Positions 1 to 64,000 of a stretch of 64,000 nucleotides of DNA are shown in pieces. The stretch is taken from positions 62,001 through 126,000 of the forward strand of contig NZ_PVUE01000003.1 in assembly GCF_003003235.1 (NCBI RefSeq). The letters are read 5' to 3'. The stretch's first letter is position 1; each line of letters starts with the position of its first letter. Under the pieces are notes generated by a model. That model saw only the letters and a list, made by a program, of their open reading frames with translations, was not told the DNA's origin and did no database searches. This DNA comes from Antricoccus suffuscus. GTDB taxonomy: Bacteria > Actinomycetota > Actinomycetes > Mycobacteriales > Antricoccaceae. Position numbers and translations under genes: made by a program.

Positions 1-171
1 GTCCGCTATCGAGGTGCGCGGCGTGCTCGAGGAGGAAGTTTTCCCGGCAGTATCCGGTGTGGCCGCGACCATGCAACCGCTCACGGCGAGCGTCACGGCC
101 AGCATTGTGGCGCCGGCAACCGCCGCGGTGCGCGCCCGTGTCGCCAGTCCATGACACACTCGAACAGACAT
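1..171 (-). CDS. Lipoprotein, N-terminal part (cut by window start)
   Basis: Read on the minus strand from an ATG at 171, the frame stays open to the window edge (57 codons). The N-terminus has several Arg residues, a hydrophobic run, and a lipobox ending AVSGC with the Cys at residue 33. It is then followed by a Thr/Ser/Pro-rich stretch typical of the linker after a lipidated Cys. An in-frame stop lies just upstream (184-186), so 171 is the first ATG. The mature domain is outside the window, so function is unknown. It is divergent from ybaB. The call as a secreted, membrane-anchored lipoprotein rests on the signal peptide only. Confidence 0.7.
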   Translation of the reverse strand, partial: MSVRVCHGLATRARTAAVAGATMLAVTLAVSGCMVAATPDTAGKTSSSSTPRTSIAD

Positions 172-265
172 GGCGACACTCTTTCACGCCCCGAGTCGTT
201 GTCCCACATGAGTACGGCGCACCGACGACGTCGTTACCCAACATTCACCTCAAGGAGTACGGCAC

Positions 266-598
266 ATGCAGCCTGGCGGCCAGCCCGATATGCAGCAGAT
301 CATGAAGCAGGCGCAGCAGATGCAGGAGCAGCTGCAAAAGGCGCAGCAGGAAATTCAGAGCGCAACGGTCGAGGGTTCGGCCGGCAGCGGGCTCGTGAAG
401 GTCGTCATGACCGGCGGCGGTGAGCTGCAGTCGATCGAGATTGATCCGAAGGCTGTCGATCCGGACGATGTCGAGACCCTCCAGGATCTGATCATCGCGG
501 CCGTCCGCGACGGATCGCGTGAGGCGAGCGAGCTCGCGCAGAAGGCGATGGGACCGCTCGCCGGCGGCATGGGCGGACTCGGCCTGCCAGGCATGTAA
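266..598 (+). CDS. ybaB: YbaB/EbfC family nucleoid-associated protein
   Basis: A 110-residue protein of the usual YbaB size. It starts with a Gln/Met-rich helix ([20 protein letters not shown], about residues 9-28), followed by the conserved beta region with the [16 protein letters not shown] pattern, and ends in a Gly-rich tail. YbaB forms dimers that bind DNA, and its gene sits beside recR in many bacteria, as it does here 78 bp upstream. The start is supported by AAGGAG at 251-256, about 10 nt before the ATG. In actinobacteria this gene normally follows dnaX; here a divergent lipoprotein gene precedes it. Confidence 0.95.
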
Positions 599-676
599 CC
601 CGCCAGCGTCGTATTCGATCCGAGACGTTTCCAACCGGACTCGTTCCCCAGCCCGTACTAGCAAGAAAGAATCCAC

Positions 677-1282
677 GTGTTCGAAGGCGCCGTTCAGGAC
701 CTCATCGATGAGCTGGGCAGACTGCCGGGCATCGGTCCCAAAAGCGCGCAGCGTATCGCATTTCACCTGCTGAGCGTGGACAGTTCCGTCATCGAGGACC
801 TGGTCGGCGCACTGACCAAGGTCAAGGACGACGTACGTTTCTGCGTGACCTGTGGAAACGTCAGCGAGCAAGACACCTGCCGCATCTGTCGTGATCCTCG
901 CCGAGTCGATGACGTGATCTGTGTAGTCGAGGAGTCTAAGGACGTTGCGGCGATCGAACGGACCAATGAGTTCCGCGGTCGCTACCACGTCCTCGGCGGC
1001 GCCATCAACCCGATGGACGGCATCGGCCCGGACGACCTACGCGTCAAAGAGTTACTGGCGCGCCTCGGTGACGGGACGGTGCGCGAGATCATTCTCGCGA
1101 CCGACCCCAACCTCGAGGGCGAGGCGACGGCGACGTACCTGACCCGGATGCTCTCGCCAATGGGGCTCGTCGTATCGCGATTGGCAAGTGGCCTGCCCGT
1201 GGGCGGCGACCTGGAGTACGCCGATGAAGTGACGCTCGGCCGCGCGTTCGCGGGGCGGCGTACGGTGTCGCAAACCGTCTAG
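677..1282 (+). CDS. recR: Recombination mediator RecR
   Basis: A 201-residue protein, the normal RecR length. It shows an N-terminal helix-hairpin-helix ([14 protein letters not shown], about 13-26), a C4 zinc finger (Cys56, Cys59, Cys68, Cys71) and a Toprim domain starting at [10 protein letters not shown], with the conserved [10 protein letters not shown] segment. RecR acts with RecF and RecO to load RecA on gapped DNA. The start is a GTG at 677, with a purine-rich AAGAAAGA segment about 6 nt upstream. It follows ybaB on the same strand, and the two are probably cotranscribed. Confidence 0.96.
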
Positions 1283-1311
1283 CGCTCTCGCTGGCCTTCT
1301 ACACTGGTTTC

Positions 1312-2175
1312 ATGTCCGCCGAAGACCTCGTCCGCAAGCCGCATCCGAGTTTGCGTCGGTACGTCGGTGACTAAGTCGGCTATGATTTCGCCGGTTTACC
1401 GCCCGGAACACATCTTGGGCTGCCTTCGGGATCGCTGACGTTCATCGTGTCGATCGATGAGCCGATTCGGCTGTACGACGAGTCGCTCGAGACCGATGAG
1501 GACTACGGCGTACTGCTGGCCGGGCTGCATCTGCGTCGTACCCTGGTCCGTCACAACGGCACTATGGCGGGGATCCAGATCAACTTCAGCCCGATCGCAC
1601 CGCGCGCGTTCTTCGGGATCCCGGCGGGAGAAGTCGCGCATCGCAGCTACCAATTGGACGTCATCGCACGGTCGATGGCCGACGAGCTGCATGAGCGCGT
1701 CAACGAGACGTCGTCGTGGGCCGCGCGGTTCGGAGCGATTGACGATGTACTCCTACGCGCCACGCGTGAAGTAGAGGGCCCCCGCGACGAGGTCGTCGAC
1801 TCGTGGCGGCAGATAGCGCTCAGCCATGGCGGACTGCCGATCTCGCTTGTCGCCGACCAGGTCGGCTGGAGTAGACGGCATCTCAACACGCAGTTCAACG
1901 CGGAGTTCGGCATCGGCCCGAAGGATGCGGCTCGCGTGCTGCGTTACGACCGTGCGCGGCGAATGATCTCGTCGGGAGACTTGAAGATCGCGGATATAGC
2001 AGCGATCTGCGGATATGCCGACCAGGCCCACCTCAATCGTGACTTCAAGTCGTTTACCGGTACCAGCCCTACGACGTGGCTGCGCGACGACCCGGTGGCA
2101 CGGACGAATCAGCCGGCCGACGATGTCGACGAGCCAGCTCTCATTCGTCCAAGACTTGCCGGCGTACGCAAGTGA
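1312..2175 (+). pseudogene. AraC-family regulator gene interrupted by an in-frame TAA
   Basis: From ATG 1312 the frame reads a plausible AraC N-terminus (MSAEDLVRKPHPSLRRYVGD). It hits TAA at 1372-1374 and then continues in the same frame with VGYDFAGLPPGTHLGLPSG and on to a full AraC protein. The segment before the stop and the one after it fit together as one N-terminal domain; family members would be expected to carry Tyr at the stop, so a single TAC to TAA change explains it. The C-terminus has two helix-turn-helix units (GLPISLVADQVGWSRRHL and LKIADIAAICGYADQAHL). A shorter protein could start at GTG 1447 (242 residues), missing most of the sensor domain's start. A sequencing error cannot be excluded. 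Confidence 0.75.
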
Positions 2176-2232
2176 GAATTCGACGATGCTAACTGCAATT
2201 TCGCGAGCACTCTAAACCCGGATCGGGGCCAG

Positions 2233-3684
2233 ATGTCAGATCGACTGGACACGATAATCGTCGGCGGTGGCACGGCCGGTTGCGTCCTTGCCGCCCGGCT
2301 CGCGGAGAATCGCACGGTGCTGCTGCTCGAGGCAGGGCCCGATCAACAGGGTGGACGATCAATCGGCGGTGACCTGGCCGACGACCGAAGCCAGGGGCTC
2401 GAGGAGATCGCGGTGTCAGGTAGTTCCGTTCCGTATCTGCGCGGGAAGATCCTTGGCGGCTGTTCGGCGGTCAACGACGGCGGACTGTGGCGCGCCCCAT
2501 CCGCCGACTTCGCCGCGTGGTCGGGACAAGGCCTGCCGAGCTGGTCGTGGGAAAGGGTGCTTGCGGCCTACCAGGCACTGGAATGCGACCGCGACTTTGG
2601 CGACGAAGACTGGCATGGCGACTCCGGCCCGATGCCCGTCTCGCGTACGACGCGGCTTGAGCCACCGGCGCAGGCAATGCGGACCGCACTGAGCGGCTTC
2701 GGCGCGGAATGGGTCCCGGACATGAACGCGCCTACGGCCGTGGGAGTGGGGCCCTATCCCAAGAACATCCGCGACGGGAAGGTTGTCTCGACGGCGACGT
2801 CGCACCTGGCCCCAGCGCGCTTCCGCGCGGGTCTGGAGGTGCGCACTGAGACCCCCGTCGAGCGGCTCACGGTACGAAACGGCAGGGTGACTGGCGTCAA
2901 AGGGAACGGCTACGAGCTCACCGCCGACCAGGTGGTGCTGTGCGCGGGAGCGATCGGCACGCCTGCGATCCTGCTGAGATCAGGCGTCGGTGCGCGCGAC
3001 GTACTCGCGGACGCCGGCGTCGACCTTGCGGTTGAGGTCCCCGGTGTGGGCCAAGGGATCTGTGACCAACCCGGTGCGGTGCTCCCGGCAATGCCCACGC
3101 CAGGGGTGATCGACGAACACGCCGAACGCAGCCAGCTCGTCGCCCGACTACCGCTCGGACCGCAGCAGGATGCCTCCTTGTATATGTGCCTTTTCGTCGG
3201 CCCGCCGCCGACTGGTGGCCCGCCGATGCTGGCGCTAATGGTCGGTGACCTGGCGCCGCTGTCGCGGGGCTCGGTGAGGGTCGATCGGCGCGGGCACCCT
3301 CGGGTTGACTTGGCGCTGCTCACTGAATTAGGTGACCGGGCCCGGATCCGTACGGCGTACCGACGCGCCTGGGAAGTGCTGCATCATGAGGCATTCTCGA
3401 CAATGATCGACGAGGTCATGATGGCCGACCAGGCCACGATTGACAACGACTCGGCCCTTGACCGGTTGCTTGGGGCGCAGGTATTCAGCAGGCTAGCGAC
3501 TCTCGGTGGGGCGCGCATGGGTGTTGATCCCAATCTCGGCGCCGTCGTTGATGACCGGCTGCACGTATACGGCGTATCCGGACTCTACGTCGCCGATCTG
3601 TCGATAGTCCCAGTCCCGCTACGTGCTCCGAGTGCAGCCGAAGCGATGATGATCGGGGAGCGTGCGGCGGAGATTCTCCGGTAG
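2233..3684 (+). CDS. GMC-family FAD oxidoreductase, MftG-like
   Basis: A 483-residue flavoprotein. The N-terminal FAD-binding Rossmann motif is IIVGGGTAGCVLAARLAE (residues 8-25), followed by the GMC signature around RGKILGGCSAVNDGG. The C-terminus ends with the GMC FAD/substrate region (GVSGLYVADLSIVPVPLRAP and AAEAMMIGERAA). Length and the PVPLRAPSAAEAM ending resemble MftG, the mycofactocin-linked dehydrogenase, more than choline or alcohol oxidases (usually over 530 residues). No mycofactocin biosynthesis gene is seen in this window, so the MftG assignment stays tentative. It lies 57 bp after the broken AraC gene, which may once have controlled it. Confidence 0.85.
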   Translation: MSDRLDTIIVGGGTAGCVLAARLAENRTVLLLEAGPDQQGGRSIGGDLADDRSQGLEEIAVSGSSVPYLRGKILGGCSAVNDGGLWRAPSADFAAWSGQGLPSWSWERVLAAYQALECDRDFGDEDWHGDSGPMPVSRTTRLEPPAQAMRTALSGFGAEWVPDMNAPTAVGVGPYPKNIRDGKVVSTATSHLAPARFRAGLEVRTETPVERLTVRNGRVTGVKGNGYELTADQVVLCAGAIGTPAILLRSGVGARDVLADAGVDLAVEVPGVGQGICDQPGAVLPAMPTPGVIDEHAERSQLVARLPLGPQQDASLYMCLFVGPPPTGGPPMLALMVGDLAPLSRGSVRVDRRGHPRVDLALLTELGDRARIRTAYRRAWEVLHHEAFSTMIDEVMMADQATIDNDSALDRLLGAQVFSRLATLGGARMGVDPNLGAVVDDRLHVYGVSGLYVADLSIVPVPLRAPSAAEAMMIGERAAEILR

Positions 3685-3767
3685 ATCCCATTTCTACAAG
3701 ACTTCCCGGGAGCGGCGCCTGCAGAATCTTAGCTAGCAAGGCTGATCTAACAAGAGGAGCGCATGAG

Positions 3768-4181
3768 ATGACGACCAACAGCAAGGCGGCGAATGTGTGG
3801 CCGAGTTTCCGATACAAGGATGCGAAGGCCGCGATCGAGTTTCTGCAAGAGGCGTTCGGCTTCGAAGTCGTCGCCGAATATACAAGCGATGAGGACCCCG
3901 ACCACGTCGACCACGCGGAGCTGCGCTGGCCCGAAGGTGGCGGAATCATGCTCGGCTCGGTGCGTGACGACGGCGGCGTCATGACCAACACCGGGATCGC
4001 CGCAGGCTCGGTGTACGTCGCGACCGACAACGTCGATGACCTCTACCGCCGCGCGATCAAGGCCGGAGCGACCGAGGTGATGGGCCTGACGGAGCAGGAC
4101 TACGGCTCGCGGGACTTCAGCGTCCAGGACCCCGAGGGAGTGTTGTGGAGCTTCGGCACCTATCGGGGAGCCTCAACCTGA
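3768..4181 (+). CDS. VOC (glyoxalase/bleomycin-resistance) fold protein
   Basis: A 137-residue protein with the two beta-alpha-beta-beta-beta modules of the vicinal oxygen chelate fold. It opens with WPSFRYKDAKAAIEFLQEAF, typical of PhnB/YdeM-like VOC proteins, and ends with DFSVQDPEGVLWSFGTY, the usual last module. His and Glu side chains in HAELRW and near the end could form a metal site. Substrate is unknown. RBS AAGAGGAGC (3752-3760) precedes the ATG at 3768. It stands alone between the GMC gene and a small unknown gene. Confidence 0.85.
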   Translation: MTTNSKAANVWPSFRYKDAKAAIEFLQEAFGFEVVAEYTSDEDPDHVDHAELRWPEGGGIMLGSVRDDGGVMTNTGIAAGSVYVATDNVDDLYRRAIKAGATEVMGLTEQDYGSRDFSVQDPEGVLWSFGTYRGAST

Positions 4182-4233
4182 GAGTTTCCTATGTATCTGG
4201 GCGCCGCGCGCAGAGCGCCGGTACCGTTGTCGC

Positions 4234-4608
4234 ATGGACGAATTCAGGGCGCAGCGCGTCAGTGACGAACTTCGTGAGCGTGGGATCGATGCGCACGTCG
4301 CGAGGGTTGGAGTCGGCCAGTTCGGCGTACGGGTCTCGCTGTCCGAAGGCCGCGAGGCGATGTGGGATACCGATGACACGCCTGGTCTTGAGGCCCAGGT
4401 GATGCGCGACGGCGTACTCGTCGGCTTTGTGCCGGTGATCGAGGGGTCGGCCAGTTTCGACGAAACACAGGTCATCGACGCGATAGCGCGGACCGACTAC
4501 GAGCAGCCGATCGCGCGCCAGCGCACGGTCGCACCGCCACCGCAAGCGCCGCTGCCGCCCGAGGGCGGACTATTTCGCCGTTTCCTCGACGGGTTCCGTC
4601 AGAAATAA
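4234..4608 (+). CDS. Small hypothetical protein, function unknown
   Basis: A 124-residue protein with no family I recognise. It is mixed alpha/beta for about 90 residues (starting MDEFRAQRVSDELRERGIDA), then a Pro/Ala-rich linker (APPPQAPLPPEGG) and a short basic C-terminal end (FRRFLDGFRQK) that could contact membrane or nucleic acid. There is no signal peptide or transmembrane segment. Codon use matches the neighbours. It converges on the mrp operon, with a strong hairpin in the gap. Confidence 0.7.
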   Translation: MDEFRAQRVSDELRERGIDAHVARVGVGQFGVRVSLSEGREAMWDTDDTPGLEAQVMRDGVLVGFVPVIEGSASFDETQVIDAIARTDYEQPIARQRTVAPPPQAPLPPEGGLFRRFLDGFRQK

Positions 4609-4623
4609 CCCGCTCCTTCGTGA

Positions 4624-4665
4624 CGTCCGGCAAAGTGGTCGCTCCGGCGACCACCTTGCCGGACG
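4624..4665. terminator. Bidirectional hairpin terminator
   Basis: A long inverted repeat: arm CGTCCGGCAA, one mismatch, GTGGTCGC, loop TCCG, then the matching arms GCGACCAC and TTGCCGGACG. It lies in the gap between two convergent genes (ends at 4608 and 4681). It has no T-tract, which is common for actinobacterial terminators. Confidence 0.75.
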
Positions 4666-4680
4666 CTACGGCGTTGACGG

Positions 4681-5052
4681 CTACTTTTCGTCCCGCGGAT
4701 CGTCCTCGGCCTTGCGCAGTGCCTCGGCGAGCTCGTCGCGCAGCAGCCGGCTCTCGTCGACCTGACCGGAGCGGTACGCCGCCCGGCCCACCATGTGCGC
4801 GGCTACCGGCGCGGTGAGCAGTTGCATTACGAAGACCAGCGACAGGATCCCCCACGCGGACCAGGAGCGCAGCACGAGACCGACGCCGAGCACGATCAGG
4901 AGCAGCCCGAGTGTCTGCGGTTTCGTCGCCGAATGCATGCGCGACAGTACGTCGGGGAACCGCACCAGCCCGACGGCGGCGGCCAGGCAGAGCGATGCGC
5001 CGGCTAGCAGCAGGATCGCCGCGATGACGTTGGCGACCGACTCCCAGTTCAT
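4681..5052 (-). CDS. mrpG: Na+/H+ antiporter subunit MrpG/MnhG
   Basis: A 123-residue membrane protein starting MNWESVANVIAAILLLAG with three hydrophobic segments. The subunit G signature VGLVRFPDVLSRMHSATKPQ follows the first helix. The last 30 residues are charged and cytoplasmic. Mrp complexes exchange H+ for Na+ using many small and two large membrane subunits. It is the last gene of the operon: its ATG (5052) overlaps the TGA of mrpF (5049-5051), so translation is probably coupled. Confidence 0.93.
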   Translation of the reverse strand: MNWESVANVIAAILLLAGASLCLAAAVGLVRFPDVLSRMHSATKPQTLGLLLIVLGVGLVLRSWSAWGILSLVFVMQLLTAPVAAHMVGRAAYRSGQVDESRLLRDELAEALRKAEDDPRDEK

Positions 5053-5324
5053 CGGTCCTCCCGGTCGGACTCGCGCGGCCCGAGGAACCGCGCGATCGAC
5101 ACCGAGCTGGCGAACCCGACGACACAGAGTACGACGAGTATCGGCAACGTGGTCGGGTGTCGGTTGAATGCGGCTTCGAGTCCCAAACCGGCGATCACGA
5201 TGGCCACCAGCACATCGGCGGCAACCGCCCGGTCGAGGCTTCGCGGCCCGCGGGTGAGCCTGAACAGGGTCAGAATCGCGGCCACCACGAGCATGCTGAT
5301 GGTGATGATGAGGATGATCTTCAT
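5049..5324 (-). CDS. mrpF: Na+/H+ antiporter subunit MrpF/MnhF
   Basis: A 91-residue protein with three hydrophobic helices. The signature LTRGPRSLDRAVAADVLVA, with its buried Arg/Asp pair, is typical of subunit F. The usual size is 85-95 residues. The start ATG at 5324 overlaps the mrpE stop, and the mrpF stop overlaps the mrpG start. It acts as a small structural subunit of the Mrp complex. Confidence 0.93.
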   Translation of the reverse strand: MKIILIITISMLVVAAILTLFRLTRGPRSLDRAVAADVLVAIVIAGLGLEAAFNRHPTTLPILVVLCVVGFASSVSIARFLGPRESDREDR

Positions 5325-5905
5325 GCGCGGCTCGATCCCGTGGCGGCGACTGACTCTGCGTACGCCGCGAGCTCTTGCTTTGAGGCGAGGGCGTGCATGA
5401 CCCGGCGCTCGACGGCGAAGACGCTCGCGCGGGCCCGCTCGAGGTCGGCATCGGACTTGACGTTGAGGACGTGGATGTAGAGCACCGACGACGTACGCCG
5501 GGCCTCGACAACTACCGAGCCCGGCACGAGGCAGACGAGCTCGGCGATCAGTGTCAGATAGAAGTCTGATTGACAGTGCAGTTGGGTCTCGATGATCGCA
5601 TTCATCGGCGGTGGTCCGATCCGGAATGCCGTCATCGATACTTGCACCGACGAGATGACCAGGTCGGCGACGAAGTACGCGGCCAACTTGAGAACGCCCC
5701 ACGGGTGCGGGCGTCCCGCGAACTCGATGGACGGCAGCGGAAACACCACCGTGACGACGATCGCGATGAGGACGCCGTTGATCAGGTTGGCCCACGAAAG
5801 GTCCCCCCACATCAACATCCACACGACGACGATCGCGATGATCGCGCGCGGCTGAAACCCGCCGCGACGAAGATGCCTGCGTGTCCTGCTTTCGGTCTGA
5901 GTCAC
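5321..5905 (-). CDS. mrpE: Na+/H+ antiporter subunit MrpE/MnhE
   Basis: A 194-residue protein that starts with GTG at 5905, overlapping the mrpD TGA at 5902-5904. A basic N-terminus is followed by two hydrophobic segments (AIIAIVVVWMLMWGDLSW and LINGVLIAIVVTVVFPLP). It then carries the subunit E core with TLIAELVCLVPGSVVVEARR. The C-terminal 50 residues are a charged cytoplasmic tail. The longer open frame upstream of 5905 only shadows mrpD and is not used. Confidence 0.92.
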   Translation of the reverse strand: MTQTESRTRRHLRRGGFQPRAIIAIVVVWMLMWGDLSWANLINGVLIAIVVTVVFPLPSIEFAGRPHPWGVLKLAAYFVADLVISSVQVSMTAFRIGPPPMNAIIETQLHCQSDFYLTLIAELVCLVPGSVVVEARRTSSVLYIHVLNVKSDADLERARASVFAVERRVMHALASKQELAAYAESVAATGSSRA

Positions 5906-7518
5906 CGTGCACCAACCGGGAGCACGGCGTTGACGTAGATGCTTGAGTGCGACATGTCTTCGGCCGAGCGTTCGGCGTACTTGTACATCGGCCCGGCGAC
6001 CACGCTGATCATCAGGCTCATAACCGTCACCGCGGCGGCCGCCGCGAACATCGGCTTGGGCAAGGCGATCCGGGACTGCTGGCCGTCGACGGCGTCGGCA
6101 GCACGCACCAGGTCGCTCATCTCCAGGTCGTATTCGTCGCGTGCCGCGATATGCCGCAGGTCGACGTCGCTGGCGTTGGCGACGGCGCTGACCAGTGCCT
6201 CGTGCGGCGTACGCCAGAACGCCTGGCTCCAGGCTTTTGCCAGCGCGTAGAGCGTCAGCAGGCTGGTGACGATTCCGCCGACGACCAGGGTGATTGCCAT
6301 CGGCGTACCGACGTCGATACCTGCCTGCATGAGACCGATCTTGCCAAGGAACCCAGACAGGGGCGGAATCCCGGCGAGGTTCATGAAACAGATGAAGAAG
6401 AGCACCGCTAGCTTCGGCGACACCGCGCCGAGGCCGCCCAGTTTGCTTAGCGACGTCGATCCGGCGAATCGTTCGATGAGCCCCGCGATGAGGAAAAGCG
6501 CGGTCTGGATGGTGATGTGGTGCGCGACGTAGAAGATCGCGCCGGCAAAACCGGCCGGTGTGGCAAGCCCGATCCCGAAGATCATGTAGCCGATGTGACT
6601 GACCAGGGTGAAGGACAGCATGCGCTTGATATCGGACTGCGCGACGGCGCCGAGAATCCCGACAATCATCGTCAGCAGGGCCGCCCACAGTAGTAGCCCG
6701 TGCAGCGGTGAGTCCGGGAAGAGCAGCGTCTGCACCCGAATGATCGCGTAGATGCCGACCTTTGTCAGCAGTCCCGCGAACACGGCGGTGACGGGTGCGG
6801 GTGCGGTCGGATAGCTGTCGGGTAGCCAGGCCGATAGCGGAAATACGGCCGCCTTGATCGCAAACACGGTGAGCAGCAGCAACTGCAGCATCAGGCTGAC
6901 GCCGGGGCCGATGTCGCCGAGCCGCTGCGATAGCTGCGCGAGGTTGACCGTCCCGGTCGCGCCATAGATCGCGGCAAGGGCGATCAGGAACAGGATCGAC
7001 GACAGCAGACTGACCACGATGTACGTCGTACCGGCACGGATCCGGGTGCCCGTCCCGCCGAGCGTGATAAGCACGTACGAAGCGAACAGCAGGACTTCGA
7101 AGCCGACGAACAGGTTAAACAGATCTCCGGCGAGGAAGGCGTTACCGATGCCCGCTGTGAGCACGAGATACGTCGGGTAGTAGATCGACAGGGGAGTGTC
7201 GCGCCCACTGTCGGAGATGCCCTGGCCGATGGAGAAGATCAGCACCAGCAGCGTCACAAGGGACGAAACGAGCAGCATCAGCGCCGCGAGTCGGTCGCAG
7301 ACCAGTGCGATGCCCAGCGGCTCGGCCCATCCGCCGATCCACAGCACTTGCACGCCGTGCTGGTCGGTCTGGTAGACCAGCACCGCGGAGACCGCTACGA
7401 CGCCGGACAGGACGGTGATGCTGACGAACCGTTGCAGTCTGGGCGATCGCCGAAGTGCCAGGGTCAGCGCGGCCCCGAGCAGGGGGAGCAGGACGGGAAG
7501 CGGGAGCAGGTTGGTCAT
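5902..7518 (-). CDS. mrpD: Na+/H+ antiporter subunit MrpD/MnhD
   Basis: A 538-residue polytopic protein related to NuoN/NuoM of complex I. The proton-translocating antiporter domain has the conserved FVGFEVLLFASYVLITLGG region, Lys/His residues in membrane (KAAVFPLSAWLPDSYPTAPA), and SDIKRMLSFTLVSHIGYM. A soluble stretch of about 60 residues near the end (after LAKAWSQAFWRTP) makes it longer than the roughly 490-500 residues of Bacillus MrpD. ATG 7518 overlaps the mrpC TGA. Confidence 0.95.
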   Translation of the reverse strand: MTNLLPLPVLLPLLGAALTLALRRSPRLQRFVSITVLSGVVAVSAVLVYQTDQHGVQVLWIGGWAEPLGIALVCDRLAALMLLVSSLVTLLVLIFSIGQGISDSGRDTPLSIYYPTYLVLTAGIGNAFLAGDLFNLFVGFEVLLFASYVLITLGGTGTRIRAGTTYIVVSLLSSILFLIALAAIYGATGTVNLAQLSQRLGDIGPGVSLMLQLLLLTVFAIKAAVFPLSAWLPDSYPTAPAPVTAVFAGLLTKVGIYAIIRVQTLLFPDSPLHGLLLWAALLTMIVGILGAVAQSDIKRMLSFTLVSHIGYMIFGIGLATPAGFAGAIFYVAHHITIQTALFLIAGLIERFAGSTSLSKLGGLGAVSPKLAVLFFICFMNLAGIPPLSGFLGKIGLMQAGIDVGTPMAITLVVGGIVTSLLTLYALAKAWSQAFWRTPHEALVSAVANASDVDLRHIAARDEYDLEMSDLVRAADAVDGQQSRIALPKPMFAAAAAVTVMSLMISVVAGPMYKYAERSAEDMSHSSIYVNAVLPVGAR

Positions 7519-8099
7519 GTGTCGCCGCCCGGTGGTTCCGCCGGATCGCTCTGGTCGGCTATCTCTTCGCGTACGGGCGTTCCGTCGGGATGGGCGTCGG
7601 GGTCGGTGATGTGGTCTCCGACCTCGTCGTCTTCGGTCGCGTTCTCGTCGGACTGGGTCGTCGACTCCACGTCGGGGTCGTAGGTCTCGGAGGTGCTGTC
7701 ACGTTCGGCGAGCCGGTGGATCTTTGCGTCCTCGACGTCGTCCTGGACGTCGTCGGCCCCGGTCAACTGCCATTGACGATAGGCGAGCGCCAGCACAAAC
7801 CCGACGGTCGCCAGTGTGATCACGATGGCAGTGAGGACCATGGCCTGGGGGAGCGGATCGCTCATATTGCTGGGATCGTTTACGCCGATGATCGGCGCCC
7901 CGCGGGCCTTGCCGCTCACGACCAGGAACAGCACGCTGACGCCGTTGCTGGCCAGGACGGCGCCGAGCAGCACGCGAGTGAGGCTACGTTCGAGTATGAG
8001 GTAGATGCCGGCCGCGACCAGTACGCCGCAGACGATGATCAGTACGAGATTGGGCCGGGCTGTGTCATTGGCGGTGTCAGCGACTGCGAGGAGCGTCAT
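7515..8099 (-). CDS. mrpC: Na+/H+ antiporter subunit MrpC/MnhC with long acidic tail
   Basis: A 194-residue protein. The first 115 residues form the three-helix subunit C/NuoK-like core (GIYLILERSLTRVLLGAVLA, PLPQAMVLTAIVITLATVGF). The remaining ~80 residues are a highly acidic, low-complexity tail rich in Asp/Glu/Thr/Pro, absent from the ~113-residue Bacillus protein. ATG 8099 overlaps the mrpA TGA at 8096-8098, and the mrpC TGA overlaps the mrpD ATG. Confidence 0.93.
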   Translation of the reverse strand: MTLLAVADTANDTARPNLVLIIVCGVLVAAGIYLILERSLTRVLLGAVLASNGVSVLFLVVSGKARGAPIIGVNDPSNMSDPLPQAMVLTAIVITLATVGFVLALAYRQWQLTGADDVQDDVEDAKIHRLAERDSTSETYDPDVESTTQSDENATEDDEVGDHITDPDAHPDGTPVREEIADQSDPAEPPGGDT

Positions 8100-10942
8100 C
8101 GGGTGGCCACCTCTTGGTCCCGGCGTTCCTGCTCGACGTGCCGGTCGATGCCAGCGCCGAGACTGCGCGCGATGTCGAGGGCTAGTCCGATGACGATGAG
8201 ATAGACGCCGATGTCGAAGAACAGTGAGGTGACGATGTGTACGTCGCCGTAAATCGGAAGCGTGAAGTCCAGTGACGTACTCTGCAGTACCGTTCCGCCG
8301 AACAGCAGCGGTGCCAGGGACGACACCACGCTGATCAACAGGCCGATCCCAAGAAGCAGGCCGGCGTCGATCGGTACGGCTTCGTCCAGCTCGGACCTGC
8401 CGCCGGCCAGATAGCGGACCAGTAACGCCAGCCCGGCCACGAGCCCGCCGGCGAAGCCACCGCCCGGGGCGTTGTGGCCGGAGAAGACGAGAAACAGCGA
8501 AAACGCGATCATGATGTGGAAGACCAGGCGGGTGACCACTTCGAAGATGACCGAACGGCGCTCGGGGCGTAGCCGGCCGACTCCGCGAAGCCATGTGGGG
8601 CCTGTTCCCGCAGGCGCGGGTGCGGATGGGGTGAGCGTGCGTGGATGAAGCGCGGTGTTGCGCGTCTGGATGAAAATCAGGCTAGCTATTCCGGTGGCCG
8701 CGACCACGAGGACGGAGATCTCACCGAGCGTGTCCCACGCCCTGATGTCGACCAGGGTTACGTTGACGATGTTCTTGCCGTGCCCGTAGCTCAGTGCCTC
8801 TTGCGGGAACCGGACCGACACCGGTGTCGCGACGCGCGCGTCGGCGGCGATGACGCCGACGACCGAAACCAACGCGCCGAAGACCACGCCGATTGCGATC
8901 CGCCAGTAGCGGTCGGCGCGCATCGGCCGACTGGCGAAGTATTCCGGTAGCCGCCGCAGCACCAGCACGAACACGACCAACGACACGGTCTCGACGAGCA
9001 GTTGGGTCAGCGCGAGGTCGGGTGCGCCATGCAGCAGGAACAGTACGGCGACGCCGTAGCCGCTGGCGCCCACCAGGACGACCGCCTTGAGCCGGCCGCG
9101 TGCCCGCGCGGCGAGAACGGCGCCGAGGACGATCACAATTCCGACGCCCGCTTGAGCCGGCGAGTCCCAGGCGCGCAAGGTCGGTGACGCTCCGGACCGG
9201 ATTGCTGCCGAGCCGACCAGGACGATCGCGACGACGAGAATCGTGCCGAGATACAGCGGCAGCGAACCGCGCTGCGTGATCGCGGTTACCTCGACGGCCG
9301 ACCGGTCAAGGCCACGCATGACCGCGTTGTAGGCGCGTTCGCCGTCGATCTTGGCGGGCACCTTCTTCTGCGTCGATTCCACTTGCGCGCGCCACCAGAA
9401 CATCGCCAGACCGAGGACGATGGCGACGATCGTCATCGCGAAGGCGGGGGTGAAACCATGCCAGAGTCCGATTGCATCCACGTGCGCGCCCGAGGCGAAC
9501 GAGTCGACGTACGGCGCGAACAGGTCGGTCTCGATCCCACCGAAGAAGCCGACGATCAGGCTCAGTACGCCGACAATGACTGGTACGACGGCAAACCCGG
9601 CCGTGACCTGTTTGGGATTAGTGAGCGGTATGTCGCGTTTGGTCGCGAACGCCCCCCAGAGGAAGCGGGCCGTGTAGGCCACCGTCAGCGCCGAACCGAG
9701 GACAAGCCCGATCGCCAGCGCCGCGACGTACCCGGCGCCGAGACCGGGATAGCCATGCGTCACGGCCTCGAAAGCGGACTCTTTAGCGGCGTACCCGGCG
9801 AACGGTGGGGCCGCGGCCATCGACAGGCCGGCGAGTACGGCGGCACCGAACACGACCGGCATCTTGCGCCATAGGCCTGACAGTTCGCGAAGGTTGCGGG
9901 TGCCAGCGCTGTGATCGACGATGCCGACGGTCATGAACAGTGTCGACTTGAACAACGCGTGGGCGACGACCATCGCGATGCCTCCGAGCGCGGCGGCGCG
10001 GGTGCCCATGCCCACCAGTGCGACGAGGAAGCCCAGCTGGCTCACCGTCCCGTAGGCGAGTAGCAGTTTGATGTCCTCTTGGCGCAGGGCTCGCCAGCCG
10101 CCGACGATCATGGTTATGACGCCCAGGCCCAGCGTGATCGGCCGCCAGCCGGGGATTTCGGCGTACATCGGTGCGAAGACAGCGACTAAGTAGACGCCGG
10201 CCTTGACCATCGCCGCAGCGTGCAGGTAGGCGCTCACCGGAGTCGGCGCGGCCATCGCGCCTGGAAGCCAGAAGTGGAACGGAATGAGCGCCGACTTCGA
10301 CAGCGCTCCGACGAGCAGCAGAATGATCGCGGTGATGACCATGCCGTCGGCCGGCGGTGGTGTGGCCAGCAGTTCGGAAATTCGATAGCTGCTGCGCTGC
10401 CCGAGAATCACGATGCCGATGAGCATGGCCAGCCCGCCGAGCGTCGTCACGATCAGCGCTTGCATCGCGGCACGGCGGTTGGCGCTGCGAACGGGATTGT
10501 TGCCGATGAGCAGGTAGGAGAAGACCGTGGTCAGTTCCCAGAAAACGTAGAGCAGCAGCAGGTTGTCGCTAAGAACTAAGCCCAGCATGGCGCCGGCAAA
10601 CGCGGTGAGCACCGACGAGAAGCGCCACAAGGACGGGTCGTCGGATTTGAAGTACGCCGCACAGTAGATGAGCACGAGCGCGCCGATACCGGTGACCAGT
10701 AGCCCAATCGTCCACGACAGCGTGCTCAGTCGCAGCGCAATGTCGAGGTGGAGCGATGGCACCCAGCCGAGGTCCTCGGTGACTACGCCGCCGTCAGATA
10801 TCTCGGAGGTCTTGGTCAGTAGCCAGCAGAATGCAATGGCTGGTGCGAGCGCGAGGACAAGAAACGCCTTGCGGTGCAGGGTCCGCACGAGTATCGGAGC
10901 GACCGCCGCAATGCCGAAGTGGAGGCAGAGCAGAAGTATCAC
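8096..10942 (-). CDS. mrpA: Na+/H+ antiporter subunit MrpA fused to MrpB domain
   Basis: A 948-residue first gene of the operon, starting with GTG at 10942. Residues ~1-400 are the NuoL-like antiporter domain (FWELTTVFSYLLIGNNPVRS, SALIPFHFWLPGAMAAPTPV, SQLGFLVALVGMG). The middle part is the MrpA C-terminal domain. From ~797 to the end it is an MrpB domain (FSGHNAPGGGFAGGLVAG, DIGVYLIVIGLALDIARS). No separate mrpB exists, so this fusion supplies it, as in other actinobacteria. All six genes overlap by 4 bp, giving one tightly coupled unit for Na+/H+ exchange and pH or salt homeostasis. Confidence 0.96.
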   Translation of the reverse strand: MILLLCLHFGIAAVAPILVRTLHRKAFLVLALAPAIAFCWLLTKTSEISDGGVVTEDLGWVPSLHLDIALRLSTLSWTIGLLVTGIGALVLIYCAAYFKSDDPSLWRFSSVLTAFAGAMLGLVLSDNLLLLYVFWELTTVFSYLLIGNNPVRSANRRAAMQALIVTTLGGLAMLIGIVILGQRSSYRISELLATPPPADGMVITAIILLLVGALSKSALIPFHFWLPGAMAAPTPVSAYLHAAAMVKAGVYLVAVFAPMYAEIPGWRPITLGLGVITMIVGGWRALRQEDIKLLLAYGTVSQLGFLVALVGMGTRAAALGGIAMVVAHALFKSTLFMTVGIVDHSAGTRNLRELSGLWRKMPVVFGAAVLAGLSMAAAPPFAGYAAKESAFEAVTHGYPGLGAGYVAALAIGLVLGSALTVAYTARFLWGAFATKRDIPLTNPKQVTAGFAVVPVIVGVLSLIVGFFGGIETDLFAPYVDSFASGAHVDAIGLWHGFTPAFAMTIVAIVLGLAMFWWRAQVESTQKKVPAKIDGERAYNAVMRGLDRSAVEVTAITQRGSLPLYLGTILVVAIVLVGSAAIRSGASPTLRAWDSPAQAGVGIVIVLGAVLAARARGRLKAVVLVGASGYGVAVLFLLHGAPDLALTQLLVETVSLVVFVLVLRRLPEYFASRPMRADRYWRIAIGVVFGALVSVVGVIAADARVATPVSVRFPQEALSYGHGKNIVNVTLVDIRAWDTLGEISVLVVAATGIASLIFIQTRNTALHPRTLTPSAPAPAGTGPTWLRGVGRLRPERRSVIFEVVTRLVFHIMIAFSLFLVFSGHNAPGGGFAGGLVAGLALLVRYLAGGRSELDEAVPIDAGLLLGIGLLISVVSSLAPLLFGGTVLQSTSLDFTLPIYGDVHIVTSLFFDIGVYLIVIGLALDIARSLGAGIDRHVEQERRDQEVATR

Positions 10943-11009
10943 TAGTCAAGCTCCGCGGAGTCGTTGGTCGGCTCCGAACAGTCTACTTACTCAGCGACGG
11001 TCGACGACG

Positions 11010-11055
11010 TAATGGGACGATCGGGCTTGGTAGTCCGGTCCCGATCCTCCCATTA
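11010..11055. repeat. 46-bp palindromic element, copy 1
   Basis: An imperfect inverted repeat with arms TAATGGGA-C-GATCGGG and CCCGATC-C-TCCCATTA around the loop CTTGGTAGTCCGGT. An almost identical copy lies at 12127-12172 in the same orientation (44 of 46 bases match). Together they bracket the AbiEi/DUF559-type gene. This copy sits between the divergent mrpA and that gene, so it is not placed as a terminator for either. Confidence 0.85.
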
Positions 11056-11148
11056 AATTGTCTTCGCCCTAACTGTCCTAAGCCCGCAGTTATCCACAGA
11101 TATCCAGCGGCTATTGAACTAGGCCGCGGCAATGAGCAATCTCGATTC

Positions 11149-12111
11149 ATGTACGCACGTACCGCGGTTGGTCTCGAATTACGTGAGCTCTCACGTACCC
11201 AGTCGGGAATCATCTCCAGGCAGCAAGCGCTCGACGGCGGCTTGTCTAAAACGGCGATCGGCCGGCTGCTGCGCGACGGACAGTTTCAGCGGTGGGACGC
11301 GGGTTTGTACGTCGTTGGCGCGGCGGCTCCGTCATGGAAGGGCATGGTGTGGGGTGGTCTTCTGCTGGGTGGCGAGCGAGCCCGAGCCGGCGGGCTTACT
11401 GCCGCGCGGCTCGACGGGCTTACCGATACCGACGAACTCCCGATCGAGATCATGGTGCCGCACGGTGTGCGAGTCGCTGCCCGTGAATGGGTTCGGTTCA
11501 CCCGCGAACAGGCCGGGGTACGCCGTGCCTCGCTCGCGCGCGAGCCGCGGCGGGTGCGCATCGAAGACTCCGTGCTCGATCTTTGCGCGCGCGGCAGCGC
11601 AGGCGACGTAGTCATGTGGACCACGGCGGCCGTGCAGCGACGGTTGACAACCCCGGCCCGTTTACTCACGGCCATGCAGTCCCGCGCCCGCCTCGGTAAC
11701 CGCTGGGTGCTGGAGGAAATTTTGGGCAGCGTTGTTGACGGCGTACACAGCAACCTGGAGTTTCGGTATGTCCGTGACGTTGAACGCCCACACGGTCTTC
11801 CAACGCCGATTCGGCAATACCGCGTGCCGACGTCGGGCGGGTACGCCGATGGCGGTTACCCCGACTACGGCGTGCTACTTGAACTCGACGGCCGTGGCTA
11901 TCACTCGGGCATTCGCGAATTTCGTGATCGAGCGCGCGATAACCGACACGCCTCAGCGGGCTGGACAACGTTCCGCTTCGGGACGTACGAAATCTACGGC
12001 GATCCTTGCGGCGTGGCGTGGAGTTTCGGTGGCAACCTAGTTGACCACGGCTGGCGCGGGTCCGTGCGGCGCTGTCGCCGTTGCCGTGGCAGGTCGTTCG
12101 ACGCGAAGTAG
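11149..12111 (+). CDS. AbiEi-antitoxin-domain / DUF559-like protein
   Basis: A 320-residue protein. The N-terminus (TQSGIISRQQALDGGLSKTA and LLRDGQFQRWDAGLYVVG) matches the winged-helix domain found in AbiEi-type proteins. The C-terminus (ELDGRGYHSGIREFRDRARD followed by RHASAGWTTFRFGTYEI) looks like the DUF559/Vsr-like endonuclease fold. Such stand-alone proteins are widespread in actinobacteria and their cellular role is not established. The chosen start ATG 11149 puts the known domain at the N-terminus. The gene is bracketed by two copies of a 46-bp palindrome, which suggests it moved as a cassette. No partner toxin gene is adjacent. Confidence 0.75.
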   Translation: MYARTAVGLELRELSRTQSGIISRQQALDGGLSKTAIGRLLRDGQFQRWDAGLYVVGAAAPSWKGMVWGGLLLGGERARAGGLTAARLDGLTDTDELPIEIMVPHGVRVAAREWVRFTREQAGVRRASLAREPRRVRIEDSVLDLCARGSAGDVVMWTTAAVQRRLTTPARLLTAMQSRARLGNRWVLEEILGSVVDGVHSNLEFRYVRDVERPHGLPTPIRQYRVPTSGGYADGGYPDYGVLLELDGRGYHSGIREFRDRARDNRHASAGWTTFRFGTYEIYGDPCGVAWSFGGNLVDHGWRGSVRRCRRCRGRSFDAK

Positions 12112-12126
12112 CCGTTCGGCGCGCAC

Positions 12127-12172
12127 TAATGGGAAGATCGGGCTTGGTAGTCCGGTCGCGATCCTCCCATTA
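12127..12172. repeat. 46-bp palindromic element, copy 2
   Basis: The second copy, differing from 11010-11055 at two positions (A for C in the left arm, G for C in the right arm), which makes its stem less perfect. Its right end contains the TAA stop of the nitroreductase gene (12170-12172, minus strand). It lies in the convergent gap and could also act as a hairpin terminator here. Confidence 0.85.
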
Positions 12173-12814
12173 GATCCCAGGCTGCGCGTCGAAAAGGGGC
12201 GCACCGAAGCGCTCGGTGAAGACGAACTCGCTCACCGGCCCGCGGCGTAGTTTCGTGGGGAACTTCTTCGCCGGATAGCCGATCCCGAGATGCGCGGCCG
12301 TGAGGTAGTCCGCCGGGATGCCAAGCAGCTCGCGCACGGCCGGCTCGTCCGCGCACAAGAACGTCGTCACGGCCGTCGCGACGCCTTTGTCGCGCAGCGC
12401 GAGGCAGACGTTTTGCATGTGCGGATAGATCGAGGCGCCGCCGACGACACTCGTGCGATCGAGGTCTTTGTCGGTGACGTACAGCGACGCGATCTTGGCG
12501 CACAGTACGCCGATGATCGGGATGTTGGCGAAGTTCTCGGCGAAGTCGTTCGCCGGCCCGACAGGAGTCTTGACCGCCTCCTCGCGGCGGCCGCCGGGAG
12601 CGGTATAGACCCGCCATCGCGGCAGGTAGAGATCTGCGAGCGCGCGCTTCGTCGCCTGGTCGCGCACGAGAACCCAGCGGGCCGGCTGGCGATTGCCGCC
12701 CTGCGGGCCGAAACGTGCCGCGTCGAAGGCGTCGTACAGTACGTCGTCTGGTACGTCGGCCTCGTCAAAGTATCGGCAGGTGCCTGTAGTGCGCATTGCG
12801 TCAAGCAGTTCCAT
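12170..12814 (-). CDS. Nitroreductase-family FMN protein
   Basis: A 214-residue protein of the FMN-dependent nitroreductase fold. It opens with the family pattern MELLDAMRTTGTCRYFDEAD, followed by AARFGPQGGNRQPARWVLV, which contributes FMN phosphate contacts. The C-terminal part AAHLGIGYPAKKFPTKLRR matches the usual final strand before the end. It probably reduces quinones, nitroaromatics or enones with NAD(P)H, but the substrate is unknown. It is divergent from the acyl-CoA dehydrogenase at 12887. Confidence 0.88.
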   Translation of the reverse strand: MELLDAMRTTGTCRYFDEADVPDDVLYDAFDAARFGPQGGNRQPARWVLVRDQATKRALADLYLPRWRVYTAPGGRREEAVKTPVGPANDFAENFANIPIIGVLCAKIASLYVTDKDLDRTSVVGGASIYPHMQNVCLALRDKGVATAVTTFLCADEPAVRELLGIPADYLTAAHLGIGYPAKKFPTKLRRGPVSEFVFTERFGAPLFDAQPGI

Positions 12815-12852
12815 GTCCCAATACCTCCACTGGCATCATGCTAACTAGCAAC

Positions 12853-12867
12853 GCCCGATTATCGGGC
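12853..12867. promoter_or_regulatory. Palindrome in divergent promoter region
   Basis: A perfect inverted repeat GCCCGAT-T-ATCGGGC, 20 bp before the ATG of the acyl-CoA dehydrogenase and 39 bp from the start of the divergent nitroreductase gene. It could be an operator serving both. No local regulator gene is beside it. Confidence 0.4.
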
Positions 12868-12886
12868 CCTAGGCAAGGACTTATGT

Positions 12887-14140
12887 ATGGATTTCGCGCC
12901 AACCGATAAGACGAAGAAACTCCAGGACGGAATCAGTCAGTTCCTGGAGGAGCATATCTACCCCAACGAGGAGCTCTACGAACAGCAGGTCATCGAGTCT
13001 GGCAAGGCTCGCACCCAGCCGCCGATCATGGAGGAGCTGAAGGCCAAGGCCCGGGAGAAGGGCCTGTGGAATCTCTTCCTGCCCGCCGGTTCGCAGTGGA
13101 GTGAGCCAATCTCCAACCTCGAGTACGCGCCGCTCGCAGAACTCATGGGCCGCAGCATCTTCATGGCGCCGGAAGCGTTCAACTGCAACCCACCGGACAC
13201 CGGCAACATGGAGATCCTCAACCACTTCGGCACCGATGAGCAGAAGGAGACCTGGCTTAAACCGCTGCTGGGCGGGGAGATTCGCTCGTCGTACGCGATG
13301 ACCGAGCCGGCCGTTGCCTCCTCCGACGCGAGCAACGTCTCGACCCGCATCGAGCGCGACGGCGACGACTACGTCATCAACGGCACGAAGTGGTTCATCA
13401 CCGGCGCGAACCGGGACCGCACCGAGATCTTCATCCTGATGGGCGTCACCGATCCGAACGCCGACCGGCATCGCCGGCACAGCCAGATCCTGATCCCGCG
13501 TCGTACGCCTGGCGTGACGGTCGCACGTGACCTCACGCTGATGGGCTATGACCCCTTCGAAACGCACGCCGAGGTTGAGTTCAAAGACGTTCGCGTCCCG
13601 GTGTCCAATTTGCTTGGCGAGGAAGGCGGCGGCTTCGCGATGTCACAGGCTCGGCTTGGGCCCGGCCGGATCCACCACTGCATGCGGATGATCGGCCTGG
13701 CCGAGCGGTCCCTGGAGCTGTTGATCAAGCGGGCCAACGACCGGGTCGCGTTCGGCGCGCCGTTGTCCGAGCAGGGCGTCGTGCGCGAGTGGATCGCGAA
13801 CTCCCGGATGGAGATCGACCAAGCGCGCCTCTACACGCTGTACACGGCGTACCTCATGGACACTGTCGGCAACCGTGAGGCGGCCAGCCAGATTTCCGGC
13901 ATCAAGGTCGCCGTACCGGAGATGGCGCTCAAGGTCATCGATCGCGCTATCCAGATGCATGGAGCCGGTGGGATGAGCCAGGACTTCCCGCTGGCCCGTG
14001 CGTGGGTCGAGGCCCGCACGATGCGGTTTGTCGACGGTCCCGATGAGGTGCACCGCCGCGGTGTCGCGCGTTCCGAACTGCGCCGGTACGCCGGCTACAC
14101 CAACGACGGGCTGCACGGCGTGCACGCGCATCTTCGGTAG
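12887..14140 (+). CDS. Acyl-CoA dehydrogenase (ACAD10/11-like)
   Basis: A 417-residue flavoprotein. It has the ACAD signature regions (SSYAMTEPAVASSDASNVST around residue 140; GARNRDRTE-type loop; LGPGRIHHCMRMIGLAERSL) and ends in VDGPDEVHRRGVARSELRRY, a pattern seen in the ACAD10/11 subgroup. It probably oxidises an acyl-CoA at the alpha-beta bond, passing electrons to ETF. AAGGAC at 12875-12880 is the RBS. It stands as a single gene. The substrate cannot be read from the sequence. Confidence 0.92.
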   Translation: MDFAPTDKTKKLQDGISQFLEEHIYPNEELYEQQVIESGKARTQPPIMEELKAKAREKGLWNLFLPAGSQWSEPISNLEYAPLAELMGRSIFMAPEAFNCNPPDTGNMEILNHFGTDEQKETWLKPLLGGEIRSSYAMTEPAVASSDASNVSTRIERDGDDYVINGTKWFITGANRDRTEIFILMGVTDPNADRHRRHSQILIPRRTPGVTVARDLTLMGYDPFETHAEVEFKDVRVPVSNLLGEEGGGFAMSQARLGPGRIHHCMRMIGLAERSLELLIKRANDRVAFGAPLSEQGVVREWIANSRMEIDQARLYTLYTAYLMDTVGNREAASQISGIKVAVPEMALKVIDRAIQMHGAGGMSQDFPLARAWVEARTMRFVDGPDEVHRRGVARSELRRYAGYTNDGLHGVHAHLR

Positions 14141-14169
14141 CGATCCGGCTGATTCGGAGCGCGCAGATT

Positions 14170-14796
14170 TTAGGGCCCGACGGCATCGCGGACGACTCCG
14201 TCTATCCATAGTTGCGCCTCGTGCTGGGAACGCAAACGCACTATGGGTAGTTGGGGGCGCCGACGACGCAGGACGGCGATCCGTCGGGCGGTCTTGGAAT
14301 GTGTGCTCCAGGCCCAGCGCACGATGTGCTCCGGATCGGTGAAGATCGTCCAGAGTGGCCGCTCGACGTTGCCGTTCCACAGCACCTCTCGATGCAGCCG
14401 TCGGCGTATCGTGCGCGCGCTCACCTGACGCATCACCGTGCCTCGGGGTAGGTCAAGCCACACCAGTAGATCCGCGCGCTCGGACAGCACGGCTCGAACG
14501 GCGCTGTACTGCCATTCCGTCACCCAACGTGGTCCTGCGCTGAAGGCCGCTACGTCGTCGGCGAAGGAGTCCCGCGGAGTCCAATCCGGACCGTGGAAAA
14601 GCGCGTCGATTTCGACGTGCGGCACCTCTAGAATCTGGCCGAGTCGGCCGGCAAGGGTCGTCTTGCCCGAGCCAGACGTGCCCGCTACCAACACGCGACT
14701 GGGTCGTCGCGGAAGCGGATCTCGGGGGCCCAGGAGCATTCGATCCCGGTTGATGGTTGCTCTGGTCGCTGCCAACTTCCGGATTCGCTTGCCCAT
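14170..14796 (-). CDS. P-loop nucleotide-binding protein, adenylate-kinase-like
   Basis: A 208-residue protein with a clear Walker A loop (GTSGSGKTTLAGRLG, about residues 39-53), then IDALFHGPDWTPRDSF and an LLVWLDLPR strand. This is the layout of the FlaR/topology-modulation group of small adenylate-kinase-like proteins. The C-terminus is rich in Arg (AVLRRRRPQLPIVRLRS). The true substrate is unknown. It converges on the acyl-CoA dehydrogenase, with a 29-bp gap. The first 30 residues are basic and the start could be a few codons later. Confidence 0.8.
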   Translation of the reverse strand: MGKRIRKLAATRATINRDRMLLGPRDPLPRRPSRVLVAGTSGSGKTTLAGRLGQILEVPHVEIDALFHGPDWTPRDSFADDVAAFSAGPRWVTEWQYSAVRAVLSERADLLVWLDLPRGTVMRQVSARTIRRRLHREVLWNGNVERPLWTIFTDPEHIVRWAWSTHSKTARRIAVLRRRRPQLPIVRLRSQHEAQLWIDGVVRDAVGP

Positions 14797-14855
14797 AGTC
14801 CGATGATGTCACCGGCCACGGACTCGGCGACATCGTGAGCTCCAGATAATGTGGT

Positions 14856-14888
14856 GAGCCCCCGCAACCTAGATGGTTGCGGGGGCTC
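14856..14888. terminator. Perfect hairpin terminator downstream of the solute-binding gene
   Basis: A 14-bp perfect stem (GAGCCCCCGCAACC / GGTTGCGGGGGCTC) with the 5-nt loop TAGAT. It lies 50 bp after the stop of the minus-strand solute-binding lipoprotein gene and ends that operon. No T-tract follows. Confidence 0.85.
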
Positions 14889-14937
14889 AGTTCGCAAGCG
14901 CCGTCGGTTGTGGCGCGATCGATCGACGGCGGGTGCG

Positions 14938-16194
14938 CTACTTCTGGTACGGCGTCTTGTAGGACTTCGCTTCCTTGGACTCGGTCAGGTCTTGCACGAG
15001 CTTCAGTCCGCCTTCGGAGGCGGCATCTGGAGTCTCGATCAGGCTCAGGCGGCTCGAGACGTTGCCGGCCTCGGAGAAGTCGAGCTTGCCGGTGAGGCCC
15101 TGGGTGTCGATCTTGATCTTGTTCTTGGCCTTCATCAGGCCGGCGCGGGTGAGGTCCTTGTCCTTACATGCCTGGTCGAGGATCTTGCCCCAAATCGTGC
15201 CGAAGATGTAGCCCATCGTCACGCTGTCGTTGGCCTTGTCGGTGTACTTCGCGGCGTACTCCTTGCGGATCTTGGCCATCAGCGGGTTGTCCGAGGAGTA
15301 GGGCACAACCGAGGCGACGCGGTAGAACTTGCCGAACGAGCTCGCCGCCGGAGTGTCCAGCAGCGTCGGGTCGAACGAGACCGCATTGGCTACGACCGGC
15401 ACGTCCAGGCCCTGTGCCTGCATCTGCGTGGTCACCGAACTGGTCGCCTTCGGGCCGAGGATCAGCGCGATCGCGTTGACGCCCTTGCTCTTCATGCTCG
15501 TCACGGCCGAAGACAGATCGTTGTCGGTCGCGGCCATCTTGACCGACTCGACCTTTATATTGTGCTTGTCGGCGTAGTACTGCACGCCGGCGAGCGTGTT
15601 TGCACCGGCCTCGCTGTCCAGGACGATGGCGCCGACAGTGTCGCCGTCTTTAATCATCTTCTGGTCCTGCAGGTAGGCCATTCCGTTCATGATCTCAATG
15701 TCGTACGTCGAGCCGACCATGAAGACCTGCTCGGTGTCGAGGTTGCTCGAGGCCCATGAGCCCGGCATCGTGATCACGTTGTCGGATTTGATCTGGGACT
15801 TGAGTGCGGCGAGCATTGGGGACCCGACGAGCTGGACCATGCCGAGCATCTTGGGCTGTACCTCGGCGTACAGGGTGACCGCCTTATCGGTGGTGTAGCC
15901 GTGATCGCGGACCTCGATCTTGATATCGCGACCGCAGATCCCGCCGCTGGCGTTGACCTCGTCGGCCCACAGCTGGTTGCCGTAGGTCAGCGACGTACCG
16001 GTCACCTTGTAGGCGCCGGACGCATCGGAGATCGCGCCAAGCGTGATGGTCTTGTCGGTCACGCCGAAGTCGGTCTTGACACCGCTCGAGTCGGTCTTGC
16101 TCTCGACGCCGCCTCCGCCTTTGGTACTGCAGCCGGTCAGCACGACTGCGGCAGCGGCCGCTGAGGCAATCAGTGCTCGGGTGCGGTTATTCAT
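14938..16194 (-). CDS. ABC transporter solute-binding lipoprotein (branched-chain amino acid type)
   Basis: A 418-residue type I periplasmic-binding protein. The signal peptide ends in the lipobox VVLTGC, followed by a Gly/Lys linker. The mature protein shows TLGAISDASGAYKVTGTS near its start, as in LivK/urea-type receptors. RBS GGAAGGAA precedes ATG 16194, and the ATG overlaps the TGA of the acyl-CoA synthetase gene, so the two are coupled. No permease or ATPase gene is nearby, so it must use transporter parts encoded elsewhere. Pairing with a CoA ligase suggests uptake of a carboxylic or aromatic acid that is then activated. Confidence 0.9.
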   Translation of the reverse strand: MNNRTRALIASAAAAAVVLTGCSTKGGGGVESKTDSSGVKTDFGVTDKTITLGAISDASGAYKVTGTSLTYGNQLWADEVNASGGICGRDIKIEVRDHGYTTDKAVTLYAEVQPKMLGMVQLVGSPMLAALKSQIKSDNVITMPGSWASSNLDTEQVFMVGSTYDIEIMNGMAYLQDQKMIKDGDTVGAIVLDSEAGANTLAGVQYYADKHNIKVESVKMAATDNDLSSAVTSMKSKGVNAIALILGPKATSSVTTQMQAQGLDVPVVANAVSFDPTLLDTPAASSFGKFYRVASVVPYSSDNPLMAKIRKEYAAKYTDKANDSVTMGYIFGTIWGKILDQACKDKDLTRAGLMKAKNKIKIDTQGLTGKLDFSEAGNVSSRLSLIETPDAASEGGLKLVQDLTESKEAKSYKTPYQK

Positions 16195-17831
16195 TGTTTG
16201 GAGTTCCTTCCGTCGGGTGACATTGGTGATTCTGGTGAGTCGGGCGCCTCTAAGGACGCGTCGATGAGCGCTTGGCGCAGGTTGACGCGCTGCAGCTTTC
16301 CGCTGGCAGTGCGGGGGAGCTCGTCCCACACGACGACCTTCCGGGCGGTCGCGTGCCGGCCGACGCGCTCGCCGACCCAGGCGCGCAAAATGTTATGCAG
16401 GTCGGCTGGTTCCTCGCCGTTGAGTACGACGTGCGCGGTGACGATGGTGCCTTTGACCGGGTCGGGAATGCCGACGACGCCCGCGTCGGCGATCAAAGGG
16501 TGTGCCATGAGCGCGGTCTCGACCTCCGATGGGCCGACATTCATGCCGGAGGCAACGATGACGTCGTCGGCCCGGGACTCGTACCAAAAGCGACCGTCCT
16601 CGTCTCGGCGTACCAGGTCCTCGGTGACAAACCAGTCGGCGTGGAAGCGCGCTTCCCACTCAGGCATCCGGTTCCAATAGCCGCGGCTGATCAGGTGTCC
16701 GTTGTCCTTCACGGCGAGCCTGCCGACCCCGATACCGCTGATCGGATTCATGTCGTCGTCCAGTATCTCCACGTCGTAGCCGGGGAGGGCGATGCCCATC
16801 GAGCCCGGTATCGGCGGTGGCGCTCCCGGCGTACGCAGGTTGCCCACAACCATGCCGATCTCGGACAGGCCGTAGCAGTCGTAGATCGTGACGTCCGCAT
16901 TGTCCTGGAACCATTGTGCGGTCGGCGCATCGAGCGGTTCTCCCGCGCTCGAGGCGGCAGTGAAGCCCGCCGGAATCGCGTCGGAGCCTCCGCTGGCCAG
17001 TTGCCGGTACGCCGTCGGTGCGGCTGCCAGATGGTGTGCTCCGCTGCGGTCCATGACGGCCCACCACTCGGTGGCCTTGAAGGGACCTTCGTAGATGACC
17101 CGCGGGTTGCCGGCCGACAAAGGCGCGAGTCCGGTGGTGAAGAGCCCAAACGACCAGCCGGCGTCGGCGCCGGAGAACAGCACCTCGCCGGGCTGCAGCG
17201 CCAGAGCGTGGGTGATGTACGACGACAGGCCGATGATGATGTCGTGCGGCATCAGGCAGCCCTTGGGCTTACCGGTGGTGCCCGATGTGTACATGATGGT
17301 CGCGAGGTCATCAGCCTTCGTCGGCGCGGGAGCGTAGTCGCCGATCGACGTGTCGACGTCACCGAAAATGGGGCCGTCGGCGTCGACCACAATCCTTGCC
17401 AGATCGGGGAAGTCGGCCTGGACATCATCGAGCAGATGCTCACTGACCGAGTCGGTGATCATGACGCCAGGCTGGCTGTCGTCCATCCGTACCCGCAGGC
17501 CATCGCCGCTGAAGCCGCTGAACAGCGGTACGTAGATCGCTCCGAGATACCAGACAGCGAGTGCCGCCGTGAGCGATTCGGGCCGTTTGCTGAACATCCC
17601 GGCGACCCGGTCTCCCCGGCCGACGCCAAGTTCGCCGAGCCGCGCGGCCAGTTGCATCACCTGGTTGCGGATCTGGGCACCGGACAACTCGATGACCGAG
17701 CCGTCGGTGCGGCACCAGATGATCGCGCGCTGTTCGGGAAGCGCGATTCCGCTTGCGTTGTAGGTGCCGTCCGCTGTGACACCACCGCGGCGTGCGGCGT
17801 CCTCCCATGACCAATGTGGATCAAAATTCAT
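16191..17831 (-). CDS. AMP-dependent acyl-CoA synthetase
   Basis: A 546-residue member of the ANL adenylate-forming superfamily. The P-loop-like motif is TIMYTSGTTGKPKG (near residue 190). The C-terminal hinge contains DDVIVASGMNVGPSEVET, and the catalytic Lys lies in LPRTASGKLQR. Overall it resembles the benzoate/acetate/medium-chain CoA ligase group. It is the first gene of a two-gene unit with the solute-binding lipoprotein, divergent from a TetR gene. An operator-like palindrome lies upstream, so it is likely repressed by that TetR until substrate is present. Confidence 0.93.
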   Translation of the reverse strand: MNFDPHWSWEDAARRGGVTADGTYNASGIALPEQRAIIWCRTDGSVIELSGAQIRNQVMQLAARLGELGVGRGDRVAGMFSKRPESLTAALAVWYLGAIYVPLFSGFSGDGLRVRMDDSQPGVMITDSVSEHLLDDVQADFPDLARIVVDADGPIFGDVDTSIGDYAPAPTKADDLATIMYTSGTTGKPKGCLMPHDIIIGLSSYITHALALQPGEVLFSGADAGWSFGLFTTGLAPLSAGNPRVIYEGPFKATEWWAVMDRSGAHHLAAAPTAYRQLASGGSDAIPAGFTAASSAGEPLDAPTAQWFQDNADVTIYDCYGLSEIGMVVGNLRTPGAPPPIPGSMGIALPGYDVEILDDDMNPISGIGVGRLAVKDNGHLISRGYWNRMPEWEARFHADWFVTEDLVRRDEDGRFWYESRADDVIVASGMNVGPSEVETALMAHPLIADAGVVGIPDPVKGTIVTAHVVLNGEEPADLHNILRAWVGERVGRHATARKVVVWDELPRTASGKLQRVNLRQALIDASLEAPDSPESPMSPDGRNSKQ

Positions 17832-17862
17832 TAGGCCTCAACAGTGTTCCGTGTATCTTCTC

Positions 17863-17880
17863 GGTCTAGACCGATTGGTT
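17863..17880. promoter_or_regulatory. Candidate TetR operator between acyl-CoA synthetase and tetR
   Basis: GGTCTAGACC (17863-17872) is a perfect palindrome that runs into TAGACCGATTGGTT (17867-17880). The latter matches 14 of the 16 bases of the palindrome at the tetR stop codon (18580-18595). It sits 32 bp upstream of the acyl-CoA synthetase start and 88 bp before the TetR start, a good place to repress both. Confidence 0.6.
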
Positions 17881-17967
17881 TGTCTGAACGATAAATGGAA
17901 TCGCGAGGTTTTCAGTGTTCCGTCACCAATTTGTATCTAAAGCGTCCGCCGCGGGGGTTCGTTACTC

Positions 17968-18582
17968 ATGACCCGAACTGCTGCGGACAGTCCGCCGAAG
18001 CCGCGCGGAGCGGCGACCCGTCAGCGTATCGTCACGGCCGCGACCGAGCTGTTTTCCGCGCGGGGTTATCACGGCACCGGCGTCGCGGAGCTCCTCGAGG
18101 TCGCTCAGGTCAGTCGCGGTTCCTTCTACCACCATTTCGACGACAAAGAGGCCGTGCTCTACGAGATCAGCCTCGTCCCGGTCGAGAACATGTGCATCGT
18201 CAGCTCCCGTATCGCGGCTGATGGAACGCCTGCTACAGAGCGAATTCGACGACTCGCCGCCGTCCTAGTCGAGGACATCGGCGTACATCAGGCGCAGTGG
18301 CGAGTGTTCCTCAGGGATTTCGAGTATCTGTCGGAGGATCGCCGCGCCGCCGTACTCGCCGCCCGCGATCGTTTCGAGTCCTACTGGGAGCAGGTGCTCG
18401 ATGCCGGATACCGAAGCGGCGAGTTCCGGGAGATCTCGAAACTGCGCGTGAAGGGCATCCTCGGGATGTTTAATTTCAGCGTGCTGTGGATGGATCCGGT
18501 CGGACCGGTCTCCCCTCGCGAGATCGCCGAGGATTTCGTCGAGCTGATCCTGGCCGGCATCTGTGTTGACGCGTCTGAGTAG
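17968..18582 (+). CDS. TetR-family transcriptional regulator
   Basis: A 204-residue protein. The N-terminal helix-turn-helix runs from ATRQRIVTAATELFSARGYH to VSRGSFYHHFDDKEAVLYE (residues ~12-65). The C-terminal domain resembles that of regulators of acyl-CoA and aromatic-acid degradation genes. It is divergent from the acyl-CoA synthetase/solute-binding pair, its likely target. The start ATG 17968 gives a short N-terminal arm. Its stop codon lies inside a palindrome that repeats the upstream operator sequence. Confidence 0.92.
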   Translation: MTRTAADSPPKPRGAATRQRIVTAATELFSARGYHGTGVAELLEVAQVSRGSFYHHFDDKEAVLYEISLVPVENMCIVSSRIAADGTPATERIRRLAAVLVEDIGVHQAQWRVFLRDFEYLSEDRRAAVLAARDRFESYWEQVLDAGYRSGEFREISKLRVKGILGMFNFSVLWMDPVGPVSPREIAEDFVELILAGICVDASE

Positions 18583-18595
18583 ACCGATTGGTCTA
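18580..18595. promoter_or_regulatory. Second operator-like palindrome, at tetR stop codon
   Basis: TAGACC-GATT-GGTCTA, an almost perfect palindrome that includes the TAG stop of tetR. It repeats the site at 17867-17880. It is in the convergent gap with the UbiA gene, not in an obvious promoter, so it may act through looping with the upstream site. Confidence 0.55.
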
Positions 18596-18616
18596 AATCC
18601 GTAGCATCCGTGGTTG

Positions 18617-19435
18617 CTATCGAAGTGCGCCTGATATCGCGATCAGCACGACGCAAACCGCGGCTGCCCCCACTGTGCATAGGAACGCCGCTTCCGACCG
18701 ATGATCGCGACGGGCACGCCAGAACCCCGCCGCCGCGAGGATAGCGGCGGCCACGAGTCCGCCCCAGTCGACCGGGGTCGGCGTACTCCCGCGGCCGAGT
18801 ACGACGACCGCCACGGCAACCAGTACCGAACCGGATGCGGCGACCGCCGAACCGAGCCGACCAATTCGATGCGGCAGCCCGTGTACGCCGGCCGCGGCAT
18901 CTTCGTCGATGTCGGGAAGCACATTGCCGAAATGTGCCGATACGCCGAGCAGTGCGCCGGCGACCAGCGCCCACCACGGCGGCCAACCTCCGCCGGGCAG
19001 AGCCAGTGTGGCGATCGCCGGCAGGCCGCCAAACGCGACGACGTACGGCGCCGGGGACAGGACCGTCGACTTGATGCCGAAGTTATAGGCCCAACCGGCC
19101 GCGGTGCCGGCGAGCTGGACTAGGCCGGCGCGCCAGCCAAGCCCGAGGGCGAGCGGGACGGTGAGGATGACGGACGCCGTGATCGCGATTATCACCGAGC
19201 GCCTGGATATCGCTCCTCGGGCGACCGGCTTGTCGGTGCGGCCGGCGGCCCGATCCCGCCTCGCGTCGATCAGGTCGTTGGACCAGCCGATCGACAGTTG
19301 GCCGGTGAGCACCGCGAGTGCCACGAGAGCGCAGGTGCCGATGGAGTTTCCCGTGACCGCGGTCAGAACGGTCGCGATGACGGTGACGGCAAGGGTCGGT
19401 ATCGGGTGGCACGACAGCAGCAACGAGCGACCCAT
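18617..19435 (-). CDS. UbiA-family prenyltransferase
   Basis: A 272-residue polytopic membrane protein. The first Asp-rich motif is NDLIDARRDRAAGRTDKP (from residue 53) and the second is NVLPDIDEDAAAG, both needed to bind Mg2+-prenyl diphosphate. About eight hydrophobic segments are visible. It probably attaches an isoprenoid to an aromatic acceptor. Possible partners are quinone biosynthesis or the phenolic product of the type III PKS operon at 23.4-26 kb, but the two are 4 kb apart and on opposite strands, so this link is inference. Confidence 0.9.
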   Translation of the reverse strand: MGRSLLLSCHPIPTLAVTVIATVLTAVTGNSIGTCALVALAVLTGQLSIGWSNDLIDARRDRAAGRTDKPVARGAISRRSVIIAITASVILTVPLALGLGWRAGLVQLAGTAAGWAYNFGIKSTVLSPAPYVVAFGGLPAIATLALPGGGWPPWWALVAGALLGVSAHFGNVLPDIDEDAAAGVHGLPHRIGRLGSAVAASGSVLVAVAVVVLGRGSTPTPVDWGGLVAAAILAAAGFWRARRDHRSEAAFLCTVGAAAVCVVLIAISGALR

Positions 19436-19442
19436 CCCGTAA

Positions 19443-19872
19443 CTTTAGTGGTGTATTCCGTGATCAGGTGGCTGACTAGAGCCGAACCGGCACCAATGCC
19501 CGCCATCCGTCACCAAATCCCGTCATTGGTCGCGCGTGCACCGTGTGTCCGGTTTTGGTGGCGTTTCAAGCGGGCTAAACACAGGCAGTAGCGCTCTTGG
19601 TCGATTTCGGATTCCCGTCGCGACCGCTCGAGCACAGATGTGCTGTTTGGCAGCAAGATTTCGCCTATCAGTGCTGCATGTTCATACATTTGTGTGCGGT
19701 TGTGACGACAGAGCGCGGCCGGACCAGCAGCGCCGCGTTTCGTATTAGACCTACGTCAGACTCAGCCACAGACCGTTCCAGCACGCCAGCACGCCGGCGC
19801 GAAGTCACGGGTGGTGCGTGGCGGGGACGGTCGTGACGGATGGTCCCGTATTTTGTGACGGATGGGCGGGAC
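19443..19872. other. 430-bp intergenic stretch with a short repeat
   Basis: No convincing gene. The 11-mer GTGACGGATGG occurs twice as a direct repeat (19833-19843, 19855-19865) and once inverted (19503-19513). Base composition is slightly more AT-rich than the flanks. Confidence 0.5.
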
Positions 19873-20697
19873 TCAGCCTGTGTAGCGCCGGCGTACCTTG
19901 CGGCGGACCCTGCGCGCGGCACGCCGTTCACGTTCGTGCAGTACGCCGAACGTGAAGCCACTTTCTCCCGGCAGCGATGATGCTTGCTTACCGATGCGAA
20001 GAAGGAACTCCGCGCTGGCAACTGCATCGTTGTGTTCGCCGAGGAGGTCCTGTAGCGCTTCGTGCCGCCGCACCTGTTTGTCCGCCCGTTTGCGGCCGAT
20101 CGCCGGCGCACCGAGTTCGGCGGCGTACCGCGCACGTTTGACCGCTTTGCGCGCCCGATGCAAGACAACAGGATCGCCCGACTTGGCGGCCTTCTTCAGC
20201 CTCGAAGCCGCGGTGTGGGTGGCGCGCGCGGTGAGTTTACAAATTGCTATTCGCGATTGCGTCCGGCGCACCGAGTCGATCTCGGCAAGCATGTGCCGGT
20301 AACGGGCGGTCGTCATATGGGCGCGGAGCCTGGCCTCGTGGCTGGCTAGCTCGGCGCTCAGCTCGATCCCGATCCGCGGGGCGACCGGGCCGACGATGAG
20401 CGGCTCGTCAAGGTCGTTCAGCAGAGCGCTCAGCCTTGTCGTAATGACCTGCCGGTCACGGACAGCTCCGAGTAGGCAGGCGTACCAGCGAAGTTCGCCG
20501 TCCAGGTGCTGTGCCTGCTCAGATTCGAAGTGGGGCGCAAACGTGCGCAGCGTGCTGCGGAACCGGCGTACGGCGACCCGGGTGTCGTGGATCGCTTCCT
20601 TGAGGTCGTTGTCCCGCTCCTCGCGCAGCGCGCGGTCGCCGACCAGGATCGCCTGCCGTTGCCGGCCGAGGTAGTCCGCTATCGGATCGATCGACAA
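19873..20697 (-). CDS. CHAD-domain protein
   Basis: A 274-residue helical protein with repeated His/Arg/Lys patterns of the CHAD domain (EAIHDTRVAVRRFRSTLRTF, VVLHRARKAVKRARYAAEL). CHAD domains bind polyphosphate through these basic faces, and some such proteins sit on polyphosphate granules. No CYTH/triphosphatase domain is fused here. The best start is a TTG at 20697 with no clear RBS, so the N-terminus is uncertain. The very basic C-terminus (RRAARRVRRKVRRRYTG) is typical. Confidence 0.9.
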   Translation of the reverse strand: MSIDPIADYLGRQRQAILVGDRALREERDNDLKEAIHDTRVAVRRFRSTLRTFAPHFESEQAQHLDGELRWYACLLGAVRDRQVITTRLSALLNDLDEPLIVGPVAPRIGIELSAELASHEARLRAHMTTARYRHMLAEIDSVRRTQSRIAICKLTARATHTAASRLKKAAKSGDPVVLHRARKAVKRARYAAELGAPAIGRKRADKQVRRHEALQDLLGEHNDAVASAEFLLRIGKQASSLPGESGFTFGVLHERERRAARRVRRKVRRRYTG

Positions 20698-20710
20698 TTT
20701 AGGTTCACCA

Positions 20711-20743
20711 CCACTTCTGCATATGGAGTCTAATGTTGGGCGC
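20711..20743 (+). promoter_or_regulatory. 33-bp promoter-region repeat, copy 1
   Basis: Starts CCACTTCTG, contains ATATGGAGTCTAATG and ends TTGGGCGC. It matches 23387-23419 at 31 of 33 positions, in the same orientation, upstream of the type III PKS. TAATGT (20731-20736) is a possible -10. It precedes the DUF1330 gene by 61 bp and lies just upstream of the divergent CHAD gene. Confidence 0.7.
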
Positions 20744-20804
20744 GCTGACTAGGGTGTCAGCGAAGGTGTCAGCGAAGGAAGCCGCTAGCGAAAGGAATCA
20801 TCCG

Positions 20805-21104
20805 ATGGCCAAGGGATACTGGATCGCCCGCGTCGACGTACATGACGAGGATGCATACGGGAAGTATCGGGACGCGAACGCCGCGGCGTTCGGCAAGTAC
20901 GGCGCTCGGTTCGTGGTGCGTGGTGGCAATTTCGAGACCATGGAAGGTACATCGCGAGCACGAAACGTGGTCATCGAGTTTGATAACTACGAGACCGCGG
21001 TGGAGTGCTATCGGTCGCCGGAGTACCAGCACGCAATGCAGTTCCGGTCCGGCGGCGCCTCCGAGGGTGATCTGATCATTATCGAGGGATACGACGCCCC
21101 GTAG
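20805..21104 (+). CDS. DUF1330 protein
   Basis: A 99-residue ferredoxin-like-fold protein starting MAKGYWIARVDVHDEDAYGK, with the usual DUF1330 centre (GARFVVRGG) and VVIEFDNYETAVECYRSPEY. Proteins of this family are small dimeric alpha/beta-barrel relatives. Some accompany monooxygenases, but no general reaction is known. RBS AAAGGAA (20791-20797). It is followed 60 bp later by the monooxygenase/esterase fusion gene on the same strand, so it probably shares a function with it. Confidence 0.9.
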   Translation: MAKGYWIARVDVHDEDAYGKYRDANAAAFGKYGARFVVRGGNFETMEGTSRARNVVIEFDNYETAVECYRSPEYQHAMQFRSGGASEGDLIIIEGYDAP

Positions 21105-21164
21105 CGGGAGAACTAGTTTGAAATTGCGATCGGCCCAACTAGCGAGATTACGTCTGGAGAAGTG

Positions 21165-23333
21165 ATGAGTTCGGTCGATGCGGAACCACTGCACGTCATC
21201 CTTGTCGGCGCCGGCATCGGTGGGTTGACTGCGGCGCTCGCGTTGCAGCATCACGGCGTTCGGGTGACGGTCCTGGAAAGGACGAGCCAGTTGACCGAAT
21301 CTGGGGCCGGCATTCAGATCGCCGCGAACGGCGTCCACGTGATGCGCGCACTCGGGCTCGAAGGCGACATTGCCGAGGCCGGAGTGGCGCCGGGCTCCTA
21401 TGACATCCGGGACCTTCGGACTGGACGGCAGCTCTGGTACATCCCGTTCGAAGATGTCGCCGCCCAGCGGTACGGCGCACCGATGTACAACCTGCATCGT
21501 TCGGACCTGATCGATTTGCTCAAGCGCGGGCTTCGCCAGGGCTCGGTGCGTACCGAGGCAAAGGTCGTAGCCGTCGGACAGGATGAGTCGAGCGCGTGGG
21601 CCGAGCTCGCGACCGGTGAGCGGATCACCGCCGACGCACTCATCGGTGCCGACGGGATCCACTCCGTCGTACGCACGCAACTGCGAGGTGACGAACCGCG
21701 CCAGTTCTCCAACATCCTGATGTGGCGCGGACTCATCCCGGCAGACAGGGTCGCTCACCTTGACCTGCCCGAAAACGGGAACTACTGGTTCGGTCCCGGA
21801 CGGACGTTGATCACGTACTGGGTCCGCCCGGGCGAGCTCTATAGCGTGCTTGCCTCGGTGCCGGTCGACGAGGTGAGCCGCGAGTCGTGGGAGGACACCG
21901 GCGACCTGGCCGGCCTGCTCGACTCGTTCAAGGACGCCGAACCACGCGCCCGGGGGATGCTCGAGGCGATTGAAACCGGTTTCATCACCGGGATGTTCTA
22001 CCGCGATCCCATCGACGGTTGGACTTCTGGCCGGATCAGCCTGCTAGGCGACGCGGCGCACCCGATGGTTCCATTCCTTGCCCAAGGAGCATGCCAGTCG
22101 ATGGAAGACGCCTGGGCGCTTGCGCACTGCCTCGCCGATCCGATGCACGATTCCGTGCCGGCGGCGCTGCAGGACTACGAGGCGCGGCGGCGACCGCGTA
22201 CCACCCGGGTCCAGGTCGGGGCCCGGGCGATGGTGAAACTCGTCCACGAGTCCGATCCGGAGCGAGTCGCCGTCCGAGACGGCCGGTTTCAAGGACTCAT
22301 GCGGATCGACCCGATCGCCGAACGCACGTGGGCATTCGTGATGGACTACGACATCACCAAGGCGGTGCGCGAACCAGCCGGTGACGTGGTGGGGCTCTCT
22401 GGCACCCGTGAGGGCGTCACGATGAACCGGCCGGAGAGCCAGCGTGCCCACGACCTGTGGCGGACCGCGTTCACTCAAGAAGACATCGCCCGCGGGCACG
22501 ACGGGCTACGCGAGGGATACGAGCGGTTCTTGACGACCAACTTTCCGACGCCGGCGGAGGCTACGTCTCGGTCGATCGAACTCGGCCGCGTCGACGCGAT
22601 CGAGATCTTAGGAGCCCAATCCGCGGTCGAGGGGCCTCATCTCCTGCACTTCCACGGCGGCGGTTACGTCGTCGGCTCCGCCGAATCATCCCTCGAGTAC
22701 GCCGCACGCCTGGCCAGCGCGACCAACGGTCGCTGCGTCGTGGTGGACTATCGCCTCGCACCCGAGCACCCTTATCCGGCAGCGCTTGACGATGCCCTGC
22801 ATGCCTACCGCATGCTGCGAGAGTCCGGGGTCCCGGCATCTCAGATCATCTTGAGCGGCGAATCGTCAGGTGCCGGCCTGGCCGTCGCCGCGGCACTGGC
22901 CCTCAAGGGTGCCGGCGAGCAGCTCCCCGCGGGGATTATCGCGATCTGCCCGTTCGCCGACCTGACCCTGTCCTCACCGAGCGTGGCGAAGTTTGACGGG
23001 CGTGACCCTGCGACCAACCGCGACTCGTTGACGAACATGGCCGCGATGTATGTGCAAACGCACGAACCGACCGACCCGCTGGTATCGCCGCTGTACGGCG
23101 ACCTGAGCGGCCTTCCACCGATATTCATCGCCGCGACCGATGGTGAAGTGCTCTACGACGACGCCCGGCGGCTGGCCGAGCAAGCATCTGGCGTGGGAGT
23201 CGAGGTCACGAGCCACTTCATCGAGGACTCCGTGCACGTGTTCCCGCTGTTCGCGTTCCTGCCGGAGACCACCGAGACCATCGACAGAATCGCGCAATGG
23301 GCGCGCCTTCTCGGCGACCGTGCAGCCAGATAG
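21165..23333 (+). CDS. FAD monooxygenase fused to HSL-type alpha/beta hydrolase
   Basis: One 722-residue open frame with two enzymes. Residues ~1-395 are an aromatic-ring hydroxylase of the salicylate/3-hydroxybenzoate group: GAGIGGLTAALALQHHGVRV near the start, DG motif GADGIHSVVR, and GDAAHPMVPFLAQGACQSME near residue 295. Residues ~430-722 are a hormone-sensitive-lipase-type esterase: HFHGGGYVVGS (~496), the nucleophile in GESSGAG (Ser ~567), and a His in DSVHVFPLF. No stop or frameshift lies between them. RBS CTGGAGA fits ATG 21165 better than GTG 21162. It probably hydroxylates a phenolic acid and hydrolyses an ester or lactone in one pathway. The substrate is unknown. Confidence 0.9.
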   Translation: MSSVDAEPLHVILVGAGIGGLTAALALQHHGVRVTVLERTSQLTESGAGIQIAANGVHVMRALGLEGDIAEAGVAPGSYDIRDLRTGRQLWYIPFEDVAAQRYGAPMYNLHRSDLIDLLKRGLRQGSVRTEAKVVAVGQDESSAWAELATGERITADALIGADGIHSVVRTQLRGDEPRQFSNILMWRGLIPADRVAHLDLPENGNYWFGPGRTLITYWVRPGELYSVLASVPVDEVSRESWEDTGDLAGLLDSFKDAEPRARGMLEAIETGFITGMFYRDPIDGWTSGRISLLGDAAHPMVPFLAQGACQSMEDAWALAHCLADPMHDSVPAALQDYEARRRPRTTRVQVGARAMVKLVHESDPERVAVRDGRFQGLMRIDPIAERTWAFVMDYDITKAVREPAGDVVGLSGTREGVTMNRPESQRAHDLWRTAFTQEDIARGHDGLREGYERFLTTNFPTPAEATSRSIELGRVDAIEILGAQSAVEGPHLLHFHGGGYVVGSAESSLEYAARLASATNGRCVVVDYRLAPEHPYPAALDDALHAYRMLRESGVPASQIILSGESSGAGLAVAAALALKGAGEQLPAGIIAICPFADLTLSSPSVAKFDGRDPATNRDSLTNMAAMYVQTHEPTDPLVSPLYGDLSGLPPIFIAATDGEVLYDDARRLAEQASGVGVEVTSHFIEDSVHVFPLFAFLPETTETIDRIAQWARLLGDRAAR

Positions 23334-23386
23334 CCGCTCGGCGACGTAGCCGGAGAACGACTTGTCCGTAAAATTCTGCGTTGACC

Positions 23387-23419
23387 CCACTTCTGAATAT
23401 GGAGTCTAGTGTTGGGCGC
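23387..23419 (+). promoter_or_regulatory. 33-bp promoter-region repeat, copy 2 (type III PKS promoter)
   Basis: Matches 20711-20743 at 31 of 33 positions. It ends directly at the ATG of the PKS gene (23420). TAGTGT (23407-23412) is 7 nt upstream of the ATG, so transcription from it would give a leaderless mRNA. TTGACC (23381-23386) is a weak -35 candidate, with a long spacer. Confidence 0.7.
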
Positions 23420-24484
23420 ATGACGACGATCGCGTCCGTTCATGGGGCACTGCCGCCGTACCGCTACCGGCAGGACGCGATCACCGATGCGTTCTGCGAG
23501 TGGTGCGTGACCAGCCATGCCGAGGAACTGCTGGTCCGTCGGCTCCACAGGAGTGCGCGCGTCGATACCCGGCACCTCGTCGTACCGCTTGAGCGTTATC
23601 CCGAGCTTGCCGACTTCCACGCGGCGAATGACATGTTCATCTCCCAAGGCAGCGTGCTGGCCAAGGAAGCGCTGGTCGGCGCGCTCGATGCTGCCGGAAT
23701 CCGCGCCGACGAGGTCGACGTAATCTTTTTTACGACGGTGACCGGCGTAGCGGCCCCGTCGATCGATGCGCGGATTGCCGGTGACGTAGGACTTCGCGCC
23801 GACGTGAAGCGAGTGCCGATGTTCGGTCTCGGCTGTGTGGCTGGCGCCGCAGGGGTGTCCCGGTTGCACGACTATCTCGTCGGGCACCCCGACGATGTGG
23901 CGGTGCTGCTGTCGGTGGAGCTGTGCTCGCTAACAATGCAGCGCAACGACACGTCGGTCGCGAATCTGGTCGCTAGTGGGCTTTTTGGCGATGGTGCGGC
24001 GGCCGTGGTCGCGGTTGGGGAGCGCCGCGCTCAGCTCGGCGGGATCACTGGACCGACCGTAATCGACTCGCGAAGCCATCTGTATCCGGACACTCAGCGC
24101 ACTATGGGCTGGGACGTCACCGGCTCCGGTCTGAAGATCGTGCTCGACGCCCATGTGCCTGAGATCGTCGAGAAATTCCTCGGTGACGACGTACGCCGGT
24201 TCCTCAAGGAACACCATCTCGAAGTCGCCGATGTCGATGCCTGGATCTGTCATCCTGGCGGGCCCAAGGTTATCGAGGCAATCCGCGACGTGTTGGAGCT
24301 GTCGGACGCGGATGTCCGGCTAACGTGGGATTCGCTTGCACAGGTGGGAAACCTATCGTCGTCGTCGGTGCTTCACGTCTTTGCCGAAACCCTCCGGCAA
24401 AGGCCGCAGGCGCCCGGCGCGATCGGCGTACTCATGGCGATGGGCCCGGGTTTCTGTTCCGAACTAGTCCTGCTGCGCTGGTAG
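23420..24484 (+). CDS. Type III polyketide synthase (chalcone/alkylresorcylic synthase family)
   Basis: A 354-residue thiolase-fold enzyme. The catalytic triad is visible: Cys139 in GLGCVAGAAG, His278 in WICHPGGPK and Asn311 in QVGNLSSSSV. Type III PKSs extend acyl-CoA starters with malonyl-CoA to form resorcinols or pyrones. ATG 23420 is the preferred start; an upstream in-frame TTG (23381) would put the promoter repeat inside the protein. It is the first gene of a three-gene operon with a methyltransferase and an FAD enzyme, the layout of phenolic-lipid clusters such as srsABC of Streptomyces griseus. Confidence 0.92.
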   Translation: MTTIASVHGALPPYRYRQDAITDAFCEWCVTSHAEELLVRRLHRSARVDTRHLVVPLERYPELADFHAANDMFISQGSVLAKEALVGALDAAGIRADEVDVIFFTTVTGVAAPSIDARIAGDVGLRADVKRVPMFGLGCVAGAAGVSRLHDYLVGHPDDVAVLLSVELCSLTMQRNDTSVANLVASGLFGDGAAAVVAVGERRAQLGGITGPTVIDSRSHLYPDTQRTMGWDVTGSGLKIVLDAHVPEIVEKFLGDDVRRFLKEHHLEVADVDAWICHPGGPKVIEAIRDVLELSDADVRLTWDSLAQVGNLSSSSVLHVFAETLRQRPQAPGAIGVLMAMGPGFCSELVLLRW

Positions 24485-25003
24485 GTGCGTGTGCTCTGGT
24501 TTACCTGCCTCGTCGCGGCCGTCGCGGTCGAACGTCTTGTGGAGTTGATCGTCGCTACCCGCAACCTCGCATGGAGTCGATCGCGAGGCGGGATCGAGTA
24601 CGGCGCCGGGCATTACTTTCCTATGGTCCTATTGCATACGGCCCTCTTGGTCGGCTGCGTCGTAGAGGTGTGGACCCGGCGTCCGCAGTTTCTCCCCGAG
24701 CTCGGATGGACGATGGTCGGCTTCGTCCTGCTCGCGCAGGCGCTGCGGTGGTGGTGCATATCGACGCTCGGCTACCAATGGAATACGCGGATCATCGTCG
24801 TGCCCGGTGCGACGCGGGTCCGAGCAGGCCCCTACCGGATCATGGCACATCCCAACTATGTGGCGGTTGTCGTCGAAGGAATCGCGTTGCCGTTGGTCTA
24901 CTCGGCATGGATCACTGCTGTCGTCTTCACGGTTCTTAATGCATTCCTGTTATTTGTGCGAATCCGCACCGAAGAGGCCGCACTTGAATCAACGTTGGCA
25001 TGA
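24485..25003 (+). CDS. Isoprenylcysteine carboxyl methyltransferase-like membrane methyltransferase
   Basis: A 172-residue protein with about four hydrophobic helices and the family's C-terminal SAM-binding signature GPYRIMAHPNYVAVVVEG. The GTG start directly follows the PKS stop (TAG 24482-24484) and its own TGA overlaps the next ATG, so all three genes are coupled. In phenolic-lipid operons the equivalent enzyme O-methylates the alkylresorcinol. True protein-prenylation is unlikely in this setting. Confidence 0.85.
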   Translation: MRVLWFTCLVAAVAVERLVELIVATRNLAWSRSRGGIEYGAGHYFPMVLLHTALLVGCVVEVWTRRPQFLPELGWTMVGFVLLAQALRWWCISTLGYQWNTRIIVVPGATRVRAGPYRIMAHPNYVAVVVEGIALPLVYSAWITAVVFTVLNAFLLFVRIRTEEAALESTLA

Positions 25004-26019
25004 TCGACGTACTGATTGCCGGCGCCGGCCCGATCGGTTTGGCAACCGCGCTGTACGCCGCCCGCTGCGGCCTTCAGGTCGTCGTCGTCGAGCCGCGCGC
25101 CACGCCAATCGACAAGGCGTGCGGAGAGGGGTTAATGCCGTCCGCCGTTGAGGCGCTCGACCGGCTCGGCGTCCAGCCCGCGGGCGTCGAGTTCAACGGT
25201 ATCCGCTACACAGATGGGATTCGGTTCGCCGAGGCGCGTTTTGCGGCGCGTCCCGGCCTGGGTGTGCGACGTACCGAGCTGCAGCGGGCGTTGCACGCGC
25301 GAGTCGCGGATGCCGGTGTCGAGATGATCGAGGCGACGGTGGGCGAGGTTGAACAGCGGTCTGACCAAGTACGTACCGCTGGACTTGTGGCGCGCTATCT
25401 GGTCGCAGCGGACGGCCTGCACTCGCGCGTCCGCGAGAGTCTCGGGCTCGCCGTTGACCACGCCGGCGCCCGGAGGTGGGGGACTCGACGGCATTTCGCC
25501 GTACCAGCCTGGACCGACCTGGTCGAGGTGCACTGGTCAGACGATGCTGAGGCCTACGTGACGCCGATCGGCCCGGCGGAGGTGGGCGTCGCCGTACTCA
25601 CCTCGAGGAGGGCGTCGTACGACGAGCAACTGCGCGGATTTGGAGCCCTGAGCGAACATCTCGCCGGCGCGGCCCCCTCGACGCCCGTGCTCGGCGCCGG
25701 CCCGTTACGGCAAAGCGCATCACGGCGGGTGCTGGGCCGCGTTGCGCTGGTCGGTGACGCGGCCGGGTACGTCGACGCGATCACCGGCGAGGGAGTCGCG
25801 GTTGGATTGGCCAGCGCCGAAGCCCTTGTCGAATGCCTCGCGCGCGATGACCTTGCGGCGTACGAAGGGATGTGGCGGCGCCGCACGCGTCGCTACCGGA
25901 CGCTCACTACGGGTTTGTTGTGGGCCTCGGGCCGGCCGGCGCTGCGTCGGCAGATCGTGCCGGTGGCCGCGCGATTCCCGCCGCTGTACGGCGCGGTCGT
26001 GCGCCAACTCGCCCGCTGA
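25000..26019 (+). CDS. FAD-dependent oxidoreductase (hydroxylase/GG-reductase type)
   Basis: A 339-residue flavoprotein. The N-terminal FAD motif is LIAGAGPIGLATALYAARCG (from residue 5), the loop CGEGLMPSAVEAL follows, and the second FAD motif is LVGDAAGYVDAITGEGVAVG. It is related both to geranylgeranyl reductases and to aromatic hydroxylases. As third gene of the PKS operon (ATG overlaps the preceding TGA), it most likely hydroxylates the resorcinol ring, as SrsC does. It is divergent in sequence from the monooxygenase half of the 21.2-kb fusion. Confidence 0.88.
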   Translation: MIDVLIAGAGPIGLATALYAARCGLQVVVVEPRATPIDKACGEGLMPSAVEALDRLGVQPAGVEFNGIRYTDGIRFAEARFAARPGLGVRRTELQRALHARVADAGVEMIEATVGEVEQRSDQVRTAGLVARYLVAADGLHSRVRESLGLAVDHAGARRWGTRRHFAVPAWTDLVEVHWSDDAEAYVTPIGPAEVGVAVLTSRRASYDEQLRGFGALSEHLAGAAPSTPVLGAGPLRQSASRRVLGRVALVGDAAGYVDAITGEGVAVGLASAEALVECLARDDLAAYEGMWRRRTRRYRTLTTGLLWASGRPALRRQIVPVAARFPPLYGAVVRQLAR

Positions 26020-26065
26020 CCCGTGATCCGCGGCAACTTGCCCGGCGATCCGCGGCAACTACGTC

Positions 26066-26578
26066 TCATCCGAGACTTTCGCTCCAGAGCCTGCGCAACG
26101 CCGGCGCCAAACCCGCCGTGGCCGCGAGCAGGACGCCGACCGAGAACACTGGCAGCCCCGGTTCAAGCGTCCACTCGCCCTTACTTAGGCCGATAGACAT
26201 CATCAGCCAGGCGCCAAGTGCGCCCAGCACAAGCAGGACCATCATTGTCGTGACGAATCTCGTCATGCCCAGCCCAAGGCCCCTCCGCGTGATGGAGATC
26301 AAGGCGATGATCGACAGCAACGAGACGATCGCCAGCACGAGATACGCCCCTCCGAATAACACTGAAAAGGCGACGTCATCGCCCGGCTCGATGAACGCCT
26401 GCACGCCCATGCTTGCGATCGTCGTTGTCGTCATCGTTGAGTTCTGGTCGGAGATCTCCGTATACGGCAGCACCGATCCAGCTAGTAGTAGCAGCGCGGC
26501 GAACGTAGCCAGGCCGCGCACAGCGAGGGACTCAAGTCGCTCAACGCGCGCGTTAAGATCCAATTGCTCAGCCGCCAT
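26066..26578 (-). CDS. Hypothetical four-helix membrane protein
   Basis: A 170-residue protein with an N-terminal helical segment (LNARVERLESLAVRGLATF) and four hydrophobic stretches, including FAALLLLAGSVLPYT and TRFVTTMMVLLVLGALGAWL. There is an external loop after the first helix. It ends in a short basic cytoplasmic tail. I do not recognise the family. It is convergent with the PKS operon and followed on its strand by nothing obvious. Confidence 0.7.
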   Translation of the reverse strand: MAAEQLDLNARVERLESLAVRGLATFAALLLLAGSVLPYTEISDQNSTMTTTTIASMGVQAFIEPGDDVAFSVLFGGAYLVLAIVSLLSIIALISITRRGLGLGMTRFVTTMMVLLVLGALGAWLMMSIGLSKGEWTLEPGLPVFSVGVLLAATAGLAPALRRLWSESLG

Positions 26579-26642
26579 TTAAGCCGCGGGTCCTAGTAAC
26601 GGGATCAGTCATGAGCCGAACTATAGCGAACCATTAGGTGGG

Positions 26643-27956
26643 TCAGTGGTTTACGGACGGGCGCTGCAGTCCGAGGTGATCGCGCAGCGTGGAGCCGGCG
26701 TACTCGGTGCGGTATCTGCCGCGGCGCTGGAGTATCGGCACGACGTGATCCACGAAGGTGCTCAGTTCGTAGGGCAGCGTCGATCCCATGATGGTAAATC
26801 CATCGACCGCGCCCGCATCCTGCCAACGGATCACATGATCGGCGAGCTGATCGGGCGTTCCGATGAAGTGCATCTGGCCGGCGCCGCCGGACGTCTGGTC
26901 GGTGAGTTCGCGCAATGAAGCGTCTGGACGTGCCCGCGCGGCGGCAAACAATTGTTCTGCGCGACTCGACGGAGCTGGCCCGGACAGTAGCTCGGCGGAC
27001 AAGGGAGCGTCCGGGTCATAAGCGTCAGGGTCGAGACCGGCCGTATAGAGCGCGTTTTGCCAGCGGAAGTCCGGGCTCGCCAGCTCCTCCAACTGCCGGG
27101 CCCGGTCTTGGGCTTCAGCCTCGGTGCCGCCCAAGGTGATCATCAGCGCTGGCATGACGAGCACATGCTCGGGATCTCGACCGGCGGCGACGACCTGCGC
27201 GTGCAGGTCGGTTCGGAAGTCGGCCGCTGCCTCGAGCGTTGGCGGCCCCGAGAAAACTAGCTCGGCGTACCGCGCCGCCAGTCCGATGCCGGCTGCCGAC
27301 TGTCCTGCCTGGACGAGCACAGGGCGGCCTTGAGGGGAGCGTGGAAAGGGCAGCACTCCTTCGGAGTTGTAGTACTCGCCCCGGAAATGCGGGTCATGCA
27401 ACTTCGAACGGTCGGCCCAGACGCCGCCCGCGCGGTCGCCGACGACCGCGTCATCTTCCCAGCTGTCCCAGGCGCGGGTCACGACGTCGACGAACTCGTG
27501 GGCCATCGCGTACCGGTCGGCATGCTCGGGATGGGCGGGCTCGCCGAAGGCGGCTGCGACCAGGGGTGTGATGGTCGTGACGATGTTCCAGCCTGCGCGG
27601 CCACCACTGAGGTGATCCAGTGTGGCGAATCGGCGGGCGAGCTCCCACGGTTTGCTGTACGTCGTCGAGCCGGTGCCGATCAGCCCGATATTGCTCGTCA
27701 CGGCAGCGAGCGCCGACAACACCGAGATCGGGTCGAACTGCGTCTGCGGCAGATGCGTGGCGCGGTACTGGGCGATGGCGATGTTGTCGGCGAGGAAGAT
27801 CGAGTCCATCAAACCGGCTTCGGCGATCCGCGCGATATTGGCGTAGTAGGGCAGACCGAGAACGCCGCGGACATCGTCCTCGACAACCCGCCACGCGGAC
27901 TCGTGGTATCCGTTCGGCCAGACGAAAGCGTTGAAGTGCAACGGCCTTGGACTCAT
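26643..27956 (-). CDS. NtaA/SnaA/DszA-family flavin monooxygenase
   Basis: A 437-residue protein of the LLM-barrel superfamily. The N-terminus HFNAFVWPNGYHESAWR and the core segments GLMDSIFLADNIA and LSGGRAGWNIVTT are typical of the FMNH2-dependent NtaA/DszA branch (nitrilotriacetate or dibenzothiophene-sulfone type). These enzymes take reduced FMN from a separate reductase, not seen here. RBS TAAGGAG lies 7 nt before ATG 27956. The substrate is unknown; S- or N-containing organic compounds are the usual ones. Confidence 0.92.
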   Translation of the reverse strand: MSPRPLHFNAFVWPNGYHESAWRVVEDDVRGVLGLPYYANIARIAEAGLMDSIFLADNIAIAQYRATHLPQTQFDPISVLSALAAVTSNIGLIGTGSTTYSKPWELARRFATLDHLSGGRAGWNIVTTITPLVAAAFGEPAHPEHADRYAMAHEFVDVVTRAWDSWEDDAVVGDRAGGVWADRSKLHDPHFRGEYYNSEGVLPFPRSPQGRPVLVQAGQSAAGIGLAARYAELVFSGPPTLEAAADFRTDLHAQVVAAGRDPEHVLVMPALMITLGGTEAEAQDRARQLEELASPDFRWQNALYTAGLDPDAYDPDAPLSAELLSGPAPSSRAEQLFAAARARPDASLRELTDQTSGGAGQMHFIGTPDQLADHVIRWQDAGAVDGFTIMGSTLPYELSTFVDHVVPILQRRGRYRTEYAGSTLRDHLGLQRPSVNH

Positions 27957-28009
27957 TGGCTAGCTCCTTAGCGAGACTCGCTAGCCACTCTTCCAGACCG
28001 CTGCGCCGC

Positions 28010-28603
28010 TCAGGCGGACCAGTGTGGGTCGCGGCCGACAAGACCGAGCAGCCGGTCGAACGCCGGCGCATCGGACGGTACGTCGACTCGTGGCGCGAAC
28101 GGCTTGCCTTCTCCCTGGTAGTCCTCGTTGAGCATGTTGGGCATGAAGGCCAAGGATTCCTCCGCGGCCTCGGTCGGGGGTGTCCACCTCTGGCCCGTCG
28201 CGGCGGCTAGATCCCAGCCGTGCACTTGGTATTCGCACAGGATCATACCGAGCGCGAGGTCGCCGGGCATCGCGCTTTCCCCGAGGCGTAGCGGCCGGTC
28301 GGCGGCACCGTTGCGTAGGGCGCGTTCGAGCTGGTCGGCCGCCGAGCGGACCTCGCCCGCAGCGTCGGTAGGTGACGTATAGCCCTCGAGGTCCGCCTGC
28401 GGCGCCTGACCGTTGGGGTCGTCGAATCCTGCGGCAAACATCGTCAGCCAGCCAAGTGTGTGGTTGCGCAGCTGCTCCACATCGAAGTCCGTGCACGGCG
28501 TCGGCTGATGGTTCTGGTCGGATCCGATGCCATCGACGACCTTGGCCAGATCGGTGAGGACGGTGCGCAGTAGGTCCGTGGTGTGCTCGTTCGAATTCGT
28601 CAT
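28010..28603 (-). CDS. TIGR03086/maleylpyruvate isomerase N-terminal-like metal-binding protein
   Basis: A 197-residue DinB/MDMPI-like four-helix protein. It shows the family's TPCTDFDVEQLRNHTLGWL (metal His in the LRNHTLGW helix) and ILCEYQVHGWDLAAATGQRW with further His ligands. Such proteins bind a divalent metal and may use mycothiol or bacillithiol-type cofactors. The ATG at 28603 is preferred over an upstream one that adds an unusual basic extension. It is divergent from the AraC gene at 28654 (51-bp gap), which may regulate it. Confidence 0.85.
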   Translation of the reverse strand: MTNSNEHTTDLLRTVLTDLAKVVDGIGSDQNHQPTPCTDFDVEQLRNHTLGWLTMFAAGFDDPNGQAPQADLEGYTSPTDAAGEVRSAADQLERALRNGAADRPLRLGESAMPGDLALGMILCEYQVHGWDLAAATGQRWTPPTEAAEESLAFMPNMLNEDYQGEGKPFAPRVDVPSDAPAFDRLLGLVGRDPHWSA

Positions 28604-28653
28604 ACCGGCAACTCTAGGCAGCAGGCGGTGGCCAGGATTGAAGATTCGCGCCA

Positions 28654-29544
28654 ATGTCGGTGAGCTGGTCTAGCGTCGTTCCTGTGACTAGCGAACCGGC
28701 CCCGGTGGAGCGGGACAGCCGCGGGATTCTCGACCCGTGGATGCTGCGCCAGCGGCTGACTCTTAACCGATACCCGGTGCCTGAGACATTGGCCGGCCTC
28801 GTTGACCGTTTTTGGACGGTGCAGTGGGATTTACCCGCTGGCAGCGTCCACACCCAGCACATCCTCACGCATCCGGGCGGCAATCTCAGCGTCAGCCATC
28901 CCGATGCGCGCGATGCCTCCGCCCCCGTGATCGAACGCAGCCCGGAGGCGGTGTTCAACGGTGTCGCGACCAGTCTGATGACGCGACACCTCGCAGGCCG
29001 CGGGTGGGCTGTCGCGGCGATGACCACTCCAGGCGGACTGGGTGCTTTTATCTGCGGCTCGGTTGCCGAGTTCACTAACAAGGAAGTGCCACTGGGCCAG
29101 GTCTTGGCGATCGACGAGACCGGCCTGGTACGCCGCCTCGTCAATGCGCCGGACGACGGCGCGCGCGTCGAGCTATTGGCCGGTGCGCTTGAAGGCGCGC
29201 TTGTACCGCACCGCGCCGAAACCGCGCGTCAGGTAGCCGCCGTGGCCCGGCTTGCCGAGACGGACCGCTCAATCCGTCGGCTGGCGGACTTGGCTTCGCG
29301 CGCGGGGATTTCCTCGCGGACGTTGCAGCGCTTGTTCTCCCAGTACGCCGGGGTGTCACCGAGTTGGATGCTGCGACGCTACCGTCTGCTCGACGTCGCC
29401 GAGACGGTCCGCAACGGCGAGCGCCCGTCGTGGGCGCAGGTGGCCGCCGACCTTGGTTACGCCGACCAGGCCCACCTCGTGCGCGACTTTCACGCGGCGA
29501 CTGGCCGGACACCGGCGTCGTACGCCGCCTCGCTTGCTCGGTAG
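28654..29544 (+). CDS. AraC-family regulator (DUF6597-type sensor)
   Basis: A 296-residue protein. Residues ~40-200 form a small sensor domain (LAGLVDRFWTVQWDLPAGS, HPGGNLSVSHPDA). The C-terminal ~100 residues contain two helix-turn-helix units (IRRLADLASRAGISSRTLQR and WAQVAADLGYADQAHLVRDF). ATG 28654 has only a weak RBS; GTG 28684 is an alternative start. It is divergent from the TIGR03086 gene and convergent with the TetR gene ending at 29551. Confidence 0.9.
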   Translation: MSVSWSSVVPVTSEPAPVERDSRGILDPWMLRQRLTLNRYPVPETLAGLVDRFWTVQWDLPAGSVHTQHILTHPGGNLSVSHPDARDASAPVIERSPEAVFNGVATSLMTRHLAGRGWAVAAMTTPGGLGAFICGSVAEFTNKEVPLGQVLAIDETGLVRRLVNAPDDGARVELLAGALEGALVPHRAETARQVAAVARLAETDRSIRRLADLASRAGISSRTLQRLFSQYAGVSPSWMLRRYRLLDVAETVRNGERPSWAQVAADLGYADQAHLVRDFHAATGRTPASYAASLAR

Positions 29545-29550
29545 CGGATG

Positions 29551-30258
29551 TTACGTCTGGACCGATTTGCGGTCACGGCCATCGGTGACGGCGACGTCCT
29601 GCCCGTGCCCGGTATCGGCGGCAGAGGAGAGTCGGGCGCCGACCCGGCCGATGGCGAGGAATAGTTCGGTCGCGGCGTCCACGAGTTGACCGCGCTCCAG
29701 AGGTATCTGTCCGTCGAGCCACCGGATGAGCAGTTCGCTAAACCCACCGACCAGGACCGAGGCGACGACCCGGTGGGTCGGGCCTGGTTGTTGTCCTGCG
29801 GCTTCGGTAGCCACCAGGTCAACGATCAGGGAGGAGGACTCGACCCGTCGGCGCTGTAGGTGCGCCTGGTCGCGGCCCTCGATGTAGAGCACCTGTGCGC
29901 GCCGTCGGTCGGAGTCGACGTACGCCGCCGTACTGGCGACCATGGCCCGGACGCGGCCGACGGGGTCGTCGCCTGCTGCCTCGACAGCCTCGGTGACGCA
30001 GACGCGCAGTTGGTCGACCACGTCGTCGAAAACGGCCACGACAAGGGCGTCGAGGTCGGGGAAGCTCTCGTAGAAGTAGCGCGCGTTGAGCCGGGCCTGC
30101 GCGCAGACCCCGCGGACGGTCGTGCCCGACAGGCCGTGCGTGCCGAGCAGTTCCAAGCCCGCGGCGAGCAGGAGAGAGCGGCGTTCAACTACCCGGTCGG
30201 CCGCGGGCACCCCTGCCCACCGGGTTTGTCTGTTTGGAGGATCGACTCTTGGCAACAC
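29551..30258 (-). CDS. TetR-family regulator of the epoxide-hydrolase operon
   Basis: A 235-residue protein. After an N-terminal extension (NRQTRWAGVPAADR) comes the HTH domain from RRSLLLAAGLELLGTHG to ARYFYESFPDLDALVVAVF. GTG 30258 is chosen because the TRWAGVP stretch recurs in related TetR proteins; GTG 30210 is the alternative. It is divergent from the operon at 30311. A perfect 24-bp palindrome lies between the two starts, so it very likely represses both itself and that operon. Confidence 0.9.
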   Translation of the reverse strand: MLPRVDPPNRQTRWAGVPAADRVVERRSLLLAAGLELLGTHGLSGTTVRGVCAQARLNARYFYESFPDLDALVVAVFDDVVDQLRVCVTEAVEAAGDDPVGRVRAMVASTAAYVDSDRRRAQVLYIEGRDQAHLQRRRVESSSLIVDLVATEAAGQQPGPTHRVVASVLVGGFSELLIRWLDGQIPLERGQLVDAATELFLAIGRVGARLSSAADTGHGQDVAVTDGRDRKSVQT

Positions 30259-30277
30259 CTGCAACCGTACTTTACGA

Positions 30278-30301
30278 TCCTGGTAACGCCCGTTACCAGG
30301 A
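30278..30301. promoter_or_regulatory. TetR operator covering the hydrolase RBS
   Basis: A perfect palindrome: TCCTGGTAACG, CC, CGTTACCAGGA. Its right arm runs into the AGGAGG (30298-30303) that serves as RBS for the GTG at 30311. Bound TetR would block the transcription start region of both divergent genes. Confidence 0.8.
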
Positions 30302-30310
30302 GGTGTCGAG

Positions 30311-31270
30311 GTGCTCCGACGACGCACGATTGCAGTAAACGATGTGGAGTTGAATGTCATTGACGCGGGCCCATCGGACGGGCCACTCGTCATTCTGGCT
30401 CACGGCTTCCCCGAGCTGGGCTACTCGTGGCGCCATCAGGTGCCCGCTCTGGCCGAGGCCGGTTACCGCGTACTGGCGCCCGATCAACGTGGATATGGCC
30501 TCAGCTCCCGTCCGGAAGAGATCGCCGCCTACGACATCGAGCACCTGAGTGCCGACCTGATCGGGCTGATCGATGAAATCGGCGCCGAGAAGGCCGTGCT
30601 CGTCGGGCATGACTGGGGCTCCATGGTGGTCTGGCAGACCACTCTGCTGCACCCCGACCGGGTAGCGGGCGTGTGCGGGATGAGCGTGCCGTTCAGCCCG
30701 CGCCCGCCGGCTCCGCCGACACAATTGTGGCGACAAGTCTTCGACGGCCAGTTCTTCTACATCCTCTACTTCCAGGAGCCGGGAGTGGCCGATGCCGAGC
30801 TGGACGCGGATCCGGCAAAGGTCATGCGGCGCTTGTTGTCGGGCACGCGCACCGACGTCGGCACCTCGATTGAGGCCAACGCCGACGACGGTCGCGGTTT
30901 CGTCGAGCGGGCGCCCGAGCCGGCCCACCTGCCGGCCTGGTTGTCGCAGGAAGAGCTGGACGTCTACGTCGCCGAGTTCACTCGGACCGGGTTCACGGGC
31001 GGCCTTAACTGGTACCGCAACTTCGACCGCAACTGGGAGCTGACCCCGCAACTGGACGGGGCCACGATCGACGTACCGAGCCTGTTCATCGGCGGAAAGC
31101 TCGACCCGGTGCTACTGATGGCGCCCCCGGATGCCCAGGCGCAGTGGCTGACTGACTTCCGCGGCAACCAGCTGATCGAGGATGCCGGCCACTGGGTGCA
31201 GCAGGAAAAAGCCAATGAGGTCAACACCGCACTGCTGAACTGGCTGCGGGATATCACTAAGGAGCACTAA
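30311..31270 (+). CDS. Alpha/beta hydrolase, epoxide hydrolase type
   Basis: A 319-residue alpha/beta hydrolase. The oxyanion motif is HGFPELGYSWRHQ (~residue 33), the nucleophile elbow is GHDWGSMVVW, with Asp rather than Ser as in epoxide hydrolases and haloalkane dehalogenases, and the catalytic His is in EDAGHWVQQEK. The lid carries a Tyr-rich segment (GGLNWYRNF). First gene of a four-gene operon. GTG start with AGGAGG inside the operator. Next to a limonene-monooxygenase-like gene, opening of a terpene or alkene epoxide to a diol is the likely role. Confidence 0.92.
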   Translation: MLRRRTIAVNDVELNVIDAGPSDGPLVILAHGFPELGYSWRHQVPALAEAGYRVLAPDQRGYGLSSRPEEIAAYDIEHLSADLIGLIDEIGAEKAVLVGHDWGSMVVWQTTLLHPDRVAGVCGMSVPFSPRPPAPPTQLWRQVFDGQFFYILYFQEPGVADAELDADPAKVMRRLLSGTRTDVGTSIEANADDGRGFVERAPEPAHLPAWLSQEELDVYVAEFTRTGFTGGLNWYRNFDRNWELTPQLDGATIDVPSLFIGGKLDPVLLMAPPDAQAQWLTDFRGNQLIEDAGHWVQQEKANEVNTALLNWLRDITKEH

Positions 31271-31271
31271 C

Positions 31272-32474
31272 GTGGGCCGTCCACTGAACTTCGGAGTCTT
31301 CTACGCTCCGTTCCATCCCCTCGGGCAGGATCCGACTCTCGCGCTGGAGTACGACCTGGAACGGGTCGAGGCACTCGACCGGTTTGGGTTTGACGAGGCT
31401 TGGTTCGGCGAGCATCACTCAGGCGGTTATGAGCTGTGGGGCAACCCTGAATTGATCATCGCGGCGGCCGCGCAACGCACCAAACACATCAAGTTGGGTA
31501 CCGGCGTCGTGTCGATGCCGTATCACCATCCCTGGCTGCTGGCCGACCGGATCTGCCTGCTCGATCACCTGACCCGCGGACGGATCATCTTCGGCACCGG
31601 ACCGGGCGCGCTGCCCACCGATGCGTCCATCCTCGGCATCGACCCCGTCAACCAGCGGCGCATGCATGAGGAAGCTCTGGAGGCTGTGATCGCGCTGTTC
31701 ACCAGCGAGGAGCCGGTCACCCGCGAGACCGACTGGTTCACGATGCGCGAGGCCCGCCTGCAACTGCGGCCGTATCAATGGCCGCACCCGGAGATCGCGG
31801 TCGCCGCAATGATTTCGCCGTCCGGCCCACGGTTGGCCGGGATGTACGGCGCATCGCTGCTATCTCTGTCGATGTCTGCTGCCGCTGAGGGCTTCGCGGC
31901 GATCGGCAACGCGTGGGGTGTGGTCGAAGAGCAGGCGGCGAAGGCCGGCCAGCCGGCACCGGACCGCTCGACCTGGCGCGTGCTCGGGCAGATGCACATC
32001 GCCGAGACCCGGCAGCAGGCCGTGGACGACTGCAAATACGGGCTGCGTGACTTCGCCGCCTACTTCGGCGGCGGAGGCGCGGGATTCGTGCCGCTCGCCG
32101 ACGGCGACAACGGCGAGCTCTCGGACGAAGGATTCATCACTCAGTACGCCGACAGCGGACGCGCGATGATCGGCACGCCGGACGATGCCATCGAATACAT
32201 CGAGGGGCTGCTGGAGCAGTCCGGCGGGTTCGGAGCGTTCCTGATGCTGGGCCATGACTGGGCGTCGCCGGCTGCGACCATCGAGTCGTACCGGCTATTC
32301 GCGCGTCATGTCATCCCGCATTTCAAGGGCCGGCTCGCGGCGCCGCGGGCCTCGCACGCCTGGGCGGTGAGCAAGAAAGACGCGTTGCTCGGCCGCGCCG
32401 GCGAGGCGATCGTGAACGCGATCAAGAGCCACGCCCAAGAGTCCGATCAGACCCAATCGACGGGGTCGAACTGA
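31272..32474 (+). CDS. LLM flavin monooxygenase, limonene 1,2-monooxygenase-like
   Basis: A 400-residue bacterial luciferase-like flavoprotein. It has the LLM features FDEAWFGEHHSGG (near residue 40), GTGVVSMPYHHPWLLADR and GRIIFGTGPGALPTDASILG, a set that resembles LimB, the flavin-dependent limonene epoxidase of Rhodococcus, by recall only. GTG start 1 nt after the hydrolase stop. Its TGA overlaps the ATG of the next gene. It needs reduced flavin from a reductase not present here. It probably makes the epoxide consumed by the upstream-encoded hydrolase. Confidence 0.88.
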   Translation: MGRPLNFGVFYAPFHPLGQDPTLALEYDLERVEALDRFGFDEAWFGEHHSGGYELWGNPELIIAAAAQRTKHIKLGTGVVSMPYHHPWLLADRICLLDHLTRGRIIFGTGPGALPTDASILGIDPVNQRRMHEEALEAVIALFTSEEPVTRETDWFTMREARLQLRPYQWPHPEIAVAAMISPSGPRLAGMYGASLLSLSMSAAAEGFAAIGNAWGVVEEQAAKAGQPAPDRSTWRVLGQMHIAETRQQAVDDCKYGLRDFAAYFGGGGAGFVPLADGDNGELSDEGFITQYADSGRAMIGTPDDAIEYIEGLLEQSGGFGAFLMLGHDWASPAATIESYRLFARHVIPHFKGRLAAPRASHAWAVSKKDALLGRAGEAIVNAIKSHAQESDQTQSTGSN

Positions 32475-33505
32475 TGCGCGCGGCAGTGCTGAGCGGCGGC
32501 GGGATCATCGTCCGAGACGATCTTCCCGAGCCGGTACCTGGCCCGGGCCAGGTGCTCGTACAGGTCAAGGCCTGCGGGATCTGCGGGTCGGATCTGCACT
32601 TCGCCAAGCACGGGGCTGACATGCTCGCGCTCGGCCAGCAAATGGAAGGAGTTCCTCGCCCGGACAGGGAGCCAATTGACCTGAGCCGAGATATCTTCAT
32701 GGGTCACGAGTTCGCTGGCGAGGTGCTCGAGGCCGGACCCAACACCGAGGCGCCGCCGGCGGGGACGGCCGTGACGTCGTTTCCGGTGCTGCTTCGCCCC
32801 GACGGGGCGGTTGACCCGATCGTCTACTCCAACCACGTTTACGGCGGATACGGCGAGCGGCTTCTGCTCTCGGCGCCGCTTCTGCTACCGGTTCCGAACG
32901 GGTTGTCCACCGACCTCGCAGCGCTGACCGAACCCATGGCGGTGGGACTGCACGCTGTGAACCGGTCGCGGATCGAGCAGACCGAAAAGGCCGTGGTACT
33001 CGGCTGTGGGCCGGTCGGGCTGGCGGTAATCGGGGCACTGAAAATGCGCGGAGTCACATCGATCATTGCAGCCGACTACTCCCCGGCGCGCCGCGCGCTG
33101 GCCGAAGGCCTCGGCGCTACCGACGTGGTCGACCCGCGCGAGGAGACCGCATGGGCGCGAGCGGGCGCCGCGGGCCCGCTCGTGGTGTTCGAGGCCATCG
33201 GCGTACCAGGCGTCCTCGACGAGATCCTGCGCTACGCCCCGGCGCAGTCGCGCGCGGTCGTGGTCGGCGTATGTATGAACGCCGACACGGTCAACCCCTA
33301 CTTCGGCATCAGCAAAGAGTTGTCCGTGCAGTTCGTCCTCGGCTACACACCCGAGGAGTTGGCGGCGTCACTACGCTCGATCGCCGAGGGCGACATCGAC
33401 GTCGCACCGCTAGTTACCGCCCGAGTTGGGCTTGACGAAGTGCCGTGGGCGTTCGAAGCCCTCGGGAACCCAGAAGAACATTGCAAGATCATCGTGGAGC
33501 CCTAA
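32474..33505 (+). CDS. Zinc-type medium-chain alcohol dehydrogenase
   Basis: A 343-residue MDR enzyme. Catalytic zinc region CGICGSDLHFAKHG (Cys37) and MGHEFAGEVLEAG; the NAD(P) Rossmann motif is LGCGPVGLAVIGAL. The four-Cys structural zinc site of classical MDR enzymes is not seen. It resembles (R,R)-butanediol dehydrogenase-type enzymes that oxidise vicinal diols. Position after an epoxide hydrolase and monooxygenase fits oxidation of the diol to a hydroxyketone. ATG shares bases with the preceding TGA. Confidence 0.9.
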   Translation: MRAAVLSGGGIIVRDDLPEPVPGPGQVLVQVKACGICGSDLHFAKHGADMLALGQQMEGVPRPDREPIDLSRDIFMGHEFAGEVLEAGPNTEAPPAGTAVTSFPVLLRPDGAVDPIVYSNHVYGGYGERLLLSAPLLLPVPNGLSTDLAALTEPMAVGLHAVNRSRIEQTEKAVVLGCGPVGLAVIGALKMRGVTSIIAADYSPARRALAEGLGATDVVDPREETAWARAGAAGPLVVFEAIGVPGVLDEILRYAPAQSRAVVVGVCMNADTVNPYFGISKELSVQFVLGYTPEELAASLRSIAEGDIDVAPLVTARVGLDEVPWAFEALGNPEEHCKIIVEP

Positions 33506-33507
33506 CC

Positions 33508-34671
33508 ATGACTGACTGGCCTGCTGTCGCTACCGACCTCGCCGAGGAATTCGCTTCGCGCGCCTCGGAGATCGACCGGGAAGCTCGCTTCCCCGTCGAG
33601 AACATCGAACGGATGAGGGAGGTCGGGTACCTGACGTCTGTCGTACCGACAGAACTGGGTGGAGGAGGAGCGGACCTCGCGACCTTTGCCACCTGCCAAA
33701 GAATCATCGCGGGGGGATGCGCATCAACCGCCCTCGCGATCAATATGCATCTCTTCGGCGTCGGCGCTGCGGCCGAGGGTTGGTACCGCGGCGAGCGTGA
33801 AGCCGAACCGATCCTGAGGATGGTCAGCTCTGGAGTCATTGTCGGAGGTAGCCTGACCGACGCTGCGACCGGGCTCAATGTGCGCACCTCCTCCACGCCG
33901 GCGAAGCCGGTGGACGGCGGATACGTGATCTCCGGGCGCAAAGCCTTCTGCTCGCTGGCCCCGGTGCTGCAGTTTTTCTGGGGGACCGCGGCGGACACCG
34001 AAACCGGTCAACTGCTGCTGTTCGGGATCCCGCGAGCCACCGAGGGTCTCAAGTTCGTCGACACCTGGGACACAATGGCGATGCGCGGCACCGGTTCGTG
34101 GGACGTCGTCTTCGAGGACGTTTTCGTGCCGGAGACCGCCGTACAGCGCGGCATGAACCCCGACCAGCCGCCCGTGTGGGACGCCGCCCAGGAGCGGATT
34201 TTCTCCTGGTTCGCCGCCTCCGTTGCCGCGGTCTATCTCGGTATTGGTCGTGCGGCGGCGGCGTTCGCATACGACTACGTCGGCAACCGGACTGTCACCG
34301 GTGCCTCGCTGCCGATGGCGCGCCAGCCTGCGCAGATTGCCAGCGCAGCAGACATCGAACTGACGCTGCGCCCGGCGGAGGCGATGCTGGGCGACGCACT
34401 TCGTCGGCGCATCGACGGAGAACTGCTGCAGCCCGCGGACATCCAGGCGCTGAAGTACGTCGCGGTCAATGCGGCCGATGCCGCTGTCGACCGGTGTGTG
34501 CGGATGGTCGGTGGGCATGGGATCTTCCGCAAGCTGCCGCTCGAACGCTACTACCGCGACGTACGGGCGGGGCAGTTTCACCCACCGTCCAACGATGTGG
34601 CGATTGAGACCATCGGCAAAGAGGTGCTGGGCATCGATCCCAACGCCGAACCCCGCTGGCCGTCCGACTAA
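33508..34671 (+). CDS. Acyl-CoA dehydrogenase-fold flavoprotein
   Basis: A 387-residue protein of the acyl-CoA dehydrogenase superfamily, starting MTDWPAVATDLAEEFASRAS (the usual N-terminal helix). Substrate-side loops GGSLTDAATGLNVRTSSTPA and GRKAFCSLAPVLQFF and the C-terminal GGHGIFRKLPLERYYRDVRA are visible. It could be a true acyl-CoA dehydrogenase or a DszC-like FMN monooxygenase of the same fold. Last gene of the operon, 2 nt after the ADH stop. A strong hairpin follows at 34743. Confidence 0.9.
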   Translation: MTDWPAVATDLAEEFASRASEIDREARFPVENIERMREVGYLTSVVPTELGGGGADLATFATCQRIIAGGCASTALAINMHLFGVGAAAEGWYRGEREAEPILRMVSSGVIVGGSLTDAATGLNVRTSSTPAKPVDGGYVISGRKAFCSLAPVLQFFWGTAADTETGQLLLFGIPRATEGLKFVDTWDTMAMRGTGSWDVVFEDVFVPETAVQRGMNPDQPPVWDAAQERIFSWFAASVAAVYLGIGRAAAAFAYDYVGNRTVTGASLPMARQPAQIASAADIELTLRPAEAMLGDALRRRIDGELLQPADIQALKYVAVNAADAAVDRCVRMVGGHGIFRKLPLERYYRDVRAGQFHPPSNDVAIETIGKEVLGIDPNAEPRWPSD

Positions 34672-34742
34672 GCCCCGAGCGTTCCGTGCGCGTCAGATGT
34701 CGACCGGGACGATCGCTGCCTGTGCTGCTTGTGTCATGAAAA

Positions 34743-34780
34743 GTGCACTTGTGTCACCGAGGTCGGTGACACAAGTGCAC
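34743..34780. terminator. Large perfect hairpin between convergent genes
   Basis: An 18-bp perfect stem (GTGCACTTGTGTCACCGA / TCGGTGACACAAGTGCAC) with a 2-bp centre. It lies between the convergent ends of the acyl-CoA dehydrogenase (34671) and leuA (34803). No T-tract. It probably terminates both directions; a tightly folded operator is the alternative. Confidence 0.75.
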
Positions 34781-34802
34781 GATTCGTTACACGAGCGGGA
34801 AG

Positions 34803-36723
<1,921 letters not shown>

Positions 36724-36742
<19 letters not shown>

Positions 36743-36771
36743 CCGCTAAGGAGTAGGAGCGCGCCGTACAT
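36724..36771 (-). CDS. leuA leader peptide (leucine-rich)
   Basis: A 15-residue reading frame, MYGALLLLSGRDETL, with four consecutive Leu codons (CTC CTA CTC CTT) and a fifth Leu at the end. Such peptides sense charged tRNA-Leu: when leucine is scarce the ribosome stalls and leuA is expressed. ATG 36771 lies 8 nt after a -10 box, so the mRNA may be leaderless. An in-frame ATG at 36804 would make a 26-residue version but lies in the promoter's -35 region. Confidence 0.7.
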
Positions 36772-36779
36772 AGTGATTG

Positions 36780-36809
36780 ACTGTAAACCCACCGCTTCGT
36801 ACATGACAA
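36780..36809 (-). promoter_or_regulatory. Promoter of the leuA leader
   Basis: On the minus strand TTGTCA (36809-36804), an 18-bp spacer, and TACAGT (36785-36780). The predicted start is near 36771, the A of the leader-peptide ATG. Confidence 0.55.
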
Positions 36810-36831
36810 CCCGGGGGTACGCCGGTTCAGC

Positions 36832-37004
36832 GTGCGTCTGCTCATATTCAGTGGGCGCGGCAATGCGGCGGCGGTAGGATCGTCGTTGGTATCAAGCGGC
36901 CGACTGTCGGCTGACCTGGTGCTGAGCAGCCCGCGAGTGGGCAGCAACCTTGTTGGGAGTCATCGCGGACCCGGAGGCGGGTCCTTTTTCGTGTGGAGGT
37001 TCCG
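36832..37004 (+). promoter_or_regulatory. Structured 5' leader of lysC
   Basis: The ~170 bp before lysC hold a series of small stems: GCCGA-CTG-TCGGC (36899-36911), GCCC-GCGAGT-GGGC (36929-36942), CAAC-CTT-GTTG (36945-36955), and then the T-tailed terminator at 36967. An open frame runs through here (from GTG 36832 to 37014) but looks like leader rather than protein. The arrangement suggests a cis-acting attenuator of the lysC-asd unit. I cannot match it to a known riboswitch class. Confidence 0.45.
36967..36989 (+). terminator. Rho-independent terminator just upstream of lysC
   Basis: GGACCCG-GAGG-CGGGTCC followed by TTTTT (36985-36989): a classic intrinsic terminator. It ends only 5 nt before the lysC RBS (GGAGG, 36995-36999). 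No gene on the plus strand lies upstream for it to end, so it is probably a conditional attenuator of lysC. Confidence 0.8.
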
Positions 37005-38270
37005 GTGGCGCTAGTCGTCCAGAAGTACGGCGGATCGTCGGTACAGGACGCTGACCGGATCAAGCGGGTAGCCGAACGTATCGTCGAGACGCGCCGCGCC
37101 GGCAACGACGTCGTCGTGGTGGTCAGCGCGATGGGTGACTTCACCGACGAGTTGCTCGATCTGGCCGAGAAGGTCACGCCGCTCCCTCCTGCTCGTGAGC
37201 TCGACATGCTGCTCACCTCCGGCGAGCGCATCAGCAACGCACTCGTCGCGATGGCAATCGACGCGCTCGGTGCCGAAGCCCGATCCTTTACCGGATCGCA
37301 AGCCGGCGTGATTACCGATGCTCAACATGGCCGCGCCAAGATCATCGACGTGACTCCGGGCCGTGTGCGCCAAGCGCTCGATGACGGTGCGATTGCACTT
37401 GTGGCTGGCTTCCAGGGCGTCTCGCAGGACAGCAAGGAGATCACCACGCTCGGCCGAGGCGGTTCGGACACCACCGCGATAGCGCTCGCGGCCGGGCTTG
37501 GCGCCGACGTGTGTGAGATCTACACCGATGTCGACGGCGTCTACACCGCCGACCCGAGGATCGTCCCCAACGCCTCCCAACTGCGCACCATCACGTACGA
37601 AGAGATGCTCGAGATGGCCGCCTCCGGCGCCAAGATCCTGCACCTGCGCGCGGTCGAATACGCCCGCGCATATGACATTCCCCTTCACGTCCGGTCGTCG
37701 TACACCACGAAGCCCGGCACCGTTGTCCAAGGATCGATGGAGGATCTTCCTGTGGAACAGGCGATCATCACCGGCGTCGCGCACGACCGGTCGGAAGCAA
37801 AAATCACCGTGATCGGCGTCGTCGATCACCCGGGTACGTCGGGCAAGATCTTCCGCACAATCGCGGACAACGAGATCAACATCGACATGGTTGTGCAAAA
37901 CGTGTCGGCGGTCGGCACCGGCAAGACCGACGTGACCTTCACGCTCCCGAAGAACGATGGACAGCGCGCCATGGAAGCGCTCAACCGCAGCCGCGCCGAG
38001 CTCGGCTTCGACCGGCTGCTGTACGACGACCACATCGGCAAGGTCTCGCTGATCGGCGCCGGCATGCGTTCGCATCCGGGCGTGACGGCGACCTTCTGTG
38101 AGGCGCTGGCGTCGGTCGACGTCAATATCGAGATCATCTCGACCTCCGAAATTCGCATTTCGGTGCTGACCCGGGACACCGAGGTCGATTCCGCCGTGGC
38201 GGCATTACACGAAGCTTTCCAGCTCGGTGGCGATCAGGTCGCCGAGGTACACGCAGGGACGGGACGATAG
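37005..38270 (+). CDS. lysC: Aspartate kinase
   Basis: A 421-residue enzyme. The kinase motif [20 protein letters not shown] begins at residue 4, with [19 protein letters not shown] and [20 protein letters not shown] further on. The last ~165 residues are two ACT domains for feedback inhibition by lysine and threonine. It phosphorylates aspartate, first step towards lysine, threonine, methionine and diaminopimelate. GTG 37005 is chosen because GGAGG lies 5 nt upstream. An internal ATG at 37737 (residue 245, MEDLPVEQ) fits the separate beta subunit made from this gene in Corynebacterium. Followed 3 bp later by asd. Confidence 0.97.
37737..38270 (+). other. Internal start for aspartate kinase beta subunit
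   Basis: ATG 37737 is preceded by AAGGA (37729-37733). The sequence [20 protein letters not shown] matches the start of the short ACT-only subunit known from the Corynebacterium ask gene. It would give a 177-residue protein in the same frame as lysC. Confidence 0.5.
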
Positions 38271-39320
<1,050 letters not shown>

Positions 39321-39324
39321 GGCG

Positions 39325-39465
39325 ATCACTGGACTCGATACTCGCGGCTGGACGCAGCGGTGGGTTTTATGGGACCGCTCGGACGATCAGATCGCCGCCC
39401 ATTTGGTCGATGCCGGGCTCCGTATCGCCACCATCGACGGCGCGTGGATCACCGCAACCCGGTAA
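39325..39465 (+). pseudogene. Possible gene remnant after asd
   Basis: An open stretch of 46 codons reads like the end of a protein (QRWVLWDRSDDQIAAHLVDA, then GLRIATIDGAWITATR and TAA at 39463-39465), with balanced protein-like composition but no start codon. I do not recognise the family. The following 100 bp show no gene. Confidence 0.3.
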
Positions 39466-39563
39466 CTCCGCGTCATCGCATTGGCGTGGGGTGCGTTCGT
39501 CTCGGACCTGCTGCGCCTACGATTCATCCGCTCTCACTCATGCGGTAGCTGCAGGCTGCGATG

Positions 39564-40472
39564 TCACCATAATCTGGGCATTTCTGGAGCCTCTAGTTCG
39601 GTCGGCAGTTCTGCCGACGGCGTGCTGGACGTGAAGGCGGTGCGCAGCCAACACGTGCACTCGGACGTCCAGTTCCACAAGGTCGTGCTCACGGCGCCGG
39701 TGCGGACCGGGACAAACAGGGCGCTAAGCAGACCGGCGAAGGTCAGGTGCACCCCGTCGTAGTCGCGCGTCACGGCGTTCCATGTAGGCGCCAGGCCGTG
39801 GTCGATACCACCACAGTTCAGCAGACTGCGGTCCGGACCCGGGTGAGTCTCTGGGTCCCCGTAGGTCAGAGCCAGGGCATGCCAGTCGACCGCCGAGGTG
39901 ATCTCGTACACCCGCGCGTGGGAGTCGACTTTGAGGCGGGTCTGGGCCACCGGATAGATCGGGTCGGCATCCCAGCCGTAGGCCAGCTCGCCATGACCTC
40001 CACTGGCGATCACTTCGCCATCCCGGACGGGGAGCAGAGTCGATGTCAGCACTGAGTCGATGGGGCGCTGCGCGTAGGTGACATTCCACAAGCCCGGCAT
40101 GCCGGCCGAGGTGGGTAGATGCATTGGGTCCGGTCTCGGGGTCCGTTCGGCGGCGCGTTGGTCGACCAGGTGTACCTGGTTCGAGCCCGCTGCGGGCTGC
40201 TGCCACCAGGTGTTGCGCGGATCGGCCAGGACGGCGTTGACAAGGCTGCGCAGGGGCCGCACTTGCTCCAGGACTTGGGCGCGCAGGCGAGCCGAGCCGG
40301 GCGAGGGAACCCAGGGCGTGAGGTCGGCGATCGCACTTGAGGCCAGTGCCGTCACCAGCGCCGGGTTGGCCAGGGCGTCGGCGTCCAGACCGCCGCGGTC
40401 GGCCAGGACGAACACCGCAGCGGCCACTGGGGCACGCGAGAAGTCATCCGCTCGTTCCGCCAGATCGCGCAT
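39564..40472 (-). CDS. Hypothetical protein
   Basis: A 302-residue protein with no signal peptide or transmembrane helix and many Trp residues. It begins MRDLAERADDFSRAPVAAAV. The middle (DSHARVYEITSAVDWHALAL) looks like a beta-rich enzyme or binding domain. The last ~30 residues are low in structure, rich in Ser/Thr/Glu/Pro. I do not recognise the family. It is followed by decayed DNA on both sides, so it may be part of a mobile or degenerating segment. Confidence 0.65.
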   Translation of the reverse strand: MRDLAERADDFSRAPVAAAVFVLADRGGLDADALANPALVTALASSAIADLTPWVPSPGSARLRAQVLEQVRPLRSLVNAVLADPRNTWWQQPAAGSNQVHLVDQRAAERTPRPDPMHLPTSAGMPGLWNVTYAQRPIDSVLTSTLLPVRDGEVIASGGHGELAYGWDADPIYPVAQTRLKVDSHARVYEITSAVDWHALALTYGDPETHPGPDRSLLNCGGIDHGLAPTWNAVTRDYDGVHLTFAGLLSALFVPVRTGAVSTTLWNWTSECTCWLRTAFTSSTPSAELPTELEAPEMPRLW

Positions 40473-40550
40473 CCACTCAGTCTCCCAACTCTCCGGCCGT
40501 GGTCCCCTGTCAGCTGAGCACCCGATTAATCACCGATTGCGCGAGTGTAG

Positions 40551-40831
40551 GCGGGGTGTCGCCGGAAATACGACCTGACCGCGCTGGCTCGTCCCGGCAG
40601 CGGGGTACGCACCACATTGTTGAATCAACGGGACAAGAAACTCATCGTGCAGCTGCGGGGCAAGAAATCGCTTCCCGCCGGCGTGCGGGTCGACATCGAG
40701 AAGCCTCCGTTGAACCGATGTTGTGGATACCCGATCAAGTCGTAGGAGCCATCGGCGATGCCGGGGCAGGCGAGTCCGAGTGGATTGATCCTCTGCGGCC
40801 GATGCGGACGCGGGTGGATATCCGTCTCTAG
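40551..40831 (+). pseudogene. Frameshifted remnant of an unidentified gene
   Basis: Frame A gives YDLTALARPGSGVRTTLLN, then RDKKLIVQLRGKKSLPAGVR and VDIEKPPLN. Near 40718 it loses sense, and another frame takes over with MLWIPDQVVGAIGDAGAGES and ends RTRVDIRL with TAG at 40829-40831. The two halves join as the C-terminus of one protein, perhaps DUF3800-like. The N-terminal part is missing: a TAG at 40548 closes the frame upstream. Confidence 0.5.
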
Positions 40832-40839
40832 ACAGCGCG

Positions 40840-40878
40840 AAGGCCAGGTCCCGTCTGTACGGCGGGGATCCTGGCCTT
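40840..40878. terminator. Hairpin after the remnant gene
   Basis: AAGGCCAGG (40840-40848) and CCTGGCCTT (40870-40878) form a perfect 9-bp stem around a GC-rich loop. It sits 8 bp after the remnant's stop codon and is probably its old terminator. Confidence 0.6.
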
Positions 40879-41406
40879 AACTTCCCACTCACCCGCAGGA
40901 GGGGGCTTCGCGTACTAGCCTAGCCCGCGGTCGCCACCAGTGCTACCAGCGCGAGGCCCGGCCGCGTGCCGTACTTGATCGAGACACCCCGAATTAGGGA
41001 TGTAGCGCAGCGCAATTCAGAAGGAGTAATCCAGCCGATGCTCGTCCTCGAAGCCACCCCACCGCAAGATAAGCGACGGCGCAGAACTGTTTGGCAGCGA
41101 CGAGCCTAATCAACGCCCGGGCGCGTACCGGTTTCGCGGTGATCGACTACATGACTGCCCATATGGCGGCGTCGTCGATCATGATGGCTCTTTGCGACCG
41201 TGATGCGTGCGGCGGCACGAGTCCGTCCTGACTACGGATCGTTCATGATGGCAAATGTGTTTCCGACGACGAGCGGCAACGACCCGCCGCAGAAGGCGTC
41301 ATCTAAACCAGTAGCGGCAGACGTTCTAGGCGCGCGGGGCGTGTGCCTACAACGTTCGGGCGCCCACGCCTTCGAAGGGATCATTCGTATGTTCCCGGCC
41401 GGCGGG
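40879..41406. other. 528-bp stretch with no convincing gene
   Basis: The only protein-like item is a 23-codon frame at 41038-41109 (starts MLVLEATPPQDKRRRR) with an RBS-like AAGGAG at 41021-41026. No family is recognisable, and it could be a transposase or regulator scrap. The rest has frequent stops in all frames. Confidence 0.4.
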
Positions 41407-42327
41407 CTAGCTGCTAAAGGCGTCGAAGACGGCCTGTACGCCGGCGAGGTGCCCACCCTTGAGCGCCGATGGGACCAGGATCGGGGTGGTGACGCCCGCT
41501 TCCTGCCATGCTGTGACGCCGTCGCGGACTTCGGCGGCGCTGCCGTAGAGCGTGGAGTTGGACAGCCAACGATCGCTCATCAATTCGGGCAGGCGCTTGA
41601 GGTCATCGTCTGCGATGGCCGCCTCGATCGCAGTCATCTCTTCTTCGTAGCCGGCGGATTTCCAGTAGTTACGGTAGTTGGGCAGCATCACGTAACCGGT
41701 CAGCGACTTGCGGTGCTTTGCCGCAGCGGCCTCCTTGTCCTCGTCGATGATGGTCGGAATCATGTTGGCCACGACGAATCCGGCATCGCGCTTCTGTTGA
41801 GGAATCCGCGCGATCGAGCGGGGGATGTCGTTGAGCGAGCAGTTGGCCCAAATCGCGCCCTCGGCGATCTCGACCGACAGGTCGACCATCTTGTCGCGCA
41901 ACGTCGCGAGCAGCACCGGCGGGAGCCCGGCCCCGGCCACGCCTGGAGCGGGGTCACTGGCATGCAGATCGGCGACGTACTGGCGGATGTCGCTGAGCGG
42001 ACGGCCTCGACTGGCGCCGACCCGGTCAAGCGCCGGCGCGTGGCTGACACCGATACCCAACGAGAAGCGGCCGCCGGAGATCTCGTTGAGGTATGACGCC
42101 TGGTTGGCCAGCTGTGCGGCAACCTGGAAGTAGATCGGCTGGATCGACGTCGCAAACTTGATCGACTTCGTCAGATGGGCGATCGAGCTACAAATGCCAA
42201 GCGCGTCGCCGCTGCTCGGGCAGTAGATTGCGCTGAACCCTCGCTGGTCCGCTTCCACCGCGGCATCGACGGTGGCTTGCCGCCGTCCGGGGACAGCTAT
42301 TAACGAAATCGCAGGCATGTTGGTCAC
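41407..42327 (-). CDS. LLM-class oxidoreductase (F420- or FMN-dependent)
   Basis: A 306-residue protein of the luciferase-like barrel family (ISLIAVPGRRQATVDAAVEA near the start; GGRFSLGIGVSHAPALDRVG at ~95-115). The sequence PALDRVGAS and the short length suggest the F420-dependent branch common in actinobacteria. GTG 42327 has GAGGAC ~8 nt upstream; ATG 42318 (MPAISL) is the alternative. The substrate is unknown. It stands alone downstream of the decayed zone. Confidence 0.85.
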   Translation of the reverse strand: MTNMPAISLIAVPGRRQATVDAAVEADQRGFSAIYCPSSGDALGICSSIAHLTKSIKFATSIQPIYFQVAAQLANQASYLNEISGGRFSLGIGVSHAPALDRVGASRGRPLSDIRQYVADLHASDPAPGVAGAGLPPVLLATLRDKMVDLSVEIAEGAIWANCSLNDIPRSIARIPQQKRDAGFVVANMIPTIIDEDKEAAAAKHRKSLTGYVMLPNYRNYWKSAGYEEEMTAIEAAIADDDLKRLPELMSDRWLSNSTLYGSAAEVRDGVTAWQEAGVTTPILVPSALKGGHLAGVQAVFDAFSS

Positions 42328-42429
42328 AGGGCGGTCCTCAGAGTCGTCGTAGATGTGGTTAGTCAGACTCGACAAGGATGTCGAGTACGGCGTACCCGTG
42401 TCAACCGAGGAGATGGGGCAATGGTCGCA

Positions 42430-43215
42430 TCACTCGATCGACCTCTTGCTCCTGTGGAGTCTCCACCGAGCGACGGTCACGGTCCACACGGCCGCAGTCG
42501 CGATCGAGACTGACAGCAGCACCACGCTCCCGGCCACGTCCAAGACGTAGTGGTTGCCGGTGGTGAGAACGACCGCGATCATGACAATCGGGAATAGCCA
42601 GACGAGTAGCGCGAGACGCGGACGCCTGCTGCGCAGCGCCAACCATGCGGCATAGGCGCCCAACGCAGACCACCCGACGTGCATGCTTGGCATCGCCGAG
42701 AAGTGGTTCTGCCCATTCGTCATATCGCGCGAGGTGTCGCCTAAGACAAGGTCATGCTCGGCAACGATGTCGATAATTCCGTCCAGACCAAATCGCGGCG
42801 GAGACATCGGCACCAGCCAGAAGGCCACCAACGCCAACGGCATCATTACCAGCAGGGTGCGGCGGACGGTGAGGTAGGTCTCGGCGTGCCGAAAAAGCAC
42901 CCACAGCAACACGACGGCAAGCGGCACGTAGTACCGGCGGTAGTACAGAACCGCCGCCTGCATCAGAACTGCGTGCTCAGCAAGCCAGTGATTAGCGGCC
43001 ACCTCGATATCCAGGTTCAGTGTGCGTTCGACTGATTGCAGCGCCCGCGCGTTCGCGTTCGCCTGCGCGACATCGCTGCCTGCCAAGTTGTGCAACCGCG
43101 AGAACAGCACCAGGCACACCGTCAACACGGCTAGTTCGGCCACCGGCCGATGCCACCCGCGCGAGTTCAGGCCCGAGTGACGGTTGCGCTGATCCCACTG
43201 ACCCCCGGCGCTCAT
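42430..43215 (-). CDS. PAP2-superfamily membrane phosphatase/transferase
   Basis: A 261-residue polytopic protein with about six helices. PAP2 motifs: FSAMPSMHVGWSALGAYAAW and TTGNHYVLDVAG, giving the Ser/His/Asp catalytic set. The layout matches the AUR1/inositol-phosphotransferase subgroup, which transfers phosphoinositol-type head groups or hydrolyses lipid phosphates. ATG 43215 is used because the upstream frame only shadows the MFS gene. Substrate not known. Confidence 0.87.
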   Translation of the reverse strand: MSAGGQWDQRNRHSGLNSRGWHRPVAELAVLTVCLVLFSRLHNLAGSDVAQANANARALQSVERTLNLDIEVAANHWLAEHAVLMQAAVLYYRRYYVPLAVVLLWVLFRHAETYLTVRRTLLVMMPLALVAFWLVPMSPPRFGLDGIIDIVAEHDLVLGDTSRDMTNGQNHFSAMPSMHVGWSALGAYAAWLALRSRRPRLALLVWLFPIVMIAVVLTTGNHYVLDVAGSVVLLSVSIATAAVWTVTVARWRLHRSKRSIE

Positions 43216-43301
43216 GTCGCTACCGACCTGGAGACGGTACCGAGGTCGGCCATCAAACGATGGTAAAGGACACCCGAGAATTGCGAGATCGCCAAGCGGA
43301 A

Positions 43302-44726
43302 CTAGTGTGCCTTGGCGAGCCGCTGGCTCAGGGGGATAGCGGCGAGACCGATAATCGCGATGCCGATCGAGGTCGCCGCGAACGCCCCGCCCTGGCCCCA
43401 GGCCGAGGTGGTGAGCGCTAGATATGCGGTGCCGACCGTCGCCGCGCCGAGCGCGATGCAGGTCTGCTGTGTCGTGACGAGTACGCCGCTGCCGAGCCCG
43501 GCCTGTTCGGCGGGTACCTGGTCGATGACGACGCCGAACAGCGGCATCATCACCAGACCCTGGCCCGCGCCGCCGACCAACAGCGGGGCGGCGAGATTCC
43601 ACGGGGTGATGTGCGGCCAGGACAGGAGCACGACGGCACCCAGCGCGCAGTAGCCGATGATCAACATGATCCAGCCGGTGGTGATCAAGTATCCGCCGTA
43701 CCGCCGTTGCAAGGCCGGCAGCGGGATCGACACGGCCAGGAAGCCGATCGCCATCGACAGCAGCGTAAGGCCGCCTTCGAGCGCGGACATGCCGGCGCCG
43801 GTCTGGGTGGCGATCGCGACGACGAACATAAACCCGCCGAACGTCGTGAAGAACGCGACTGCGACCGTCAGCCCGAGGCGTAGCGGCGGCAGCGCGATCG
43901 TGCTTGGCGGCACAAGAGGAGTGCGCAGCGTGCCGTCCAGTCGTCGCTGTAGGAACAGAAATGCGGCCCCGGCCGGGACCGAGGCGGCCATGACCAGCCA
44001 GATCCATAACGGCCAACCCAACGGCCGGCCCTCGGTCAGTGGGAATAGCAGCAGCGAGAGCGTGACGATGAGCAGGATTGCGCCGACCCAGTCGATGGCC
44101 AGCCGGCGCTCAGCCTTGGTCTCCGGCAGCAGTCGTAGCGCGAAGACGAAGCCGACTGCACTGATCGGGACGGTGACAAGGAATACCGAACGCCACTGCA
44201 GGCCGGCGATGTTTGCTTCGACGAGCACGCCGCCGAGGATCTGGCCGAACGCTGTGGCCAGTCCGCCGGCAGCCCCGAATAGCCCAATCGCGCGGACCCG
44301 GTGCTCGCCGGTGAGAGTGGCGCTGATGATGGCCAGCACTTGCGGGGTCATCATTGCTCCGCTGGCACCCTGACCGGCACGCATCGCCAGCAGCGTGCCG
44401 ATGTTGGGGGACAGCGCGCACAGTAGGGAGAACACGCCGAACCCGGCCATGCCGATCAGGAACAGCCGCTTGCGTCCATAGCTGTCGCCGAGCCTGCCCC
44501 CGACGACAACAAGCGCGGCCGTAGCGATCCCGTAGCAGCCGATGACCAGTTGCAAGGCCGCTGGTGTCGCGTGCAGATCTGTGCCAATCGACGGTAGCGC
44601 GACGTTGGTGATGAAGAACGAAAGCATGGTCAGCAAGGCGCCACTGATCAGCGTGTACGTCGCCGCGGTACCCATACGTCGTTCGTCGTCGGGCGGTACT
44701 TCTCTGACTATGGTCCGCTCGCTCAT
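43302..44726 (-). CDS. DHA2-family MFS drug efflux transporter (14 helices)
   Basis: A 474-residue protein with fourteen hydrophobic segments. Motif A appears as GGRLGDSYGRKRLFLIG after helix 2, and motif C-like GLFGAAGGLATAFGQILGG in helix 5, as in EmrB/QacA proteins. The N-terminal ~18 residues are charged and cytoplasmic. It probably exports drugs or metabolites with H+. No regulator gene is adjacent. Confidence 0.92.
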   Translation of the reverse strand: MSERTIVREVPPDDERRMGTAATYTLISGALLTMLSFFITNVALPSIGTDLHATPAALQLVIGCYGIATAALVVVGGRLGDSYGRKRLFLIGMAGFGVFSLLCALSPNIGTLLAMRAGQGASGAMMTPQVLAIISATLTGEHRVRAIGLFGAAGGLATAFGQILGGVLVEANIAGLQWRSVFLVTVPISAVGFVFALRLLPETKAERRLAIDWVGAILLIVTLSLLLFPLTEGRPLGWPLWIWLVMAASVPAGAAFLFLQRRLDGTLRTPLVPPSTIALPPLRLGLTVAVAFFTTFGGFMFVVAIATQTGAGMSALEGGLTLLSMAIGFLAVSIPLPALQRRYGGYLITTGWIMLIIGYCALGAVVLLSWPHITPWNLAAPLLVGGAGQGLVMMPLFGVVIDQVPAEQAGLGSGVLVTTQQTCIALGAATVGTAYLALTTSAWGQGGAFAATSIGIAIIGLAAIPLSQRLAKAH

Positions 44727-44872
44727 CAGCTACGTCTCTGTCGACTGTCGTGATCGACCTGACCACGCTCCTATCACTGTGCCGTATGGGCCTGACAATT
44801 CTTCGCGGCGGGTGGCCGCCGACCGGAGGCGGCGCACTGTTGTCCACTCGTTGACCCGCGTAATCTTCAACC

Positions 44873-45217
44873 ATGAGACGCGCCGTGCTCTGGGTGAGCG
44901 GCATCCTATGGGTGTGGAGTTGGCGAACGATGTGGCTGGAGATCTTCCGGTGGCACCACGTAACCCGATCGTTCCGTTTTAACGCCGGCCCGCCGATCCC
45001 GGGTACGTCGATCTATGCACACCCGGGGCGGCCGTTGCGTTTCCTCTACCTGGTCTTTGGTCTTGCGCCCGTGACGTTCATAGTGGCGATCGTCGCGGGA
45101 CATACGCGACCTGGACCTCCAGTGTGCCCACCGTGCGGCCGGCGTACGTCCCGCGACCAGGGACCTGACGGCTCGCCGGTACGCCGAAGATGCGGCCCTC
45201 GTCGGGCGGGGCGCTGA
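44873..45217 (+). CDS. Small putative membrane protein overlapping the eccC 3' end
   Basis: A 114-residue frame: MRRAVLWVSGILWVWSW, a middle soluble part, and a hydrophobic segment (FLYLVFGLAPVTFIVAIVAG), then an Arg-rich tail. The first ~75 residues read like a real protein; the tail lies over the last 140 bp of eccC on the other strand and may be shadow sequence. I do not recognise it. Confidence 0.4.
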   Translation: MRRAVLWVSGILWVWSWRTMWLEIFRWHHVTRSFRFNAGPPIPGTSIYAHPGRPLRFLYLVFGLAPVTFIVAIVAGHTRPGPPVCPPCGRRTSRDQGPDGSPVRRRCGPRRAGR

Positions 45218-48200
45218 GAAGCAGCGTCGGCGTTTGAAGCTCGATCAACTGGGCGACGATCGGGTCAAGTGCAGCTCTCGTGGCGCCGGCCGCACGCCGG
45301 GTGAGGAAGACCCGTAGGCCGACATCGCGGGCGTGCGGGAGGTACTCGAGCAGCGGAAGCAGAGGATGGGCTGCCGTATTCGCTACGAGGTCGTAGTCGT
45401 TGACGAGCACGTAGATCTGCGGGCCACTCCACCAGTTGCGATCACGCAGCTGTGTCTCCGTCGCTTCGTTGGTGGGCAGGCGGGCGGCCAACCCATCGCA
45501 TACGCCGGTGATCAGCTCGTTCGCATGGTCCTTGGTCGCGGCGTACCCGAGGATCGCCGCGTCGTCGAAATCGCCGAATAGATCGCGGCGGTAGTCGATG
45601 ACGACCAGTTTTGCCGTACCCGCAGGGAAAGTGTCTTGGACCTGACAGCCAATGCTGCGTAGTAGCGACGTCTTGCCTGACGCGGGATCGCCGAGAGTGA
45701 CCAGACCGATCTCCTCGTCCGGGTCGAGGCAGAGCGGCTCAAACGTGCGGCCATTGAGCCCGAGACAGATCCGGTTATGCGGATAGGTAAGGGTTTCCAG
45801 CGGGATGACGCTTGGGAGAGGCTCGAGGTGGGGCGCCGCCGGACCGTGCCAGTCCCGGGCGATCCGGCTGACTAAAGCTCGTTCTGCGGCGGCGGCGCGC
45901 GTGATGCCCCGGGTGCGGTCAGCGCGCGGTACGGCGGCGAGAAAATGTCGGCCGTCCGGCGTCAGCCCGCGCCCAGGCGTGTCGGCGGGGATGGCTTCTT
46001 GCGCGCGCCGGCTGATGTCCGAGTCGAGACTGTCGCCGAGCTTGAGCTCGAGCCTGGTGCCGAACAAGTCCCGCAACCCATGTCGTAGGTCCGACCAGCG
46101 ATGAGTGCTGAGCACTAGGTGCACGCCGTACGCCGCACCGCGTTCGGCGATCGCCCTGACCTGTATCGATAGTTCTTCGAAGTCGTGGCTAAATCCGGCG
46201 TACCCGTCGATCACCAGAAACGTGTCCGCGCCGTCGTACGTCGGCGCGCCCTCGCGCGTGGCAATGAGGTCGGTGAGGGCTTGGACGGTACGCCGTACCA
46301 TCTCGGGATCTCTGCCCGCCGTGAAATTTCCGGTGTGCGGCAAGGGTTCGAGTGCTGCCAACGAACCGTCGGAAAAGTCCAGAAGATAGAAGTTGGCCTC
46401 TGCCGGTGTATGCCGGAGTGCGGCCGCGAGCACGATCGTTCGCAGCAAGGATGACTTGCCAGAACGGGGAGCGCCAACGACAGCCAAGTGCGAACCGGCG
46501 CGGGAGAAATCCACCGCCAGTCGGCTGCGACGTTGCTGCAGCGGTTCGTCAACGGTGCCGATCGGGACGACAAGCGGAGGTCGAGCGGGGTCCGCGCCGT
46601 ACCCGCGACCGGTACGAGTCGCGAGCGTCGGATGCATGGCATCGAGTGGATCGGCCAGGTCCAACGGCGGCAGCCAGATCTTGTGCGCCGGCTCGCCGAC
46701 GCAGGTGAGCGCGGCGATCAGCAGCGCCGCATTGTCGCCCGTAAGGCCTCCGCTGAGCTTGTCGAATGGCTTGTCAACGGACTTGTCGTGAGAGGGCTTC
46801 GCCGAACCAAGAAGGGAGAAACGCTCGACCGTCACTTCGTTTGGTGCGGCGGGCGCCGATGCGACGTGTCCCAATGTATGTGCCGCCTTGAACCGGATGA
46901 GCGACGTGCTGTCGCTGCGCAACAAGGCATGGCCGGGGGCCGATGGCAGTTCGCTTGCATCGGGTACGCCGATTGCGGCGCGTGACTCGCCGGCGGAGAA
47001 CGTCCGCAGTGCTATCCGGTAGGAAAGGTGAGATTCCAAGCCACGGACCCGGGCCTCGTCAAGGTGCTGCGTGGCAAGTAAAAGGTGGATCCCTAACGAC
47101 CGACCAAGTCTCCCGATCTGGACGAAGACATCGATGAAGTCTGGCTGCTGGGCCAGCAGCTCGGTAAATTCATCGACGACGATGACCAGGCTTGGAAGCG
47201 GCGGAAGATCAGGTCGAGCCGAGCGGCGCTGGGCGTATTCGCCGATCGACGTCGCATGTCCGGCCGCGCTAAGGAGGCGTTGCCTCCGGCTCAGCTCGCT
47301 GGCCAATGCGTCGCGCATTCGGTCGACCATGACGATGTCGTCTTGCAGGTTGGTGATCAACGCCGACGTGTGCGGTATCCCAGACATATCGGCGAACGTG
47401 GCGCCGCCTTTGAAGTCGACGAGCACGAAGTTAAGCAAGTCTGGTGGATGTGTCGCCGCCGCACCGAGGACCATGGTGCGCAACAGCTCCGATTTGCCCG
47501 AGCCAGTTGCGCCGACGACAAGCCCGTGCGGTCCGATACCTCCCTGAGCCGGCTCCTTGATATCCAAGAACAGCGGCCGCAGATCTGTGGTCGTGCCCAT
47601 TGGTAGCGTCAGCCGCTGTTGCGCATTCCGCGCGTTGGCCCGGATCGCCTCCACGTCGATCGCCCGTATGCCGGGGATTTTCAGAAGCGTATAGAGCGAG
47701 TTGTCACTCTCATTGACGCCGGCGCCCTCGGCGTACCTTCGGGCTATTGCCCGGGCGACGGCCTCGGCCTCGGCTGCTGACAGCGAGTCCGCGCGCGCAC
47801 GAGTGTTAGCCGCGTCGTCACGTCGGAGGGTGACATAGCCGCCCTCGATGTGAAGCTGAGCGTCGTACGTCGAGGCGGCGCCGAGGTGGATGACAGTCAC
47901 CCGGTCGCCACCGTCAATGGTCAGTGGTGTGCCGTCGGTCAGGACGATCGAGTGCCCGGCCTCATGTCGGAGCCGCTCGACGAGATCCATGGGCGATACA
48001 GCGATGCGTCCGTGAGTGTGTGGTAGCCATTTCGCCCACTCCCAATCGCTGATTTCGTCGCTGTATATGTAAATCGAGAGTCCGCCGGGCCGGTGAAACG
48101 CGCCGGCATGTGTGATTAATGCGCGGCCGAGCCCAAGGACCTCCTGTCGGGTTCCGGCAATTCGGATGTTTTTGTGGTCGTATACCGAGATGGTCGTTGG

Positions 48201-48764
48201 CAGGTCAGGGAGTGACGAGTGCGCTTGGATGAACAGATCGAGTTGCCTGACACTCGCGATATCCGGCTCCGACTCGGAACCGTCGGGTTCAACTCGAAGG
48301 ACAGCCATGAGCGGTTGGGCGGCCACTCCGAATCGGAGTGCCCCGAAATCGCGGTCACCGGCGTTGCGTGGCTTGATGGAGGGTGCGATGGCGCAGAGTG
48401 TCTGTGGTGTAGGGAATCGCTCGTTCATTTGAGCCCTCTGCATGCGTGCGATGTCTCTGACGACGGCGCGCTGCCCCCGAAGGTAGGCGTCGTACGATCG
48501 ACGCTTTCGCGCCAGACCCTGTTTCTTAGAACCACGCCCGCGAGCAATTAGGCCGACGACCATTCCCAACGACAGCAGCAGAAACGCTCCGCCGGCGATG
48601 TAGGTAGCGGGATGGCGTGGCCCCGCGAACATGTACGCCACCGATCCGAGTCCACCCATCGCGGGCAGCGCGGTCATCAGGCCGCCGGCACCGTTGGCGT
48701 CAGGGACCGTGGGAGGCGCGCGCAGCACGATCTCGTCGTACGTGGAATCGGCTGCCCCGTGCAT
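45078..48764 (-). CDS. eccC: Type VII secretion ATPase EccC (FtsK/SpoIIIE, fused a+b)
   Basis: A 1228-residue protein. The N-terminal region has two transmembrane segments (GGLGSVAYMFAG..., YIAGGAFLLLSLGMVVGLIA). Three FtsK-like ATPase domains follow: Walker A GATGSGKSELLR (~420), GAPRSGKSSLLR (~765) and GDPASGKTSLLR (~1030). Walker B VIVVDEFTELLA belongs to the first. EccC powers export of WXG100 proteins through the membrane complex. Like EccC of ESX-type systems the two halves are one protein. It is followed upstream by a PHP gene and divergent eccD-eccB. Confidence 0.95.
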   Translation of the reverse strand: MHGAADSTYDEIVLRAPPTVPDANGAGGLMTALPAMGGLGSVAYMFAGPRHPATYIAGGAFLLLSLGMVVGLIARGRGSKKQGLARKRRSYDAYLRGQRAVVRDIARMQRAQMNERFPTPQTLCAIAPSIKPRNAGDRDFGALRFGVAAQPLMAVLRVEPDGSESEPDIASVRQLDLFIQAHSSLPDLPTTISVYDHKNIRIAGTRQEVLGLGRALITHAGAFHRPGGLSIYIYSDEISDWEWAKWLPHTHGRIAVSPMDLVERLRHEAGHSIVLTDGTPLTIDGGDRVTVIHLGAASTYDAQLHIEGGYVTLRRDDAANTRARADSLSAAEAEAVARAIARRYAEGAGVNESDNSLYTLLKIPGIRAIDVEAIRANARNAQQRLTLPMGTTTDLRPLFLDIKEPAQGGIGPHGLVVGATGSGKSELLRTMVLGAAATHPPDLLNFVLVDFKGGATFADMSGIPHTSALITNLQDDIVMVDRMRDALASELSRRQRLLSAAGHATSIGEYAQRRSARPDLPPLPSLVIVVDEFTELLAQQPDFIDVFVQIGRLGRSLGIHLLLATQHLDEARVRGLESHLSYRIALRTFSAGESRAAIGVPDASELPSAPGHALLRSDSTSLIRFKAAHTLGHVASAPAAPNEVTVERFSLLGSAKPSHDKSVDKPFDKLSGGLTGDNAALLIAALTCVGEPAHKIWLPPLDLADPLDAMHPTLATRTGRGYGADPARPPLVVPIGTVDEPLQQRRSRLAVDFSRAGSHLAVVGAPRSGKSSLLRTIVLAAALRHTPAEANFYLLDFSDGSLAALEPLPHTGNFTAGRDPEMVRRTVQALTDLIATREGAPTYDGADTFLVIDGYAGFSHDFEELSIQVRAIAERGAAYGVHLVLSTHRWSDLRHGLRDLFGTRLELKLGDSLDSDISRRAQEAIPADTPGRGLTPDGRHFLAAVPRADRTRGITRAAAAERALVSRIARDWHGPAAPHLEPLPSVIPLETLTYPHNRICLGLNGRTFEPLCLDPDEEIGLVTLGDPASGKTSLLRSIGCQVQDTFPAGTAKLVVIDYRRDLFGDFDDAAILGYAATKDHANELITGVCDGLAARLPTNEATETQLRDRNWWSGPQIYVLVNDYDLVANTAAHPLLPLLEYLPHARDVGLRVFLTRRAAGATRAALDPIVAQLIELQTPTLLLSAPPDEGRIFGVPASRQVPGRGTYAGRTVGTLEVQVAYVPRRSPL

Positions 48765-48824
48765 GGGTTCAGACCGTAGCGCCGTTGACGCGAATGGCGC
48801 GGCGACTATCCACAGGCGAGCGGT

Positions 48825-49832
48825 CTACCTATTGTCGGCGCACCATTCGAGAAGTTCGTCGACGGGAAGAGTGTTGATGACTCGGTCTGCCGGCACGTCG
48901 CGCGCCTCGGCACGCTCGCAACCGTAGCCCTGCCAGTCGAGCTGGCCCGGTGCGTGCGCGTCGGTATCGATCGCGAACTGGCAGCCCATCTCAAGGGCGA
49001 GGTCGATAAGTCGGTCGGGTGGGTCTTGGCGTTCGGGTCGGCTGTTGATCTCGACCGCCGTACCGAACTGGCGGCATCCTTCGAAAACGATCTCTGCGTC
49101 GAACTCGGACTCAGGTCTTGTCCCACGAGCGCCTTCGACGAGTCGCCCTGTGCAATGTCCGAGTACGTCGACGAGCGGGTTGGCGATGGCGGTGACCATG
49201 CGCCTGGTCATCGTCGTACGGTCCGACCGGAGCTTGGAGTGAACGCTCGCGACGACGATGTCGAGCTCGGCGAGAAGTTGGGGGTCTTGGTCAAGCGTCC
49301 CGTCCTCGAGGATGTCGACTTCGATCCCGGTGAGGATGCGAAACGGTGCGAGTTCGACGTTGAGCCGCGCGACGACGTCCAACTGGTCGCGCAGCCGGTC
49401 CGCGGACAGCCCGTTGGCCACTGTCAGGCGCGGCGAGTGGTCGGTCAGCGCGCAGTAGTCGTGGCCGAGAATGGCCGCGCGACGCATCATTTCCTCGATC
49501 GGGCTTCCACCGTCGGACCAGTTGGAATGAGTGTGCAGGTCACCGCGGAGCGCCGCTCGCAGTTCGCCGCCGCCGATAGGCTTGGCCTCGTCCATCAGCT
49601 CGGCGAGGTACGCCGGCGTCCCGTCGTACGACTCGGCGATGACCTTCGCCGTCTTCGGGCCGATGCCGGCGAGCTTCTGCCAACTGTGGTCGTTCTGATG
49701 TGTGGCACGTTCATCGGCACTAAGACCCTCGACGATGTCCGCTGCGCGCCGGTACGCCTTGACGCGGTGGGTTTCGGAGCGGGCACGCTCAAGCCAGTAC
49801 GCGATCTCGCGGAGTGCCTCGACAGGATCCAT
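48825..49832 (-). CDS. PHP-domain phosphoesterase, PolX-like
   Basis: A 335-residue protein. N-terminal helix-hairpin-helix region (WQKLAGIGPKTAKVIAESYD) as in the PolX 8-kDa region, then a PHP metal-binding domain with GDLHTHSNWSDG and ALTDHSPRL, and NSRPERQDPP near the end with TDAHAPGQL. The polymerase domain of PolX is absent, so this is a stand-alone phosphoesterase/nuclease. It sits between eccC and eccD; a role in secretion is not expected. Confidence 0.9.
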   Translation of the reverse strand: MDPVEALREIAYWLERARSETHRVKAYRRAADIVEGLSADERATHQNDHSWQKLAGIGPKTAKVIAESYDGTPAYLAELMDEAKPIGGGELRAALRGDLHTHSNWSDGGSPIEEMMRRAAILGHDYCALTDHSPRLTVANGLSADRLRDQLDVVARLNVELAPFRILTGIEVDILEDGTLDQDPQLLAELDIVVASVHSKLRSDRTTMTRRMVTAIANPLVDVLGHCTGRLVEGARGTRPESEFDAEIVFEGCRQFGTAVEINSRPERQDPPDRLIDLALEMGCQFAIDTDAHAPGQLDWQGYGCERAEARDVPADRVINTLPVDELLEWCADNR

Positions 49833-49932
49833 CCTCCTACCGTAGGGGTTGATGCCACGGTCTGCCTGTCCAGTCCACACAGGGCAGTTCGTGTGTAGAG
49901 ATTCCTCGCGCGGGGTGGGCAGTTCGTGAGCC

Positions 49933-49964
49933 GGCTGTGGACAGCGACGTCGCTATCCACAGCC
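49933..49964. promoter_or_regulatory. 32-bp palindrome between PHP gene and eccD
   Basis: Arms GGCTGTGGA-C-AGCGAC and GTCGCT-A-TCCACAGCC: a palindrome with one mismatched pair. The outer halves TGTGGA/TCCACA resemble inverted DnaA boxes, with one or two mismatches from TTATCCACA. It lies in the divergent promoter region of the PHP gene and eccD. Confidence 0.5.
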
Positions 49965-50062
49965 GTGACGTGGTTGACGGGCCAGTTCGGCAATTCCAGG
50001 AACGCTAGGACCAGCACTCGACGTATGGATATGGCGGAAGGGGCTAGCTCTCGAAGTACAGA

Positions 50063-51382
50063 ATGGCGGTGGCGATGGACATGCAGCGGTCGCGGGTAAC
50101 GGTTTTCGCGCCGACCGGGCGCGCAGATCTTGCGGTGCCCAACAGGGTGCCACTGGCGCTGCTGCTGCCGTTTCTCTTCGATGAGCTCAAGATAAAAGGC
50201 AACCTCAGCGCCGAGACGTGGGAGGTCGCCGGCGTCGATGGCCGGGCGATCAGCCGGGACGTGGGTCTGCGCGACGCGGACATTCGGGACGGCGACCTGC
50301 TGTTCGTACGCCGCGCCGAGACCGACGATCTGGAGCGCTACGACGATGTCGCGGAGATCATCAGCGAAGAGGCTACGCAGGCCAACTGGCTTCCGCGGCA
50401 TACCGCCATCGCGGGAATGGCCTTCGGTGTCATCACCATGTTGCTGGCGGTCGTGGGTGTCACGGCCAGCCTCGAACCGACCCAGCGAGTGTTGATCGGA
50501 GCCGGAGCGATCGCGGCCCTCTGGGTGGCCGCATACGTGGCGACGACGTGCGCTGATACGCGGCAACACGCGTTAGTGGCGGTAGTGCTCGCGGTGTGTT
50601 GGGCTGCGGTCACCGGTAACGCCATTGCCGGTGGTGGATTCGATGGCGCTGGCGTACTGGCCGCCGCGGTCGCCGTCGAAGCGGTATGCGTGCTCGGTTG
50701 CCTGCTGCTCGGCGTGAGGGGACCGTTGCCGTACGCCGCATCGGCGTTTTCGGCCTTCGCCGCCACGGGCGGACTGGTACTACTCGCGACCGGTCAGCGT
50801 TCGCTGGCGGCTGCGATTGTAGGTGCCGCGGGCATAGTAGCGCTCGTGGGCGCACCATCGTTGGCGCTGCGACTGAGCGGGGTCAGTGCGCTGGACAATC
50901 GGCAGGATCACGACGGTGCGATACCGATCGACCAGGCGAGGGGGAGCGTACGGCGGGCCGCCCAGGCGTTATCCGGACTGGTCACCGGCATCGCCGCCGC
51001 GATGGCAGGGGCGGTCTTCGTCCTCACTCGTGGCGATGACTCGACGGCGCATGCATTGGCGGCGGTAGTAGTTGCGTTGACGTTGATCCGGGCCCAAACA
51101 TTCCGGGATCGCCGGCAGGTAGGTGCGCTGGTCGGCTGCGGACTCTGCGGACTAATCGCATTAATATCAGTGATCTCCTGGACAGACCCGCTGATGCTCA
51201 GCGCACTAGGCATCATTGTCGCAGGCTGCTTCCTGACGAACGTCGCGGTAGTGCTGCAATGGCGGGCCCACCGGCTACGCCGACTCGGCGACATCGTCGA
51301 GATGATGCTGATGGTCGCCGTAACGCCAGTGGTGCTTGCGATCGGCGGCGTCTATGGTGCCGTCTTGAACCTGTGGGACTAG
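50063..51382 (+). CDS. eccD: Type VII secretion membrane channel protein EccD
   Basis: A 439-residue protein. Residues ~8-95 are a ubiquitin-like YukD domain (RVTVFAPTGRADLAVPNRVP). About eleven hydrophobic helices follow, e.g. HTAIAGMAFGVITMLLAVV and IIVAGCFLTNVAVVLQW. EccD is the central membrane component of ESX systems. ATG 50063 has several in-frame alternatives close by (50075, 50081). Followed 4 bp later by eccB. Confidence 0.88.
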   Translation: MAVAMDMQRSRVTVFAPTGRADLAVPNRVPLALLLPFLFDELKIKGNLSAETWEVAGVDGRAISRDVGLRDADIRDGDLLFVRRAETDDLERYDDVAEIISEEATQANWLPRHTAIAGMAFGVITMLLAVVGVTASLEPTQRVLIGAGAIAALWVAAYVATTCADTRQHALVAVVLAVCWAAVTGNAIAGGGFDGAGVLAAAVAVEAVCVLGCLLLGVRGPLPYAASAFSAFAATGGLVLLATGQRSLAAAIVGAAGIVALVGAPSLALRLSGVSALDNRQDHDGAIPIDQARGSVRRAAQALSGLVTGIAAAMAGAVFVLTRGDDSTAHALAAVVVALTLIRAQTFRDRRQVGALVGCGLCGLIALISVISWTDPLMLSALGIIVAGCFLTNVAVVLQWRAHRLRRLGDIVEMMLMVAVTPVVLAIGGVYGAVLNLWD

Positions 51383-51386
51383 CCAA

Positions 51387-52469
51387 GTGACAACCCCCGC
51401 AGCCGAGGCCGAGGCGCAGTCGTACGCCGCGCGCCGGCGTACAGCCGCACTCCTCAGTGGTGACCCCGACCTGACGCGAGATCCGATTCGGCGGGCACGA
51501 CGCACGGCCGTTGCCAGTCTCGTCCTCGCGTGCGTGACGGTCGCGGCCGTCGCGCTCGTCGGCTTCATGACCGGGCTGAGTACGGCCGAAATCCCCGACA
51601 ACGGCTCTATCGCGGTGAAGGGGAGCACCGATAGGTACGTCGTCATCGACGGGGTTGTGCACCCCGCGCTCAACCTCGGTTCGGCGATGTTGGCTGGCGG
51701 CGGCAAGATCACCACGGTCGGCGCGGAGGCGGTCGCGCAGGCGCCAAAGGGACCACCGGTCGGGATACCGGGCGCACCGGACGTGCTTCCGCGCTCAGAG
51801 CAGTTCGCGCATGGCCCCTGGACTGTCTGTGCGACAGCGGATCCGCAGCGGTTGCACCTGATCATCGGGTTGCCGCCTCCTAAGCCGCTCGCCGCCGGCA
51901 CGGCCGCCGTCATCCGAGATAGCGCGGGGGCCGCGTGGCTTCTGGCTGCGGACGGGCGTTATCGGCTGCCCGCCCAGACGCAGGCGATTCTGGGGCTGAG
52001 CGATTCGCCGAGTGTCGTGCTGTCCGACGACCTGTTGGGCGTAATACCGATCCGTGCCACAGCAATATCGACGAGTTCGGGCTCCCCGTTCGACCTGATC
52101 GTGCAGCCCGAGTCCCCGCTGTGCCTGTCTATTCCCGAGGACGGCACGGGGCCGACGTCAGTCGCGCTCCCGGCCACCGTCCCTGCGCGGGAGGGCATCG
52201 CCGCCGTCGCGGTCGGCGGACCGGGCACCGCGGAGTCGGCCACTATCGCCGGCAGCGGCGCGTTGGTGTATGACGGCGACGTACCGGAGCCAGATCGGGT
52301 CTACTGGTTGGTGACCGACAGCGCAATGAGCTACCGATTTGTCTCCCAAGATGCCGTCCGCGGGCTCGGGTACGACGTCGGGAGTGCGCGCGCGGTCCCG
52401 GCCGCACTGATAGCCCTGTTCCCCTCAGGTCCGGCGCTCGATCCGAAGGCCGCCGCATCGACTGGGTAG
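51387..52469 (+). CDS. eccB: Type VII secretion protein EccB (short form)
   Basis: A 360-residue protein: cytoplasmic N-terminus (RRRTAALLSGDPDLTRDPIR), one transmembrane helix (VASLVLACVTVAAVALVGFM) and a periplasmic repeat domain typical of EccB (VVIDGVVHPALNLGSAMLAG). Usual EccB length is ~480 residues, so part of the periplasmic domain is missing. GTG start at 51387, 4 bp after eccD. Together with eccC and eccD it forms a core membrane set, but EccE, mycosin and WXG100 genes are not seen here. Confidence 0.85.
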   Translation: MTTPAAEAEAQSYAARRRTAALLSGDPDLTRDPIRRARRTAVASLVLACVTVAAVALVGFMTGLSTAEIPDNGSIAVKGSTDRYVVIDGVVHPALNLGSAMLAGGGKITTVGAEAVAQAPKGPPVGIPGAPDVLPRSEQFAHGPWTVCATADPQRLHLIIGLPPPKPLAAGTAAVIRDSAGAAWLLAADGRYRLPAQTQAILGLSDSPSVVLSDDLLGVIPIRATAISTSSGSPFDLIVQPESPLCLSIPEDGTGPTSVALPATVPAREGIAAVAVGGPGTAESATIAGSGALVYDGDVPEPDRVYWLVTDSAMSYRFVSQDAVRGLGYDVGSARAVPAALIALFPSGPALDPKAAASTG

Positions 52470-52559
52470 CGTGACGGCGCGGTGTCCGCCGACTCGTCTC
52501 CTGGTCGCAAGTCACCCGCGATAGCCTGTGATGAACGTGTCAAACGGTGAGGACGAAAT

Positions 52560-54011
52560 ATGAGCGAGATCGAACCATCAGCCAACATCGGAGTCGTCGG
52601 GCTCGCCGTCATGGGGTCCAACCTTGCCCGCAACCTAGCCAGTCGCGAAGGCAACACGGTCGCCGTTTACAACCGGACCACGGCTAAGACCGACGCGCTC
52701 CTCGAAGCGCATCCGGAAGCCGGTTTCGTGCACACCGCCACTGTGCAGGAGTTCGCCGACTCGCTGCAGAAGCCGCGCACCGCGATCATCATGGTCAAGG
52801 CCGGTCGCCCAACCGACGCGGTCATCGACGAGTTGTGCGAGGTTTTCGAGGCTGGTGACGTCATTGTGGACGGCGGCAACTCGTTGTTCACCGACACGAT
52901 CCGGCGCGAAAAGGCGGTGCGCGAGACCGGCATCAACTTCGTCGGGTGCGGTATCTCGGGTGGTGAGGAGGGCGCACTCAAGGGCCCGTCGCTGATGCCA
53001 GGCGGATCTGTCGAGGGATACAAGACACTCGGGCCGATCCTTTCCACGATTGCTGCCGTCGCCGAGGGGGAACCTTGCGTGACCCATGTCGGCACGGATG
53101 GTGCGGGCCACTTCGTGAAGATGGTCCACAACGGTATTGAGTACGCCGACATGCAGTTGATCGGTGAGGCCTACGACTTGATCCGGCAAGGCACGGGGGC
53201 CTCGCCGGCGCAGATCGCCGACATATTCGGGAAGTGGAACGACGGAGAGCTCAACAGCTACCTGATCGAGATTACGGCAGAGGTGCTTCGTCAGACCGAC
53301 GCAGAGACGGGCAAAGCGCTCGTCGATGTGATCGTCGACCAAGCCGGCGCGAAGGGGACCGGTGCATGGACCGTCCAGACCGCGCTCGATCTAGGTATTC
53401 CGGTGTCCGGCATCGCTGAGGCGGTGTTTGCGCGGTCGCTGTCCTCGAAGCCGAAGCAGCGCGCCGTTACGGGCGATCTGCCCGGCCCGTCAGCGTCGGC
53501 GGTCGACGACGCTGAAGCGTTCATCGAGGACGTCCGGCTCGCACTGTTCGCGTCCAAGATCGTCGCCTACTCGCAAGGGTTCGACCTGATCGTTCAGGGT
53601 GCCGAAGAATACGACTGGGACATCAAAAAGGGCGATATAGCAGCGATCTGGCGTGGCGGCTGCATTATCAGGGCGCAGTTCCTGAATCGGATCACCGACG
53701 CGTACGCCGATGAGCCGGACCTCGTCGCGTTGCTGTCCGCGCCGTACTTCCGCGAGGCACTGACCGCGGCGCAGGACGGCTGGCGGCGCGTCGTCGTCGC
53801 CGCCGCGCAGTCCGGCATTCCCGCACCGGCGTTCTCCTCGTCGCTGGCGTACTACGACGGTCTGCGGGCAGAACGCCTGCCGGCCGCGCTGGTGCAGGGG
53901 CAGCGCGATTTCTTTGGTGCACATACTTACAAGCGGACCGACAAAGAAGGCACCTTCCACACCCTGTGGTCCGGTGATCGTTCGGAGGTCACAGCCGAGG
54001 ACACCCACTGA
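52560..54011 (+). CDS. gnd: 6-phosphogluconate dehydrogenase (decarboxylating)
   Basis: A 483-residue enzyme. N-terminal NADP-binding GVVGLAVMGSNLARNLASRE; the substrate motif DGGNSLFTDTIRREKAV; the catalytic Lys/Asn region GPSLMPGGSVEGYKTLGPIL and HFVKMVHNGIEYADMQLIGE; C-terminal IWRGGCIIRAQFLNRITDAY. Length fits the long dimeric form. It oxidises 6-phosphogluconate to ribulose 5-phosphate in the pentose phosphate pathway. ATG with GGTGAGGAC nearby. Separate from the secretion genes by a 90-bp gap. Confidence 0.97.
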   Translation: MSEIEPSANIGVVGLAVMGSNLARNLASREGNTVAVYNRTTAKTDALLEAHPEAGFVHTATVQEFADSLQKPRTAIIMVKAGRPTDAVIDELCEVFEAGDVIVDGGNSLFTDTIRREKAVRETGINFVGCGISGGEEGALKGPSLMPGGSVEGYKTLGPILSTIAAVAEGEPCVTHVGTDGAGHFVKMVHNGIEYADMQLIGEAYDLIRQGTGASPAQIADIFGKWNDGELNSYLIEITAEVLRQTDAETGKALVDVIVDQAGAKGTGAWTVQTALDLGIPVSGIAEAVFARSLSSKPKQRAVTGDLPGPSASAVDDAEAFIEDVRLALFASKIVAYSQGFDLIVQGAEEYDWDIKKGDIAAIWRGGCIIRAQFLNRITDAYADEPDLVALLSAPYFREALTAAQDGWRRVVVAAAQSGIPAPAFSSSLAYYDGLRAERLPAALVQGQRDFFGAHTYKRTDKEGTFHTLWSGDRSEVTAEDTH

Positions 54012-54060
54012 TACGGACGCGCGCTGACCTGCTGAATGCGTCGCGAGTTACGATCCGCTC

Positions 54061-54870
54061 ATGACTACTCCATCGCAGGCAGCGCCCGTCCCGTCATTGA
54101 GTCGCTCGATCACCGGCGAGGTCGCTATCGTGACCGGTTCGGCGAGCGGTATGGGTCGCGCGACTGCCCAACTGTTTGCATCCGAAGGCGCGAAGGTCGT
54201 CATCGCTGACCTAGGCGAGGACCGAGTGGCGGCCGTCGTCGACGACATCAACGAGCGGTTCGGCGCAGACAGTGCACTTGGCGTCGTCACCGACGTGGCC
54301 GACCGCGACCACCTCAAGCACCTTGTCAGCCAGGCCATCGAGTGGGCCGGGCGGCTCGACATCGTGGTCAACAACGCGGGCGTCTCGATCCGCAACTCCA
54401 CCGTGATGGACGAAGAGGAGTTCGAGGAGATCTGGAGCAAGACGCTTGACGTCAACCTCACCGCGCAGATCCGTCTCGTTCGGCTGGCGCTGCCGCATCT
54501 GCTCAAGTCGCCGTCGCCGCGGATCATTAACATCGCCTCCACGGAGGCGATCGTGGCGCAGCGCGGCATTCTTGCGTACGCCGCGTCCAAGGCGGGCGTG
54601 ACCGGCCTGACTAAGTCGCTCGCGGTTGAACTCGGCTACCAAGGCGTCACGGTCAACTGCATCTGCCCCGGGCCGATCAATACCGGCATGACCGAGAAGT
54701 ATCCCGCCGAGGACAAGGCGCGCTACGCGAAGGCGCGCGTGCCGCTACGCCGTTACGGCCTCGCCGAGGAGGTCGCCCAGATGACCCTCAACCTGTGCCT
54801 GCCCGCATCGTCGTTCGTCACCGGCGCGGTCATCCCGGTTGACGGTGGCTTGACGATCCGACACACCTAA
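54061..54870 (+). CDS. Short-chain dehydrogenase/reductase
   Basis: A 269-residue SDR. Cofactor motif TGSASGMGRATAQLFASEG (~25-43), NNAGVSI motif, and the catalytic YAASKAG with Ser in IASTEA. The C-terminal GGLTIRHT resembles 3-ketoacyl-ACP reductase-type SDRs, but the physiological substrate is not evident. It starts 49 bp after gnd on the same strand. Confidence 0.93.
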   Translation: MTTPSQAAPVPSLSRSITGEVAIVTGSASGMGRATAQLFASEGAKVVIADLGEDRVAAVVDDINERFGADSALGVVTDVADRDHLKHLVSQAIEWAGRLDIVVNNAGVSIRNSTVMDEEEFEEIWSKTLDVNLTAQIRLVRLALPHLLKSPSPRIINIASTEAIVAQRGILAYAASKAGVTGLTKSLAVELGYQGVTVNCICPGPINTGMTEKYPAEDKARYAKARVPLRRYGLAEEVAQMTLNLCLPASSFVTGAVIPVDGGLTIRHT

Positions 54871-55009
54871 AGACTTCGTAACGTCATACCTCCTGGCCAC
54901 AATCGCGACCGGGACGTACGACGTTATTTGGGTGTGAGCGCGGCCGGGACATCTGGCTTTGCGGGTAGTGTCGCAGGGTCGATCCTGACCCTAGAATCCT
55001 GAGCGAGGC

Positions 55010-55786
55010 ATGCCAGAGCAATCCGACGTTGATCCGTCCGCGGACGAAGTAGTCGACACCGATTCTGACGTCGATCCAGCCGCGGACGAGGCGGTCGCAG
55101 ACGCGCGCCCGGCCGCGGTATCTCCCTGGCCATGGGAAGGGAAAGCGACTAAGGCCGACAAGTGGTGCTGGGGCGCGATCATGGCGATTTCGCTCTACAG
55201 CCTTGCGACGCTGCCCCTGAAGCCATTGATTCTGAGCCTCAACACCTACGCGCTTGCGGCTTTCAGCGGCTCGAACATCGCGATGATCGACATCGGGGCG
55301 CGGGCCAGGATCGGGTCCGAACCGTTCTGGTGGCTGGGTCTGCTCGCCGCCGCTCTGACGTCCATTAAGTTCGACTGGATTTTCTGGTGGGCCGGCAAGC
55401 TGTGGGGCCTGCGGATCATCGCGATGTTCACCGGGCCGTCGCGCTGGGCGCAGCGCATGGCCCGGGTGGCCGAACGGGCCGCGAAGCGTTTCGGCGGCGT
55501 GGCGATCTTCTTGTCCTGGTTCATACCGTTTATCCCCAACGTGATCGTGTACGCCTTCGTCGGGCTCACCGGTATGCGACTACGCATATTTTTGTTGATC
55601 GACTTCATCGGTGCGTTGTTGTATCGCAGCATCTTCTTGTATCTCGGGTATCGCATCGGTGAGCCTGCGAAGCACGTGGTCGATAAGATCGCCGACTACA
55701 GCTGGTATCTCGCCATCGCACTGATCGTCCTAGTGGTCTTCAAGTCCGTAACTGGCGCACGCAAGAATTCGGCGGCCCATCGCTAG
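55010..55786 (+). CDS. VTT/DedA-like membrane protein
   Basis: A 258-residue protein. The first ~45 residues are acidic with a doubled DVDPSADE/DVDPAADE repeat. Then come membrane segments, including the VTT-domain core FLSWFIPFIPNVIVYAFVG and GALLYRSIFLYLGYRIGEPA. VTT/DedA proteins act in membrane lipid scrambling or envelope homeostasis. -10-like TAGAAT occurs just upstream (54992-54997). Function inferred from the fold only. Confidence 0.85.
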   Translation: MPEQSDVDPSADEVVDTDSDVDPAADEAVADARPAAVSPWPWEGKATKADKWCWGAIMAISLYSLATLPLKPLILSLNTYALAAFSGSNIAMIDIGARARIGSEPFWWLGLLAAALTSIKFDWIFWWAGKLWGLRIIAMFTGPSRWAQRMARVAERAAKRFGGVAIFLSWFIPFIPNVIVYAFVGLTGMRLRIFLLIDFIGALLYRSIFLYLGYRIGEPAKHVVDKIADYSWYLAIALIVLVVFKSVTGARKNSAAHR

Positions 55787-55849
55787 TCCGTCCCCCGGAA
55801 TCGGTGACCGTCCGCGATGGACGGTCCGCGCAGGCAGTGCCGGATGTGT

Positions 55850-56608
55850 TTATTGCAGGAAGAAATCGGCCAGGATCGGCGCGACGACCTCATGCGCAAC
55901 GGGGTGCCCCTGACCTGGAACCATCTTGGCGCGCGCACCCGGAATAGCAGCCGCGACCGCGGTGGCCGACTCAAGCGCCCAGCCCTGACTGTCTCCGCCA
56001 TACAGTGCGAGAGTCTCGGCCGAAATATGCGCCAACTCCTCCGAAGGGACGGTGCCGTCCCCGGCCAGTCTGAGGTCGTACGGGAGAGTGTGGGCGAGGG
56101 CGACGAGGCTCGGCCAGAACGGTGCATGTTTCCAGCCGTCGTTGTATGGCGCGCCGGTGGATCGCATCCACTCTGCCACGGCCTCGTCGCGGTTGTCGTC
56201 GGCCAGCAACTTCTCGATGTGTTCGGGGAACCCTGGCTTCGGTTCGACACAGAACGGGGGTTCGTATACGGCAACTTTGGCAAATCCCGGCGTGCTGTGC
56301 GCGGCGCGGAGGGCGAGGATCCCGCCACTTGAGTGTCCGTAAAGGTTCGCTGACCCACCGGTGACCTGCAGGACCGCACGCAGGTCTTCGACCTCGCGTG
56401 CAACCGAATACGACGTGCTGTCGCCGCTGCTGCCGCGACCTCGTCGGTCGTATCTGTACACGGTGAACTGGTCGGCAAGAAGATCGACGAGAGGGCCGAC
56501 AGATTGGCTGGCGGACAACGCGCCTACCGTCAGAATTAGGGCGTCTCCCGCACCTGCCGATTGATAGGCGATGGGGGTGCCGTCGGCGGAAGCTACTGTG
56601 TCGGCCAA
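55850..56608 (-). CDS. Alpha/beta hydrolase
   Basis: A 252-residue protein starting with TTG at 56608 (RBS GAAGGAA ~8 nt upstream). The nucleophile elbow is YGHSSGGILALRA, the oxyanion region follows LILTVGALSASQ, and the catalytic His is in MVPGQGHPVAHEV. It resembles small esterase/epoxide-hydrolase-type proteins of unknown substrate. It follows the retron-type RT gene by 103 bp on the same strand and might share its transcript. Confidence 0.88.
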   Translation of the reverse strand: MADTVASADGTPIAYQSAGAGDALILTVGALSASQSVGPLVDLLADQFTVYRYDRRGRGSSGDSTSYSVAREVEDLRAVLQVTGGSANLYGHSSGGILALRAAHSTPGFAKVAVYEPPFCVEPKPGFPEHIEKLLADDNRDEAVAEWMRSTGAPYNDGWKHAPFWPSLVALAHTLPYDLRLAGDGTVPSEELAHISAETLALYGGDSQGWALESATAVAAAIPGARAKMVPGQGHPVAHEVVAPILADFFLQ

Positions 56609-56711
56609 TGTCGTATTCCTTCGCTGCGGTGCCTGGACGGCCGCTGATGCGACCCCTGTCGTATATCGAGACTGTCGGTTCGGTATCGAACCTAATATGA
56701 CAGCATTCTTC

Positions 56712-58022
56712 CTAGAACGACCAGTCGATAGCGTCGAACAGGGCACGCAGGCGTGCCCCCCGCGCCGGATCGTGCTGCGCGACCCACGCGATCCGTCCGC
56801 GCAGATGGCCCTCGAAGTCCGGTACGCCGGCACGGTTCTGTGTGCTCGGCCCGTCCCTGCGACAGTTGTGCAGCACCGCGCGTAACAGGTCGACCTCGGC
56901 GCGCGAAACATGCGGCCGTTCGTTGACGACCAGACCGCCGAGTACCTGACGTGAGTGCGCCGGTAGCACGGCGGTCTTGCGGTCGTTGAGCCGAAAGCCT
57001 TCATCACGCACGATGTCGCCGACCAGTGCGACCAACCGCGAGACGTCGCCACGCCAGCCGATCCCTCCAGATAGCGCGAGATCGTCGGCGTACCGGGTGT
57101 ACCGCCCGCCCCAGGAGGACGCCAGGGCGCTGAGCCGGACGTCGAGCCGATGGGCGGCGAGGTTCGCCAGCGCGGGGGAGGTCGGTGCGCCCTGCGGCAG
57201 ATGTGGTCCGGCCAGCCGGCGGCCGAGGCGCCAGTGTGCTTCGCGCAGGTCAGGATTGGCCGGCGGCGAGATCGCGTTCCACTCTGCGCGAGGTAGCACC
57301 GTTGTCGCCAGCCCGGTCAGGGCATGCGCGACCGGCTCCGGATAGCCGGCGCTTCGCAAGATGCCGTAGACGCGGCCCGCGGTGATGCTTGCAAAGAATC
57401 CTTCGAGGTCCATCCGTACGACGACTGGCTGTCCGCCGTGCGGCGCGGCGTAGCTGGCGACGGAGCGCCCGGCGCGGAACCCATGTGCCGCGTCGTGTGC
57501 GGGAATCCGGTCGAGGATCTCAGTAAGGAACCGTCGCTGGTGACTCTTGAGCCGGTACTTCGGCGCCTCGAGAACGCGGACGGCGCCACTCGCTGCGACT
57601 TTCGTGGTGACCCGGTAATGGCGCAGCCGCCGGTCTGTCGTCGATCTCGCCCAGTGCCGCGGGTCGGTGAACCACGCCAGCTCCGTGGCGCCCAGGTCCA
57701 GCATCTCGGCGAGGTCGCCTAAGCCGTGCAGCGCGGGCAGATGCCACGGGTTGCTGGTCATTTGGGTAGTTGCGGCCGGCCAGGCGATCGGTCTTGCCGA
57801 CTTAGCGCCACCGGCGGCCGGACGTGAGCCGATGACGACGGCAAGTTCGCGGGACCGATCCAGCGGCGCCGCCGGGTAGACGGCCAAGATCTGCCTGATC
57901 AGCGCCGGCAGCCAGGGGGTCGGTCCCTGGACAACGGGAACGGCGCTGTCGAACAGCCCCGACGACGTCCACTCACCAGACAGGAACGCTCCGGCGAGAG
58001 CGGTGGCGAGGTCCTTTCTCAC
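56712..58022 (-). CDS. Retron-type reverse transcriptase
   Basis: A 436-residue RNA-directed DNA polymerase. RT motifs in order: HGFRAGRSVASYAAPHGG (180-197), MDLEGFFASITAGR (204-217), LPQGAPTSPALANLAAHRLD (275-294), the catalytic YADD (311-314) and GFRLNDRKTAVL (342-353). VLGGLVVN (360-367) stands where retron RTs carry their VTG motif. This points to the retron/retron-like clade rather than group II introns, and no maturase or endonuclease domain is present. GTG 58022 has AGGG 5 nt upstream. A structured region with 13-bp inverted repeats lies directly before it. Confidence 0.93.
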   Translation of the reverse strand: MRKDLATALAGAFLSGEWTSSGLFDSAVPVVQGPTPWLPALIRQILAVYPAAPLDRSRELAVVIGSRPAAGGAKSARPIAWPAATTQMTSNPWHLPALHGLGDLAEMLDLGATELAWFTDPRHWARSTTDRRLRHYRVTTKVAASGAVRVLEAPKYRLKSHQRRFLTEILDRIPAHDAAHGFRAGRSVASYAAPHGGQPVVVRMDLEGFFASITAGRVYGILRSAGYPEPVAHALTGLATTVLPRAEWNAISPPANPDLREAHWRLGRRLAGPHLPQGAPTSPALANLAAHRLDVRLSALASSWGGRYTRYADDLALSGGIGWRGDVSRLVALVGDIVRDEGFRLNDRKTAVLPAHSRQVLGGLVVNERPHVSRAEVDLLRAVLHNCRRDGPSTQNRAGVPDFEGHLRGRIAWVAQHDPARGARLRALFDAIDWSF

Positions 58023-58041
58023 AGCAGCCCTGGATGATTGA

Positions 58042-58214
58042 GATGCGGCAGCGTCGCTCGACCATTCCTGTCGTGCGCGCGACTAGCTGCCGCGAAGCGC
58101 AGTGCCTCGCGCGTGGTGAGGTGCCCGGCCATGCCGGTTGACCCCGGGGTAGCCCCGGGGACGTCGTTCGACGTCGTACGCCGATCGACATTCTCGAACC
58201 AACGCTGCCGCATC
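58042..58214 (-). ncRNA. Candidate retron msr-msd RNA with a1/a2 repeats
   Basis: On the minus strand GATGCGGCAGCGT (58202-58214) and its exact complement ACGCTGCCGCATC (58042-58054) bracket 147 nt, like the a1/a2 ends of retron RNAs. Inside lie GACGTCG-AA-CGACGTC (58160-58175), CCCCGGGG-CTA-CCCCGGGG (58142-58160), CCGGC-ATG-GCCGG (58125-58137) and a 7-bp stem (58076-58082 with 58107-58113). The end is 20 nt from the RT start. The same DNA could also encode a 64-residue peptide (58019-58213) whose TGA overlaps the RT GTG, so coding and RNA roles compete. Confidence 0.5.
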
Positions 58215-58277
58215 GCACCAGGGTAGGCGACGCATAGGGTGGAGCGGCATTGCACGGACGACAGGCTGAGGGAGTAG

Positions 58278-59522
58278 ATGGCGCGCGGAGCACGACGGCG
58301 TACGGCGGTGATAGCTGCCTGCCTTGTCGGCCTCACCACCGCGGCCACCGGGTGTACGGCGACCGCCAAGAGCAACGCCCCGCCGTCGGCAAGCAGCACG
58401 AGCACAGCCCGCTCGTCCAGCCAGTCCGCGAGCCCGTCGTCCACGTCTGCGCCGCCTCCGCCGCCGCCGACGTGCGCACAGACGACGTTCGCCGCGCTCA
58501 CCCCGGAGCAACGGGCCGGTCAGCTGATCATGGTCGCGCTGCAGCCGGGCCAGCAGGCGAACGTGGCAGCACTCATCGCGACGAGCCATGTCGGTTCGGT
58601 CTTCCTTCTCGGCGGGTGGGACGGCGGCGCGTCGAGCGTCCAGACCGCGATCGCCGCGGTAGAGCAGAGCGCGACGGCCGAGGCGACCGGTGCGGTCAAG
58701 GTGTGGACGGCCGTTGACCAGGAAGGCGGGCAGGTCCAACAGCTCAAGGGCCCTGGTTTCAATCCGCTGCCCGATGCGCGGACCCAGGCCGGGCTCCCGC
58801 TCCCTGAGCTCACCACCCAGGCTCAAGGCCTCGGTGCACAGCTGAAGGCCGCTGGAATCGACATCAACCTCGCGCCGGTCGCAGACGTCGTACCGACTTC
58901 GATCGGCACCGGGAACGGACCGATCGGCAAATTCAACCGGCAGTATGGCGCGACCGCCGAGCAAGCGACACCGCCGATGCTCGCCTTCGCCGCCGGCATG
59001 ACCGCCGCCGGCGTTCTGCCAACGGCGAAGCATTTCCCGGGGATCGGCCGGATCTCGCAGAACACCGACGACTCCGCGGTCGGCATCACCGACAATCAGC
59101 TCACCGCAGCCGATCCATCGCTCGGCACGTTCAAGGCCGCGATTGCCCACGGTGTGCCGCTGATGATGGTCTCGTCCGCGTTGTATCCACAGCTTGATCC
59201 GGCGAACCAGGCGATGTTCAGCCCGGCGATCGTCTCCGGGCTCTTGCGAGGCACGTTCGGGTTTGGTGGTGTCGTGCTCTCCGACGATGTCGGCGCGGCG
59301 AAGTCCGTTGCAGCCGTGCCGATCGGGGATCGGGCTACCCGGTTCGTCGCAGCCGGTGGCGACGTCGTACTGACCGCCGTACCGTCCCAGGCGCCAATAA
59401 TGACGGCGGCTCTGTTGACCGACGGCGCGTCGGACCCGGCGTTTCAGGAGAAGATCAACGCGTCGGTACTGCGAGTGCTCACCGCGAAAGACCGGCAGAA
59501 GCTGCTTCCGTGCTCGGCATAG
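58278..59522 (+). CDS. GH3 beta-N-acetylhexosaminidase lipoprotein (NagZ/LpqI-like)
   Basis: A 414-residue secreted lipoprotein. Signal peptide with lipobox TAATGC, followed by a ~40-residue Ser/Ala/Pro linker ending PPPPPP. The GH3 domain shows AVDQEGGQVQQLKGPGFN, the NagZ-type catalytic loop KHFPGIGRISQN (~residue 250) and the Asp nucleophile region GVVLSDDVGAA. It probably cleaves N-acetylglucosamine from muropeptides in wall recycling, as Mycobacterium LpqI does. It is divergent from the RT unit. Confidence 0.9.
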   Translation: MARGARRRTAVIAACLVGLTTAATGCTATAKSNAPPSASSTSTARSSSQSASPSSTSAPPPPPPTCAQTTFAALTPEQRAGQLIMVALQPGQQANVAALIATSHVGSVFLLGGWDGGASSVQTAIAAVEQSATAEATGAVKVWTAVDQEGGQVQQLKGPGFNPLPDARTQAGLPLPELTTQAQGLGAQLKAAGIDINLAPVADVVPTSIGTGNGPIGKFNRQYGATAEQATPPMLAFAAGMTAAGVLPTAKHFPGIGRISQNTDDSAVGITDNQLTAADPSLGTFKAAIAHGVPLMMVSSALYPQLDPANQAMFSPAIVSGLLRGTFGFGGVVLSDDVGAAKSVAAVPIGDRATRFVAAGGDVVLTAVPSQAPIMTAALLTDGASDPAFQEKINASVLRVLTAKDRQKLLPCSA

Positions 59523-59538
59523 AGCCCGAGAAACAACT

Positions 59539-59557
59539 CACTATAAAAAATATAGTG
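59539..59557. promoter_or_regulatory. AT-rich palindrome over the MFS promoter
   Basis: CACTATA-AAAAA-TATAGTG in a GC-rich genome. TATAGT (59551-59556) makes a good -10 seven nucleotides before the ATG (59563), so the transcript could be leaderless. The palindrome may be an operator or a hairpin. Confidence 0.6.
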
Positions 59558-59562
59558 TCGGC

Positions 59563-60894
59563 ATGTACGATCATCTAGTGTCCGTGACCCAGGCTTCTGC
59601 CGACGAAACAACCCCGGCCAAGAAGCGCCGTAAACGCGTTCACCGCGCGTGGTGGATCGCCTTCGTGACGTTCCTGGCCCTGATCTCTACCTCGGCGTTC
59701 CGCTCCTCGACCGGCGTCCTACTCGAACCGATAGAGCAGACCTTCGGCTGGTCGCGCACGGTGACTTCCGGCGCGGTGACCCTCAACTTGATCATCTACG
59801 GGCTGACCGCACCGTTTGCCGCGGCGCTGATGGAACGGTTCGGTATCCGCCGTGTCGTGGCGATCGCGCTGCTGCTGGTCGGTGCGGGCAGCGGACTGAC
59901 GGCGCTCATGAACGCGCCCTGGCAGCTGTGGATGCTGTGGGGCGTCGCGATAGGCGTCGGCACCGGTTCGCTGGCGCTGGTCTTTGGCGCGATCGTCGCC
60001 AACAGGTGGTTCTATCGGCACCGCGGCCTCGTCGTCGGGCTATTCTCGGCGGCGTCCGCGACCGGGCAACTACTGTTCCTGCCGCTGATCGCTTCCATCG
60101 TGACCGGTGGCAGCTGGCGTGCCGCCGCCCTCGTGGTCACGGTCCTCGCGTTTGTCCTGATCCCGATCTTCCTCGTGGTGATGGCCGACCACCCCGAGGA
60201 CGTTGGTACGACGGTGTACGGCATCGAAGATGCACCCAGCGAGCTCCCCGAGCCGGCCAAAGAGACTCGTTCGCCCGCGACTGTCGCGATCGGCGAGCTG
60301 AAGTCGGGCCTACGCAACCGGGTCTTCTGGATACTGCTGCTGACCTTCGCCATCTGCGGCTTCTCCACCAACGGGCTGATTGCCACCCACTTCATTCCGG
60401 CCGGGCACGACCACGGCCTACCCACTCAAACCGCGGCGAACCTGCTGGCGGTGATCGGGATCTTCGACATCGTTGGCACCCTGTTGTCCGGATGGCTCAC
60501 CGACAAAATCGACCCGCGCAAGCTGCTGTTCGTCTACTACTCGCTGCGCGGCCTGTCACTGATCCTGCTTCCGCAACTGCTGGACTCCACCGTGCAGCCG
60601 CCGCTTTTCTTCTTCATCATCTTCTACGGCCTGGACTGGGTCGCGACCGTGCCGCCGACCGTCGCGCTATGTCGCGAGCACTTCGGTGCCGCACGTGCCG
60701 GGGTTGTGTTCGGATGGGTGTTCGCCGGGCACATGATTGGCGCCGGTGTCGCGGCCAGCTTCGCCGGCTGGATCCGCGAGAGCCAGGGCGACTATCTCCT
60801 GGCGTGGCTCTCCTCCGGGGGCGTCTGCTTCCTCGCCGCCGTCGCGATCTTACTGATCCCTAAAGTGCGCTCGAAAGTTCTCGCCGGCGGGTGA
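59563..60894 (+). CDS. MFS transporter, 12 helices (OFA/monocarboxylate-type)
   Basis: A 443-residue protein with twelve hydrophobic segments. A basic cytoplasmic N-terminus (AKKRRKRVHRAWW) leads into helix 1; helix 1-2 loop has TFGWSRTVTSGAVTL, characteristic of the oxalate/monocarboxylate-type MFS group; the central loop is ~30 residues. Probably takes up or exports an organic acid. The operator-like palindrome above its start suggests repression. Its 3' end overlaps the next MFS gene on the other strand by 35 bp. Confidence 0.9.
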   Translation: MYDHLVSVTQASADETTPAKKRRKRVHRAWWIAFVTFLALISTSAFRSSTGVLLEPIEQTFGWSRTVTSGAVTLNLIIYGLTAPFAAALMERFGIRRVVAIALLLVGAGSGLTALMNAPWQLWMLWGVAIGVGTGSLALVFGAIVANRWFYRHRGLVVGLFSAASATGQLLFLPLIASIVTGGSWRAAALVVTVLAFVLIPIFLVVMADHPEDVGTTVYGIEDAPSELPEPAKETRSPATVAIGELKSGLRNRVFWILLLTFAICGFSTNGLIATHFIPAGHDHGLPTQTAANLLAVIGIFDIVGTLLSGWLTDKIDPRKLLFVYYSLRGLSLILLPQLLDSTVQPPLFFFIIFYGLDWVATVPPTVALCREHFGAARAGVVFGWVFAGHMIGAGVAASFAGWIRESQGDYLLAWLSSGGVCFLAAVAILLIPKVRSKVLAGG

Positions 60895-62110
60895 TTTGAT
60901 CGGTGCGCACCGCCAGCACCAGTGCCACTACGACTACCCCGACATAGACCCACGGAAGCCGGGCAACACCGAAGGCGTCGAAGACTATCGCGCCGACGAG
61001 GGCGCCGCCGCCGATGCCGATGTTGAACGCCGTTGTATAGACCGCGCTCGCGGTGTCCCTGAACGACGCGGACGCGGTATGCAGCAGGCGAGTCTGCATC
61101 AACGGCGGTAACGCGCCAAAGGCCGCTCCCCACACGAGGAACGCGCCAATCCCCAGCACGAATACCCCCGTCAACAGCGAGGTCGCGGCGACCGCGACCC
61201 CCGTGACGACCATGGCGAGGATCAGACCGAGTTGGGGGCGCCGGCCCAACACCGATCCGGCGAGGATCAGGCCGACGACGCCCGCGATCCCGTAGCCAAA
61301 CAGCAGCGGCCCGATAGCGCCCTCACTGACTCCGAACTCGTCAATCAGGAACGGCGCAATGTAGGTATAGAACGAGTAGTGCCCGATCATGATCAGCGCG
61401 GTGATGGTGCAGACCAGTAGCACCGGCACGATCGACGTGTCCCGCCGGGCGCGGGTCCCATCGGCGGCAGCGGTGCGGCGTACTGGCTCGGCCCGGTCGA
61501 CGGCCGGCAAGAAGTACCAGATGACGACGGCGCCAATCAACATGAGTACGCCGAGCCCGACAAATGTCAGCCGCCAGCCGAATGCGTGGCCGGCGCCGGT
61601 GCCGATCGGAATGCCCAGGACAAAGGCGATCGAGCCACCACTGAGCGCCACTGACACGGCCCGCCCGATCTGCGCCTTGGGCACCAAGTGGCCGGCGTAT
61701 GCACCGACGATTGACCAGAACAGGCCGTGCGCGAGCCCACCGAGTACACGTGAGGCAACGACGAACTCGTAGTTCGGCGCGATCGCGGTGAGGGCATTAC
61801 TGATCGCGAGTACGACGAGGACGGCGACAACCATGGCGTGCCGGGAGACCCTGCGCGTGAGGGCGGTCAGCGGTGTGCTCGTCACGACTACGGTCACCGC
61901 GAAATACGTAACGAGCAGGCCGATCTGGGCCTCGGTGACCTCGAGGGACCTGCTCATGTCTGGCAGCAGACCGGTCGGCACCATCTCGGAGGTGACCGAC
62001 AAGAAGACGGCGGACGCGAGCGCGATCAGGCCGACCCACGGGAAGGGTGCGGTCGACGGCGATCGGGGACTGGTGGAGGTGGAATCGATGGGCGGTTCGT
62101 TCAGGGACAT
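60860..62110 (-). CDS. MFS transporter, sugar-efflux/AraJ type
   Basis: A 416-residue protein with twelve hydrophobic segments. Helix 2-3 region SLEVTEAQIGLLVTYFAVTV and the motif ALTRRVSRHAMVVAVL fit the DHA1/AraJ-type exporters; SRVLGGLAHGLFWSIVGAYA is a conserved helix 4-5 feature. The first ~22 residues are Ser/Pro-rich. Divergent from the TetR gene at 62313, which is the likely regulator. Overlaps the convergent MFS at its 3' end. Confidence 0.9.
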   Translation of the reverse strand: MSLNEPPIDSTSTSPRSPSTAPFPWVGLIALASAVFLSVTSEMVPTGLLPDMSRSLEVTEAQIGLLVTYFAVTVVVTSTPLTALTRRVSRHAMVVAVLVVLAISNALTAIAPNYEFVVASRVLGGLAHGLFWSIVGAYAGHLVPKAQIGRAVSVALSGGSIAFVLGIPIGTGAGHAFGWRLTFVGLGVLMLIGAVVIWYFLPAVDRAEPVRRTAAADGTRARRDTSIVPVLLVCTITALIMIGHYSFYTYIAPFLIDEFGVSEGAIGPLLFGYGIAGVVGLILAGSVLGRRPQLGLILAMVVTGVAVAATSLLTGVFVLGIGAFLVWGAAFGALPPLMQTRLLHTASASFRDTASAVYTTAFNIGIGGGALVGAIVFDAFGVARLPWVYVGVVVVALVLAVRTDQITRRRELSSAL

Positions 62111-62266
62111 TTCGACGTTGCTTACGCACGGCGTATCCGGAGACTTCCGAGCAGTGGGGAAGCGGATCGACTTCGCGCATGTGTGCGCGCCCAGGGTCAG
62201 CGTGTGCCGCTGGCCAGGTCCTATTGTGCCTGATTCGGGTGGGTGGAGTACCGCACACCCCGAATA

Positions 62267-62282
62267 TGTACAGTCCGGTACA
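62267..62282. promoter_or_regulatory. Operator-like palindrome upstream of tetR
   Basis: TGTAC-AGTCCG-GTACA, 31 bp before the TetR ATG and 157 bp before the divergent MFS start. A related GTACC/GGTAC palindrome lies just after the tetR stop. Confidence 0.5.
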
Positions 62283-62312
62283 ACCGGTCGCCATCGGCGG
62301 TACGCTCGGCTC

Positions 62313-62945
62313 ATGTCCAGCGCTCACACAGAATCAGCTCCGGTACTGCCCACAACCGCACGAGGCCGGCGTACGCGTGGCGCGATCGTCGACGCGGCCG
62401 CGGACCTGATGTTTCAAAACGGGATCTGTCAGACCGGGCTCGATCAGGTGCTTGAACACAGTGGTGCCGGAAAATCTCAGCTATACCACTACTTCGGCGG
62501 CAAGCAGGATCTCGTGGCCGCAGTCATCAAAACCCAGCTGGAACGCGTGCTGTCCACCGAGCCAAGTCTCGATTCGATTCATCGGTGGTCGGATCTGCAG
62601 GCATGGCATGCGGCATTCGTGGAGCGGCACGGCACGGACGCCGGACCGATTGCGTGCCGACTCGGCAAGTTCGCCGGCGAACTCGACCACGACGACGTGC
62701 TGCGCGCGGCGCTGGCCGATGCGTTCGAGCAATGGCGCGGACAGTTCGCAGCGGTAATGGTGCGATTGCGCGAGAGCGGCGACTTGCGCGTCGACGCGGA
62801 CCCCGACGACTTGGCCAGTGCGTTGCTTTCAGCCATACAGGGCGGGCTTTTACTCGGCCGGTTGCACCGAGACGCTCACTTCGTCCGCATCTCGATGGAC
62901 ATAGGGCTCGCGTACGTTAGGTCACATCTGGCCGTCCGCGTCTAG
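62313..62945 (+). CDS. TetR-family regulator
   Basis: A 210-residue protein. HTH domain from RRTRGAIVDAAADLMFQNGI to SGAGKSQLYHYFGGKQDLVA (residues ~18-65), then a ligand domain with GPIACRLGKFAGELDHDDVL. It is divergent from the AraJ-type MFS gene and probably represses it and itself. The start ATG 62313 gives the expected short N-terminal arm. Palindromes sharing the GTAC half-site flank the gene. Confidence 0.92.
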   Translation: MSSAHTESAPVLPTTARGRRTRGAIVDAAADLMFQNGICQTGLDQVLEHSGAGKSQLYHYFGGKQDLVAAVIKTQLERVLSTEPSLDSIHRWSDLQAWHAAFVERHGTDAGPIACRLGKFAGELDHDDVLRAALADAFEQWRGQFAAVMVRLRESGDLRVDADPDDLASALLSAIQGGLLLGRLHRDAHFVRISMDIGLAYVRSHLAVRV

Positions 62946-63304
62946 CCGACATCTGTACCGCTTGGTACTGTCTGCTTTCTGTGCGCGTTGAATAGCATCG
63001 CGCGATTCAATTTGGCGGTGTCCACCAAGATCGTGGTTGCCCACTCGATCCCCTTGCCCTCTCGAGCCGTGTTGACCTCTCGCCGCGCGATCGATCTTAT
63101 GCGCGCCAGCACTTCTGCTTGTTGTTGTTAATGGAGTAGCGCCCCAAGACAGGGCCTTCCACTGCGCGTGTCCCTTCTGCTGACCCGCCATTCCTTTTTG
63201 TAACAGCCACTCTTGGCCCACGCGCTCGCGCGCTCGATTTTCGGGTGAGGGCTGCAAGTTGCCTGCCCGCTGGCCTTTTTTACCTCGCTGAGGACTCTAT
63301 TTCG
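62946..63304. other. 359-bp stretch before the solute-binding gene
   Basis: Holds GTACC-GCTT-GGTAC (62955-62968) ten bases after the tetR stop, and otherwise no gene-like frame. A run CCTTTTTTACC (63271-63281) and GAGGAC (63290-63295) come just before the next start. It is slightly less GC-rich than the flanks and probably holds the promoter of the next gene. Confidence 0.5.
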
Positions 63305-64000
63305 ATGAAACGCATCCGCTTTAAGCTCATTGCCGTCTTGACCGCACTCATTGCCGCTACCGCTGCATGCAGTAGCGCAAGTGGCGGCTCCAACGACAGC
63401 ACCCATCTGGACTGGGGATGGCGATTGCCCACATCATGGGATCCGGTTGCCTCGAGCGCCGGCAATGATGTGCACGCGCTGTCGCTGGTCTACTCCGGGC
63501 TGACCAAACAGGACCCCGACGGCAAGGCCGTGCCCGAGGCCGCCGAGTCGTGGGCCTACAACGCAGACGGCACCAAGTTGACCTTCAAACTTCGCGAAGG
63601 TCTGACGTTCAGCGACGGCTCGGCGTTGGACGCGACGGCGGTGAAGAAAAGCCTGGAGCGGGGCCGGGATGCTGACTACTCCACAAAACAGGCACAGTTA
63701 GCGGTTATCGGCAGTATCGACGTCGTCTCGCCCGCGGAGGTCAGTCTCAATCTGACGCACGCGGACTACCAGATTCCGCTTCTGCTTGCCGGACTGACCG
63801 GGATGATCGTCAGCCCCGCGGCGTTCGAAGCCGACCCCAAGACCCTCGCGACCCAGCCGGTCGGTAGCGGACCTTTCCAGCTGACGTCATACAAGCCGGG
63901 CTCCGAGGCGCAGTTCAAGAAGTTCGACGGCTATTGGAATGCCGACGACATCCATTTGAAGACTCTTACTCAGAAGCAGCCTGCCGATGACTCGGTGATC
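63305..64000 (+). CDS. ABC transporter solute-binding lipoprotein, family 5 (cut by window end)
   Basis: 232 codons are visible and the frame is open to the window edge. Signal peptide [20 protein letters not shown] is followed by the lipobox Cys in AACSS. The mature start ([20 protein letters not shown]) and [19 protein letters not shown] belong to the peptide/nickel/oligopeptide-binding family 5. RBS GAGGAC precedes ATG 63305. The rest of the transporter genes, if present, lie beyond the window. Confidence 0.9.

Follow-up and report, generated by a model that had tools for sequence, protein, structure and literature searches.

The question raised by this locus is whether a reverse transcriptase (RT) gene and the structured stretch directly upstream of it together constitute a retron and, if so, what partner that retron works with. 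An earlier note on the window, i.e. the whole 64,000-nucleotide stretch of Antricoccus suffuscus DNA that was analysed, proposed a new retron in which the RT is accompanied by an msr-msd RNA bounded by a1/a2 repeats, either with an unusual partner or as an RT-only system. The protein, the RNA, their relatives and their neighbours are considered in turn below.

A reverse transcriptase of the retron clade

The features of the RT gene are as follows.

56712..58022, minus strand: retron RT, 436 aa with a GTG start, assigned from PADLOC, Pfam RVT_1, AlphaFold2 and structural matches
57081..57092, minus strand: catalytic YADD, residues 311-314, with Y311, D313 and D314 invariant in 33 aligned members
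56934..56942, minus strand: VTG-equivalent triplet LGG, residues 361-363, in VLGGLVVN, placed by alignment of 33 members
57798..58022, minus strand: N-terminal five-helix domain of the RT, residues 1-75, a confident separate unit in the AlphaFold2 model

The translated ORF contains QGAPTSP, YADD and VLGGLVVN, all of the motifs on which the earlier note had based its assignment. Two PADLOC profiles, RT_other (556.5 bits) and RT_outgroup (528.3 bits), match the whole protein including its N-terminal extension, and both are matched by 33 of the 33 clade members scanned; other PADLOC profiles score lower, with type XIII (RT_XIII) at 288 bits and RT_Ec107-like at 169 bits. The RT also carries Pfam RVT_1, and a PDB sequence search (E≤0.001) returned 14 distinct sequences, 12 named as retron and two only as RNA-directed DNA polymerase. 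When an AlphaFold2 model built from 24 sequences (mean pLDDT 90.9) was ranked against solved structures, Ec86 chain 7v9x_A came first (Z 25.9, rmsd 9.3, 303 aligned) and 7v9u_A also ranked highly (Z 24.9, rmsd 2.3, 243 aligned); the other twelve of the first 14 matches were retron RTs as well (Z 19.3-25.3). The best group II intron RT scored Z 18.4, and one retron RT chain, 9l7p_E, reached only Z 15.0, below some group II RTs. As modelled, the RT folds like solved retron RTs, and the PADLOC profiles, PDB matches and fold ranking place it in the retron clade.

Two motifs depart from their canonical forms. The VTG triplet (motif 7) was not found in the window RT, which has LGG in its place; relatives carry VTG, LTG, LAG, VLG or LGG there, and G363 and N367 are invariant in 33 members. 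This alteration had been singled out beforehand as noteworthy, a view that does not hold up, as VTG is found in 47% of surveyed retron RTs and is therefore not obligate (PMC4244168, excerpt), and several clade members keep VTG. It also deviates in two validated retrons (PMC6868368, excerpt). The region X motif NAXXH, which has a frequency of 59% among retron RTs (PMC4244168, excerpt), is present in the relaxed form YAAPH at residues 191-195, with two of the three fixed letters retained and Asn replaced by Tyr. Among aligned members Ala192 is nearly invariant, while His195 and the motif-3 Asp205 are invariant.

Over ten RT pairs dN/dS ranged from 0.14 to 0.32, with values of 0.14-0.25 for the relatives among themselves and of 0.28 and 0.32 for the window RT against L031 and L033 respectively. 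These ratios and the reading frame indicate that the RT is intact and under purifying selection. Elsewhere in the clade, the RT of L057 (Amycolatopsis arida) has about 200 Pro/Ser/Asp-rich residues inserted in frame between the middle motifs, and broken or stop-containing RT copies occur in four genomes (G494, G498, G504 and G533) and at L029 and L030; such split or stop-containing copies suggest repeated loss.

The upstream RNA and its conservation

The features in front of the RT are listed in the order of transcription.

58220..58225, minus strand: -10-like promoter box TACCCT, placed for a transcription start at or next to a1
58042..58214, minus strand: retron non-coding RNA (msr-msd), 173 nt, matched by the covariance model at 58043-58213 with 167.2 bits
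58202..58214, minus strand: a1 arm, perfect 13-bp repeat, covarying helix 1
58194..58198, minus strand: inner extension, a1 side (TTCGA), pairing with 58057-58061 with one G-U
58193, minus strand: predicted priming (branch) guanosine, first base past the a1/a2 duplex, from alignment and a published rule
58162..58190, minus strand: msr stem-loop 1, variable and covarying, 7 of 10 pairs changed on both sides (n=19)
58141..58161, minus strand: msr stem-loop 2, near-invariant, 9-bp stem and 3-nt loop, candidate RT-recognition hairpin
58125..58137, minus strand: msr stem-loop 3, 4 bp, weak outside close relatives
58075..58114, minus strand: msd hairpin, covarying helices 8-10
58062, minus strand: predicted first template base for reverse transcription, beside the a2-side duplex, from the layout
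58057..58061, minus strand: inner extension, a2 side (TCGAG), helix 2
58042..58054, minus strand: a2 arm, partner of a1, covarying helix 1, ending 19-20 nt ahead of the RT start at 58022

The earlier description of a 173-nt region bounded by a perfect 13-bp inverted repeat that ends 20 nt from the RT start is correct to the base, and the four further stems it reported within that region were also recovered. Retron RNAs are described as having 8-30 nt of end pairing, a priming G in or right after the duplex, and 1-3 msr hairpins with 7-10-bp stems followed by one msd hairpin (PMC6868368, excerpt), and every element of this published layout has a counterpart in the predicted window RNA. The ends pair through 13 perfect bp plus five inner pairs, all within a covarying duplex, and stem-loops 1 and 2 fit the hairpin description, while stem-loop 3 has only 4 bp. 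The predicted priming G fits by position, although its context in the window is CGAGA and not the common TAGC; the first base after the duplex is G in most of 33 loci read by eye, where it follows CGA, CAG or TGA. RT-Eco1 and RT-Eco3 need or bind an 8-9-bp stem with a 3-base loop (PMC6868368, excerpt), and by analogy stem-loop 2 is the natural candidate for RT recognition.

A box of the form TANNNT lies 3-22 nt before a1 in all 19 model sequences (shuffled mean 0.7, maximum 3) and in 27 of 45 further loci (shuffled mean 2.5, maximum 7). On Burkholderia replicons (L062, L063 and L066) the cassette has a TTGACA -35 and a TTAAAG- or TTACAG-type -10 before a1. A generic sigma-70 scan gave no promoter at the window locus and a generic terminator scan gave none near the RT. 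The RNA seems to have its own promoter, and the position of the -10-like box together with the Burkholderia -35 makes it most likely that transcription starts at a1.

The fold of 58023-58235 is more stable than that of dinucleotide shuffles (z -4.87, with 0 of 200 as good). A perfect repeat of at least 13 bp with a spacing of 120-240 appeared in 1 of 300 shuffles and in 2 of 159 window tiles (400 nt), one of which is the tile with this repeat, so the inverted repeat alone is only moderately unlikely. The RNA is accepted as real because of its conservation and covariation in relatives and not because of the repeat alone.

These relatives came from a whole-genome search, in which 34 of 101 genomes matched, the source included, and 30 loci were kept (one being that of the window), and from a contig search that added 30 more loci. 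An alignment of 19 sequences, comprising the window, a Frankineae MAG, Leekyejoonella and 16 Nocardioides, shows sharp conservation from a1 to a2 and little outside except the promoter box. This alignment was the basis of a covariance model, R1, so that the window RNA is itself one of the model sequences; R1 has a single match in the window at E 0.01 and a single match in the source genome at E 1 among 150 scored candidates. The earlier note had proposed modelling the upstream regions of homologues in this way, and had held that homologues lacking the repeats would argue against a retron. When R1 was run on 65 sources (564 kb) at E 0.01, the RNA was instead present in 62 loci, once each, upstream of the RT and on its strand. 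Of these, 43 lie outside the model set and include Pseudonocardiaceae, Acidimicrobiales, Burkholderia, Tsukamurella, Dietzia, Caulobacteraceae and Rhodocyclaceae.

Covariation across the loci is strong. In the 62-sequence alignment, which was fitted to the model structure, 92.5% of cells are paired, 48 of 53 pairs changed on both sides, and covariation scores 0.512, compared with 0.157 after shuffling and no more than 0.065 after sliding; the 19 sequences alone give 15 of 53 pairs changed on both sides and a score of 0.174 against 0.111. Helix 2, the inner extension of a1/a2, has 5/5 pairs changed on both sides and 96.6% of cells paired, and stem-loop 3 (helix 7) has just 74.5% of cells paired in the larger set. 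Because the 62-sequence alignment was fitted to the model, own and foreign arms were also compared: in 40 of the 43 loci outside the model no foreign a2 pairs better with a1 than the a2 of the same locus does, own arms pairing on average at 12.5 of 14 positions against 8.2 for a foreign a2, with positions placed by the model. A model-free repeat search likewise gave a1/a2 pairs at the same spacing in most loci.

The three sources in which R1 had no match at E 0.01 are L048 (which begins inside the RT), L051 and L059. In L051 the best R1 matches lie elsewhere (24 bits, against 13 bits at the expected place), and a1/a2 and hairpins are readable by eye. One further locus, L088, has a clade RT (48% identical) with no retron RNA upstream, where the sequence resembles the end of an ABC-transporter gene. 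In the genomes of one genus, a genome-wide R1 search scoring 150 candidates per genome found the RNA in 5/17 and the RT is in 11/17; when the 11 loci were examined directly, R1 found the RNA in ten, all but L088. R1 had no match in seven reference retron loci of other types. Rfam gave no match at the gathering score and one unrelated sub-threshold match outside the RNA, and no description of this RNA was found in the literature searched, albeit it may still be described elsewhere.

The central proposal, a retron consisting of an RT and an msr-msd RNA bounded by a1/a2, is thus borne out by a covarying RNA upstream of the RT in 62 of 65 loci. The window locus is very likely a real retron, and there is little room for doubt that it pairs a retron RNA with its cognate RT.

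Distribution, mobility and placement among known retrons

The clade is mostly actinobacterial, with some proteobacteria. In a phylum-wide sample the RT was matched by 21 of 396 genomes at E 0.001 and by only five, among them the source, below 1e-50. Some groups have it more often, with matches in 27 of 56 genomes of one family, 34 of 101 around the source (itself included) and 11 of 17 in one genus, counts that were also taken at E 0.001 and include some weak or broken matches. In the source genome both the RT of this kind and the RNA are single-copy.

Comparison with classified types, which the earlier note had suggested, set the clade apart from seven references as one branch of 57 members (100/100). 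The nearest typed branch is the single type XIII reference, and only weakly so (95/58). Each reference in this tree carries the type of its highest-scoring PADLOC profile; both I-C references entered it trimmed to 340 residues, and the sequence for type XIII is incomplete. Eight loci with broken, partial or odd RTs were omitted (L022, L025, L029, L030, L048, L057, L058 and L059). Within the clade the RTs group mostly by bacterial family with some mixing, and the window RT is 62-66% identical to the Nocardioides and Leekyejoonella copies compared with 43-58% for good matches in other surrounding genomes, so both descent and transfer are likely.

Pairwise locus alignments, made from same-strand pieces of at least 60 bases with a shift below 3500, delimit the unit that is conserved. 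In 14 of 20 pairs the loci align over one stretch alone, from the promoter or a1 to near the RT stop, beginning about 190-260 nt before the start used (values for L063 and L066 are shifted, being referenced to the match start); the remaining six pairs also share flanking synteny. In one genus the unit, 80-81% identical, lies between two convergent ORFs in L187 and L188 and about 0.7 kb further on in L070. The sequence that flanks the unit picks up again within 5-7 nt of either end in L188; in L187 it does so within about 10 nt at one end, while about 1.0 kb of other DNA intervenes at the opposite end. By these alignments the unit behaves as a cassette of promoter, RNA and RT. Near one such cassette, a stretch of about 65 nt occurs upstream of the retron, in two copies some 2 kb from each other in L038 (-2439..-2371 and -363..-300) and in one copy in its sister locus L034 (-295..-227).

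Carriage as phage cargo was considered and rejected. On viral contigs the best relative reaches 41% identity across part of the RT, and the others among the best 80 of 346 matches lie at 25-36%; in a phage collection nine records matched, all below 60% identity and none covering 80%.

The suggestion of a new type is not supported for the RT, since two full-length PADLOC retron profiles match it and it is therefore not a new kind. These profiles, RT_other (PDLC02949) and RT_outgroup (PDLC03740), are read as untyped and describe the RT alone. As the RT profiles are known, the RNA is absent from Rfam and retrons lacking an obvious linked effector are in print, the locus is filed among retrons that have no linked effector, within an untyped clade. 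Type X or another typed retron is rejected on the lower profile scores. For type XIII, the next best profile though well below RT_other, the separation is less firm: the comparison covers one partial reference, which the clade excludes (100/100) and in whose locus R1 finds no RNA. Retron-Eco5 (Ec107) is likewise intergenic, with no signs of mobility (PMC6868368, excerpt), but the RT_Ec107-like profile falls far short of RT_other (169 against 556 bits). Type III-A resembles the window locus in having a retron RT and, in three PRTase-bearing references, an intergenic gap of about 200-300 nt before it, but in those three a PRTase gene lies upstream and there is none at the window locus.

We know of no effector gene for the myxobacterial retrons Mx162, Mx65, Sa163 and Ne144. 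These four, compared by description only, also have an extended N-terminus, and Mx162 and Sa163 are thought to be vertically inherited (PMC6868368, excerpt). Myxobacterial retrons prime in CAGC or GAGC contexts (PMC6868368, excerpt), and GAGC occupies the same place in the Kibdelosporangium copies L050, L052 and L053, although the Mx162 transcript is longer, at 241 nt against about 173 nt for the window RNA. The likeness in long N-terminus and stable inheritance may serve as a lead.

The search for a partner and the proposed mechanism

Across 56 loci, with neighbours taken within about 5-6 kb per side (some contigs are shorter), the RT family was present in 55, and no other gene family occurred in more than seven, each such family being confined to a syntenic block. 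Families were formed from ORFs of at least 80 aa that passed a codon-composition filter, by BLASTP at E 1e-6 over half of the shorter length. A hidden small partner gene was sought in open stretches of at least 25 aa up to 1.2 kb downstream and up to 1 kb upstream of the RT and was rejected, as the only families found were limited to syntenic species (at most seven of 55 loci). As a positive control, the same RT query recovered a PRTase effector beside the RT in three of four references with a III-A-like RT, the fourth (L095) having other neighbours. In the window, none of ten neighbouring proteins matched a PADLOC family and no fused effector domain was recognised in the RT by Pfam or PDB fold search, in agreement with the earlier observation that no known effector is fused or adjacent. 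Its RT-only alternative gains support from the lack of a shared neighbour, and we are highly confident that no effector is linked to retrons of the window type. Since there is no shared partner, and copies at unrelated sites are alike only from the promoter or a1 to the RT end, the locus is read as a two-part retron with no linked effector. A solitary two-component retron that has no effector encoded with it is the best explanation and, in our judgement, a strongly favoured one.

Some neighbours recur locally. In seven Nocardioides loci (L033, L035, L037, L039, L040, L041 and L060) DnaK-, GrpE- and DnaJ-like genes, joined in six of the loci by an HspR-like gene, lie upstream of the unit and in line with it. 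In another seven (L050, L052, L053, L054, L057, L058 and L077), six of them from Pseudonocardiaceae, a dnaE2-like gene precedes the unit, and in several of these USP-like or pentapeptide-repeat genes come after the RT. The DnaK, GrpE, DnaJ, HspR and dnaE2 names come from reading translations and not from a family search, and as clues to function the dnaK-grpE-dnaJ-like and dnaE2-like neighbours were set aside, with seven loci each and neither being general. Elsewhere in the window, two ORFs at 50063-52469 presumably resemble the type VII secretion components EccD and EccB; they had no PADLOC match.

The alternative that survives best, albeit as an unlikely one, is a tripartite retron with its effector gene at another site in the genome, acting in abortive-infection defence through an unlinked toxin. 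Several solved retrons are complexed with an effector or have a fused domain, which counts for this reading, and the purifying selection on the RT implies a job. Retrons are also described as having a toxic effector in addition to the RT and the non-coding RNA (PMC12548924, excerpt). Copies at unrelated sites, in many families as well as Burkholderia, nevertheless share only the RNA and RT, which weakens the case because a toxin gene that is not linked would tend to be left behind when the retron is transferred.

Less probable still, and improbable in absolute terms, is that the RT's own N-terminal helical domain is the effector. Residues 1-75 are modelled with confidence as a separate five-helix unit and can be aligned in most members, but the domain has no Pfam match and no convincing PDB fold, and its columns are less conserved (45% mean identity, n=21) than those of whole proteins (60%, n=24). 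In L017 and L054 the RNA match ends 11-16 nt before a start equivalent to window residue ~90-100, which leaves no room for the domain. In L049, L050 and L052 the protein start used falls within the RNA match, so the first aligned residues there are probably untranslated. An enzymatic role for the domain was likewise rejected for want of a Pfam or convincing PDB match, a missing fold listing being no proof.

The nearest candidate by position is the following gene.

55850-56608, minus strand: alpha/beta hydrolase gene, 103 bp downstream of the RT

It is indeed on the same strand at the distance first noted, provided that it starts at 56608 (the ORF is open further upstream), but a homologous ORF lies within about 5 kb of the RT in none of the 55 other loci and the protein has no PADLOC match. 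The earlier question of whether the hydrolase always accompanies the RT is answered in the negative, and hardly any weight is left for it as the partner. Equally negligible is the idea that the structure is decaying or due to chance, with what is left of an RT preceded by a GC-rich leader able to fold. The broken copies in relatives and the unexceptional inverted repeat would allow this, but the intact motifs, low dN/dS and compensatory changes contradict it.

For the solitary two-component retron, the RNA with its structure, the promoter-like box, the RT, their linkage and the lack of a shared neighbour can all be read from the DNA of the window and its relatives. The steps that would follow begin with the retron's own promoter firing at a1 to give an RNA of about 173 nt, in which a1 would pair with a2 and the msr hairpins, above all stem-loop 2, would bind the RT. 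The 2'-OH of guanosine 58193 would then prime copying of the msd hairpin into single-stranded DNA, and the product would be msDNA held by the RT. We infer RT binding, priming and msDNA synthesis from the sequence, and it is highly probable that the locus makes msDNA. As for its biological role, we would guess at a function probably connected with phage defence or DNA stress, the RT-msDNA complex serving to sense or restrain either a host protein or an unlinked effector.

It is a tentative proposal, with the balance somewhat against it, that the retron works wholly without a dedicated effector, the remaining probability falling to an unlinked partner or another role. In the same tentative vein, promoter, msr-msd RNA and RT may be the whole heritable unit, and the msDNA-RT particle may itself act on a host protein or process that is conserved.

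In the usual description a retron guards a toxic effector (PMC12548924, excerpt), although some retrons show no clear association with an effector gene and may have other functions (PMC8867640, excerpt). The present clade makes it possible to study how a retron acts by itself and, if the proposal is true, would represent a kind of retron in which the DNA made by reverse transcription is the agent that acts and does not stand guard over a toxin. Its two-part cassettes measure about 1.5 kb, have defined ends and are under purifying selection; a covariance model is available for them, as are many natural presence/absence pairs within one family, and these cassettes and pairs make the role of effectorless retrons directly testable. 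Current retron tools come mostly from proteobacteria. The clade brings in retron RNAs that are GC-rich and actinobacterial and have a candidate hairpin for recognition as well as a candidate promoter; they could be put to use in such hosts as producers of msDNA.
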